Origin: Candidatus Methanoperedens sp. BLZ2
Lineage (GTDB): Archaea > Halobacteriota > Methanosarcinia > Methanosarcinales > Methanoperedenaceae
Direction: 5' to 3'
Length of the DNA: 40,154 nucleotides
Assembly: GCF_002487355.1 (NCBI RefSeq)
Contig: NZ_NTMG01000077.1
Span: 1-40,154, forward strand
Shown: piece after piece, positions 1-40,154 of the stretch
How positions within the stretch are numbered: the stretch's first letter is position 1
Layout of the letters: each line of letters opens with the position of its first letter
Notes under the pieces: generated by a model
Told to the model about the DNA's origin: nothing
The model's database searches: none
The model's input: only the letters and a program-made list of their open reading frames with translations
Made by a program: the position numbers and the translations under genes

Positions 1-116
1 TCATGCTGGATTTTCACCTGCTGGCGACTACGAGCTTGCTCGGCGCGCCTGTGTTCTCCGTGGTTGATTTATGCTGCAATAAAGAATTTGTCAAAAAGCC
101 GCTGACCAGGCGGATT
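1..116. other. Left edge, no supported gene
   Basis: This is the stretch downstream of the cobY stop codon. Open frames here are short or overlap cobY antisense, and none resembles a known protein. It contains a sequence like CCTGTGTTCTCCGTGG, which recalls the 'ACGGA/ACACGG' words of common intergenic repeats. The cobalamin operon may continue past the window edge, but nothing here shows it. Confidence 0.4.
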
Positions 117-734
117 TCATCTTCTATCCTCCAAAAACCTCTCGCAAACTGCAAGGTCTCCAGGCGCGTTAACATTAAGCGCCAGCTCCTCCTCATCCAG
201 GATAAGATTATAATCTTCCTGCTCCTTGCGAATACTTTCGCCATCAAGTATATTTATCCCGCACGGGACAATGAAATCGCTATTCTTATGAAAAACAGTA
301 TCAGGTCTTAAGCCAAGCCTTGTGAATACCTCAAGTTTCATATGAACTGAAAGCGCAGGTGTATTTACTTCGAAATATTTTTCGATTATCCTGTCTATAA
401 GTCCGCTTGTGACAAGAGGAAGGTCAGCCATCATGATGAGTACACGCCCCCTGATACCTGCTTCTTCTACCGCGCCTATCATGTCATGAACAAAACCTGC
501 TCCCTGCATATGAATAATCTCAATTTCATGATAGTCTTTCTTAAAGTCATCAAGCCACTCGTTTGTTCTTTTCACTCTTGGTGATGTGGCCACAATTATG
601 CGTTCGATGTTTTTTGAACCAAGAAGAGCTTCGAGCACATATTGTATCAGTGGTTTCCCGCACAGGAGTGTGAGTGGTTTTTCATCTTTACCAAGGCGCG
701 CCCCCTTACCGCCAGCCATTACAACAGCATCCAT
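117..734 (-). CDS. cobY: Adenosylcobinamide-phosphate guanylyltransferase CobY
   Basis: This 205-residue protein starts with the nucleotidyltransferase signature MAGGKGARLGKDEKPL. That glycine-rich NTP-binding loop is typical of MobA-like and CobY enzymes. CobY is the archaeal, non-orthologous replacement for bacterial CobU: it transfers GMP from GTP to adenosylcobinamide phosphate, giving adenosylcobinamide-GDP for CobS. A later acidic patch (MADLPLV) fits the metal-binding aspartate of the fold. Its ATG lies inside the end of cobS (16 bp overlap), so it is the last gene seen in the cob operon. MobA (molybdenum cofactor) is the main alternative, but the cobalamin neighbours decide against it. 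Confidence 0.92.
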   Translation of the reverse strand: MDAVVMAGGKGARLGKDEKPLTLLCGKPLIQYVLEALLGSKNIERIIVATSPRVKRTNEWLDDFKKDYHEIEIIHMQGAGFVHDMIGAVEEAGIRGRVLIMMADLPLVTSGLIDRIIEKYFEVNTPALSVHMKLEVFTRLGLRPDTVFHKNSDFIVPCGINILDGESIRKEQEDYNLILDEEELALNVNAPGDLAVCERFLEDRR

Positions 735-1489
735 CCGGCACCTCCGATATAAAGCAGGGCTGCAAGTCGCCCGATCTCATTTGCTGCGCCCACTACATCC
801 CCGCTCACACCCCCAAAATGGCGGTTTGCAGTATTAAGAACAAGAAGCCCTGACAATTGCGATACTATGAATGCTCCAATACCCATGACTCCAAGAACAA
901 CAAAACAAACTGCTGCCGAAAAAACAGTCCCGATAATTAAGTCTGACTTCTTTGTATTATCAACGGTCATTGCCCCGAAACCCGCATGCAGCCTCCTGCC
1001 AAAAGCCGCTACAGTGACCATCGATTGCTTGGCGCTTGTTTCTGCCACTATCAATGCATAAGGAAGAAGGAGGAATCTATCTGATTCCTGGATTGAAACA
1101 AGAGATACGAAAACGCCAAGGATCGCTATCATACAAAAAACAATGCCGCCAGTACCAATAGCTGTATCACGCATGGCAGCGATCTTTTTCTCCTTTGTCC
1201 CGTGCGCTGCCAGACCGTCTCCAAAATCAGCAAGCCCGTCAATATGATTGAATCCTGTGAAATAATAGATCGCTATAATAACGAATAAAGAGATTATTAT
1301 GGGTGGAAATATCGAAAATGTTGTCAATGCTATCACAATTAATGCAAAAATAATACCAATAACTGCGCCCACTACCGGGAACAGGTAGATGTGCTTCATT
1401 AGATTTTCGATACCTTCCATGGTTATACCCACAGGTATCGTAGAAAGAAAACCAAAACCGCTTCGGATGGCCGATAGGAACTTCCTCAT
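719..1489 (-). CDS. cobS: Cobalamin synthase CobS (adenosylcobinamide-GDP ribazoletransferase)
   Basis: This 256-residue polytopic membrane protein joins adenosylcobinamide-GDP with alpha-ribazole (phosphate), the step that closes the nucleotide loop of cobamides. The N-terminus FLSTIPVG and the central GFNHIDGLADFGDG stretch are CobS hallmarks; the aspartate-rich GLADFGDG is the conserved catalytic region. Several hydrophobic segments follow, and the length is normal for the family. The start codon overlaps the cobZ stop by 4 bp (ATGA) and the 3' end overlaps cobY by 16 bp, so the three genes are translationally linked. Confidence 0.95.
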   Translation of the reverse strand: MRKFLSAIRSGFGFLSTIPVGITMEGIENLMKHIYLFPVVGAVIGIIFALIVIALTTFSIFPPIIISLFVIIAIYYFTGFNHIDGLADFGDGLAAHGTKEKKIAAMRDTAIGTGGIVFCMIAILGVFVSLVSIQESDRFLLLPYALIVAETSAKQSMVTVAAFGRRLHAGFGAMTVDNTKKSDLIIGTVFSAAVCFVVLGVMGIGAFIVSQLSGLLVLNTANRHFGGVSGDVVGAANEIGRLAALLYIGGAGWMLL

Positions 1490-2103
1490 CCGGCGAAACC
1501 GCCTGCTTTTATATCGGTCGTTGACTTTCTTGCTTTTGTCTTTTTTACTTTCTTTTTTTCATGTTTTGTCCCATCGCCCTTTCCTCTTGAATACATGTTC
1601 GCGGATGCCCCACCTATGAGCCCTGCGACCACATCATCCATGAAAGGTCCAAGTGTTGACAGGATACCGGGTTTTAATTTATCAAATCTTACATATTCAA
1701 AGATCCCCTTGTCTCCGCTGATGTATTTTGCGATACTCATCCCGATCACTTCATCCACAATAAGAAATGTCAGGTCTTTATTGAAGATCTCTTTGCTCAT
1801 GCCCGGAAGTTCTCCTTTCTCCCCGGCTTTTTCAAGAAGCATTCCAGAATATATCAGGATGCACAGGTTGGGATCAGAAAGCGCATGTTTTAATTCTCTT
1901 TTAAATACCTTTTCTGCGATTTCCCTGGTTTCGACTCCGGGATGGGGCACATAAAGTTCCATGGCAGCATTAACGAGAACATTTTCAGAAAGCCCGGCAT
2001 CTTCAAGGACTTTCATGATACCTATCGTATTAGAAGCGTCAATATCAACATCTACGGGCTGGTTTTTTTTCTTTTTTTCATTTTTGATATTTGATAATTT
2101 CAT
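1486..2103 (-). CDS. cobZ: Alpha-ribazole-5'-phosphate phosphatase CobZ
   Basis: This protein of about 205 residues resembles phosphatidylglycerophosphatase A, the fold used by archaeal CobZ. CobZ of Methanosarcina mazei is known to dephosphorylate alpha-ribazole-5'-phosphate and replaces bacterial CobC. The motif LTFLIVDEVIGMSIAKY carries the acidic DE pair, and FMDDVVAGLIGG the second acidic cluster. I place the start at the ATG at 2103 because a GGAG ribosome site sits just upstream of it; an in-frame TTG at 2118 overlaps that site. A lysine-rich stretch near the N-terminus (NEKKKKN) and another at the C-terminus look poorly conserved. It sits between cbiB and cobS in the operon. Confidence 0.9.
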   Translation of the reverse strand: MKLSNIKNEKKKKNQPVDVDIDASNTIGIMKVLEDAGLSENVLVNAAMELYVPHPGVETREIAEKVFKRELKHALSDPNLCILIYSGMLLEKAGEKGELPGMSKEIFNKDLTFLIVDEVIGMSIAKYISGDKGIFEYVRFDKLKPGILSTLGPFMDDVVAGLIGGASANMYSRGKGDGTKHEKKKVKKTKARKSTTDIKAGGFAG

Positions 2104-2119
2104 AAGTTTCTCCTGCAAT

Positions 2120-3034
2120 TCAAAATAGGACTAATGGAATCTTTCCTATTAAAAATATTACTCCAATAACAATTAAAGAGGAAAAACCTACTAAAAACAC
2201 TGCTTTTTTTATATGTATTGCTCCCGGATGCTGATATTTATCCCCCAATACATGATATCCAACTTTTTCAAGACGTACATTAAGTGCGCCTGAGACAGCG
2301 GACATCGACCATCCCGAATTGGGCGAGGCAGTTTTATTATGGTCACTGATGCAAGTTTTTAGAGCATCAATCGGTTTGCCGAAGAAAATTGATGATATAA
2401 AGATAATTGGAAGTGACATTCTCGCAGGAACGAAATTTACAATATCATCAATCTTTGCCGCTGCATACCCAAGCTCCTTGAAGGGCTCTTTCTTATACCC
2501 AACCATGGAATCAAGCGTATTTATCATGCGGTAAGTAAGTGCACCCGGAAGACCGAAAACCAGGAAATAGAATAAAGGCGATAAAACCCCGTCAACAAAG
2601 CTCTCTGCTAATGATTCAATTACAGCTGATGCCGATTGATGCGCGCTGAGGTTTGATGTATCCCTGCCCACAAAAGTTTTCAGGTCACTTCTTACTTTTT
2701 CTATCTTTCCTGAATCAAGGTCCGCTTGTATCCCGATTGCAGAAACAAGCAGCATGCGAATGGAAAAGCTGGATTTCAGGAAATATGCCGTAATTACCAA
2801 TCCGGATATCCCCGTCCCTATCAATTTAAGGGAGCTTGCCAGTAAAACCGTTATCCCTGTACAAAAAATCATCATCAGTAAACCATACATTTTCCTGTAA
2901 TGGTGCGGGGCGGCGCCCACGAACAGGTTGATAAGTTTTCCCATCCATACGACAGGATGAAAAGACGAAGGCATCTCCCCGAATATAATATCAAAAAGAA
3001 TCGCAAGAAGTAAAACCTGTATCTGGAAATCCAT
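2120..3034 (-). CDS. cbiB: Adenosylcobinamide-phosphate synthase CbiB
   Basis: This 304-residue integral membrane protein attaches aminopropanol phosphate, the product of CobD, to adenosylcobyric acid. Family features visible are the N-terminal FGEMPSSFHPVVWMGKLI block (HPV.WMG), the FVGRDTSNL motif (VGRDT), the DSMVGYK block and the C-terminal SGALNVRLEK region. Length matches the CbiB/CobD family. It overlaps the last base of the cobD stop codon and lies 16 bp upstream of the cobZ ATG, consistent with one transcript. Symbols differ between organisms: this is Salmonella CbiB, equal to Pseudomonas CobD. Confidence 0.95.
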   Translation of the reverse strand: MDFQIQVLLLAILFDIIFGEMPSSFHPVVWMGKLINLFVGAAPHHYRKMYGLLMMIFCTGITVLLASSLKLIGTGISGLVITAYFLKSSFSIRMLLVSAIGIQADLDSGKIEKVRSDLKTFVGRDTSNLSAHQSASAVIESLAESFVDGVLSPLFYFLVFGLPGALTYRMINTLDSMVGYKKEPFKELGYAAAKIDDIVNFVPARMSLPIIFISSIFFGKPIDALKTCISDHNKTASPNSGWSMSAVSGALNVRLEKVGYHVLGDKYQHPGAIHIKKAVFLVGFSSLIVIGVIFLIGKIPLVLF

Positions 3035-4497
3035 TATAAAACAGGCTCCATCACATGTTTCCAGACGTCTTTTATTTTCTTGCAGCTCATCAACTCTTTT
3101 AGCACTTTTTCCGCAATGTGCCCCTGGTGTATGAGGTTGCAGCCTGCGCAGCTCCAGACCGTTCCGCCTGTTGACCTGTGAATAAGTTCCCCTCCTGTCC
3201 TGGTATTTTCACACGGGTAAAAGGGACAGAAACAGAATGTGCAATCCTGTCCTTCAAAGTGGCACGGGTAATATTCACAGTCTATCCTGCTCCTTGCTGC
3301 AACTCCCCGGTCAAGTGCTTTACCGATCTCTTTTTCTGCAAGTTCACTTCCCCATTCTTTTATAACGCTTAAGAATCCTGCGATCAACCTGCGGTTCTCG
3401 TTTCTCTTTCGCACAGCCACACGGATGTGATTTTCAAGATTAAAAGATGCACAATCACGAATGATGATGCCATGTCTTAACATACGCCCTGTCAGGTCAG
3501 CAGAACTTAAACCGAACTCTCTCAAATCTATGAGGATAAAATTCGTATCGCTGGGGTATGGTTTAAAGCCCCTGACACCAGCCAGTTTTGAAGTCAGCCA
3601 TTTACGTTCTTTCTTTAATAATTCAAGTGACCTGTTGATATAATCCTGATTACACTTGAGAAGATTTTCACCAACTGCTGCGGCAATTGAATTCATGTTC
3701 CAGTGAAGACGGGATTTATTCATGAGATCTGCTAAAACAGGTGATGCAACAGCAAAACCGATCCTTAACCCCGGGATTGCGAATGTTTTTGTAAGGGAGC
3801 GCAAAACGATCACAAAATCGTTACATGCTGCGACATCTGCAATACTTTCGCGTGGATCGGAAAGTTCAATGAATGCCTCATCCACAAATAAAAAAACCTC
3901 AGCACAGCTGCATTTTTCAGCAAACAAACGGACTTGTTTCCGGTCCAGGAGCTTTCCTGTGGGATTATTCGGATTGCACAGGAAAACAGCTTTACAATTG
4001 TCAATATCAGTGTTTAAAATATCATCATAATTGACATTTTCAATACGCGCTCCCAGGAGGCGGCACTGGAATTCATACTCCGAGAAAGTGGGGGCCGGAA
4101 TAATTACCTTATCCTCCGGCTCAATAACCGTTTCTGCAAAAAGGCGGATCAGTTCTGACGAGCCATTTCCAGGAACGATATTTTCGGAGGATACCTTAAG
4201 ATAATCAGCCGCAGCTTTTTTAAAACCCGGATATCTGTTATCCGGATAATTGTTTATGTCCTTGCAGGCGGCTGATAATATCGATCTTAATTTTGGCGGC
4301 TCCAGCGGATTGATGTTAACACTGAAATCGAGCAGCTCTTGCGTAGTCTTTCCTGCTGTCCGGGCACTTTCCGATAATCTTGCGCCGTGAATGCATGGTA
4401 CAAGGCCAAACACATTTTTCCTGACTCTGTTATTAAGGGGCACAATCCCTTTTTTGTTTGAAGGGAATATTAAAGTGCTGGAAGAAACTTCTATCAA
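3034..4497 (-). CDS. cobD: Threonine-phosphate decarboxylase CobD with Cys-rich C-terminal domain
   Basis: Residues of about 30-390 form a fold-type I PLP enzyme like histidinol-phosphate aminotransferase. They contain CNPNNPTG, FVDEAFIEL and the PLP-lysine block RSLTKTFAIPGLRIG, as in CobD, which makes (R)-1-amino-2-propanol phosphate from threonine phosphate. About the last 90 residues are a separate cysteine-rich domain (CEYYPC, CTFCFCPFYPC, CAGC, then a histidine). The Methanosarcina mazei protein MM2060 has such a tail with a putative metal-binding motif and is reported to act also as an L-threonine kinase, so bifunctionality is likely here. The start is uncertain: TTG at 4497 follows a TATA-like CTATAAG at about 4536-4542, but an in-frame GTG near 4413 sits closer to the conserved CIHG start. 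First gene of the cob operon. Confidence 0.93.
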   Translation of the reverse strand: MIEVSSSTLIFPSNKKGIVPLNNRVRKNVFGLVPCIHGARLSESARTAGKTTQELLDFSVNINPLEPPKLRSILSAACKDINNYPDNRYPGFKKAAADYLKVSSENIVPGNGSSELIRLFAETVIEPEDKVIIPAPTFSEYEFQCRLLGARIENVNYDDILNTDIDNCKAVFLCNPNNPTGKLLDRKQVRLFAEKCSCAEVFLFVDEAFIELSDPRESIADVAACNDFVIVLRSLTKTFAIPGLRIGFAVASPVLADLMNKSRLHWNMNSIAAAVGENLLKCNQDYINRSLELLKKERKWLTSKLAGVRGFKPYPSDTNFILIDLREFGLSSADLTGRMLRHGIIIRDCASFNLENHIRVAVRKRNENRRLIAGFLSVIKEWGSELAEKEIGKALDRGVAARSRIDCEYYPCHFEGQDCTFCFCPFYPCENTRTGGELIHRSTGGTVWSCAGCNLIHQGHIAEKVLKELMSCKKIKDVWKHVMEPVL

Positions 4498-4776
4498 ATA
4501 ACCGCATTATTTAAAATATTTCCATAAATTACACTTATAGATACTGCTTTATTCATTTTCAAATTGTTTAACTATTCTATGACAATTGTTTTTTATTCAT
4601 GTAATTATAATTTTACTCCACCTGAATCGGTTTTTTCAACGGCTGAAATACCACTATGTATGGAATCATTTTATTAAAACAATAGGCTTTGCCACAGTTT
4701 TCACAACAACATTTATATACTATGATGCATGATTGTACTACAAGACAACAAAACGTTGTCGGGGTATGAATAAAAT
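4498..4776. promoter_or_regulatory. Divergent promoter region between cobD and MC1
   Basis: The gap holds outward promoters for both flanking genes. For MC1, TTTATATA at 4712-4719 is a near-consensus archaeal TATA box, which predicts a transcript start near 4740-4745 and a leader of roughly 30 bases. For the cob operon, a TATA-like CTATAAG reads leftward at about 4536-4542. No small gene is seen between them. Confidence 0.6.
4744..4760 (+). promoter_or_regulatory. 6-bp inverted repeat at the MC1 transcript start
   Basis: GACAAC and GTTGTC are separated by 5 bases (AAAAC). The repeat lies about 25-40 bp after the TATA box, at the expected transcript start, and ends 16 bp before the MC1 ATG. 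It could be an operator or a leader hairpin. Its function is inferred from position only. Confidence 0.4.
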
Positions 4777-5067
4777 ATGGCAGAAATAAGAAATTTTGTA
4801 TTAAGGGAAAAGAATGGTAAAGAGACTGGAGTATTTACCGGTCACCAGCCGCGCCAGGCAGCATTAAAGGCAGCCAACCGCAGCAAAGGAACAAAATCAA
4901 AACCAGTTGAATTGAGATTAAGGGAGAGAGGAACAAAGAAGATCCACATCTACAAAGGATGGACAGAAGTCGTTGCTGCTCCAAAGAACAAACCAAAATG
5001 GATGCCAGCAAAGATCAACAAGCCCAATGTAAAGAAAACAGGCGTTGAACTTCTGGATAAAGTTTAA
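4777..5067 (+). CDS. Chromosomal protein MC1
   Basis: This 96-residue, very basic protein matches methanogen chromosomal protein MC1 through its whole length. It starts with EIRNFVLREKNGKE, continues GVFTGHQPRQAALKAANR and has the tryptophan-containing KIHIYKGW and KPKWMPAKI segments. MC1 is a monomeric, non-histone architectural protein that binds and sharply bends DNA, and it is abundant in Methanosarcinales and haloarchaea. Strong TATA, short leader and a downstream T-run suggest a highly expressed monocistronic gene. An inverted repeat near the predicted transcript start might allow self-control. Confidence 0.96.
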   Translation: MAEIRNFVLREKNGKETGVFTGHQPRQAALKAANRSKGTKSKPVELRLRERGTKKIHIYKGWTEVVAAPKNKPKWMPAKINKPNVKKTGVELLDKV

Positions 5068-5075
5068 ATAATAAT

Positions 5076-5098
5076 TTTTTTCTTTTTTCTTTTTTTTA
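5076..5098 (+). terminator. T-rich terminator after MC1
   Basis: Immediately after the MC1 stop the sequence is almost entirely T in three runs of 6 to 8 bases interrupted by single C bases. Oligo-T tracts are the usual intrinsic termination signal in archaea. Confidence 0.7.
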
Positions 5099-5265
5099 TC
5101 AATATCTGTAGATATCTATTCAAAAATTCCAGAATTTGATTTTTCTTGCAGATTGTGCCAAAACTGGAAGAGCAGGCTTTAATTTGCTTGTTTTGAGTTC
5201 ATTATTCTATTCTTTTCTGGCTTGCTGTGACTCACAATAGGGAAACAAAATTGTTAGTATCCAGG

Positions 5266-5285
5266 CGAACAATATTTATAGTTCG
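5266..5285 (+). promoter_or_regulatory. TATA box enclosed by a CGAAC/GTTCG inverted repeat
   Basis: CGAAC (5266-5270) and GTTCG (5281-5285) flank AATATTTATA, the TATA element of the HdrD-like gene. A protein bound to this repeat would cover the TATA box and block TBP, the usual archaeal repression geometry. The following GGAG sits about 8 bases before the ATG at 5305. Confidence 0.5.
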
Positions 5286-5304
5286 GCTAATATAGGAGAA
5301 TAAT

Positions 5305-6663
5305 ATGACAAAAAATAAACCAGCAATTTCTCTTCAAAATTTTACCCCCACTCAACTGATGGAATACGATGCCTGCACAAGATGCGGCGAATGCGTCAAG
5401 TATTGCCCGACCTATGATGGAAGAAATAAAGACCAGGCTATCGAACCCAGGGATAAAATATTGCGATGGAGGGAGTACGTAACAAGGAGCTATGGCTGGA
5501 AGGCAAAACTTTTCGGACCTGCAAAGATACCGGATGAAGAATTGAAAAAATATGCCGACGATCTGTATAACTGTACAGTATGCGGTATGTGCGGCACAGT
5601 GTGTTGTGCCGGAATTGACACTGTCGAACTATGGGAAGCAAATCGTGCAAACCTTGTAAAGCGCGGATTTGGTCCTTATGGTAAGCAGAGCCTGTTCCCC
5701 AGGTTGATCGGGGAAGGACACAATCCGTATATGAAGCAGCAAAAAGACCGCCTCGCCTGGATGACGCCTGATATCAGGATAGCCGAGAAATCCGACATTG
5801 CATATTTCATCGGCTGCACTGCAGGATACAACCAGCAGGTGCTCTGTATCAGCACTGCAAGAATCCTGAATAAACTCAATGTACCGTTCATGGTTCTCGG
5901 AGAAGATGAATGGTGCTGCTCTTCAGCACTTATAAGGACCGGACAGCAGCATCTTGATGATGTTCCGAAAAAGGCTGCTTTACATAATATTGAGGCATTG
6001 AAAGCACGCGGCGCAAAAAGGGTAATATTCGCGTGCGCAGGATGTTTCAGGGCTTCAAAAATAGACTGGCCTCGCGCCTATGGGAAGCCGCTGCCTTTTG
6101 AGTCGATCCATATGTCGCAGTTCCTCGCAGAACAGCTTGATGCCGGGAAGATTAAATGGGAAAAGAGTTTTAATAAAACCGTAACTTATCACGACCCATG
6201 CCACCTGGGAAGACATGTCGGCATATTTGAGGAGCCAAGAAAGGTCCTGAAAAGCATACCCGGTCTTGAGCTTATCGAAATGGAAAGGAATCGCAAAGAA
6301 CAGAGATGCTGCGGTGCAGGCGGAGGCGTGAAAGCCGGTATCCCGGACCTTGCACTTGCTGTTGCTAAAGACCGGATGAAGGATGCCAGGGCCACTGGTG
6401 CCCAGGTATTGATCAGCACATGCCCTTTTTGCAGGCGCAACCTGCTTGACGGAAGGGACGAACTGAAGATGGAAATAGGCGTGGACGACCTTGTGGTTCT
6501 TACTGCAAACCTGATGGGTCTTTCCACAGACGTTAAACCACCTTTACCGGGTGCGCCAAAAGAGAGCATCAGCGACATATTCAGGACTCAGACCATACCG
6601 CCCAAACCCCCGGCGGAACCGAAGAAAGAAGCCCAAAAGGAAACATCCAGGGATACGAAATAA
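5305..6663 (+). CDS. HdrD-like (Fe-S) oxidoreductase with two CCG domains
   Basis: This 452-residue soluble protein begins with two [4Fe-4S] ferredoxin motifs: [12 protein letters not shown] (Cys 24, 27, 30, 34) and [11 protein letters not shown] (from Cys 90). Two cysteine-rich CCG domains follow, the first with GCTAGY, WCC and CAGC, the second with [16 protein letters not shown] and CPFC. This is the architecture of HdrD, the catalytic subunit of membrane heterodisulfide reductase, and of related GlpC/LldE proteins. There is no neighbouring hdrE cytochrome gene and no membrane segment, so it is probably a paralogue receiving electrons from another partner. The proline- and lysine-rich C-terminal 40 residues look disordered. 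It is transcribed alone from a promoter with a candidate operator. Confidence 0.88.
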
Positions 6664-6696
6664 AGAGTGTGTTTGTGCTCCATCGATTGCAATGAG

Positions 6697-6727
6697 CTGT
6701 GGGATTACAGCAATCCCTCAGTTTTTT
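6697..6727 (+). terminator. Hairpin plus T-run terminator
   Basis: CTG-T-GGGATT, a 5-base loop (ACAGC), then AATCCC-T-CAG form a 9-bp stem with one mismatch, followed directly by six T. It looks like a bacterial-type intrinsic terminator for the HdrD-like gene and lies between two convergent genes. Confidence 0.65.
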
Positions 6728-6753
6728 GTTAATATAGGTCGGCAAAAATAAAT

Positions 6754-6939
6754 TCACTTATCCGGAATTTCTGCCAGCTTCAATCCTGCCAGTCCCATTA
6801 TAATAATAAAAAGCAGCAATGAAGCCGTATATCCGAATCCTGCCGATGTTTTCAGCAATATTTTTGATGCCGCGATCAAAATAATAAAAATCACAACTGA
6901 CCCAAGCGCCAGTGTGATCTCCAGAGATTTTTTATTCAT
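6754..6939 (-). CDS. Small two-helix membrane protein
   Basis: This 61-residue protein has two clear hydrophobic segments, about residues 8-29 and 37-54, separated by a short polar turn, with a basic N-terminus (MNKKSLE). I do not recognise the family. Its ATG overlaps the serA stop codon by 4 bp (ATGA), so it is translationally coupled to serA, and downstream it converges on the HdrD-like gene. Nothing in it hints at an enzyme; the linkage to serA may only reflect a shared promoter. Confidence 0.7.
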   Translation of the reverse strand: MNKKSLEITLALGSVVIFIILIAASKILLKTSAGFGYTASLLLFIIIMGLAGLKLAEIPDK

Positions 6940-8516
6940 AACACCACAAGTTTTGCATCAATTATGCCGGAAACGGCTTTGATATCATCCAGTATCGCTT
7001 CATCTACTTCGCTATCGATGTTCAGTACCATAATAGCTTCACCTCCCGCTGTTATCCGGCCAACCTGCATTCCTGCTATATTGATATTGTTCTTTCCAAG
7101 TATGATGCAGCACGGCCCGATGATGTTGGGATGGTCTTTGTGTCTTGCAACTATCATATATTTTGAAGGAACAACATCGATCCGGTATTCGTCGATCTGC
7201 ACTATACGCGACTCTTTTCCAACGATGGTGCCGCTTACAATTTTTTCTTCTCCTTTCTTCGTCAATTTCACTGCGATCTGGCTGGAATATCCCTGGTTCG
7301 TCTTGGATTTGCTTTCTATTATCTTGATCTTTCGCTCTTTTGCTATGATCGGGGCATTTACGTAATTGACCCCGGGACCAAGAACAGGTTCAAGCAGGCC
7401 CTTTAATACTGCAAGTGTTAAAGGTGCCACATTATGCTCTGCGATTTCACCGCAGTATGAAATTTCTACTTTTTCATAATTGCTCCCTATAAGATACATA
7501 CAGAGCTTTCCGATTTTCTCTGCAAGAGGGAAATAAGGCTCAAGAACCTGCATGGCATCGGGTTTTATATATGGCATGTTGATGGCGTTTTTCACAGGGA
7601 GGCCTTTTAAGGAATTGACTATCTGCTCGGCAACAGAGATGGCAACATTGATCTGAGCTTCTTCTGTGGATGCTCCAAGGTGCGGCGTCATAATAACACG
7701 GTCAAGTTCGATAAGAGGGCTGTCAAAAGGCGGCTCTGTCACGAAAACATCGATCGCTGCACCGCTTACGATGCCTTCTTTTACTGCTTTTGCAAGCGCT
7801 TCTTCATTAATGATGCCTCCCCTTGCGCAGTTTATAATTCGAGCCCCCTTCTTCATAACAGCGAAATCCTTTGTGCTGATAAGATCTTTTGTTTCTTTTG
7901 TGAGGGGGGTATGTACAGTAATATAATCTGCCCGTTTAACAATGTCTATGACGGTTGTAAGCTCAACACCAAGTTCATTAGCCCTCTCAGGAGATATGAA
8001 AGGGTCATAAGCTAATATATTCATCTCCATTCCCTGGGCGCGTTTTGCGACTTCTGCACCGATCCTTCCAAGTCCCACAACCCCGAGTGTTTTTCCCCTG
8101 ACCTCAACACCCATGAATTTTTTCCGGTCCCATTTCTTGCCTTTCAGGGATGCATTTGCCTGCGGGATGTTCCTTGACATTGCCATCATCATGGCTATTG
8201 TATGCTCAGCTGCTGAAATGGTATTGCCTTCCGGCGCATTAATTACTATTATTCCCCGTTCTGTGGCTGCATTAACATCAATATTATCCACACCGACTCC
8301 AGCCCTGCCTATGATTTTTAATTTTTTGCCGGCATTTATGACATCTTTTGTAACTTGCGTTTCACTTCGGACAATGAGGGCTTCATAATTACCGATCTTT
8401 GCGATCAGTTCATCGGGCTTAAGGCCAGTTGCAATATCAACATCAAATTCTTTTTTTAATATCTCGACACCCTGGTCGGATATGGGGTCGCTTACAAGTA
8501 TCTTCAAGATTATCAC
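6936..8516 (-). CDS. serA: D-3-phosphoglycerate dehydrogenase SerA
   Basis: This 526-residue enzyme catalyses the NAD-dependent first step of serine synthesis. The N-terminal substrate and Rossmann domains show GRAGVGVDNID, TLGVVGLGRIGAEVAKR (nucleotide loop), NCARGGIINEEAL (catalytic Arg region) and MTPHLGAST (catalytic His). After about residue 310 come the intervening ASB-type domain and a C-terminal ACT domain (HPNIIGPCCIILGKNNINIA), as in long-form archaeal and type I bacterial SerA, where these bind serine or other effectors. ATG at 8516 is chosen, but an in-frame TTG at 8507 begins closer to the usual family start. The predicted leader is almost absent, and a perfect inverted repeat sits between the TATA box and the start. 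Confidence 0.96.
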   Translation of the reverse strand: MIILKILVSDPISDQGVEILKKEFDVDIATGLKPDELIAKIGNYEALIVRSETQVTKDVINAGKKLKIIGRAGVGVDNIDVNAATERGIIVINAPEGNTISAAEHTIAMMMAMSRNIPQANASLKGKKWDRKKFMGVEVRGKTLGVVGLGRIGAEVAKRAQGMEMNILAYDPFISPERANELGVELTTVIDIVKRADYITVHTPLTKETKDLISTKDFAVMKKGARIINCARGGIINEEALAKAVKEGIVSGAAIDVFVTEPPFDSPLIELDRVIMTPHLGASTEEAQINVAISVAEQIVNSLKGLPVKNAINMPYIKPDAMQVLEPYFPLAEKIGKLCMYLIGSNYEKVEISYCGEIAEHNVAPLTLAVLKGLLEPVLGPGVNYVNAPIIAKERKIKIIESKSKTNQGYSSQIAVKLTKKGEEKIVSGTIVGKESRIVQIDEYRIDVVPSKYMIVARHKDHPNIIGPCCIILGKNNINIAGMQVGRITAGGEAIMVLNIDSEVDEAILDDIKAVSGIIDAKLVVL

Positions 8517-8716
8517 CAGCTAATTCGCCAAATCAACGAATTATTTTTATAAGATTATTACTTTTCAGGTTCTTACAGTATTTTGCCGTTCATAAGCTTT
8601 TCTAACTACGTTTCCTCAATGTGATACCATAAATTGTCCATAAAAGATATTAAGACAAAGACAAAATTCAGAAAATATTAATATTATTAATATTAGCATC
8701 AGGTCAACGGGATTTA
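8517..8716. other. Intergenic region upstream of serA
   Basis: Besides the serA promoter and inverted repeat, this region holds a perfect 21-bp A/T-only palindrome at 8674-8694 (AATATTAATA around a central T). It lies about 25-40 bp before the ATG at 8717, where a TATA box would be. No larger gene is visible. Confidence 0.45.
8521..8543 (-). promoter_or_regulatory. Candidate serA operator, 7-bp perfect inverted repeat
   Basis: TAATTCG and CGAATTA are separated by 9 bases. The repeat lies directly between a leftward TATA-like CTTATAAAAA (about 8545-8554) and the serA start codon at 8516, so it would cover the transcript start. Confidence 0.5.
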
Positions 8717-8818
8717 ATGGCGCTAAAGTTAATTAAAAATAACGGTTTCACACTTGGCGAGGGGTTGACGTTGCTTGACGGCAATACTCTCTTATGCCGA
8801 CATTGCGGTAGTAGGTAG
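8717..8818 (+). CDS. Possible 33-residue CxxC mini-protein
   Basis: An open frame of 33 codons ends in LCRHCGSR and so carries a single C-x-x-C knuckle with a nearby histidine. It starts with MALKLIKNN and has the middle GEGLTLLDGN. Archaeal genomes contain many such single-knuckle peptides. The ATG lies at the distance expected for a leaderless transcript from the A/T palindrome at 8674-8694. I do not recognise a family. It could also be a remnant of a longer zinc-ribbon protein. Confidence 0.4.
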   Translation: MALKLIKNNGFTLGEGLTLLDGNTLLCRHCGSR

Positions 8819-8863
8819 TTATATATTATTAAACAGTCATTTAATCCATAAGGAGACTGATTA

Positions 8864-9313
8864 ATGAGTAAAAAGCCAGACAACCTATTAGAATTCTTGA
8901 ATGGCACTTTTGCATTATATCCAGAGGAAATTAAACTATATGAAGAAGCATTTATCCATAGCAGTAATAACAGCTCATTAAATAATCAAAGACTTGCTTT
9001 TCTCGGAGATTCGGTATTAAGACTGATAATAAGGGAACATTTTTTCAAGAAAAATCCAGTTTCGGATATCGGAGAACTCACAAAAATATGTGGCGAAGAG
9101 AAAGAAACCAATAAGAACTTTGCAAATATCGCATTCAAACTTGAGTTGGTGAAGTACATGAATATCGAAAATCCACCTCTCGATTATGAAACCAATGAAA
9201 TATTAAATGCAGAAGTCTTCGAAGCATTATTCGGAGCAATATACCTCAATAGAGGATTTGATGAGACAAAAAGGATTGCAGAGAAATATATACTGACAAA
9301 CTTGGAACTTTAA
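8864..9313 (+). CDS. Single-domain RNase III-like protein
   Basis: This 149-residue protein consists of one RNase III catalytic-type domain without a dsRNA-binding domain. The signature helix appears as NNQRLAFLGDSVLRL against the usual NERLEFLGD, and the second as AEVFEALFGAIYLNRG against ADxxEALIGAIYLD. By alignment from memory, the metal-site aspartate of FLGD and the glutamate of the second motif are kept. The acidic residues E38 and E41 (E. coli numbering) are Q and A, and D114 is replaced by E. It may be a weak or inactive nuclease acting as an RNA-binding protein, or a divergent enzyme. RNase III is uncommon in archaea, which suggests transfer. A GGAGA ribosome site precedes the ATG. 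Confidence 0.8.
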   Translation: MSKKPDNLLEFLNGTFALYPEEIKLYEEAFIHSSNNSSLNNQRLAFLGDSVLRLIIREHFFKKNPVSDIGELTKICGEEKETNKNFANIAFKLELVKYMNIENPPLDYETNEILNAEVFEALFGAIYLNRGFDETKRIAEKYILTNLEL

Positions 9314-9324
9314 ATCGGTGATAT

Positions 9325-9411
9325 ATGAAAACAGAAAAGGGAGAATATGTTGTAGGTGCATATCTGAAAATTATTAAGGGTTGTGATTTCATTGATATTA
9401 GAAAATCTTAA
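9325..9411 (+). pseudogene. 28-codon ORF, likely remnant of a longer gene
   Basis: The short frame reads MKTEKGEYVVGAYLKIIKG, then CDFIDIRKS, and a stop. It lies 11 bp after the RNase III-like gene and 31 bp before the next one. The composition looks like the folded N-terminal part of a longer protein rather than a self-contained peptide, with an amphipathic helix ending in a GCDFIDI strand. I therefore suspect a truncated gene. It could be a genuine small peptide; this cannot be decided from the sequence alone. Confidence 0.35.
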
Positions 9412-9442
9412 AAGGTAAAAAAATTTCAAGGAGAATTAAATA

Positions 9443-10081
9443 ATGAATATGAGATTGTGGGTATTTAGATTATCATTGGGAAATTCGGGAGAACCATCTA
9501 ATGAATGTCCTGTCGATTTAGACAGGGACGATATAAAAAGATATAGACATGAAACATCTCCAATAAAATTTAGCGATTATCCAGATTTAGATTTGGCTAT
9601 TTTAAACAATGAACTTTTTGAGAAAGGCAAATTGAGACAAGGTTGGGGAACGTCATTTAATAGGATTAATTTAGATTTGAATCACCCCCAAAAAAAATGG
9701 CTTGAAAATTACATAAAATTGGCATGGAAGGTCCAGGGGGAAAAAGTTGATTGTGAAGATGCCATGGGAAGATATAATATTTTGAAAGGTATGAAAGATA
9801 TGAAAGTTGGAAATATTGTATTCGTGCCAAGGATTCCTGATGAAAACCAATTTACTGTTGCCACTGTTAAAAAAGAATATTATTTTCAAAAAATTACAGG
9901 GTTCATTGGACATGGGCATGTTATCGAGATAAAAAAAATTAAAATTTTTAATTATTATGATTTTATTGTTCCGAAAATATTTAATCCTTATAGACGGGCT
10001 ATAGGCGAAATTAAAGAAAATCACCAAAATTTTAGGACAATTAATACTTTTATAAAAAAATATTATTCATTCAAAAAATAG
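9443..10081 (+). CDS. Hypothetical protein with a possible C-terminal beta-barrel
   Basis: I do not recognise this 212-residue protein. It begins MNMRLWVFRLSLGNSGEPS, has a central GKLRQGWGTSFNRINL segment, and in the second half a MKVGNIVFVPRIPDENQFTVATV stretch followed by GHVIEIKKIKIF. That last stretch could be a small beta-barrel. The G-W-G segment plus a beta-rich half recall recognition domains of modification-dependent restriction proteins, but this is only an impression. The DNA is visibly more A+T-rich than the cob or ser genes. It has a GGAG ribosome site and ends 4 bp before the glycosyltransferase ATG, so it may head that cassette. Confidence 0.55.
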   Translation: MNMRLWVFRLSLGNSGEPSNECPVDLDRDDIKRYRHETSPIKFSDYPDLDLAILNNELFEKGKLRQGWGTSFNRINLDLNHPQKKWLENYIKLAWKVQGEKVDCEDAMGRYNILKGMKDMKVGNIVFVPRIPDENQFTVATVKKEYYFQKITGFIGHGHVIEIKKIKIFNYYDFIVPKIFNPYRRAIGEIKENHQNFRTINTFIKKYYSFKK

Positions 10082-10084
10082 AAT

Positions 10085-10849
10085 ATGAGTGTACTTATAA
10101 TTCCCTGTTATATAAAAACCAAATGGGACATTGATTGCCTAAATAGATTATTGATTAGTATTCAGAATCAAACTCAGAAATTTGACAAGGTTTATTTAGT
10201 TGAGGATGCAAGCCCATTTGATTATAAACTACAATTTGATTTTCTTGAACACATAAAATTATCTGATAATGGGGGACCAGCAAGGGCAAGAAATATCGGA
10301 ATTGAAAATGCATTAAAACTCAACGCACAGTATCTATTATTTACTGACCATGATTGTATTCTGGATAAGGAATGGAATGAGCAGATGACATCATTTTTAA
10401 GACATACAGAATTTGGTGCCGTAGGTGGTATGACATATTCTTATGGGAATACTTTGTTAGATTACTATCATGACATAAATGGAACCTTAAGTGGCAAGTG
10501 GCTCTTGCCTGAGAAAAAAGAGTTATGGTATATGCCTTCATTGAATTTTGGCATGAAATCCACTGTTGCTGAACAGTTCGGATTCGATGAAAGATTCCCA
10601 ACAGCAGCTGGTGAAGATGTTGATTTATGTTTACGTCTTCGAAGCAAATATAAAATTGGATTTTGCGCCAACGCAAAATTGTGGCATGACTACGGCTATA
10701 GAGACTCAATTACTGGCTTTAAAAGATTTGTGAAACTATTTAAAAAATATAAGAGTTCAAGTGCAACTGTATATGAAGGTCATACAGTATTACTTTGGGA
10801 CGCATCAGAATCAATTTACAAAGGAAATATGTATGAGCCTGATTTATAG
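10085..10849 (+). CDS. Family 2 glycosyltransferase
   Basis: This 254-residue protein has a GT-A fold of family 2. The N-terminal strand SVLIIPCYIK, DNGGPARARNIGIENA and the metal-binding FTDHDCILD (DxD-like DHD) are followed by the acceptor-side motif GEDVDLCLRLR. Such enzymes move a sugar from a nucleotide-sugar to a lipid, protein or glycan acceptor; the substrate cannot be read here. There is no membrane segment. Its 3' end overlaps the start of the radical SAM gene by 17 bp, indicating coupled translation. A+T-rich composition matches its neighbours on both sides and suggests that the block was acquired together. Confidence 0.88.
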   Translation: MSVLIIPCYIKTKWDIDCLNRLLISIQNQTQKFDKVYLVEDASPFDYKLQFDFLEHIKLSDNGGPARARNIGIENALKLNAQYLLFTDHDCILDKEWNEQMTSFLRHTEFGAVGGMTYSYGNTLLDYYHDINGTLSGKWLLPEKKELWYMPSLNFGMKSTVAEQFGFDERFPTAAGEDVDLCLRLRSKYKIGFCANAKLWHDYGYRDSITGFKRFVKLFKKYKSSSATVYEGHTVLLWDASESIYKGNMYEPDL

Positions 10850-11849
10850 AAGAAAAGCAAACCAACCGAGCATATCCCATGTAATTTATGACTACTTAGG
10901 AGAAATACGCCCTTTCGCTAAGCGCATCGAAAAGAAACACCTTATTTTACCATTAGTGTTTTTAAAAACAATAGAATGGAGTATATACAGATGGTACAAA
11001 ACTCCTATAAGACGTTTCTACGGAGTGAAAGGGAATGAATTAATTTATATGATTACGAGGCGTTGTAATGAAAGATGTTTAAAATGTGGAATTTGGAAAA
11101 ATCCTGAGCCAGATAGTGAACATCTAAAAATATCAGATTTCATAAATTGCTTAAAGTCATTACATCATAATTTATATCAAGTGACCTTAACTGGTGGTGA
11201 ACCATTGTTATTTATGGAAGATGTTCTTCAAATTGCAGAAGTATCAAAAAAACTTAATGTTCCAATGATAACAGTTACAAATGGTTCATTAATTAATGAA
11301 GATTTTCTGAATAGATATTCTAAGTTAGATCATATTCTTGTTATTTCGATTGACACATTAGATAAAGAGAAATGGTCTGAATTTAGAGGTAGAGACAATT
11401 TCGATGCAGTAATGAATAATTTGCAAATAGCAAAAAAAATGTTAGGAGACAAGTTACGAATACAATCGGTTCTTGCTCACGAAACAATAAATGATATTCC
11501 CAAAATTATAGCATTCTGTAAAGATGTTGGTATTCTACATGTCTCTCAACCGTATATGGATTTTGGAGGTATTTGGCAAGAAGCCAAACAAATTTCTGAA
11601 AATAAGAATGATATTGTTTGTGCAGCTCGAAAAAATATTTGCATCTATCCTAATGGCGATGTTGTAAAATGTTTTGACCATTATCGTATTCCTATTGCAA
11701 AAGAACCATTAGGCAATATTGGAAGAGAGGACATTATTCCTATATTATGTAAGAAACGTTCAACTGAGATTTCAAAAATTATGAAAAACTGTAATTATCC
11801 TTGCAAGAATTTATCATGTAATATACCAGCACTTGTTTACAATACATGA
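10833..11849 (+). CDS. Radical SAM protein with SPASM-like C-terminus
   Basis: The protein is 338 residues from the ATG at 10833; an upstream in-frame ATG at 10761 lies deep inside the glycosyltransferase. It carries the radical SAM cluster motif TRRCNERCLKCGIW (C-x3-C-x2-C) and the SAM-binding TLTGGEPLL (GGE motif). The C-terminal part has a further cysteine set, CIYPNGDVVKC, then CNYPCKNLSC, like the auxiliary-cluster SPASM/twitch region of peptide- and sugar-modifying enzymes. No precursor peptide is evident nearby. The neighbours (glycosyltransferase, P-loop kinase) point to modification of a sugar or small molecule, but a peptide substrate is not excluded. It overlaps the kinase gene by 4 bp. 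Confidence 0.88.
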   Translation: MSLIYRRKANQPSISHVIYDYLGEIRPFAKRIEKKHLILPLVFLKTIEWSIYRWYKTPIRRFYGVKGNELIYMITRRCNERCLKCGIWKNPEPDSEHLKISDFINCLKSLHHNLYQVTLTGGEPLLFMEDVLQIAEVSKKLNVPMITVTNGSLINEDFLNRYSKLDHILVISIDTLDKEKWSEFRGRDNFDAVMNNLQIAKKMLGDKLRIQSVLAHETINDIPKIIAFCKDVGILHVSQPYMDFGGIWQEAKQISENKNDIVCAARKNICIYPNGDVVKCFDHYRIPIAKEPLGNIGREDIIPILCKKRSTEISKIMKNCNYPCKNLSCNIPALVYNT

Positions 11850-12367
11850 AAAGCGAAAAAGCTGATATAATAATAATTAGAGGTGCGCCAGGTTCTGGAA
11901 AATCACAATCAGCGATAAGTCTTTCAGAATTTTTTCCAAAAGGCGTAAGAATGGAGATTGATATTTTACGTTCAATGGTAATTTCCGTAGATTGGACAAA
12001 CCAGAATGAACACATAAATATATTGAATATTTCAACAAAATTAGTTATTGACTTCATTCAATTAGGATTCAGCCCAGTGATAGTTATTGACACTTTTAGT
12101 GGTGATAAAATCCTGAATTATCTTGAAAAGCTAAATCATCTGAATAATGAGTTGTCCATCGGTATATTTGGTCTTTATACAACGGAAGAAGAGCTAAAAA
12201 AAAGAATTGAATCACGTAAGAAAGGGGAATTTAGAGATTTCAATATTTGCAAAAAGTTAAATGATGAAGTTCTGAAAATTAAATATGAAAAGGAATTTCA
12301 GATTAACACAACAGGTCTATTACCTAATGAAACCGCCAAAATTATATATAACAAAATAATGAAATGA
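11846..12367 (+). CDS. P-loop kinase-like NTPase
   Basis: This 173-residue protein begins with a strand and Walker A loop, IIIIRGAPGSGKS, as in small-molecule kinases such as chloramphenicol phosphotransferase, zeta-toxin-like and adenylate kinase-like proteins. A second strand VIVIDTFSGD and a lid-like basic stretch EEELKKRIESRKKGEFRDF fit the kinase fold. The phosphoryl acceptor is unknown. Its ATG overlaps the radical SAM stop (ATGA). Together the three genes form a compact cassette that could add, activate or modify a sugar-like substrate. Zeta-type toxin activity is a less likely alternative, as no antitoxin gene is adjacent. Confidence 0.75.
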   Translation: MKSEKADIIIIRGAPGSGKSQSAISLSEFFPKGVRMEIDILRSMVISVDWTNQNEHINILNISTKLVIDFIQLGFSPVIVIDTFSGDKILNYLEKLNHLNNELSIGIFGLYTTEEELKKRIESRKKGEFRDFNICKKLNDEVLKIKYEKEFQINTTGLLPNETAKIIYNKIMK

Positions 12368-12515
12368 AAAATACACTTCCACCAACATCGTGTATAAGTA
12401 AAGGCGCCCTGTGCTGGTAAATATATCACCAGATAAATCGGTCTAATTGGACTATAGTAGTTTGCATAAGCGATTAAAAAAATAAGAATATATACAATCA
12501 TTTAAAAAAAAGGCG

Positions 12516-12604
12516 ATAGAACACGGATTGTGCGGATGACACGGATGCGCACGGATTAGAAATATCCGTGAAAATCCGTTTGATCTGTGTCATCTGTGTT
12601 CTAT
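12516..12604. repeat. Imperfect long inverted repeat of ACACGGAT words
   Basis: The left arm starts ATAGAACACGGAT and contains GACACGGAT and GCACGGATT. The right arm ends ATCTGTGTTCTAT and contains ATCCGTGAAAATCCGT and ATCTGTGTC. The outer 8-9 bases pair perfectly and the arms are partly complementary inside, so about 89 bp could fold into one long hairpin. The words are typical of dispersed intergenic repeats in bacterial and archaeal genomes. It marks the right border of the A+T-rich accessory block. Confidence 0.65.
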
Positions 12605-12637
12605 TTTAGATAATATCTAAAACTCTTAGCAAAACAC

Positions 12638-12645
12638 TATATAAG
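12638..12645 (+). promoter_or_regulatory. TATA box of the riboflavin reductase gene
   Basis: TATATAAG lies 58 bp before the ATG at 12703. The predicted leader (from about 12665) has repeated AGCTTT/AAAGCTT words that can pair with each other. Confidence 0.55.
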
Positions 12646-12702
12646 CATTTCAGCTTTTCGTTAAAGCTTAGATATTTTAGCTTTGAAGGATAAGAGAAAG
12701 CC

Positions 12703-13416
12703 ATGTCCAATCCTTCCACAATCAGAAATGAATCTGGAAAATCCTCCAGACCATTTGTTTTTATTAACGCGGCCATGAGCGCTGATGGAAAAATTGCCAC
12801 AATTGAACGCAGGCAGACCCGGATATCTGGAAGCCCGGATTTTGACCGCATGGATGAACTCAGGGCATCATCCGATGCCATTATGGTGGGAATCGGTACT
12901 GTGCTTTCGGATAATCCGAGCCTTACTGTGAAATCAAAAGACAGGAAGGATAAAAGGCGTGCCCTGGGACTTTCGGAAAATCCAGTGAGAATAGTTGTTG
13001 ACAGCCTCGCAAGAACACCGGTTGATGCAGATATCTTTAAAAAAGGTGAAGGTAAACGCATAATCGCTGTTTCTGGAAGCGCGCCGTCTGATAAAGTCCG
13101 GAGGCTTTCAAAGTTTGCCGATATAATTTGTATCGGGAAAAAGAATGTTGACCTTGTCAAACTTCTTTCCGAATTAAAGAAGCGGGGTATCAACCGCCTT
13201 ATGATCGAAGGGGGCGCAACCCTCAACTGGGGGTTGATTTCAAATGGGCTTGTGGATGAGGTGTATACTTTTGTCGGGAATATCATAATAGGAGGAAAAA
13301 ACGCCCCGACGCTGGTGGATGGTGAAGGATATGCATCTGATTTTTGCAGGCTTGCCCTTATATCCTGCGAGAAAGTGGATGATGGGATTCTTATAAAATG
13401 GAAAGTCATTTTGTAG
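12703..13416 (+). CDS. 2,5-diamino-6-ribosylamino-4(3H)-pyrimidinone 5'-phosphate reductase
   Basis: This 237-residue protein matches the RibD C-terminal/dihydrofolate reductase-like fold used in archaeal and fungal riboflavin synthesis. It reduces the ribosyl side chain of the GTP-derived pyrimidine to the ribitylamino form with NAD(P)H. Motifs seen are FINAAMSADGKIAT, the GIGTVLSDNPSLTVK block, RIVVDSLARTP and the cofactor-side LMIEGGATLNWGLI. Length agrees with the stand-alone archaeal enzyme, with no deaminase domain. The first 15 residues are polar and may not be part of the fold. It is apparently monocistronic, followed by a BlaI-type regulator gene 40 bp downstream. Confidence 0.92.
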   Translation: MSNPSTIRNESGKSSRPFVFINAAMSADGKIATIERRQTRISGSPDFDRMDELRASSDAIMVGIGTVLSDNPSLTVKSKDRKDKRRALGLSENPVRIVVDSLARTPVDADIFKKGEGKRIIAVSGSAPSDKVRRLSKFADIICIGKKNVDLVKLLSELKKRGINRLMIEGGATLNWGLISNGLVDEVYTFVGNIIIGGKNAPTLVDGEGYASDFCRLALISCEKVDDGILIKWKVIL

Positions 13417-13456
13417 AGTAGTAACCTTTAATATCTTTTACGTTAATTGTAAACAG

Positions 13457-13816
13457 ATGGTTAAGCTCGATCAAATCAACATTTCAAATGACGGCCTCAC
13501 TAAATTTTTCAGTCCCATAGAGGCTGCAATACTCCGGGCATTATGGAGCGAAGGAGAAATGACCACCTCAGAGCTAACAGGAAAGACAAATATTCCATTG
13601 ACAAGTGTTGCAGGTACTCTTGACAGGCTTGTGAAGGCGGGATATACAACACGAAGAACTGAAATGGTTAATGGAAGAGTAAGATACGTTTATGAGCCGG
13701 TCCTTTCAGAAGAAGAAGCTGCCAGCGAGATCACAACAAAGATCCTGGACAGCCTTGTACAGGCATTCGGACCTCTTGCGGTTGAGAACTTTTCAAAATA
13801 TAGTGATAAAAAATGA
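13457..13816 (+). CDS. BlaI/MecI-family winged-helix repressor
   Basis: This 119-residue protein has the winged-helix layout of BlaI/MecI/CopY: LSPIEAAILRALW-like FSPIEAAILRALWSEGEMT, a recognition helix (PLTSVAGTLDRLVKAGY) and a wing with RYVYEPVLS. The C-terminal helices would form the dimer interface that BlaR1-type proteases cut in bacteria. Its last codons overlap the start of a membrane metallopeptidase gene (ATGA), which recreates the blaI-blaR1 gene order. It probably represses its own operon and perhaps htpX. No obvious palindrome was found immediately upstream of the gene. Confidence 0.85.
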   Translation: MVKLDQINISNDGLTKFFSPIEAAILRALWSEGEMTTSELTGKTNIPLTSVAGTLDRLVKAGYTTRRTEMVNGRVRYVYEPVLSEEEAASEITTKILDSLVQAFGPLAVENFSKYSDKK

Positions 13817-14487
13817 ATATATTCGGTGAAATAACCTGCTATGGGCAGTGTTTAAGATCATGGGTGCCAATTGTGGCTTTTATTGTTATAATATCATTAA
13901 CATCAGTAGCAGCAAGCTTAATGTTAAAGAACCCGAAAAAAAGGCTTCAAATATTTGCTTTTGCGCAGGTTTCGGGTCTGATCGGTGTAACCTTAACATA
14001 TTATCTCATGAATTGCAGTGAGATGCTGTCAATGTATCTCTTTTTTGCTTATCAGGCTATTTCTACGATCCTGATATTTGGTACGCTGCGTTACTATGAC
14101 AGGCTGATGATAAAACGCCTTGAAGCAAAACCCGCAGGAAGCATATTGAAATGGACACAGGAATATGTGGATAAGCTTACATCGGCCAGGGTATATTATT
14201 TTGACTCCGCGGTTCCAAAAGCATTTGCTGCAGGGCGCTCGATTTTCATATCAATAGGACTTCTTGAAATATTGGGTGATGATGAGTTGAAGGCTGTACT
14301 TGCGCATGAGGCCTGGCATATAAGGTATAATTCAAGAATGCCATTTCTTTCCAGGCTTGCACTGATGGCATTTTCATCGTCCTCCGAGCCTGAACTTGAA
14401 GAGCAGGCAGATTGTTTTGCAGCAAAGGTAGCAGGGAGTGCGGCACTTTTTTCTGCGCGAAATAAGGTTGATAAAGTATTTATTTAA
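13813..14487 (+). CDS. Membrane M56/M48-type metallopeptidase (BlaR1-like)
   Basis: This 224-residue protein has two or three N-terminal membrane segments (about 15-37, 48-65, 70-92) and a cytoplasmic peptidase domain. The zinc motif LAHEAWH (HExxH, His165-His169) is followed by EEQADCFAA, which supplies the third zinc ligand (ExxAD). The layout, a short gluzincin anchored in the membrane next to a BlaI-type repressor, is that of the antirepressor protease BlaR1/MecR1. There is no extracellular penicillin-binding sensor domain. It could sense membrane or protein stress and cleave the neighbouring repressor. The last codons and the stop are inside a 32-bp tandem duplication. Confidence 0.82.
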   Translation: MNIFGEITCYGQCLRSWVPIVAFIVIISLTSVAASLMLKNPKKRLQIFAFAQVSGLIGVTLTYYLMNCSEMLSMYLFFAYQAISTILIFGTLRYYDRLMIKRLEAKPAGSILKWTQEYVDKLTSARVYYFDSAVPKAFAAGRSIFISIGLLEILGDDELKAVLAHEAWHIRYNSRMPFLSRLALMAFSSSSEPELEEQADCFAAKVAGSAALFSARNKVDKVFI

Positions 14488-14532
14488 GAAAATATAAGAA
14501 TGATAAAGTATTTATTTAAGAAAATATAAGGA
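14469..14532 (+). repeat. 32-bp tandem duplication at a gene junction
   Basis: The unit TGATAAAGTATTTATTTAAG plus 12 further bases occurs at 14469-14500 and again at 14501-14532 with one base changed (AA to GA at the end). It covers the end and stop codon of the metallopeptidase gene and the region just upstream of htpX. Each unit carries the A/T-rich words TATTTATTT and AAATATAAG, so the duplication may also have doubled an htpX promoter element. Confidence 0.85.
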
Positions 14533-14541
14533 TGATAGAAT

Positions 14542-15501
14542 ATGTGGCTTAAATTAAGATTGTATCTTATAATGGCAGTATTATTTGCCATAGTATACGG
14601 GCTTGTGGCATTTGCAGCAAATTATATGGGAATATCAGGATTTTTCTTTTATGGTGTTCTTGCCACAGTCATGATGCTGATCCAGTACATGATAGGACCA
14701 AAGATGGTAGAATGGTCAATGGGTGTACATTATGTTACTGAAGCAGAATATCCGGCTCTTCACAGGATGGTTACTGAACTTGCAAGAGATGCCAGTATTC
14801 CAAAACCCAGGATTGGCATAGCCAGAATACCCATACCCAATGCATTTGCATTCGGGCGCTGGGCAAAAGACGGAAGAGTCTGTGTTACGGAAGGTATAAT
14901 GAACCTCCTTAATGAAAAAGAGCTGAGGGCGGTTCTGGCGCATGAAATATCCCACCTGAAACACAGGGATGTTGCGATCATAACGATGATAAGCGTAATT
15001 CCCATGATATGCTGGTACTTTGCATGGAACCAGTTGTTCTCAGGCGGCAGGGAACGGGGAAATGGCATTCTTATAGGAATAGTGGCTCTCATTATATATT
15101 TGATAACAAATCTCCTTGTCCTGTACGTATCACGGATCAGGGAATATTATGCAGATGAAGGCGCAGTGAAACTCGGCAGCTCACCGCATCATCTTGCATC
15201 AGCTCTTTATAAACTTGTTTATGGGAGTGCCAGGGTTTCCAAAGAATCATTAAAACCCATAGAGGGCATGAAAGCCTTCTTTGCTAATGACCCGTCGCGC
15301 GCTGGCAGTGATATAAGGGAATTATCCCAGATCGACCTTGATGGAAGCGGAACTATCGATATAAATGAACTTATGACTCTCCGGACACGCCCGATAAAAG
15401 TCAAAACCGGTGATAAGTTAATGGAAATGTTCAGCACACATCCGAATATGCTCAAACGCATACAGCGGTTGTCCTCTCTCCAGGGGATTTCCGCATACTA
15501 A
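14542..15501 (+). CDS. htpX: HtpX-like M48 membrane protease with EF-hand loop
   Basis: This 319-residue protein has N-terminal membrane helices (about 7-28 and 33-53), the motif LAHEISHLKHRD (HExxH, His134-His138), two further helices around 145-160 and 175-197, and the third-ligand motif REYYADEGAV. That is the HtpX architecture: a zinc protease of the inner membrane that degrades misfolded membrane proteins. Inserted before the C-terminal HPNMLKRI motif is DLDGSGTIDINE at residues 265-276, a textbook 12-residue EF-hand calcium loop (D-x-D-x-S-x-T-x-D-x-x-E). Calcium might thus modulate or stabilise the protease. It lies directly downstream of the BlaI/metallopeptidase pair and may share its control. 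Confidence 0.93.
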   Translation: MWLKLRLYLIMAVLFAIVYGLVAFAANYMGISGFFFYGVLATVMMLIQYMIGPKMVEWSMGVHYVTEAEYPALHRMVTELARDASIPKPRIGIARIPIPNAFAFGRWAKDGRVCVTEGIMNLLNEKELRAVLAHEISHLKHRDVAIITMISVIPMICWYFAWNQLFSGGRERGNGILIGIVALIIYLITNLLVLYVSRIREYYADEGAVKLGSSPHHLASALYKLVYGSARVSKESLKPIEGMKAFFANDPSRAGSDIRELSQIDLDGSGTIDINELMTLRTRPIKVKTGDKLMEMFSTHPNMLKRIQRLSSLQGISAY

Positions 15502-15503
15502 TT

Positions 15504-15528
15504 TTTTTTATTTTGTTTAATTTTTTCC
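15504..15528 (+). terminator. T-rich terminator after htpX
   Basis: Two T-runs of 7 and 6 bases, with shorter T tracts between them, follow the htpX stop at once, as usual for archaeal termination. Confidence 0.55.
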
Positions 15529-15749
15529 TGATTACCCCTTCCGAAAAGGTTAAAAGGGATGTGGTAGAATGAGGAGAAATCATTCATTCATGATGCAGTG
15601 ATTTGGAGTTCATCTCCAGACATAATTGTTTCAAATTGTTTTGAAGATTCAAAATATTAATCTGGCAATAATGCCCACAATCATTGTATAAATGTGATGA
15701 GCCGCAAGGCTGTTCCGGGTTATCCAGGACATGTATCGTGCATTATGAA

Positions 15750-16652
15750 ATGCATAATCCCCAACGATTGTTGGAAAAGGAGGACTATAGGTTGTTAAAT
15801 GAATTACAGGGTAGAAAAGGTGACTTAAAAGACAAGTCGGAAGAGTATAAGGAAAAAAGAAATGAATTCAATCTTGAAGCGAGTAAATGTGCTGCGAAAA
15901 GGAATGATTTAAACAAACGTACAAAAGAGCTTATTGAAGAGGCACAACAACTCAAAAAGTTGCGTGATGAGAATAACGAACAGGTTGCTCAATCCAAACT
16001 CAAACGCGACGAATTAAATGATCAAGCTAATAAAATTTATGCGGAAATCGATAAGATCCGCAAAGGCCTCAATCTCGGTGACGGCCCTTCACTTAAAGAA
16101 TTAAAAAAACAGATCGATGGGCTGGAATTCAGGCAGCAGACCGAGGTAATGACACCTGCAAAGGAACGGGAACTTGTTGATAGTATAACAAAACTGACCG
16201 ATGAGCTCAAGCACAAAAAACAGCAGCTTGAGGGCAATACTGAGTTAAAGACTTTACTTGAACAGGCCCAGGCTCTTCGCGATGAAGCATTGGTACATCA
16301 CAACAAAGTTAAGGAATTTGCTGATGCAGCACAGCAATATCATGATAAGATGATCGTGATATTCAAGGAAGCTGATACAATAAGAGCAGAATCTGATGCA
16401 GCACATAAGGAATTTGTGAAAGCTCAGGAAGCTGCTGACGAACAGCACAGATTGTTCATCCAGACACAGAAAGAGATCCGGGAGATCAATAAAGTGATCA
16501 TCGGATTAAAGAGAAAGACAAAAGAAGGTAAGGACGAATCCATAAGAGAACAGGCCAAGAAGGAAGCTGAAGAGGTATATGCCCAGTTCAAGCTTGGTGA
16601 GAAACTGAATACCGAGGATTTGATGTTACTGCAAAGATCGGGACTCCTGTAG
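15750..16652 (+). CDS. Coiled-coil protein of unknown function
   Basis: This protein of about 300 residues is nearly all charged heptad helix, rich in K, E, D and Q from about residue 15 to 280, with a short break at GLNLGDGPSL. It resembles the long coiled-coil proteins that archaeal genomes often mislabel as phosphoserine phosphatase; no phosphatase motif is visible. The C-terminus is compact (KLGEKLNTEDLMLLQRSGLL). A TATA-like TATAAAT at about 15687-15693 predicts a transcript start near 15715, so I prefer the ATG at 15750 over an in-frame TTG at 15684 that overlaps the TATA box. It is followed by a phosphoribosyltransferase gene 26 bp downstream. Confidence 0.78.
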   Translation: MHNPQRLLEKEDYRLLNELQGRKGDLKDKSEEYKEKRNEFNLEASKCAAKRNDLNKRTKELIEEAQQLKKLRDENNEQVAQSKLKRDELNDQANKIYAEIDKIRKGLNLGDGPSLKELKKQIDGLEFRQQTEVMTPAKERELVDSITKLTDELKHKKQQLEGNTELKTLLEQAQALRDEALVHHNKVKEFADAAQQYHDKMIVIFKEADTIRAESDAAHKEFVKAQEAADEQHRLFIQTQKEIREINKVIIGLKRKTKEGKDESIREQAKKEAEEVYAQFKLGEKLNTEDLMLLQRSGLL

Positions 16653-16678
16653 ATCCATTCTCTTTCTTTTTTATATTA

Positions 16679-17347
16679 ATGGAAAATTCTATTAAATGTA
16701 ATACTATAAGCTGGGATGAAGCTTACAGGCTTGCAAGAGCGCTTGCACAAAAAATAATTGAATCAGGATATAAGCCAGATATTGTTATAGGGGTCGCAAG
16801 GGGCGGGCTTGTTCCAGCGCGTATGGTATGCGATTTTCTTTTGCTGGATGAGCTTGTATCGATAAGGACAGAACACTGGGGGATCGCTTCAAAAAATGAG
16901 ACTGCAAGGATAAAATTCTCGCTTCCGGAAGAAGCGGACATTTCAGGGAAAAATGTACTTGTTGTGGATGATGTTGCGGATACAGGAGATAGTTTTTCAG
17001 TAATACTGGATTACCTGGAACAAAAGAATCCCACGGGAATCAGGACAGCGGTTCTCCATTATAAAACCTGTTCAACTGTGGTTCCGGATTATTGGGGCGA
17101 GAAACATGAGGAATGGAACTGGATAATATATCCATGGGCTTTTTATGAAGACCTGGCTGGATTTGTGCAAAAATTACTGGATAAGCCGGTTACCAATGAA
17201 GAGATTAAAAAAGGTCTTTTGAAAAATTATAATATTACAATTTCAAGAAAAGACCTTCTTGAAATGCTGAATGATTTTCACAAACTGAGAAATATCAAAA
17301 AAAGTGGAAAAAACAAAAAGGTATTATGGGAAAAAGTAGAATCTTGA
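16679..17347 (+). CDS. Purine-type phosphoribosyltransferase
   Basis: This 222-residue protein has a type I phosphoribosyltransferase core in residues 1-150. IVIGVARGGLVPARM provides the first loop and KNVLVVDDVADTGDS is the PRPP-binding motif. The aromatic-rich segment PDYWGEKHEEWNWIIYPW recalls archaeal xanthine/guanine-type enzymes of purine salvage. The C-terminal 70 residues are helical and basic, outside the standard core, and could be a dimerisation or nucleic-acid contact. It starts 26 bp after the coiled-coil gene and ends 12 bp before acylphosphatase. The precise base specificity is inferred only. Confidence 0.87.
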   Translation: MENSIKCNTISWDEAYRLARALAQKIIESGYKPDIVIGVARGGLVPARMVCDFLLLDELVSIRTEHWGIASKNETARIKFSLPEEADISGKNVLVVDDVADTGDSFSVILDYLEQKNPTGIRTAVLHYKTCSTVVPDYWGEKHEEWNWIIYPWAFYEDLAGFVQKLLDKPVTNEEIKKGLLKNYNITISRKDLLEMLNDFHKLRNIKKSGKNKKVLWEKVES

Positions 17348-17359
17348 AAGGGTAGAATA

Positions 17360-17635
17360 ATGAATATCAGAGTTCATGTTTTTATTTCGGGGAAGGTGCA
17401 AGGTGTGTTCTTCAGGTCAAGCACTAAGGATATGGCGAAGAATTTAGATCTTTTCGGCTGGGTCAGGAACCTTGCTGACGGGCGGGTGGAAGCTGTTTTT
17501 GAAGGTAAAAAGGACACAATTGAAAAAATGCTGGAGTGGTGCAGGGTAGGCCCTGAATATGCAAGAGTGACAGGCATAGAAGTTATCTGGGAAGAATTCA
17601 AGGGAGATTTCAAAGAGTTTTTGCTGCGTCGGTAA
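17360..17635 (+). CDS. acyP: Acylphosphatase
   Basis: This 91-residue protein is a complete small acylphosphatase. The active-site signature GKVQGVFFRSSTKDMA contains the phosphate-binding loop and catalytic arginine, and GWVRNLADGRVEAVFEG contains the catalytic asparagine. It hydrolyses acyl phosphates such as acetyl or carbamoyl phosphate in the cytoplasm. It follows the phosphoribosyltransferase gene by 12 bp with GGGTAG as a weak ribosome site, and its stop codon abuts the TATA box of the RNase P RNA gene. Confidence 0.95.
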   Translation: MNIRVHVFISGKVQGVFFRSSTKDMAKNLDLFGWVRNLADGRVEAVFEGKKDTIEKMLEWCRVGPEYARVTGIEVIWEEFKGDFKEFLLRR

Positions 17636-17642
17636 TTATAAA
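17636..17642 (+). promoter_or_regulatory. TATA box of the RNase P RNA gene
   Basis: TTATAAA begins one base after the acylphosphatase stop codon and lies about 20-26 bp before the 5' end of the RNase P RNA, the expected distance. Confidence 0.6.
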
Positions 17643-17661
17643 CCATACCTCGCCAATTATA

Positions 17662-17992
17662 GAGTGAGAGAGGAAGAGCGGCCGCCGGCAGCTAGTCTGC
17701 TGAGGAAAGTCCCCTCACCATCTGGACCGCGGACATGCGCAAGCATGTAGGGTGAGAATCCTGGCTCTGGAACAGAAACGATACCGCAGCGCTTCTAATG
17801 CGATGATTCCGAAAGGATGATGGTCTTTGTGTATGCGGATGGAACGGCGAATCCACGCGGGTGCAAGCCGAAATAGGGCATTAAAGGGCAGTCCAGACCT
17901 GTCCGAGTACGGCGCATAGCTGAATGCCGCAAAAGCGCTACAGGGGCACTCGTCCCTTGCGCTGAACATAAAGGGGCTTACTCTCCTCACTC
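17662..17992 (+). ncRNA. rnpB: RNase P RNA (archaeal type)
   Basis: This RNA is the catalytic subunit of RNase P, which matures tRNA 5' ends. Conserved regions are present in order: GAGGAAAGTCC (CR-I, 17702-17712), AGGGTGAGAATCC and ACAGAAAC (CR-II/III region, about 17748-17779), GCAAGCCGAAATAGGG (CR-IV, about 17862-17877) and GAACATAAAGGGGCTTA (CR-V, about 17963-17980). The ends GAGTGAGAGAG and CTCTCCTCACTC pair to form helix P1, which sets the borders. Length of about 331 nt is normal. The last 82 nt are repeated at 18788-18867 beyond a toxin gene pair. Confidence 0.95.
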
Positions 17993-18044
17993 AAATTTTA
18001 ACTCATCAAATAATATTTAAAACATAAAGATAATTGATGGGTAT

Positions 18045-18449
18045 ATGGTTCTAAATAATCTGGATGAAATATTAGACCGATGGGTGCGGCAAGCTGACCA
18101 CGACCTTGAAAATGCCAGAAAGAACCTTGACATTGAGGCTTATGATGTATGTTTGATTTTATGTGAACAAGCGGCTGAAAAGATATTAAAAGCATTATAT
18201 ATTAAAGAGAGAAGAGAGGAACCGCCAAGAACACACTCTCTTAGAAAGTTGATTGAACTAACAGATATGCCAGATGAAGTTTTAAAACTTGTAGCTGAGC
18301 TTGATTCGTATTATCTGGTTCTCAGATATCCTGATGTGGGCGATATTGTACCTTATGAAAATGTTGATCATGAAGATGCAGAAGATGGAATCAATAAGGC
18401 AGAACAAATTATTGAATTAGCAAAAAATCGTCTTCAACGGGAGGATTAG
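18045..18449 (+). CDS. HEPN-domain protein of a HEPN/MNT pair
   Basis: This 134-residue all-helical protein is a HEPN domain of the COG2250 kind. It starts WVRQADHDLENARKNLDIEA and continues CEQAAEKILKALYI, then PRTHSLRKLIELT and the typical LRYPD near the C-terminus. In characterised pairs the HEPN protein is an RNase toxin neutralised by the MNT partner. The HepT-type R-x4-H-x-Y motif is not seen here (only a loose R-x6-H over EEPPRTH), so RNase activity is uncertain. It starts 52 bp after the RNase P RNA with its own TATA-like AATATTTAAAA (about 18012-18022) and ends exactly where the MNT ATG begins. Confidence 0.88.
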   Translation: MVLNNLDEILDRWVRQADHDLENARKNLDIEAYDVCLILCEQAAEKILKALYIKERREEPPRTHSLRKLIELTDMPDEVLKLVAELDSYYLVLRYPDVGDIVPYENVDHEDAEDGINKAEQIIELAKNRLQRED

Positions 18450-18785
18450 ATGGCATTTGATAAAAAAGTGAACTATTTCTTAAATAAATATCTCTCCAAA
18501 ATTAAATCCATGTATGCACCTGATGAGATGTGGCTCTGGGGATCAAGAGCGCATGGAAGCCCTGGTGAATATAGTGATATTGACTTGATCGTTGTGTCAA
18601 ATAAATTCTCTGATATAAAGTTCACAAAAAGAATGTACAAGTTCATCGAGTCCATAGGTTTGTTGACTGACAGGAGCACAGAAGTTGTGGATGTCTTATG
18701 TTATACTCCTGATGAGTTTGCAAGAAAAAAGGACCAAATAAGCATTGTTAGTGAAGCTCTTAAAACAGGAATAAGGATCATCTAA
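18450..18785 (+). CDS. MNT-family minimal nucleotidyltransferase (antitoxin-type)
   Basis: This 111-residue protein is a minimal nucleotidyltransferase of the DNA polymerase beta fold. The motif WGSRAHGSPGEYSDIDLIVV holds the GS loop and the DxD metal pair. In the Shewanella HepT/MntA system the MNT enzyme transfers AMP units to the HEPN toxin and silences it; the same role is inferred here. The ATG directly follows the HEPN stop codon. Its own stop codon is 2 bp before the duplicated RNase P RNA 3' end, so the pair fits exactly between the two copies. Confidence 0.9.
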   Translation: MAFDKKVNYFLNKYLSKIKSMYAPDEMWLWGSRAHGSPGEYSDIDLIVVSNKFSDIKFTKRMYKFIESIGLLTDRSTEVVDVLCYTPDEFARKKDQISIVSEALKTGIRII

Positions 18786-18787
18786 GA

Positions 18788-18867
18788 GGCGCATAGCTGA
18801 ATGCCGCAAAAGTGCTACAGGGGTACTCGCCCTTGCGCTGAACATAAGGGGCTTACTCTCCTCACTC
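18788..18867 (+). repeat. Duplicated 3' end of the RNase P RNA gene
   Basis: These 80 bases repeat positions 17911-17992, the last quarter of the RNase P RNA, including CR-V and the 3' strand of helix P1. There are two C-to-T changes and two single-base deletions. Without the rest of the gene this copy cannot make a full RNase P RNA. Together with the original it forms a direct repeat bracketing the HEPN/MNT genes, as attachment sites do after an element has entered the 3' end of an RNA gene. Confidence 0.93.
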
Positions 18868-18906
18868 ATCTAAAATCGTATCCTGTCCAAAAGTAGGCGC
18901 CCATCA

Positions 18907-18917
18907 AAGTATTTATA
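18907..18917 (+). promoter_or_regulatory. TATA box upstream of the TIR-STAND gene
   Basis: TATTTATATGA lies about 100 bp before the start of the TIR gene and resembles an archaeal TATA box. The remainder of 18868-19013 shows no gene. Confidence 0.4.
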
Positions 18918-19013
18918 TGATGGCATAAACAACAATTGCGGTATCAAAGAACATGAATTCGTTCATAATCAGCATGTAGATGGTCATTGTGTATTTAAAA
19001 ATGGAGGTTGCAG

Positions 19014-21808
19014 GTGGAAAATAATGTGGTGACAAAACCTACAGTATTCATCAGCTACAGCCACAAGGACGAAGCATGGAAAGACCGTATTGTGATCCAT
19101 CTTGGAGCGCTGGCACAGGAAGGCATTCTTGACACATGGGATGACCGCCACATCTGCGCAGGCGCAGACTGGAAAAAGGAGATTGAAGATGCCTTGAAAA
19201 AAGCCAGTGCGGCTGTGCTTCTGGTTTCGGCAGATTTTCTCAACTCAAAATTCATATTGGACGAAGAAGTGCCAAAGTTACTTGAGCGGAGGGAAAAAGA
19301 AGGACTCAGGATTTTTCCAGTAGTCATAAGACCATGTGCCTGGAAACGGATCAAATGGCTATCCCGAATGAATCTTCATCCCAGAGATGGAAAACCGCTC
19401 ATTGGAGGAACTGAGTTTCAGATCGAAACCGACCTGGCAGCGATCGCCGAGGAGATTGCAAATATCGTTGGACATGCAGCAGAAATATCCAAAGAAGGCA
19501 GATATCTGCCATTACCTCCTGAGAAAATCTCTCTCGCCAAACTCCCTTCCACAAATCCCGAACTATTCGGTCGTGAAAAAGAACTGAAGCTCCTTGATGA
19601 TGCCTGGAAAAACCCAAAAACGAACATCATCTGTTTCGTAGCATGGGGAGGCGTGGGTAAGACCGCACTCGTAAACTCATGGCTTGGCAGGATGAGGGCA
19701 GACAATTTCCGCGGCGCAGAGCGCGTGTTCGGCTGGTCGTTCTACAGCCAGGGTGCATCGGAAGGAAAACAGGCATCTGCTGATCTGTTCATCGCGTCTG
19801 CCTTGCGGTGGTTCGGTGACCCTGACCCCACGAAAGGTTCACCGTGGGATAAGGGTGTGCGCCTTGCTGAATTCATAAGGAAACAGCACACTCTGCTCAT
19901 CCTTGACGGGCTTGAGCCTCTGCAAAATCCGCCGGGTGAGGGGCAGGGACAAATTAAGGATCCTGCTCTTAAAACGCTGCTGCGTGAGCTTGCCAATCAC
20001 AATCCCGGACTTTGCGTCATAACCACACGCATGGAAGTGGATGATATCAAAGAATTTATTAGGACTTCAGTGCAAAACATTCCGCTTGAACATCTCTCAG
20101 ATGAAGCTGGCGCCGAGCTTCTTTTGCATCTTGGCGCAAAAGGCAAAGAGGATGAACTCAAACAGGCTGTCTGTGAATATGAGGGTCACGCACTGGCACT
20201 GATGCTGCTTGGAAGCTACCTTAAAGTTGTTTATGATGGCGATATTTCACAGCGCGATAAGATCAGTAAGCTTATGAACGAGCCCAGACAGGGAAAACAT
20301 GCCATGAGAGTGATGGCGTCTTATGAAAAATGGTTTGAAGGCAAACCTGAACTTGATATCCTGCGCATCATAGGGCTTTTTGATAGACCTGCTGAGGGCG
20401 GCGCAATCGGTGCGCTAAGGGCAGAGCTACCTATTAATGGACTGACATCAAAGCTTGAAGGATTATCGAAAGATAACTGGCGTTTTGCTTTGAATAACCT
20501 GAGAGAAGTAAAACTCATAGCGAAGGAAGACCAGCACAGACTTGATGCTCTTGATTGCCATCCCCTGATACGTGAATATTTTGGCGAGAGGCTTAAAACC
20601 AGCAATCCGGCTGCATGGAAAGAGGCGCACAGCAGGTTGTATGAGTATTACAAATCCCATGCAAAGGAATATCCTGATACCATTGAGGAGATGACACCTC
20701 TTTATTTGACGGTAGCGCACGGCTGCCAAGCAGATAGACAGCAAGAAGCTGCTCAAATATTTTATGGTAGGATTCGAAGAAAAGCTGAAGGTTTTAGCTG
20801 GAGAAAGTTAGGAACATTTGCTGCCGATTTAGCAGCATTGTCTAATTTTTTGGATAGTTCTGGGAACATGGCAGCATCTGTGCTTACTGATGAATATAAA
20901 GCCTTTATCCTGAATGCGGCAGGCTTTTGCTTGAGATCGCTCGGTCGTTTGGGTGAGGCGGTGCAGCCAATGAAGGCAGGTTTGAAGGTTACTATCGCAC
21001 TAAACCAATGGAGTAATGCAGCTAGAATTACTGGCAATATCAGTGAAATCTACCTTGCCATGGGCGACATTAGGCAAGCTCAGAACTATGCGAAACGGAG
21101 CGTTAAGCTGGCAGACAAAAGCGGTGATGCTTTCAACGAATAAGCAAACGGACCACTTTGGCAAATATTTTGCATCAGGCAGGCAGCATATCCGAAGCTG
21201 AAGCTCTTTTCAGAAAAGCTGAGGATATGCAAAAGAAATTTCAACCTAAGTTTTTTTATCTCCACGCTCTTGCAGGCTTTATGTACTGCGACTTACTGTT
21301 GAGAATGGACAGATATCTATATGTGATAAGCTGAGCCACGCAGACATTGGAATGGGGGAAGATAAAAGGATGGTATGCACTTCACTCCATCGGCCTTGAT
21401 AATCTATCCCTTGGAAGGGCGTATCTTATTCAAGAAATTAATGATATAGAAGCCGATTTCACCCGCGCTGCCGAGTACCTGAACATAGCAGTGGATAGGC
21501 TGAGGTATGCAGGGATACAAGATTATATACCATCCAGCCTCATGTCCCGCTCTGAGCTATTCATCGCGCTTCGCGATTTCAACAAAGCCAGGCACGACCT
21601 TGATGAAGCCATGACCATTGCTGAGCGCGGTGAGATGGGCTTGCATAAGGCTGACTGCCGCCTGGGATATGCGCGGCTGTATCTGGCTATAGGTGATAAG
21701 GAGAAGGCACGGGGGGAGCTGGCGATTGCAAAGGAGATGATCGGGAAGATGGGGTATCACAGGCGGGATGGGGAAGTGAAGGAACTGGAAGAACGGCTGA
21801 AACTGTAG
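19014..21808 (+). pseudogene. Broken TIR-STAND(NB-ARC)-TPR defence gene
   Basis: The intact part (about 710 residues) has a TIR domain (VFISYSHKDEAW; SKFILDEE with the likely catalytic Glu), then an NB-ARC-like ATPase with Walker A WGGVGKTALVNSW, Walker B TLLILDGLE, sensor CVITTRME and a CHPLIREYF motif, then helical repeats. Such proteins sense phage products and activate the TIR NADase. The frame breaks near 21134, where one base appears lost (GATGCTTTC-AACGAATAA). The correct continuation (ISKRTTLANILHQAG) runs in another frame and meets a TGA at 21332-21334. The same frame then reads ATQTLEWGKIKGW through TPR repeats to the stop at 21808. GTG at 19014 is preferred because GGAGG lies 6-7 bp upstream; a TTG at 19008 directly abuts it. 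Confidence 0.88.
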
Positions 21809-21871
21809 CAAATTTAATGTGATAGCATAGAATAGACGTGCATTAACACTTTTTGTCAACATCAAAATTCA

Positions 21872-21904
21872 GGCGCTGGGGTTTGCGACCCCGACGGAAG
21901 CGCC
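21872..21904. repeat. Nested G+C-rich hairpin
   Basis: GGCGCT pairs with AGCGCC, and inside it GGGGT pairs with ACCCC around TTGCG. It lies 64 bp after the broken TIR gene and could be its terminator or a dispersed palindromic repeat. The rest of 21809-22036 shows no gene. Confidence 0.5.
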
Positions 21905-22036
21905 GCCGCTGGTGAAGATTTAGGAAATCTCAGAAGATAAATGAATATCAGAAGAAAGTTATAAGTTATTTGGAAACTATGATTTCTTGAAAATAAGTTG
22001 AAAGAAATTGATATAAAATAGAGGAAGGAAACAGTT

Positions 22037-22291
22037 TTGGAAAGTACATTTAGAGCTATTGAAACCACAGGAACGGTAGATAAGAATCATCATCTTTTCT
22101 TGGATGAGCCACTACCTTTTGCTGGTCCGGCAAAGGTTCGTGTCATCATACTGCTGGCTGAAGAAGGAGACATAAATGAGAAGGAATGGCTGTATGCAGC
22201 AGCAAAAGACCCATCCTTTGATTTTTTGAAAGAACCGGAAGAAGACATCTATTCATTGACTGATGGAAAACCATTCCATGACGAAAGATAA
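22037..22291 (+). CDS. Probable antitoxin of a PemK/MazF pair
   Basis: This 84-residue acidic protein starts at TTG, seven bases after a strong GAGGAAGGA ribosome site. Its N-terminal half (ETTGTVDKNHHLFLDEPLPF) is beta-rich and ends PAKVRVIILLAEEG, like small antitoxins that pair through an N-terminal DNA-binding fold. The C-terminal half has the acidic, flexible look of a toxin-wrapping tail (EKEWLYAAAKDPSFDFLKEP). The next gene, a MazF-like toxin, overlaps its end by 14 bp. I know this arrangement from many archaeal and cyanobacterial modules, but cannot assign a precise family. Confidence 0.72.
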   Translation: MESTFRAIETTGTVDKNHHLFLDEPLPFAGPAKVRVIILLAEEGDINEKEWLYAAAKDPSFDFLKEPEEDIYSLTDGKPFHDER

Positions 22292-22622
22292 AATAGTTCT
22301 TGTTCCTTTTCCATTCGATGATCTATCGGCTGAGAAAGTGCGACCCGCTGTATGCCTGACTGATCCAATTGGACAGCATCGCCACGTTATTCTAGCATTT
22401 ATCACAAGTAATACAGATCAGGAATTTCTCGAAACAGATGTTATGCTGGATAGTAATGACAAGAATTTCAATGTAACTGGTTTGCGTGTATCATCAGCAC
22501 TGCGATTACACCGCCTTATGACAGTTACTACTTCATTGATATGCAGAGAGTTGGGTGAATTATCACCAGAAATGAAAAAACAAGTTGTTGAGAAACTGCG
22601 AAAACTATTTGAATTGAATTGA
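22278..22622 (+). CDS. PemK/MazF-family endoribonuclease toxin
   Basis: This 114-residue protein from the ATG at 22278 has the PemK/MazF beginning, KIVLVPFPFDDLSAEKVRPAV, with the arginine-proline of the active-site loop. The C-terminal GLRVSSALRLHRLMTVTTSLI contains the conserved S-x-x-R-L strand and helix. MazF-like enzymes cut mRNA at short motifs and halt translation until the antitoxin is restored. An in-frame ATG five codons upstream (22263) is possible but lies further inside the antitoxin gene. With the HEPN/MNT pair and the TIR gene it forms a toxin/defence cluster. Confidence 0.88.
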   Translation: MTKDKIVLVPFPFDDLSAEKVRPAVCLTDPIGQHRHVILAFITSNTDQEFLETDVMLDSNDKNFNVTGLRVSSALRLHRLMTVTTSLICRELGELSPEMKKQVVEKLRKLFELN

Positions 22623-22884
22623 AATCCACTTATTCTGTGCCCCCAATATGAAGAAAAAACGTAGCGTGATATCCCAAAACACTTCGCCGGGTACATCAAT
22701 ATCAGAAGCCTCAGTCTGTCACCACAAGTGAACTGCGACCGACAGAAACATCCATCCTCCGCAACGCTGGACAAAAGCTTCCTGCGGGAATCGTGCGGTT
22801 TGATGACAAGGTTGCAAGCACTTTGCAAAGATTCATCTTAAAAAAAGATTCATTTTAATACCCATCAATCATAAATAACTCATC
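22623..22884. other. 262-bp intergenic region
   Basis: No gene or RNA is recognised. Near its right end the word AAAGATTCAT is repeated with about 9 bp between copies (about 22825-22855), followed by an A/T-rich promoter-like stretch (TTTTAATA) before the ATG at 22885. Confidence 0.4.
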
Positions 22885-24681
22885 ATGCCTTCACTCATCG
22901 ACCCCATCTATGGTCATGTGGCAATAAGCAATCTTGAGCAGCTCATCATCCATACACCCGAAATGGCGCGCCTGCGCCGCATCCAGCAGCTTGGTCTTGC
23001 CGACCTTGCATTTCCGGGCGCGAACCACACGCGTTTTGAACATAGCATCGGCACATTATTCATTGCAGACAAGATCGCCCGTTCGCTGGGGCTGGATGAG
23101 GAGGATATTGTGAAAGTGAGGCTTGCAGCACTTTTACATGATATCGGCCACTGCGCTTTTTCGCATGTGGTGGAAAGCATCCTGAAACGTAATCCCCAAT
23201 ACCAGCCAGTATTAAATGGAAAGAATTTCCTGAACCATGAGATGTTCACAAAACACATCATAGCGAATTCTTTACATATAATACCTGAAATCGGTGCATA
23301 TGCAGGTGCTTCTTTTTTCCAGGAAATCTCGAGAATTGCAACAGGGGATATTGAGGGCGTTTCAAAACCATATCTTTCCCAGATCATCTCAAACGATATA
23401 GACGCTGACAGGATCGATTTCCTGCTGCGTGATTCCTACCACACCGGTGTTTCTTTCGGGCTTGTTGATGTTGACCAGATCATCGGAAGTATGGCGCTCA
23501 ATAATGATAGGATCATTCTTGGCGGGATGCTCAGTTATGATGAGGACATGGCTCTTACTGCCGCTGAATCCATGCTGATCGCCAGGGCGCATCACTATTC
23601 TGCGATAATACATAATCCAGGCACCCAGGGGGCAAGAGTAATGATGCTCCATGCTCTTGAAAAAACACTTGCACGGTATAAAGAGTCGGGGAATGATGTA
23701 AAAGAAGCCGTATTGAAATTCTTTACAACATACAATGACAGTGATCTTTTAAATTTCATAGAAGCAAATGGGGATGAAAATTCAAGGAAATTAATAGCAA
23801 ATATCCGAAACGCCTCCATTTGCAATGCTGTGGCGCGATTCACCCATAAGAACCTGAATCCCAGGACAAGAATGGCGCTTTCCACCATTGCCAGGAATGG
23901 GATTGCCAAGAAAATGTTCGAAGACGGACTTGCAAAACGTTTTGCCGATAAATATGGTGCATCTGTTCTTGTTGACCTTGATGTCGCAAGCGGGATACCA
24001 AAAAGCACACGCATAAAGATAGGTGAGGAGGAGAGTTTCCTGTACGATGAATCCACACTTGCCAACGGTCTTGTGAGGGCTATCTCGCGCCAGATATCGC
24101 TATGTGTATTTGGAAGGGCAGGGGATAACACTGCGCTTTCTCATGCGTCCTGTGATTTCTTGCTGGGCATCGAGAATCTTTCGCCTGACCTTTTGCGTTT
24201 TATCAGGAATGAAAACTATCTCCCGATAGAAGGGATTCTTCTTATTTTTTACAGCGCCCACAGGTTGTTCAGCAGTGAGGCTGACGGTAAGATCACTATG
24301 CCAAGGCTTCGAAATATTGCAAAGATATATTATCTTGTAAGGGAGCTTGGAAAAGATGAAAAATTAAAGAATTTATTTGATTACAGGTTCCATACCCGTT
24401 ACGGCTTCTCATATAGCGATAAGCTTTTCGAGGATATCCAGCTCCTTGTAGCGATGGGAATGGTGGATGAAGACCTGCGGTATTTTGAAAAAAAGGGGCG
24501 GTGGCAGCAGCGTTATGAATATGTCCTTACAAACGATGGCCTTCTTTATGCAGAATCAATTGCCTCAGCATACCAGAACGAACTGGCCATAATTAAAAAT
24601 TATCTGGCTATTAATAAGCATTCTATTCCCAGGGATATGTTGAGTGTGGCTTCAAAACGTTACAACAGGGTCCCCGGATAA
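22885..24681 (+). CDS. HD-superfamily phosphohydrolase (SAMHD1/dGTPase-like)
   Basis: This 598-residue protein has an N-terminal HD domain of the COG1078 group. The metal ligands lie in NHTRFEHSIGTLFIA (His), LAALLHDIGHCAFSH (His-Asp) and DADRIDFLLRDSY (Asp). The opening IDPIYGHVAI and RIQQLGLADLAFPGA also match this family, which includes dNTP triphosphohydrolases; the substrate here is unknown. The C-terminal 250 residues are helical, with winged-helix-like stretches (YYLVRELGKDEKLKNLF, then MGMVDEDLRYFEKKGRW). The leader looks very short. dNTP depletion is a known defence strategy, but its position beside the defence cluster may be coincidental. Confidence 0.9.
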   Translation: MPSLIDPIYGHVAISNLEQLIIHTPEMARLRRIQQLGLADLAFPGANHTRFEHSIGTLFIADKIARSLGLDEEDIVKVRLAALLHDIGHCAFSHVVESILKRNPQYQPVLNGKNFLNHEMFTKHIIANSLHIIPEIGAYAGASFFQEISRIATGDIEGVSKPYLSQIISNDIDADRIDFLLRDSYHTGVSFGLVDVDQIIGSMALNNDRIILGGMLSYDEDMALTAAESMLIARAHHYSAIIHNPGTQGARVMMLHALEKTLARYKESGNDVKEAVLKFFTTYNDSDLLNFIEANGDENSRKLIANIRNASICNAVARFTHKNLNPRTRMALSTIARNGIAKKMFEDGLAKRFADKYGASVLVDLDVASGIPKSTRIKIGEEESFLYDESTLANGLVRAISRQISLCVFGRAGDNTALSHASCDFLLGIENLSPDLLRFIRNENYLPIEGILLIFYSAHRLFSSEADGKITMPRLRNIAKIYYLVRELGKDEKLKNLFDYRFHTRYGFSYSDKLFEDIQLLVAMGMVDEDLRYFEKKGRWQQRYEYVLTNDGLLYAESIASAYQNELAIIKNYLAINKHSIPRDMLSVASKRYNRVPG

Positions 24682-24702
24682 GCTCCGAAATTTTTGGATG
24701 AA

Positions 24703-24710
24703 TTTATATA
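24703..24710 (+). promoter_or_regulatory. TATA box of a 36-residue membrane peptide gene
   Basis: TTTATATA lies 38 bp before the ATG at 24749, close to the archaeal consensus. Confidence 0.6.
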
Positions 24711-24748
24711 TGATAAAAAGTACTAATAAGACCAGAGGATGATGGAAC

Positions 24749-24859
24749 ATGAATGAAACAAATGGCAATAAAAGCGATACTATGGTGATTTTAGCAGTTC
24801 TGATCGTGATATTGATTATAGCAGGAATTTTGTACTTATTTTATAGAGTACCGAGTTAA
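24749..24859 (+). CDS. Small single-helix membrane protein
   Basis: A 36-codon gene encodes a polar N-terminus (MNETNGNKSDTM) followed by one strongly hydrophobic helix (VILAVLIVILIIAGILYLF) and a short basic end. A consensus TATA box and a GAGG-type ribosome site precede it, so it is likely real despite its size. I do not recognise a family. Such peptides often serve as accessory subunits or regulators of membrane complexes; nothing here says which. Confidence 0.65.
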   Translation: MNETNGNKSDTMVILAVLIVILIIAGILYLFYRVPS

Positions 24860-24974
24860 TAAATAGAGATTGTCGGAAAAGTACTTAACTTTACCAATCT
24901 TAGATAAAACAATAATCTCTGCTTCTAACTTTTTTCAAGAAAAACATTGCGCATCGAAGCGATTATATCTTTTA

Positions 24975-25000
24975 TCGCCACTAAACAACTTTGTTTATAG
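24975..25000 (+). repeat. Short repeat, copy 1 (AAACAAC-TTTGTTTAT)
   Basis: The 26-bp sequence matches 28174-28200 with about four differences. Its core AAACAAC/TTTGTTT is an imperfect palindrome. The two copies lie just outside the regulator/subtilase gene pair on either side. Confidence 0.5.
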
Positions 25001-25037
25001 AAGCCGGCATCTCCAAGTACTTTATCAGCCAGATCCT

Positions 25038-25643
25038 TCATTTTCTCAGTCTGATTACCAGCAAAATGAGTATAATTGAAATTGCTGATCCTGAGAGAAA
25101 GAACATGCCGAGAAATAACAGAAGCATGTTAATTCCGATTTCTTCAACAGCTATATCCCTGATATCATAATAAGACGGAAGCATTAAGGAACTCTCAATC
25201 TCTTTTTTAAGTAGCCAGCTTCCTATAAATGACAGGATTGAACCAGCTGAAAAAATTAGCGCTACAGTTATTGGTATCTGCCCTTTTATTTTTTGGAAGA
25301 GAAAAGTATTTAATAAAGAGCCAAACTCACTTTTCCCTATCGATGATAGGAGGATTATGCTTTCTTTTTCATATACATACATTTTTACATCCCTCAATCT
25401 TTTTCCTAGTTTTTTTCTGGATATCCTAATTACACCAAGCTCTTGTAATTTATCAATATGATACTGCACAGTTGACATGGGAATATTAAGTTTATTTGAG
25501 AGATCAGTTATGGATGACGGGTTTTTGTATAATTCTTTTAGAATTTCATGTGCTGTATCGTTGCAAATCTCAGATGCCAGTTGTTTGGATCTTTCGGTGT
25601 ACAGGTTCTCAACAAAAAAGATATCATCTGGTAAATTTTCCAT
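25038..25643 (-). CDS. Winged-helix regulator with C-terminal membrane helices
   Basis: Residues of about 20-95 form an ArsR-like winged helix (HEILKELYKNPSSITDLSNKL, then PMSTVQYHIDKLQELGVI). The second half has two membrane segments at about 122-144 and 171-197, with an extracytoplasmic loop between them (KKEIESSLMLPSYYD). This is a membrane-tethered transcription factor. It is divergent from the secreted subtilase gene, and the 192-bp gap contains a perfect 24-bp palindrome. The simplest reading is that it senses envelope or extracellular conditions and controls the protease gene and itself. Confidence 0.85.
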   Translation of the reverse strand: MENLPDDIFFVENLYTERSKQLASEICNDTAHEILKELYKNPSSITDLSNKLNIPMSTVQYHIDKLQELGVIRISRKKLGKRLRDVKMYVYEKESIILLSSIGKSEFGSLLNTFLFQKIKGQIPITVALIFSAGSILSFIGSWLLKKEIESSLMLPSYYDIRDIAVEEIGINMLLLFLGMFFLSGSAISIILILLVIRLRK

Positions 25644-25680
25644 GATTTAACCTGTAGAATTCATTAAATAAAGCTTTCTA

Positions 25681-25704
25681 CTGTTTCAACGTAGATTGAA
25701 ACAG
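25681..25704. promoter_or_regulatory. Perfect 9-6-9 palindrome between regulator and protease genes
   Basis: CTGTTTCAA and TTGAAACAG flank a 6-bp spacer (CGTAGA). It sits 38 bp upstream of the regulator start and about 130 bp upstream of the protease ATG. It is the best operator candidate for the adjacent winged-helix protein. The protease gene has an A/T-rich promoter at about 25815 (GTATAATATA). Confidence 0.7.
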
Positions 25705-25835
25705 TCAAATATTTTATCAGAACTAAAATCGTAATAATCCTGTGCATAACAATCGGTAAAGTATGCAGGATTACATCATTTGTAGTATCTTTGCATAATA
25801 ATTCAGGGGGTTATGTATAATATAGAGGTGAAAAA

Positions 25836-28064
25836 ATGAAAAAGAAATTGTTTATTTTTGGAATAGCGGCATTACTGCTGTTCGGTGGAATAATGGGAGG
25901 GCTAGCCGCGAATGATAAAAGTGATGTACCTCCAAAGGTTGAGACCACTCCTAATGCCAATGAAGAGCAATTGCCTCCAAAAATACCAGAGCGGTATGCT
26001 CCTATGAGGATTGATATTGCTCCAAATGCTCAGGAACAAGTACCCTCAAAAACGTCAGGGCAGGAAGCGTCTGTTGTGAGTAATGTTGCGAATACTCCAG
26101 ACAGAGGTCTTCCTATACCTGTAATCAGAGAAGCTGTTATTGTCTACTTCAAAGAGATGCCGTCGCTTGAAGCTTTTGCTTCAAAGTATGATGCAAAGCT
26201 GATATTTGCCAAGCAAGACATTAAATTGGCTGCGTTTGAAACAAGACCAGTTGGAGAACCGGGAAAGACCAGCCAGAGAACATTGGATTTCATTGACGAG
26301 GTCTCAAAGGATCCCGGTGTCGAGAGAGTATTTAAAGATGAATTTATGTTCCTTAAACCAGATAAGGCATACTCACTGGAGCCTAAGGTAGTATTTCCAG
26401 CGGATATGGAGGATAAATACGTTGCTAACGAAGTAACTGCCGTCTTCTGGAGGTTACCCCCTTCTCTTGAGGATTTTGCGTTAAAGTACGGTGTTAAGAT
26501 TAAGGATGTGGAAGATGTTCTGATGTTTGCTGTTTTTGAAACCGATGATATTACAGGTTTTCTCAAAAAGGTTTCTGCCGATCCATATATCAGCTCTGCG
26601 CATCCAAGAGCTATTGGTCAATACTACGGTTATACACCTAATGATCCAAAGTGGGATCTTCAATGGGGAGCGAGAAAAATATACGCTCCTGATGCGTGGG
26701 ATTATCAGAAAGGCAGTACAGGTATTACCGTTGCCGTGCTCGATACAGGTGTTGATTATAACCATGAAGACCTATCTGGACGTGTTATTAAAGGGTGGAA
26801 TTTCATCAATAATAATAGTGACCCTATGGATGATGTCAATCATGGAACGCATGTTTCTGGAATAATTGGCGCCATAATGGATAACAATAAAGGCATTGCC
26901 GGTGTTGCACAGGTAAGTATACTCGCGGTAAAGATAGGTGATCAATATCAACCTTACCCAGACTTAACTGCTAAAGGCATTCGTTATGCCGCTAACAATA
27001 GTGCGAAAGTCATAAGCATGAGCTTTGGATGGGCATATGATTATGATGAAGTTAGAAGCGCTACTGAATATGCTTGGAGCAGAGGCTCTCTCCTCGTTGC
27101 CGCATCTGGAAATGAAGGTAGTGGTGTAATAAGATACCCGGCAAATTATACCGATGTCATTGCAGTTGGCGCAACTGATTCCAGTGATCAACGTGCTTGG
27201 TTCTCAAACTATGGTGCCAAGCTTGAACTGGTCGCGCCTGGAGTTAATATAAACTCAACAATTCGCAATAACCAGTACGAAAATAAGAGCGGCACATCTA
27301 TGGCAGCACCACATGTTTCAGGCGTAGCAGCCCTTATATGGTCGCAGAACCCCACGTTTAGCAACCAGAAAGTTCGTGAGGTATTGAGAGATACTGCAGT
27401 TGATCTCGGTTCAGCTGGTCAGGATATCTATTATGGTTACGGCAAGGTCAACGCGTATGCAGCCGTCACTAAAGGAAAGTTATTATCCAGCCAGAGCGGA
27501 TCGCTCTCTGGTACCGGGAATAGCTACACTTATTCGGTCGCTATTCCAGCGCCTTCTATTGTTTCTGTAGTAATGGCGGGGAATGAGAATGCAGATTTTG
27601 ATCTTTATGCCAGATGGGGAAGTCCACCTACTACCGGCAGCTATGATGCTGCAGGTTATTCATCTACATCTCTGGAATATTTCCAAACGCAGGGGTCAGG
27701 AACGCTTTACATAATGGTAAATTCCTACAACAGTAGTGGTAGCTGGAAATCCTGGGTACTTTCAGGTTCATACTCTGACAGTGGAAAACGGTTCGGTACA
27801 GTTCCTGGCACAGGCTACGAAGGTTCGTTCTCACACAACGGCGCTGGAATAGGGTACGCATTTAATTCAGGTCCGGACGGCAGCGATTTCGATCTATTTA
27901 CGAAATGGAATTCGCCGCCTACAACAACCAGTTATGATGCATCTGGAACCACTAGCTGGCCTGAGGAGATAGCCGGACCTGCTGCAGGTTCGGGCACGAA
28001 TAACATTATGATATATTCGTACTCCGGAGGTGGAGAAACAGCAGCAGTAGGATTAATATATTGA
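25836..28064 (+). CDS. Secreted subtilisin-like protease (S8) with PPC-like C-terminus
   Basis: This 742-residue protein has a signal peptide (MKKKLFIFGIAALLLFGG), a proline-rich linker, and two successive propeptide/inhibitor-like repeats at about 98-175 and 190-265. The S8 catalytic domain follows (about 290-545) with Asp303 in VAVLDTGVDYNHED, His336 in NHGTHVSGIIG and Ser488 in GTSMAAPHVSG, all intact. Two C-terminal beta domains (about 548-650 and 660-742) with ADFDLYARWGSPPTTGSYD and SDFDLFTKWNSPPTTTSYD are pre-peptidase C-terminal (PPC)-like repeats. There is no membrane anchor, so it is probably released. It is divergent from a membrane regulator gene. Confidence 0.95.
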   Translation: MKKKLFIFGIAALLLFGGIMGGLAANDKSDVPPKVETTPNANEEQLPPKIPERYAPMRIDIAPNAQEQVPSKTSGQEASVVSNVANTPDRGLPIPVIREAVIVYFKEMPSLEAFASKYDAKLIFAKQDIKLAAFETRPVGEPGKTSQRTLDFIDEVSKDPGVERVFKDEFMFLKPDKAYSLEPKVVFPADMEDKYVANEVTAVFWRLPPSLEDFALKYGVKIKDVEDVLMFAVFETDDITGFLKKVSADPYISSAHPRAIGQYYGYTPNDPKWDLQWGARKIYAPDAWDYQKGSTGITVAVLDTGVDYNHEDLSGRVIKGWNFINNNSDPMDDVNHGTHVSGIIGAIMDNNKGIAGVAQVSILAVKIGDQYQPYPDLTAKGIRYAANNSAKVISMSFGWAYDYDEVRSATEYAWSRGSLLVAASGNEGSGVIRYPANYTDVIAVGATDSSDQRAWFSNYGAKLELVAPGVNINSTIRNNQYENKSGTSMAAPHVSGVAALIWSQNPTFSNQKVREVLRDTAVDLGSAGQDIYYGYGKVNAYAAVTKGKLLSSQSGSLSGTGNSYTYSVAIPAPSIVSVVMAGNENADFDLYARWGSPPTTGSYDAAGYSSTSLEYFQTQGSGTLYIMVNSYNSSGSWKSWVLSGSYSDSGKRFGTVPGTGYEGSFSHNGAGIGYAFNSGPDGSDFDLFTKWNSPPTTTSYDASGTTSWPEEIAGPAAGSGTNNIMIYSYSGGGETAAVGLIY

Positions 28065-28173
28065 TCCTATCGCAATAAAAACAGTCAAACAATCCATCAA
28101 AATGGCGTAGTATTTAAATGACTTCGCTATTTTGATATTTTTTATGAAAGTGTCGAATATTTCCTCTTCAGAA

Positions 28174-28200
28174 TCACCACCAAACAACCTTTGTTTATGG
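28174..28200 (+). repeat. Short repeat, copy 2 (AAACAACCTTTGTTTAT)
   Basis: This is the counterpart of 24975-25000, with the same palindromic core and one extra C. It lies 110 bp after the subtilase stop. The remainder of 28065-28297 shows no gene. Confidence 0.5.
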
Positions 28201-28297
28201 ACAAGAAATCTATGAAAATTAATACCAGAAGGTCACTTCTTTTACCGGATAATCAAACAGGTGGACTTTTTAAAAAAAGACAAATTACAATCTTTTT

Positions 28298-28540
28298 TTA
28301 ATTTTCCGATATTACCTCGCGGATAACATCTTTCAGGGCATCCCTCAGTTTGCTTTCAGGATTTGAAATTTCATCTGCGATTATATCCAGGACAAGGTCA
28401 AGCCCGCCCGGGCTCGATGAGATATAATCCCTTATTACAGTATCCATATTTTCGCAGCAGTCAACACATAGATCCACGCCTTCAATTTCAGCGTCGTTAA
28501 CCGGTTCAAGAGCAGTATGACATAAGAAACATTCACTCAT
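28298..28540 (-). CDS. Small zinc-finger-like protein
   Basis: This 80-residue acidic protein has two cysteine pairs near the N-terminus, CFLCHTALEP and DLCVDCCEN, spaced to bind one zinc ion. A helical tail rich in D, E and I follows (GGLDLVLDIIADEI). I do not recognise the family; similar short acidic zinc proteins act as partners of larger complexes. The gene is divergent from the membrane protein gene starting at 28627, and the start lacks a strong ribosome site. Confidence 0.72.
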   Translation of the reverse strand: MSECFLCHTALEPVNDAEIEGVDLCVDCCENMDTVIRDYISSSPGGLDLVLDIIADEISNPESKLRDALKDVIREVISEN

Positions 28541-28626
28541 AACATCACCACCGCCGTAATGACTCTAACATCATATCAATGTTATGCATCATACATGAGA
28601 AATCCTTAAAGTTCAGGAGGTTTATT

Positions 28627-29007
28627 ATGGCGCACATGGCAAAAGTAGAAGTCGTGATGGATGAAAAGGCACTCTTCGCCAGGCGTATGCTCAACTTCAA
28701 GCTTGTGAAATTATCATGGGCATTGTTTTTTATTCTTATCGGAGGAAGCTGGATACTTGAAAGCCTAAAGAAGATAGACAGCACAGAAAAATGGGGAATC
28801 ATTTATGCAGGATGCGGTGTAATCCTTCTTTTGTTGAACCTGCTGCGGGTCGCCTGGAAGATCAATATCAGTGATTTTACTACCTGGCTTGGCATAGTCG
28901 GATTGATATTAGGGATCGCGAAATATTTTAATTTTGAATTCGAAATATGGGCTACACTGATACTAATCTTTGGCATCAAAATGCTTTTGGGAGTGTTCAG
29001 GAAGTAG
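28627..29007 (+). CDS. Four-helix membrane protein, hypothetical
   Basis: The 126-residue protein starts at the ATG at 28627, six bases after a perfect AGGAGG. Open-frame codons upstream of this are not part of the gene. After a polar cap (MAHMAKVEVVMDEKALF) come hydrophobic segments at about 28-47, 58-76, 89-103 and 108-122. No charged catalytic motif is visible and I do not recognise a specific function. It stands alone, upstream of the Sec61-beta gene, which has its own TATA box. Confidence 0.78.
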   Translation: MAHMAKVEVVMDEKALFARRMLNFKLVKLSWALFFILIGGSWILESLKKIDSTEKWGIIYAGCGVILLLLNLLRVAWKINISDFTTWLGIVGLILGIAKYFNFEFEIWATLILIFGIKMLLGVFRK

Positions 29008-29044
29008 ATTTATACAGCTTTTTCTTAACGATACCTTGAAATCC

Positions 29045-29053
29045 TATAAAAAA
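29045..29053 (+). promoter_or_regulatory. TATA box of the Sec61-beta gene
   Basis: TATAAAAAA lies 15-23 bp before the ATG at 29068, which implies a leaderless or nearly leaderless transcript. Confidence 0.5.
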
Positions 29054-29067
29054 CATTAGTATCTTTC

Positions 29068-29238
29068 ATGGCACAAAAGAAAGAAGGTAGCGGCTTGATG
29101 TCTTCAGCCGGTTTAATGAGATACTACGATTCTGAAGAGACAGCTGTATTGATCGAGCCAAAAACCGTTGTTACTATAGCAGTATTGAGTGGACTTGCAG
29201 TGCTTGTATTAAATGCATCATACGGTATCTGGCCGTAA
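29068..29238 (+). CDS. secG: Protein translocase subunit Sec61-beta (SecG)
   Basis: This 56-residue tail-anchored protein matches archaeal Sec61-beta. It has a Gly/Ser-rich cytosolic start (KKEGSGLMSSAGLMRYYD), the linker EETAVLIEPKTVVTIAV and one C-terminal membrane helix ending GIWP. It binds the SecYE channel and supports protein export. The AGLMRYY motif is diagnostic. It is probably transcribed from its own TATA element with almost no leader; the aroE gene begins 49 bp further on. Confidence 0.92.
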   Translation: MAQKKEGSGLMSSAGLMRYYDSEETAVLIEPKTVVTIAVLSGLAVLVLNASYGIWP

Positions 29239-29287
29239 TACGGATTCTCCATAATATTTTTTAACCATCACTTTCAATCAGGATACC

Positions 29288-30103
29288 ATGAAGCTATTCG
29301 GCGTTCTTGGCGATCCTGTATCACACAGTCTTTCACCCGCAATGCATAATGCAGCGTTTAAAGCACTTGGTATGGACTGCGAATATCATGCGTTCAGGGT
29401 AAGCAAGGATTCTCTTCACGATGCGATCCAGGGGGCCTATGCGCTTGGTTTTGGTGGCTTAAATCTTACAATTCCCCTGAAGGAGAAAGCTCTTGAGATA
29501 GTTAAGCCCACAGACCTGGCAAAACAAATTGGCGCTGTAAATACCGTTGATTTTAAAAAAGGAATCATTGGTTATAACACTGACGGACTCGGGGCCAAAA
29601 TGGCACTCACCGAAAGTAGTGTGGAGATCAAAGGAAAAAATGTCCTGCTTCTGGGCGCCGGGGGCGCTGCAAGAGCGATCGCGTTCACGCTTGCGACAGA
29701 GGGAGCCAATGTGACCATTGCCAACAGGACACCGGAAAGAGCAATATCTCTTGCAAAAGATGTAGGAAGTGTCGGAAAAATAAATGCATCAGATCTTACT
29801 GATCTTAAAAATCTGGTCAAGAATAGCGATATTCTTATAAATTCAACTGCCATCGGCATGTTCCCGAAAGTTGGTGAAACACTTGTGACCTCAGACATAA
29901 TGCACAGTGACCTTGTTGTTTTTGATATTGTCTATAATCCCCTCAATACTCGATTGCTCCAGGAAGCAAAAACAGCTGGAGCAAAAACAATAGATGGCGT
30001 GAAGATGCTTGTGTACCAGGGAGCAGAGGCGTTTAATATATGGACTGGAAAGATACCGCCTGTTGATATAATGGAAAAGGCTGTGAGGGAGAAACTCGCA
30101 TGA
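29288..30103 (+). CDS. aroE: Shikimate dehydrogenase AroE
   Basis: This 271-residue enzyme reduces 3-dehydroshikimate to shikimate with NADPH in the common aromatic pathway. Visible motifs are the substrate-binding VSHSLSPAMHNAAF (the Ser pair contacts shikimate), NLTIPLKEKA with the catalytic lysine, GAVNTVDF, GYNTDGLGA with the catalytic aspartate, the nucleotide loop LLGAGGAARAI, and the phosphate-binding NRTPERA that favours NADP. Length is normal. The stop overlaps the ATG of tyrA by 4 bp (ATGA), so the two aromatic genes form an operon. Confidence 0.97.
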   Translation: MKLFGVLGDPVSHSLSPAMHNAAFKALGMDCEYHAFRVSKDSLHDAIQGAYALGFGGLNLTIPLKEKALEIVKPTDLAKQIGAVNTVDFKKGIIGYNTDGLGAKMALTESSVEIKGKNVLLLGAGGAARAIAFTLATEGANVTIANRTPERAISLAKDVGSVGKINASDLTDLKNLVKNSDILINSTAIGMFPKVGETLVTSDIMHSDLVVFDIVYNPLNTRLLQEAKTAGAKTIDGVKMLVYQGAEAFNIWTGKIPPVDIMEKAVREKLA

Positions 30104-31401
30104 AAATATTAATAATCGGTGGGACTGGAGAAACTGGCCGGTGGTTTGCGAAGTTTTATAAAAAACACGGGTTTGATGTTGCCATATGGGGTATCAATAA
30201 GAAAAAAGAGGTTGCACAAGACCTGGGTGTAGTTTTTGCAGATGATCTTGACAATGAAATTAAGACAAGCGATATCGTTATGATATCTGTTCCGATAAAT
30301 ATCACTGAAAAAACGATTTCAAATATTGCTCCCAGAATGTCCCCGGGAAGTCTGCTCATGGACATCACTTCCATAAAAACAGGCCCGATGGAAGCCATGA
30401 TTAAGTATGCACCGCGAAATGTTGAGATACTGGGATCGCATCCTATGTTTGGCCCTTCAATTCCGGATATAAGGGGACAGATAGTGATTTTTACACCTGC
30501 CAATGAAAGGAGTTCAAAATGGTTGCCTTTAATAAAAAGTCTGTACGAGGATAATGGCGCACATATAGAGATATTGGATGCTCTGGAGCATGACAGGATG
30601 ATGGCCGTTATCCAGGGTCTTACGCATTTTGCTTATATTACCATAGGAACGGTTTTCAGGGAGCTTGAATTCGATGTTGCAAAATCACGCAGGTTCATGA
30701 GCCCCATGTATGATATTATGCTTGACCTTGTAGGAAGGATTCTTGCCCAAAACCCGTACCTGTATGCCATGATACAGATGAATCCGGAAGTGGCAAAGGT
30801 GCATAAGGCTTACATCGACCAGTGCAACCTGATAGCAGAAATGGTACAAAGGAAAGATATTGAGGGCTTTGTGAGCCTTATGAAAAAAGCGGCTGCACAT
30901 TTTGGAGATACCGAATCAGCGCTCAGGCGCTCGGATAAGCTCATTGGCACTAAAATTGCCGAACATGAGGAGCTCATGCGCTCCACAGGCAGCGAGCGCG
31001 CAATCAAGCACATCTACTCAGGTGTTATTCATATCGGGATTGTCAAAAAAGTAACGCCAAGAACCGTTATCCTGGAACGGGGCGGGAAAAAGATCGAATT
31101 CCTTATTGAGAATGTCAGACTCTTAAATGAACTGGAATTATATGCATGGAAATCAGCAAATTTAATAAATGTGACACGGGATGTATCCGTTTATATTCCT
31201 GCTGCTTCTGATGCAGATATCATAAAAAGCGTCATCGCATGCGAGGAAGGAATTGTATCTGTGCAGATCATCGATGTTTATAACAAACAAAATATACAAA
31301 GTGTTACGTACAGGCTCACAATATTTGGAGATCGTGATGCAGCTATTGTGCAGGGGAGTATTGAGAAACTTCTCAGGGGCATAGGCTGTACCATCAGGTG
31401 A
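30100..31401 (+). CDS. tyrA: Prephenate dehydrogenase TyrA with C-terminal FDX-ACB-like domain
   Basis: Residues 1-270 are a TyrA-type dehydrogenase for tyrosine synthesis: nucleotide loop LIIGGTGETGRWFAKF, DITSIKTGPM, the catalytic-site GSHPMFGPS and the QGLTHFAYI helix. A linker domain follows (about 300-350). The last 75 residues read VTRDVSVYIP, then VSVQIIDVYNKQNIQSVTYR and LTIFGDRDAAIVQ, ending LLRGIGCTIR. This pattern (RD-x-(V/A), DVY, S-x-x-(Y/F)RL, G-x-x-(I/L)R) is that of the FDX-ACB domain found at the end of phenylalanyl-tRNA synthetase beta. An ACT domain would be the usual regulatory tail; this looks different. A role in sensing tRNA or an amino acid is only inferred. Confidence 0.92.
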   Translation: MKILIIGGTGETGRWFAKFYKKHGFDVAIWGINKKKEVAQDLGVVFADDLDNEIKTSDIVMISVPINITEKTISNIAPRMSPGSLLMDITSIKTGPMEAMIKYAPRNVEILGSHPMFGPSIPDIRGQIVIFTPANERSSKWLPLIKSLYEDNGAHIEILDALEHDRMMAVIQGLTHFAYITIGTVFRELEFDVAKSRRFMSPMYDIMLDLVGRILAQNPYLYAMIQMNPEVAKVHKAYIDQCNLIAEMVQRKDIEGFVSLMKKAAAHFGDTESALRRSDKLIGTKIAEHEELMRSTGSERAIKHIYSGVIHIGIVKKVTPRTVILERGGKKIEFLIENVRLLNELELYAWKSANLINVTRDVSVYIPAASDADIIKSVIACEEGIVSVQIIDVYNKQNIQSVTYRLTIFGDRDAAIVQGSIEKLLRGIGCTIR

Positions 31402-31423
31402 AATGGGAAAAAATGTTATTTTT

Positions 31424-32020
31424 TTACTTCTGAAGAGCGTCTGCCAGCTTCACCATCTTGCTCATTCCGTTTTCATATCTGATAATTACGCCTCTTCTTT
31501 CCAAGTCTAGAAGTGTTCTTGAAAGAGTAGATTTTGGAATATCTGCTCTTGATGCAAGCTCAGCTTGGTTCAGTTCACCAAACTCTACAAGTAGTTCTAT
31601 CACTTTTCGATCATTCCCTTTCATAACTTTCAGAATATCCTCCGTATTATATTTTGCTGTTACAGATTCATCAGGAGATTCTACTTGTGGAAGCTTGGCC
31701 AAGTGCACGTTGTCAGTTAAAATATGTTCCAAGTTTTTGCTCAAAGCAGCTTTAGAGTCAAAAAATAGAAGGTACATTGTACTGATTCCGAGTAGACAGG
31801 CAAAAAATGCAGTAATGAACATGTCAGCACGTGTATAAAAGCCTGGAATCTGACTCGCAATTACATCGCTTCCCTCCATAAAAATATTGATGGGCGTAGG
31901 GGTTATCATTTTTATGCCTATCATGAATATAGAGGCTATGAATAACGCAGCCATAAATGCCGTTTTACCATGAATATCCAATATTTCACTTCCAAAACTA
32001 ATTTGCTTTAGTATACGCAT
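31424..32020 (-). CDS. Membrane-anchored winged-helix regulator
   Basis: This 198-residue protein has two N-terminal membrane helices (about 19-40 and 66-88) with a short outer loop between them (NIFMEGSDVIASQIPGF). A linker leads to a C-terminal winged helix (about 132-195: KVIELLVEFGELNQAELAS, PKSTLSRTLLDLERRGVI). This is the reverse order of the regulator at 25038-25643. It is the last gene of a four-gene operon whose promoter shares an element with the nearby ABC-transporter operon. It is therefore the natural candidate to read that element in response to an envelope signal; this is inference. Confidence 0.83.
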   Translation of the reverse strand: MRILKQISFGSEILDIHGKTAFMAALFIASIFMIGIKMITPTPINIFMEGSDVIASQIPGFYTRADMFITAFFACLLGISTMYLLFFDSKAALSKNLEHILTDNVHLAKLPQVESPDESVTAKYNTEDILKVMKGNDRKVIELLVEFGELNQAELASRADIPKSTLSRTLLDLERRGVIIRYENGMSKMVKLADALQK

Positions 32021-32025
32021 GAATC

Positions 32026-32601
32026 TTACTTTTTAGAGTATATAATTGCACCGCCACCGCTTGAATTAATATTAAAACTATTATTTAGCTCTTTTGCTTC
32101 TTCAGTGGTAACTACTTTCTCAGTGCTGAGGTTCACAATAACTTCATAATTTTTTTCCCCTATTACCATGATAACTTTTGCTTCAGAATCTTGCATTACT
32201 CCACTCACTGGTATTGTATATTCCTTCCCGCTGATGAGTTGCTGCACGTTCTCATCGGATTCAACTATTTGAATAGCTTTATCTAATACTTTTTTACTTA
32301 CAGCTCTCTGACTATCTAATTGTTCATCTGTTACGTACTTTATCATGATTTTTTTATTCTTTCCATCATAAAAATACTCGACGCCTTTTACGCCGTCAGG
32401 TAGTTTTATGGTCTGTACTATTTTTTCATCCTGAATTAAATTCACAGTCCCATTATTGCCATCTATTACCGCAACTAATCTGGTTTGAAATCCTACGGGC
32501 AACTGTTCTGATACACCAGTCATATATGCTATTGCGACTATACTTATCCCGATTCCGATCAGTATACCCAATAACCTTGCTTTGGTTTTAATTTCTTTCA
32601 C
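32026..32601 (-). CDS. Membrane-anchored extracytoplasmic protein, hypothetical
   Basis: This 191-residue protein starts at GTG. It has one N-terminal membrane helix (about 9-27, LLGILIGIGISIVAIAYMTG) and an extracytoplasmic part. The middle resembles paired beta/alpha units (SKKVLDKAIQIVESDENVQQ, VIMVIGEKNYEVIVNL), which loosely recalls PepSY-type domains known from protease inhibitors and sensor proteins. I cannot assign a family. It ends 5 bp before the start of the membrane regulator gene, so it may be its co-sensor or signal-binding partner. Confidence 0.68.
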   Translation of the reverse strand: MKEIKTKARLLGILIGIGISIVAIAYMTGVSEQLPVGFQTRLVAVIDGNNGTVNLIQDEKIVQTIKLPDGVKGVEYFYDGKNKKIMIKYVTDEQLDSQRAVSKKVLDKAIQIVESDENVQQLISGKEYTIPVSGVMQDSEAKVIMVIGEKNYEVIVNLSTEKVVTTEEAKELNNSFNINSSGGGAIIYSKK

Positions 32602-32645
32602 TTAATTCACTCTTTTAGCATGTGCATAGTTTGTCACAATAGGTA

Positions 32646-33221
32646 TCAAATTTTAGTGCCGATAGAATTAAACGAGTTTTTAGCCCGTATATATGTATAA
32701 GTATATTCCTCGTACTGTGCTGATGGAGAGAAATATGTAAGAGCATAAAAATAATTATTCTCCTTTGCAATAATCATTGTTTGAGTATAATTTACATCAT
32801 TAAGGGTGTAAGAAACATTAAGTTCTTTACCTTTTGATTTACCCAAAATACTTTCTCTTTTGTAGTTTATTCTTAAATTCTTTGTCTTTTCTTGAAACTG
32901 CTGCATCAAATCTGACACAACATTTTCAGTCGATTCATATTTTCCACCACTATCAATTGATAACAATGCTTGTATGTTTAAAGTAGTGTATCCATCTTTG
33001 GATTTTTTTGGTAAAATGAAGGAAATTCTTGATTCATTTTGAACAACTTCCCAGTCGGCCGGATACTCGATAGATATATTGAATTCACTATCTGTGTATG
33101 TTGTAAAGTTTATAGGCTTCCCATAAGTAGCATTATTTTCATTCTTAGCGTTGTAGATGCATCCATTAATCAGTAATATTGACAAGAGTATGATGCTAAC
33201 TTTTGTGTATTTGATCCTAAT
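32646..33221 (-). CDS. Secreted lipoprotein, PsbP/DUF1795-like
   Basis: The mature part reads SEFNISIEYPADWEVVQN, a common start of PsbP-like lipoproteins, with a beta-rich body and YFYALTYFSPSAQYEEY near the end. The signal sequence RIKYTKVSIILLSILLINGC, with the lipobox cysteine, is complete only when translation starts upstream of the nearest TTG (33185). A perfect AGGAGGT (33228-33234) is spaced six bases from an in-frame ATT at 33221, so I take ATT as the start. ATT starts are rare; a lost ATG or a read error is the alternative. It lies 90 bp after the small secreted protein gene in the same operon. Confidence 0.72.
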   Translation of the reverse strand: MRIKYTKVSIILLSILLINGCIYNAKNENNATYGKPINFTTYTDSEFNISIEYPADWEVVQNESRISFILPKKSKDGYTTLNIQALLSIDSGGKYESTENVVSDLMQQFQEKTKNLRINYKRESILGKSKGKELNVSYTLNDVNYTQTMIIAKENNYFYALTYFSPSAQYEEYTYTYIRAKNSFNSIGTKI

Positions 33222-33311
33222 TTTTATACCTCCTGAAAAATAAAAAAATTAAGTCGGCTAAATAATAGCCAACCAAAATTTTATATATTCATCTGTTATA
33301 TACCTATTAGC

Positions 33312-33665
33312 TTACCAATAGCTACATGATACAGAAGTGCCGCTAGATTGTGCACTCGCACCGCCGCCATAGTTAGGTGATGATGCACTGCAACTCCAAC
33401 CTGTTCGGTAATTTGTTGCTGATGCATAGTGGTATGTAACTGCTGCAAATGCATCTATTGTTTCAGAGGGCTTTGATGTATCTGCATTCAGGCTACCATT
33501 CCCATCTATTGTAACTGTGGGACTATTGCTACTATTGACCAGCGCTTTGGTGCCATCAGTGTTTATTTTATATGTAGTCACTTCTGCACTTGCTGGGAAT
33601 GCTACTGCCACTACCATTAGAAGCATTGCAATCCCCACAACCTTAATCATTGATGTTTTCCTCAT
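33312..33665 (-). CDS. Small secreted protein with two cysteines
   Basis: This 117-residue protein has a strong signal peptide (VGIAMLLMVVAVAFPASA, cut after about residue 27) and a mature part of about 90 residues rich in S, T, N, G and A. The end, YHYASATNYRTGWSCSASS followed by a Ser/Gly stretch and SVSCSYW, has two cysteines that could form a disulfide and a terminal Trp. It follows a perfect AGGAGG ribosome site and the shared TGGAAC promoter element. I do not recognise the family. It could be a secreted peptide, toxin or adhesin; the pattern Y-H..R-x-G-W loosely recalls lactococcin 972-type bacteriocins, but this is weak. Confidence 0.75.
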   Translation of the reverse strand: MRKTSMIKVVGIAMLLMVVAVAFPASAEVTTYKINTDGTKALVNSSNSPTVTIDGNGSLNADTSKPSETIDAFAAVTYHYASATNYRTGWSCSASSPNYGGGASAQSSGTSVSCSYW

Positions 33666-34166
33666 TTCTTTTCACCTCCTTTTCTTTTTGTCATGCTGCG
33701 CTTTGTGCTCGCATGCCAAACCAGCCTAAGGTGGAACAGCCAAAATATGTAATGTGGAACAATCGTTCCAAAAAATGGAACAACTATAAAACCGTGATCT
33801 AAAAGACATTTCCAGGTAAATTCATAAAAGCAACAATAATGATATCCATATTATTTTGCACAAAATCAGATCGTGTATCCTCATGAATTGTTTTTTCTCC
33901 GAATAACGATGCCTAAAAAAATGGAAATCAGACTAAAATAAAGTCGCTATTATGGGTCATACCATTGCTCTCAGTAAAAATCCAGATGAAATATTCGATC
34001 AGTATATCGGTTCTGAAATCGACATCGGCAGTAGAAGCAACGGTTTCTTACAGACGAGCGAATAAAGTATATAATATACATGGACTGGATACCTTAAAGA
34101 CTTCCAGTCCGAACTCTGCACAATCGTATTTTATAGACTATTTACCTTGGAATTTTCCTTAAAGCT
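33666..34166. other. 501-bp intergenic region with regulatory element and small ORF
   Basis: Nearest the secreted protein gene lie its ribosome site and the TGGAAC element (33732-33801). Further right is an A/T-rich stretch with a 37-codon open frame at 33952-34065 on the plus strand (MGHTIALSKNPDEIFDQYIG and on), which has no clear ribosome site. A palindrome GTATATAATATAC lies at about 34067-34079. Nothing else is recognised; the ORF may be the remains of a longer gene. Confidence 0.45.
33732..33801 (-). promoter_or_regulatory. TGGAAC promoter element, copy A
   Basis: TGGAAC occurs at 33732-33737, 33755-33760 and 33776-33781, with an additional GTTCCA at 33765-33770. The sequence between the first two (AGCCAAAATATGTAATG) and after them is almost identical to copy B at 37755-37824, including the spacings of 23 and 21 bp and a trailing AACCGT. 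It lies upstream of the minus-strand gene at 33312-33665. Confidence 0.85.
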
Positions 34167-35141
34167 CTATAATGTTATATCCTGCCTCATGAAAGCCATA
34201 TAAGACATCAACAACAGGATTACAGGAATAACCATCAATACAATCAGGTTAACCCAATTCTGCTCTAGCCAGTAGCCAAAAGTGAAGCCTGTATCAAATA
34301 GGCCTTGCATCTCAGAAGGCGTCTCATCTGGCCTACCGCCAGGAGCAATGAACTGTATTCCAGATTTCTGAGGTCCTGTTACGAGTTCAATAAAATGTAT
34401 GGAGGGAGATATAGACATAATATTCTGGGCAATTTTATCTCTCTTTTCCATTTTTTCCATAGAAGAAGGATCATCCGAAGATACCTCAAACATCTTTTGC
34501 TCCCCTGTAATTATCCCTGCTGCCGTGTACGCAATCGTACTTAGAAGCAAACCGAGCACTAGCCATACCACAATACTGTAAATAAGTGAATCTGATGACT
34601 CCTTTGTAAAAGTAGACAGAGCTACAGAGAGTGCCAGATAGCTCAACATAAATAAAAATGCCAGAATTATAAACACAATTATCCTGCCAATAAACTCTGC
34701 TGATATCGTTATCCCGGACACACCAAGCATCACACCCATGGATGCCCCAACTGCAATAAATACTACTAAACCAAGCATAATCATCATACCAATAAGCTTG
34801 CCTGTAATCACCTGGTCTCTATAGACAGGATGCGTTAGAAGCACATTAAGCGAGCCTGATTTCCTCTCTTTGACAATAGCGTCAAATCCGAGTATGATTG
34901 CTGTCAAAGAGCCAAGCATGCTCATCTGGGATGCGAAACTCATAAAACCCATCGTAAGTGGAGAAAGACCTCCAAAGTCGCCCATACGTGGCATACCAGA
35001 AATATTCTGTCCTGCTTGATACCCGTTCACAAGAAGTGCTATCATAAATACTCCCAGAATCAAATAGAACCTTGGACTCCAGAGGCTGTCAGCAAACTCT
35101 TTTTGCGCTATCACGAAAACATTTTCAATATTTCGTTTCAT
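34167..35141 (-). CDS. ABC-2-type transporter permease
   Basis: This 324-residue membrane protein has six hydrophobic segments, starting with YLILGVFMIALLVNG and ending with NLIVLMVIPVILLLMSYMAF. The sequence EFADSLWSPRF near the N-terminus and KERKSGSLNVLLTHPVYRDQ after the second helix are typical of NosY/ABC-2 permeases. A long loop between helices 5 and 6 (about 215-290) lies outside the core. The gene follows the ATPase gene by 20 bp and is last in its operon. What it moves is unknown; a surface protein gene in the same operon suggests an envelope substrate or immunity role. Confidence 0.92.
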   Translation of the reverse strand: MKRNIENVFVIAQKEFADSLWSPRFYLILGVFMIALLVNGYQAGQNISGMPRMGDFGGLSPLTMGFMSFASQMSMLGSLTAIILGFDAIVKERKSGSLNVLLTHPVYRDQVITGKLIGMMIMLGLVVFIAVGASMGVMLGVSGITISAEFIGRIIVFIILAFLFMLSYLALSVALSTFTKESSDSLIYSIVVWLVLGLLLSTIAYTAAGIITGEQKMFEVSSDDPSSMEKMEKRDKIAQNIMSISPSIHFIELVTGPQKSGIQFIAPGGRPDETPSEMQGLFDTGFTFGYWLEQNWVNLIVLMVIPVILLLMSYMAFMRQDITL

Positions 35142-35161
35142 AATTCACCTCAATATAAATC

Positions 35162-36130
35162 TTACGCCATCTCCTCTATCAGCTTCAGGAACACCCTCTG
35201 CAAATCCATTCTTTCTTCCTCGAATCTTGATATGACTCCACCCATCAAATTTACTTCCATAGCTATTTCCATACGTGCACCTAAATCCGTAAGAAGTGAT
35301 ACATGACCATTCACGGGCTCCACCGAACGCACACATTTCAATCTTTTCAAGCCCTCTATAACTCTCTGCACTGGCAAATTCTGGACTTCAAGGGCATACC
35401 TGATGCCTACCTTTTCCCTTACTTTGTCCCTGAGTTCTTCTACCGTACCTACGGCAAGCAGCTTACCGCGTGAAATCACACCAATTCTGTCGCATATCTC
35501 CTCAACCTCCGCCATGCTGTGGCTGCTCAGGAACACTGTTACTCCTTTTTCTTTGCTGAGCTTCTTAATCAAATCCCGCATCATCTGGGCACCAAGAGGA
35601 TCGATACCGCTTGTAGGCTCGTCCAGGAACAGAACACCTGGCTCATTTATCAACGCCTGGGCAAGACCGAAACGCTTTCTCATGCCAGTTGAAAATCCGC
35701 CTGTTCTCTGGTCTATAGCACGGCTAAGACCCACCAGTTCGAGCAGGTCAACAATCCGCTTCTCTCTCGTCTTTTCATCGATATCATAGAGCTTTGCATA
35801 GAACCTGAGGTTCTGCCTTGCAGTGAGGTTGTCATAATATCCAGCAGGTTCAGGCAAAACTCCTGTGGCTTCCCTTATCTTGATGACTTCTCTCACGATG
35901 TCGAAGCCTGCTACCTTGCCAGAGCCGCCTGTAGGCTCAAGCAAGCCTATAAGCATCTTCATTGTGGTGGTCTTGCCTGCGCCATTGGGACCAACGAAGC
36001 CAAAGACTTCGCCTTTTTTAACGCTCAGGTTAAGCGAATCCACTGCTACAACCTCATTTTTCTTACCAAAACGCTTGGTAAGATTTATGGTTTCTATAAT
36101 GTTTTCATTTTGACTGATTTCTTTATTCAT
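35162..36130 (-). CDS. ABC transporter ATP-binding protein
   Basis: This 322-residue ATPase carries Walker A GPNGAGKTTTMKMLIG, the signature helix FSTGMRKRFGLAQAL (a degenerate LSGGQ), Walker B GVLFLDEPTSGIDP and the H-loop LSSHSMAEVEE. The last 90 residues form the extra C-terminal domain found in drug- and Na+-export ATPases of the CcmA/NatA type. It lies 2 bp after the NEW3-like protein gene and 20 bp before the permease gene, so all three are expected on one transcript. Confidence 0.95.
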   Translation of the reverse strand: MNKEISQNENIIETINLTKRFGKKNEVVAVDSLNLSVKKGEVFGFVGPNGAGKTTTMKMLIGLLEPTGGSGKVAGFDIVREVIKIREATGVLPEPAGYYDNLTARQNLRFYAKLYDIDEKTREKRIVDLLELVGLSRAIDQRTGGFSTGMRKRFGLAQALINEPGVLFLDEPTSGIDPLGAQMMRDLIKKLSKEKGVTVFLSSHSMAEVEEICDRIGVISRGKLLAVGTVEELRDKVREKVGIRYALEVQNLPVQRVIEGLKRLKCVRSVEPVNGHVSLLTDLGARMEIAMEVNLMGGVISRFEEERMDLQRVFLKLIEEMA

Positions 36131-36132
36131 AT

Positions 36133-37725
36133 CTATCTTCTTCCAAATTTACGTATTATAAATACCAGTGCAATAATAGCCAGCACCACCATCCCGATTC
36201 CTGCCACCCCGCTTGAACCGGATTTTTCCACATTTACTTTAATGCTCTTTTCCTCGCCCTGGATATCGCCGCTCTTGGCACGCATAAATATCTCTTTTAT
36301 TCCTGAGCCTGCGTCTGCTCTCGCTGTGATTTCAACTGGAATATTCCTTGATTCGCCAGCCTCCAGTTTTTCTATTGTCCCGAAGCTCCTGATCTCAGTG
36401 CTGATGCCGCTGACTTCCTGAATCTCAAGCTGCACATTGCTCAAAGCCTCATCCCCTCCGTTTCTTAAGGTTACCCTGATTTCTGTTGAGCCGCCTGGAT
36501 TTAAAGTCACATCATTGTAACTCGGATAAAGGCTGAGTATCTGGCTTTTCTCAAGACCTTTATTGACAGTGACCTCAAGTCTCTGGGATACGCTCCTGTC
36601 ATCCCCGCTCACAGCACCCACAAGTACAGGATAGATTCCATCGCTGGCATTCAGGGAAGGTTTGATCTTTACCTTGAACTTCTGCTCGCCTTTGGCTGGC
36701 AGCTCAAGCATGGTCAGTCTCACATCATCATCCGTATCTGAGAGGAATTCGACATTCCAACCTTGCGGCTTATCCAGCGCTTTCAGGTTCAGCTTAAGCT
36801 GCTGGTCGTACCTGTTTTTCAGGGATACGGCAAACTCTGCTGTATTCTCAGGCCGGACTTCAAGACCTGCTATAGCCGAGCGCATTTCAAGATATGCGCT
36901 CAACGCCTGGGTTGGATCAAGCTCAGGATTAATGGTAACACTTAGCGGCAGTGAGATGACCTGGCTGCTGCTGTCCATGGACGCTCCTACCAGCACTTCA
37001 TAATCCCCGTCGGTTGGATTGGTTGGAGGCTGGGCGACAACCTCAAAATCCTGCTTGCTTTTTGCAGGAATACTCATTTTTGTGATCCTTGCGCCGTCTG
37101 AAGAGAGCATGTCCACGCCCCATCCATCTGGCTTTGAGAGCACTGAGAGCTTTACTGTCGCCCTGCTGTCGTATTTATTCTCAACCGTTACGCTGAACCT
37201 GGCAGGAATGCCCGGATGGGTTTTTCTGCCGGGTATGCCTGAGTATATGTCAAGGTTAGGCATGGCGTTCCTGTCCACGATCGCGGCAAAATCACGGTAT
37301 ATCAATTCATAATTGGTAACATCCTCGCCAAAAGGCTGCAACCCTATCCTTATCAGGTAGGAGCCATCGCTGGTGTTGGCTGGCACCCGCACTCTCAGAA
37401 CAACCTGCTTTGAATCGGTTGAGCCTGCCGGGAAGGTTACCTGGCTTACCTGGTTGTTATCCGCGTAGAAGCCGGCAAGCCAGTCGTCTGGTTTTTTATC
37501 TATGAATAGCTTGACTGAAACGCTTTTTGTGGTATTGTAGAATTTTTGCAGTGTTGTTGTGAATTCAACGGTGTCACCAGGGCGAACGACTTTGCCAGTT
37601 ATGTCTGAAGTGGCTGATATCTGGGAGAATTCGGCTGTAGCTAATGGTATCAGGAGTAATGTGAGGGTTGCTATAACCATGAATATTTTAAAGATTGAAG
37701 ACGGTACTAATTTTCTTTTTGTCAT
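36133..37725 (-). CDS. Surface protein with repeated NEW3-like Ig domains
   Basis: This 530-residue protein has a signal peptide (IFKIFMVIATLTLLLIPLATA), four or so Ig-like beta domains, and a C-terminal membrane anchor (VAGIGMVVLAIIALVFII) with a basic tail. The repeats share RPGDTVEF or RPENTAEF-type openings, a DGWGVDMLSSDG or QGWNVEFLSDT strand and a SDGSYLIRIG or SDGIYPVLVG end, as in NEW3 (alpha-galactosidase-associated) domains. They would stand outside the membrane. Archaeal ABC-2 operons often have such a protein as an outer partner. It heads the operon and follows copy B of the TGGAAC element. Confidence 0.9.
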   Translation of the reverse strand: MTKRKLVPSSIFKIFMVIATLTLLLIPLATAEFSQISATSDITGKVVRPGDTVEFTTTLQKFYNTTKSVSVKLFIDKKPDDWLAGFYADNNQVSQVTFPAGSTDSKQVVLRVRVPANTSDGSYLIRIGLQPFGEDVTNYELIYRDFAAIVDRNAMPNLDIYSGIPGRKTHPGIPARFSVTVENKYDSRATVKLSVLSKPDGWGVDMLSSDGARITKMSIPAKSKQDFEVVAQPPTNPTDGDYEVLVGASMDSSSQVISLPLSVTINPELDPTQALSAYLEMRSAIAGLEVRPENTAEFAVSLKNRYDQQLKLNLKALDKPQGWNVEFLSDTDDDVRLTMLELPAKGEQKFKVKIKPSLNASDGIYPVLVGAVSGDDRSVSQRLEVTVNKGLEKSQILSLYPSYNDVTLNPGGSTEIRVTLRNGGDEALSNVQLEIQEVSGISTEIRSFGTIEKLEAGESRNIPVEITARADAGSGIKEIFMRAKSGDIQGEEKSIKVNVEKSGSSGVAGIGMVVLAIIALVFIIRKFGRR

Positions 37726-37754
37726 ATTATATCAGACGCTGAAGTATCATGTGA

Positions 37755-37824
37755 TGGAACAGCTAAAATATGTAATGTGGAACAAGCAATCTAAAAAATG
37801 GAACGCTCATGAAACCGTAAACTA
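37755..37824 (-). promoter_or_regulatory. TGGAAC promoter element, copy B
   Basis: TGGAAC occurs at 37755-37760, 37778-37783 and 37799-37804, with the same 23- and 21-bp spacings as copy A and near-identical sequence between. The inverted GTTCCA of copy A is not kept here. It begins 30 bp upstream of the ATG of the NEW3-like gene, which is read leftward. Confidence 0.85.
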
Positions 37825-37916
37825 ACGGCATTGCCTGTTATATTAATAACAACAAGTAATGATAGGATGATCAAATTAACACACTGACATAGATGCTTGC
37901 CAAGGGTCGTTGACTA

Positions 37917-37926
37917 ATTATAAATA
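37917..37926 (+). promoter_or_regulatory. TATA box of the gene at 37960
   Basis: The word ATTATAAATA lies about 35-43 bp before the ATG and is a good archaeal TATA match. Confidence 0.5.
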
Positions 37927-37959
37927 CATGCAGTACAGAAAAGCGACACAAGTGATATT

Positions 37960-38202
37960 ATGGTAGAAAAAACAACAATCAGGCCAAAGATACAGGATTT
38001 AAAAATAGGGGATGTCCTGCATGTGGGGACAGAAGAGAAAGGGGAGATATTTAAAGTGACAAAACTCGGTGAAAATACTTTCATTTACGACCAGGGCGGC
38101 GATCTTAAGGAATATGGCAGGGCGGTAATGGCCAAAAATATCTTCGGTTTTGCGGAGAAGTACAAGGCAGTCTACTGGATAACGAGAGATGAGGAAAAAT
38201 AA
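37960..38202 (+). CDS. Hypothetical protein, small beta-rich
   Basis: This 80-residue protein reads as a compact beta fold: IQDLKIGDVLHVGTEEKGEI, then FKVTKLGENTFIYDQGG, and a hydrophobic C-terminal strand (YKAVYWITRDEE). No signal or membrane segment is visible, so it is cytoplasmic. I do not recognise the family. It is monocistronic with its own promoter and converges on the large membrane protein gene 9 bp downstream of its stop. Confidence 0.7.
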   Translation: MVEKTTIRPKIQDLKIGDVLHVGTEEKGEIFKVTKLGENTFIYDQGGDLKEYGRAVMAKNIFGFAEKYKAVYWITRDEEK

Positions 38203-38211
38203 TAAATTTTG

Positions 38212-39798
38212 CTATTGTTTTATTTTCTCAAATAATTTCAGGATACGTGGACTATCTTTCATTTTATCCTGAAGAATTTTCATATTTTCTTCTGTAGAAG
38301 ATTGTTCTTTTAATTGCTCAATTGTTGTGATCGGGATATTTCTGATATTAATCGTATCTTCCACGCTCCAGCCAGGAATCTTTAATTTTTTCAGGTCTAT
38401 ATGCAAACTCAATATGACATTAAATTCATTCTCAGTTTTATTCGTGCAAATTTCACTCAATTTTTTGATATCTTCTAAAGAAAGGAGATTGAAATCTTCG
38501 GATTTTACAAACTCTTTTGCTTTGATTTGCTTTTGCTTAAGTGTGTTTGAAATTTTTGTATTTTCAGCAGCTGCCGTCATTTCCCAATTAATTGAATCAA
38601 TATCAACATTTGCAAAATCTTTTATTGAATAAACTTTCGCTTTATCAATCAGCAACTTCAATTCAGTTGGGGTCAAATCTAAAAATTCTTTTAATATTTT
38701 TATTTCAGCAAGTTGATCCTTAGCTTTCTCAGAAATAGAATCAAAGTATTTTTTGTTTATTCCCCCATATTTTTTTAGCTTTTCAAAATCAGCTAAGGCA
38801 AGTTGTTCAACAGATTTAATATTCTTATGATTCAACGTGAAAGCAACGTCTTCTTCCACATTAAGCCTCACGACAAGTTCAGATTCATCGATGTTATATC
38901 CTTTCCTTTCTTCAAGCTCTTTCCGTAATTCCTCCGGTAATAGCCCTTGAATTGATTTATATAACCATTCTTCTATTGTTTTAGTAAACATACCTGTAAA
39001 AAAGGAAAATAGGATTAGGAAACTAAGATTTTGCCTGGTTGAATCCGGCAGGAAATAAATACCTAATATTGCTATATAAGGCGCAATCGTGATTCTTCGA
39101 ATATATACCCATTCTATGCTTTCCTTCTTACATTTTGGTATATTCTGACAAAAAGTCTCTTCAATGCTTTTTAAAAGATAAGAAATTACACCAATCAATG
39201 CGAAAATTGGGATATAAACACTAAAGCTCGTGTTTCCTAATAAAATGTTATCTATATTATTGTGAAGTAAGATTAAAAGTACGATCGGCCATGACAGTGC
39301 CAATATCATTAATAATAAAGTGAAAACTATCGATTTCAATTTTGGATAGGGAATCCAGTGACCAAGGTAAAATATAAAATATCGATAAGCAAATACCAAA
39401 AATCCAATTACTGCCGGCACAAAAATAAGCCAAAACTCGGAATCATTCTGATTTTTTAGCAGACTTAATGTAAACTTTAATTTATTCTCAGTAATAAGCG
39501 GTAAAATCGTTACGTTCTTCGATAAAGGTTCATAGTTTTCAGCCATAATCTTGAATGTGTATGTCTGATTTTGCTCGCCTTGAAAAAGTGCAGTCCCGTT
39601 TTCATTTGTATAAAAGTATAAACTGGAGGCATTAGGCACATTAATAGGAAAAACCTCTATTGTTGCTTCTTTGACCGGCAAATTATTACTACCGTTCACT
39701 TCGATCTGAATTGTGGTGCTGGTAATTCCATAAGAGGGCTGAATGAACAAAAAGAATACAATCAGGAATATTAAACCTGCATTTAAGCAGCATCTCAT
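38212..39798 (-). CDS. Large membrane protein with outer Ig-like and inner helical domains
   Basis: This protein of about 528 residues starts at the ATG at 39798 rather than at an in-frame upstream ATG inside the palindrome. After a signal-like helix (about 5-24) comes an outer domain of about 85 residues resembling a carboxypeptidase-regulatory/Ig-like unit (QIEVNGSNNLPVKEATIEVF). At least five membrane helices follow between about 120 and 285. The C-terminal 230 residues are helical, with helix-hairpin-helix-like stretches (LALADFEKLKKYGGI, LTPTELKLLIDKAK, LSLEDIKKLSEI) that may bind DNA or protein inside the cell. I do not know its function. The DNA is A+T-rich. Confidence 0.75.
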   Translation of the reverse strand: MRCCLNAGLIFLIVFFLFIQPSYGITSTTIQIEVNGSNNLPVKEATIEVFPINVPNASSLYFYTNENGTALFQGEQNQTYTFKIMAENYEPLSKNVTILPLITENKLKFTLSLLKNQNDSEFWLIFVPAVIGFLVFAYRYFIFYLGHWIPYPKLKSIVFTLLLMILALSWPIVLLILLHNNIDNILLGNTSFSVYIPIFALIGVISYLLKSIEETFCQNIPKCKKESIEWVYIRRITIAPYIAILGIYFLPDSTRQNLSFLILFSFFTGMFTKTIEEWLYKSIQGLLPEELRKELEERKGYNIDESELVVRLNVEEDVAFTLNHKNIKSVEQLALADFEKLKKYGGINKKYFDSISEKAKDQLAEIKILKEFLDLTPTELKLLIDKAKVYSIKDFANVDIDSINWEMTAAAENTKISNTLKQKQIKAKEFVKSEDFNLLSLEDIKKLSEICTNKTENEFNVILSLHIDLKKLKIPGWSVEDTINIRNIPITTIEQLKEQSSTEENMKILQDKMKDSPRILKLFEKIKQ

Positions 39799-39799
39799 G

Positions 39800-39819
39800 A
39801 TAATGATACTTATCATTAT
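39800..39819. promoter_or_regulatory. Perfect 9-2-9 palindrome at a start site
   Basis: ATAATGATA and TATCATTAT are separated by CT. The repeat ends one base upstream of the ATG at 39798 and covers the expected transcript start of that minus-strand gene; a TATA-like TTTAAATATTAA lies just beyond at about 39819-39830. Confidence 0.6.
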
Positions 39820-39879
39820 TAATATTTAAAGTTATCGATTGATTAAAAAAATTTCACACAAAAATTCATAATTCACTTA

Positions 39880-39954
39880 TAGCGGGGAATGGATTCGAAC
39901 CATTGATCTACGGGTTATGAGCCCGTCGGGATATCCTGACTACCCTACCCCGCT
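39880..39954 (-). tRNA. Initiator tRNA-Met (CAU)
   Basis: On the minus strand 75 nt fold as a tRNA: acceptor AGCGGGG/CCCCGCT with discriminator A, anticodon arm ACGGG-CTCATAA-CCCGT (anticodon CAT) and T loop GGTTCGAATCC. The A1-U72 pair and three G-C pairs flanking the anticodon loop are marks of archaeal initiator tRNA, so I call it initiator rather than elongator. No intron is seen. CCA is not encoded. Confidence 0.93.
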
Positions 39955-39975
39955 CTGGAGTAAAAATAGTATCCC

Positions 39976-39983
39976 CTTATAGT
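39976..39983 (-). promoter_or_regulatory. TATA-like element of the tRNA gene
   Basis: On the minus strand the sequence CTATAAGG lies about 22-29 bp upstream of the tRNA 5' end, as expected for an archaeal tRNA promoter. The rest of 39984-40154 holds no gene I can support. Confidence 0.5.
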
Positions 39984-40154
39984 TGATGATGAATGATAAA
40001 GTCTTCGGTTCTTGATAAAATCCAAATATCCTAAAGCTATTATTTTTCTCCAACCAGATACCTTTTCCTTCCTTCTGTCCTCTTTTGAGATTAAGTGTTT
40101 CTATACAGGCTGTCCCAAATCCCACTTCAATGAAAAAATGACATTATTTTCAAT

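Follow-up and report, generated by a model that had tools for sequence, protein, structure and literature searches.

A membrane-anchored winged-helix regulator with its own candidate operator in Candidatus Methanoperedens

In Candidatus Methanoperedens sp. BLZ2, two operons are headed by copies of a 50-bp promoter element, and in related genomes this element co-occurs with orthologs of REG, a membrane-anchored winged-helix protein encoded by one of the two operons. The best reading of these data is that REG represents a new transmembrane one-component regulator of archaea, with a tiny autoregulated envelope regulon whose first product is a fast-changing secreted protein. The window, i.e., the whole stretch of 40,154 nucleotides analysed here, is one entire contig (C38) of a genome (G000) of 3.74 Mb in 85 contigs with a completeness of 99.99%. 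The related records comprise Candidatus Methanoperedens, Methanoperedenaceae, ANME-2 cluster archaea, and one Methanofollis; 34 genomes of the family and 238 of the class were searched for the element, and 186 genomes of the order for REG orthologs. The evidence is throughout sequence comparison of draft genomes.

The promoter element and its two copies

Two exact matches to TGGAAC-N17-TGGAAC-N15-TGGAAC, with half-sites starting at 0/23/44 (start-to-start distances of 23 and 21), are located on the minus strand at 33732-33781 (element 1) and 37755-37804 (element 2), which confirms the original prediction of a repeated TGGAAC element with 23/21 spacing before both operons. The half-sites of element 1 occupy positions 33732-33737, 33755-33760, and 33776-33781, accompanied by an inverted half-site at 33765-33770 and a TATA-like core, ATATTTT, at about 33742-33748. 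Due to the minus-strand orientation of the operons, the element reads in transcription order GTTCCA, inverted TGGAAC, GTTCCA, ATATTTT, and GTTCCA, with half-sites separated by approximately two helical turns and situated on either side of the core. The inverted half-site forms the palindrome TGGAACN4RTTCCA, which is kept in most relatives and degraded in element 2; the three half-sites and the TATA-like core are the same there. Element 1 is located 67 bp before the start codon of the first gene, with a ribosome-binding site in between, and element 2 is located 30 bp before the start codon of its operon. Both are candidate operators.

A third copy with 0-1 mismatch is absent from the whole genome (3,735,583 bases, 85 contigs), where the next-best match to the pattern has 2 mismatches. 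A stricter pattern including the TATA core retrieves just these two copies even if 3 mismatches are allowed, and about 9e-5 exact copies are expected in the genome by chance. With two copies only, a genome-wide motif was rejected, and the occurrence before many unrelated genes, which the original prediction had named as breaking the link between the operons, was not found in the genome-wide search. An element of viruses or plasmid-like elements was rejected as well, since the 7 exact matches found in viral contigs lack both similarity beyond the half-sites and linked genes. Control of a divergent 80-aa gene at 37960 is possible in G000 and G032, but this gene does not adjoin the element elsewhere and was set aside.

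Genes of the regulator operon

The operon behind element 1 extends on the minus strand from 33665 to 31424 and encodes four proteins, SEC, LIPO, MEM, and REG. SEC (33312-33665, 117 aa) carries a signal peptide, and its mature part is rich in Ser, Thr, and Tyr and has two cysteines close to the C-terminus. No match to SEC was found in Pfam, NCBIfam, or PHROGs, and a relative occurs in G046 only, there also behind the element. LIPO (32646-33185, 179 aa) is lipoprotein-like, with an LINGC lipobox and a PsbP-like similarity below the cut-off; its listed start is TTG, and the true start is probably a non-ATG codon further upstream. MEM (32026-32601, 191 aa) consists of one N-terminal transmembrane helix and an extracytoplasmic alpha/beta module with the motif A..IA..D..V......K.Y.I. 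As to a PepSY domain in MEM, there is no Pfam match, the structural model is poor (mean pLDDT 52), and the best fold matches are not significant.

REG (31424-32020, 198 aa) spans the membrane with two helices (about 16-39 and 64-88) and carries a winged helix (126-192) at its C-terminus. According to hydropathy and model, the helices flank a short extracytoplasmic hairpin and are followed by a flexible linker and the winged helix of MarR/DUF7343 type. PF13412, DUF7343, and MarR score above cut-off for this domain, and structural matches place its fold close to MarR/ArsR-type DNA-binding domains. Sequence searches with SEC, MEM, and REG returned no bacteriocin, toxin, or solved-structure matches. 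The predicted gene content of both operons (secreted protein, lipoprotein, membrane protein, and winged helix in the one, NEW3 protein and ABC transporter in the other) was borne out by gene calls and domain search.

Element and regulator in related genomes

The search of the 34 family genomes gave exact copies of the element in G000, G011, and G032 and a copy with two changes in G003; the 238 class genomes contributed convincing further copies in G046, G077, and G081. Copies in G011, G032, G046, G077, and G081 are exact or have one mismatch, whereas G072 and G036 carry variants with a 1-nt indel. Nearly all elements in relatives precede a gene for a signal-peptide protein, and four families are represented in total. 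Matches with 1-2 mismatches in G001, G006, G034, G069, G172, G180, and others were rejected, as they score below 15 bits compared to 60.7-74.5 bits for true copies.

REG orthologs were found among the 186 order genomes in G000, G046 (68% identity), G032 (56%), G072 (48%), G077 (47%), and G011 (43%), and in G036 by the winged helix alone, the regulator being truncated there and fused to a MEM-like domain. All 7 Methanosarcinales genomes with a REG ortholog carry the element, which in 6 of them heads REG's own operon. In case of G046, the element heads the SEC gene and REG is located on another contig, apparently abutting by gene order, which counts against our explanation. The same holds for the REG ortholog of Methanofollis (36% identity, nearly the same DNA-binding helix), whose genome lacks the element, for G081 (72% complete), in which the element is present and a regulator was not found, and for G072, where no MEM is situated beside REG.

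None of 22 REG paralog loci has the element. The resulting difference between orthologs (7/8) and paralogs (0/22) has a Fisher probability of 3.9e-6, and the overlap of REG orthologs and element among the 186 order genomes one of about 3e-9 by chance; independence is overstated in both figures because the genomes are related. Given this co-occurrence over four families and the absence of the element at paralog loci, it is very probable that REG binds to the element and regulates the operon that encodes it, and the comparison lends strong support to the claim that the element is read by REG.

The recognition helix and wing of REG (IPKSTLSR..DLE.R ... RYENGMSKMVKL) are near-invariant in the element-bearing genomes and diverged in G005 and G006, both without element. 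In G003, where the regulator was not found, a half-site is decayed, and in G036 with its truncated, fused regulator the element carries its indel. Element and REG occupy two genome locations, a prephenate dehydrogenase locus in G000 and G032 and a different locus in G011. G046, a member of another family, contains the closest regulator, SEC, LIPO, and MEM, and this suggests horizontal transfer of the module between families (68% versus 43-56% regulator identity within the family).

The NEW3/ABC-2 operon

The operon behind element 2 extends on the minus strand from 37725 to 34167. Its first gene (36133-37725) encodes a NEW3 protein of 530 aa with a signal peptide, Ig-like/NEW3 repeats, and a C-terminal transmembrane anchor. 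An ABC ATPase (35162-36130, 322 aa) and an ABC-2 permease of NosY type (34167-35141, 324 aa, PF12679) follow. The ATPase is DrrA/CcmA-like below curated cut-offs, with 279.5 of 312.45 bits for TIGR01188 and 194.9 of 309.75 for TIGR03740.

The NEW3-ATPase pair is present in three copies in this genome, 84-88% identical in DNA, two of which (on C36 and C58) lack the element, and element-free copies are common in relatives. In the stretches retrieved for the other NEW3 copies (C58, C36, G002, G018, C102 of G011, G059, G043, and G001) the element was not found; there, the pair follows other small secreted proteins, beta-propeller proteins, and one or two permeases. An element-bearing NEW3/ABC operon occurs in G000 and in G011, a second Methanoperedens genome, and a decayed element precedes that of G003, which lacks REG. 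Contigs C194 and C42 of G011 overlap exactly by 98 bp at their ends, and the joined order is element, NEW3, ATPase, permease, element, small secreted protein, element, lipoproteins, MEM, and REG. This corresponds to the layout of the window plus one extra gene, with three elements and at a different genome location. In G072, which belongs to another family, a NEW3/ABC operon is situated a few genes upstream of element and REG on the same strand, so that NEW3 and REG operons occur together in G000, G011, and G072.

Other relatives keep REG alone. G032 shares the prephenate dehydrogenase locus with the window and has the REG operon there, without a NEW3 operon; no NEW3 operon was found on the REG contig of G077; and G046 has NEW3 fragments only, elsewhere in the genome. 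The absent or fragmentary NEW3/ABC operon in these three REG-keeping genomes counts against our explanation. Together with the element-free NEW3 copies, it points to an exporter-like operon that is an optional recruit and not part of the core, which would consist of the element, the secreted first gene, MEM, and REG. Both operons appear to form one regulon in this genome and probably in G011, but the idea of one necessary system is not supported, in view of G032, G046, and G077; of the same gene set and motif sought in relatives, the element follows REG orthologs and the NEW3/ABC operon is not constant. The proposed exporter role of the ABC-2 pump is weakened too, since SEC possesses its own Sec-type signal peptide and the pump need not export it.

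Proposed mechanism and alternative readings

We propose that the 50-bp element serves REG as operator and promoter; as a membrane-anchored winged-helix one-component regulator, REG would bind to the GTTCCA half-sites flanking the TATA-like core. REG would control its own operon, i.e., the fast-changing secreted protein, the lipoprotein, MEM, and REG itself, and also the NEW3/ABC-2 operon where a promoter copy precedes it. Due to the half-sites on both sides of the core, repression or dual control is more likely than simple activation. Homologs of MEM found in the order-wide search adjoin REG in 4 of 4 cases and nowhere else, which suggests that this single-pass protein with its extracytoplasmic domain is probably a co-sensor or modulator of REG for a presumed signal, in the manner of ToxS or TcpH. 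Instead of exporting SEC, the NEW3/ABC-2 complex most likely acts on envelope or secreted material, by handling it, maturing it, or protecting against it. Taken as a whole (binding, control of the own operon, and control of NEW3/ABC-2 where the promoter copy is present), we regard this reading as likely.

A refinement of this mechanism rather than its opposite would be a secreted antimicrobial or self-recognition protein under membrane sensor control, with the ABC-2 pump dedicated to self-protection. The first product of the operon is short and Sec-secreted and changes almost completely, being nearly unalignable between genomes with 43-68% identical regulators, but it matches no known bacteriocin or toxin family and is acidic or truncated in G077 and G081. 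Further points in favour are a similarity of the ATPase, below cut-offs, to ATPases for lantibiotic protection and drug resistance, and the small secreted proteins that NEW3/ABC copies follow elsewhere too; on the other hand, several genomes possess the secreted protein and the regulator but not the pump. The patchy spread with likely inter-family transfer, combined with the fast-changing product, suggests a role in conflict or surface interaction, although the searches for toxin, bacteriocin, and structural matches gave nothing in its favour; an antimicrobial with its own protective pump is nevertheless a rather unlikely form of it. Equally speculative is the most far-reaching version, an archaeal module for conflict or surface identity, not described before, in which the MEM and REG sensor pair would switch on a hypervariable secreted protein via a dedicated operator, with a NEW3/ABC-2 self-protection complex recruited in some lineages and cargo captured by operator duplication (three operators in G011).

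Elements 1 and 2 are identical at 45 of 50 positions, and their likeness continues as 79% identity over 114 bp (33732-33844 compared to 37755-37864), which identifies them as a duplicated promoter and not as independent motifs. Part of the likeness is thus due to descent, and this counts against our explanation. Furthermore, 15 bp in the SEC leader (ATGACAAAAAGAAAA, 33680-33694, minus strand) are identical to the start of the NEW3 coding sequence (37711-37725), a match that could be left over from the duplication or coincidental. From these observations and the loss of the inverted half-site from the NEW3 copy one could argue for a mere segmental duplication between the operons, with no common regulator still acting on both. 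We consider this improbable, because both copies retain all three half-sites and the core intact, in contrast to a flank whose identity has fallen to about 70%; moreover, G011 keeps three elements, one of them before the NEW3 gene, and genomes with a missing or truncated regulator show a decayed element.

Still less probable is that an unlinked regulator other than REG, or else a general transcription factor, reads the element, with REG as a passenger of the operon: the conserved DNA-binding helix of the element-free Methanofollis would fit it, but the element tracks REG orthologs over four families and two genome locations and is absent at paralog loci, and a general factor is ruled out by just two copies per genome. 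REG as the regulator of its own operon through this element remains the preferred reading.

Comparison to known systems

Transmembrane transcription regulators are widespread in bacteria and archaea, with about four per archaeal genome (PMC10269533), and like REG they combine a DNA-binding domain and transmembrane helices in one protein. REG possesses a recognised DNA-binding domain and, with two helices, more than the at least one transmembrane region that defines them. ArnR and ArnR1 of Sulfolobus acidocaldarius, the archaeal cases that have been studied, are membrane-bound one-component regulators with repeated promoter boxes and archaellum and pili targets (PMC6396743). Similar to REG, they are archaeal, membrane-bound, and associated with repeated boxes, and ArnR controls surface-structure genes. 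The domain order of both, however, is opposite to that of REG: in ArnR, the HTH is N-terminal, HAMP-like and sensor domains are present, and the two helices are C-terminal, whereas in REG the helices are N-terminal and the winged helix C-terminal; an assignment to the ArnR family was rejected.

The winged helix of ToxR and TcpP is N-terminal. REG was not assigned to the ToxR type with its OmpR-type N-terminal winged helix, since its domain is of MarR/DUF7343 type and C-terminal. In Vibrio ToxR/ToxS and TcpP/TcpH, a membrane-anchored DNA-binding regulator is encoded beside a single-pass extracytoplasmic partner (PMC7496328, PMC11323476), and this gene arrangement recurs in REG and MEM in every genome in which a MEM homolog turned up in the order-wide search; the likeness is one of arrangement, which suggests the role proposed for MEM.

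The NosDFY, DrrAB, and Gld ABC-2 systems share with the window the PF12679 (NosY-type) permease, the CcmA/DrrA-like ATPase, and an extracytoplasmic partner, with the NEW3 protein in place of NosD or GldG. In the absence of NosD, NosDFY was rejected, as were DrrAB and lantibiotic-protection ABC systems, the ATPase being below the DrrA, GldA, and lantibiotic-protection cut-offs. Archaeal dark-matter islands contain arCOG00194 ABC systems with variable cassettes (PMC4158269). As far as that account was available, they share an ABC ATPase, a permease, a diverged extracytoplasmic protein, and variable neighbours with the window, and no membrane regulator or common operator was noticed in it.

In the literature searched, no paper was found that describes the REG-type family (two N-terminal helices, C-terminal winged helix, defined operator) or its operator. 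Archaeal transmembrane regulators are a known kind, and what appears to be new is the domain order of REG together with its own operator.

Implications

To our knowledge, an operator is known for very few of the membrane-bound transcription factors of archaea. In the present case, comparative genomics yields a small, complete, and testable unit consisting of a putative regulator of 198 aa, a candidate operator of 50 bp, and two presumed target operons, whose natural variants (indels, lost half-sites, and lost or fused regulators) predict which bases and residues matter. The duplicated promoter would illustrate the growth of a regulon in uncultured methane-oxidising archaea, and the unit as a whole may provide a handle on how these organisms sense their envelope.

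Three copies of the NEW3-ATPase gene pair occur in the genome of Candidatus Methanoperedens sp. BLZ2, namely in the window (34167-37725, minus strand) and on contigs C36 (L090) and C58 (L089), where the pair is preceded by a gene for a small secreted protein, one for a beta-propeller protein of the PD40/WD40 type and those for two permeases. The copies stand in different gene contexts and share 84-88% DNA identity, which suggests recombination or gene conversion between them. In case of the lipoprotein-like gene LIPO (window 32646-33225, minus strand), which lacks an ATG, a ribosome-binding site near 33225 points to a non-ATG start codon, ATT or similar.

Among the relatives, the winged helix of the membrane regulator REG is joined directly to an extracytoplasmic domain like that of its neighbour MEM in G036 (L119:5447-6124), the second transmembrane helix is missing, and this fusion is probably a deletion product. 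A weaker second element-like stretch is situated downstream of REG and close to the contig end in G077 (L111:134-183).

In G006 and G005, whose REG-MEM pairs have diverged, the two pairs share an upstream palindrome, CCAGTTGGAWACTGG (L064, upstream of 8360; L065, upstream of 8263), which differs from the 50-bp element and is followed approximately 25 bp further on by a GTTYCA-like repeat; this is possibly the pairs' own operator. Membrane winged-helix regulators paralogous to REG repeatedly adjoin other envelope systems (L141, L132, L064), comprising a CARDB protein with a MacB-like ABC transporter, beta-propeller proteins and ABC-2 operons.
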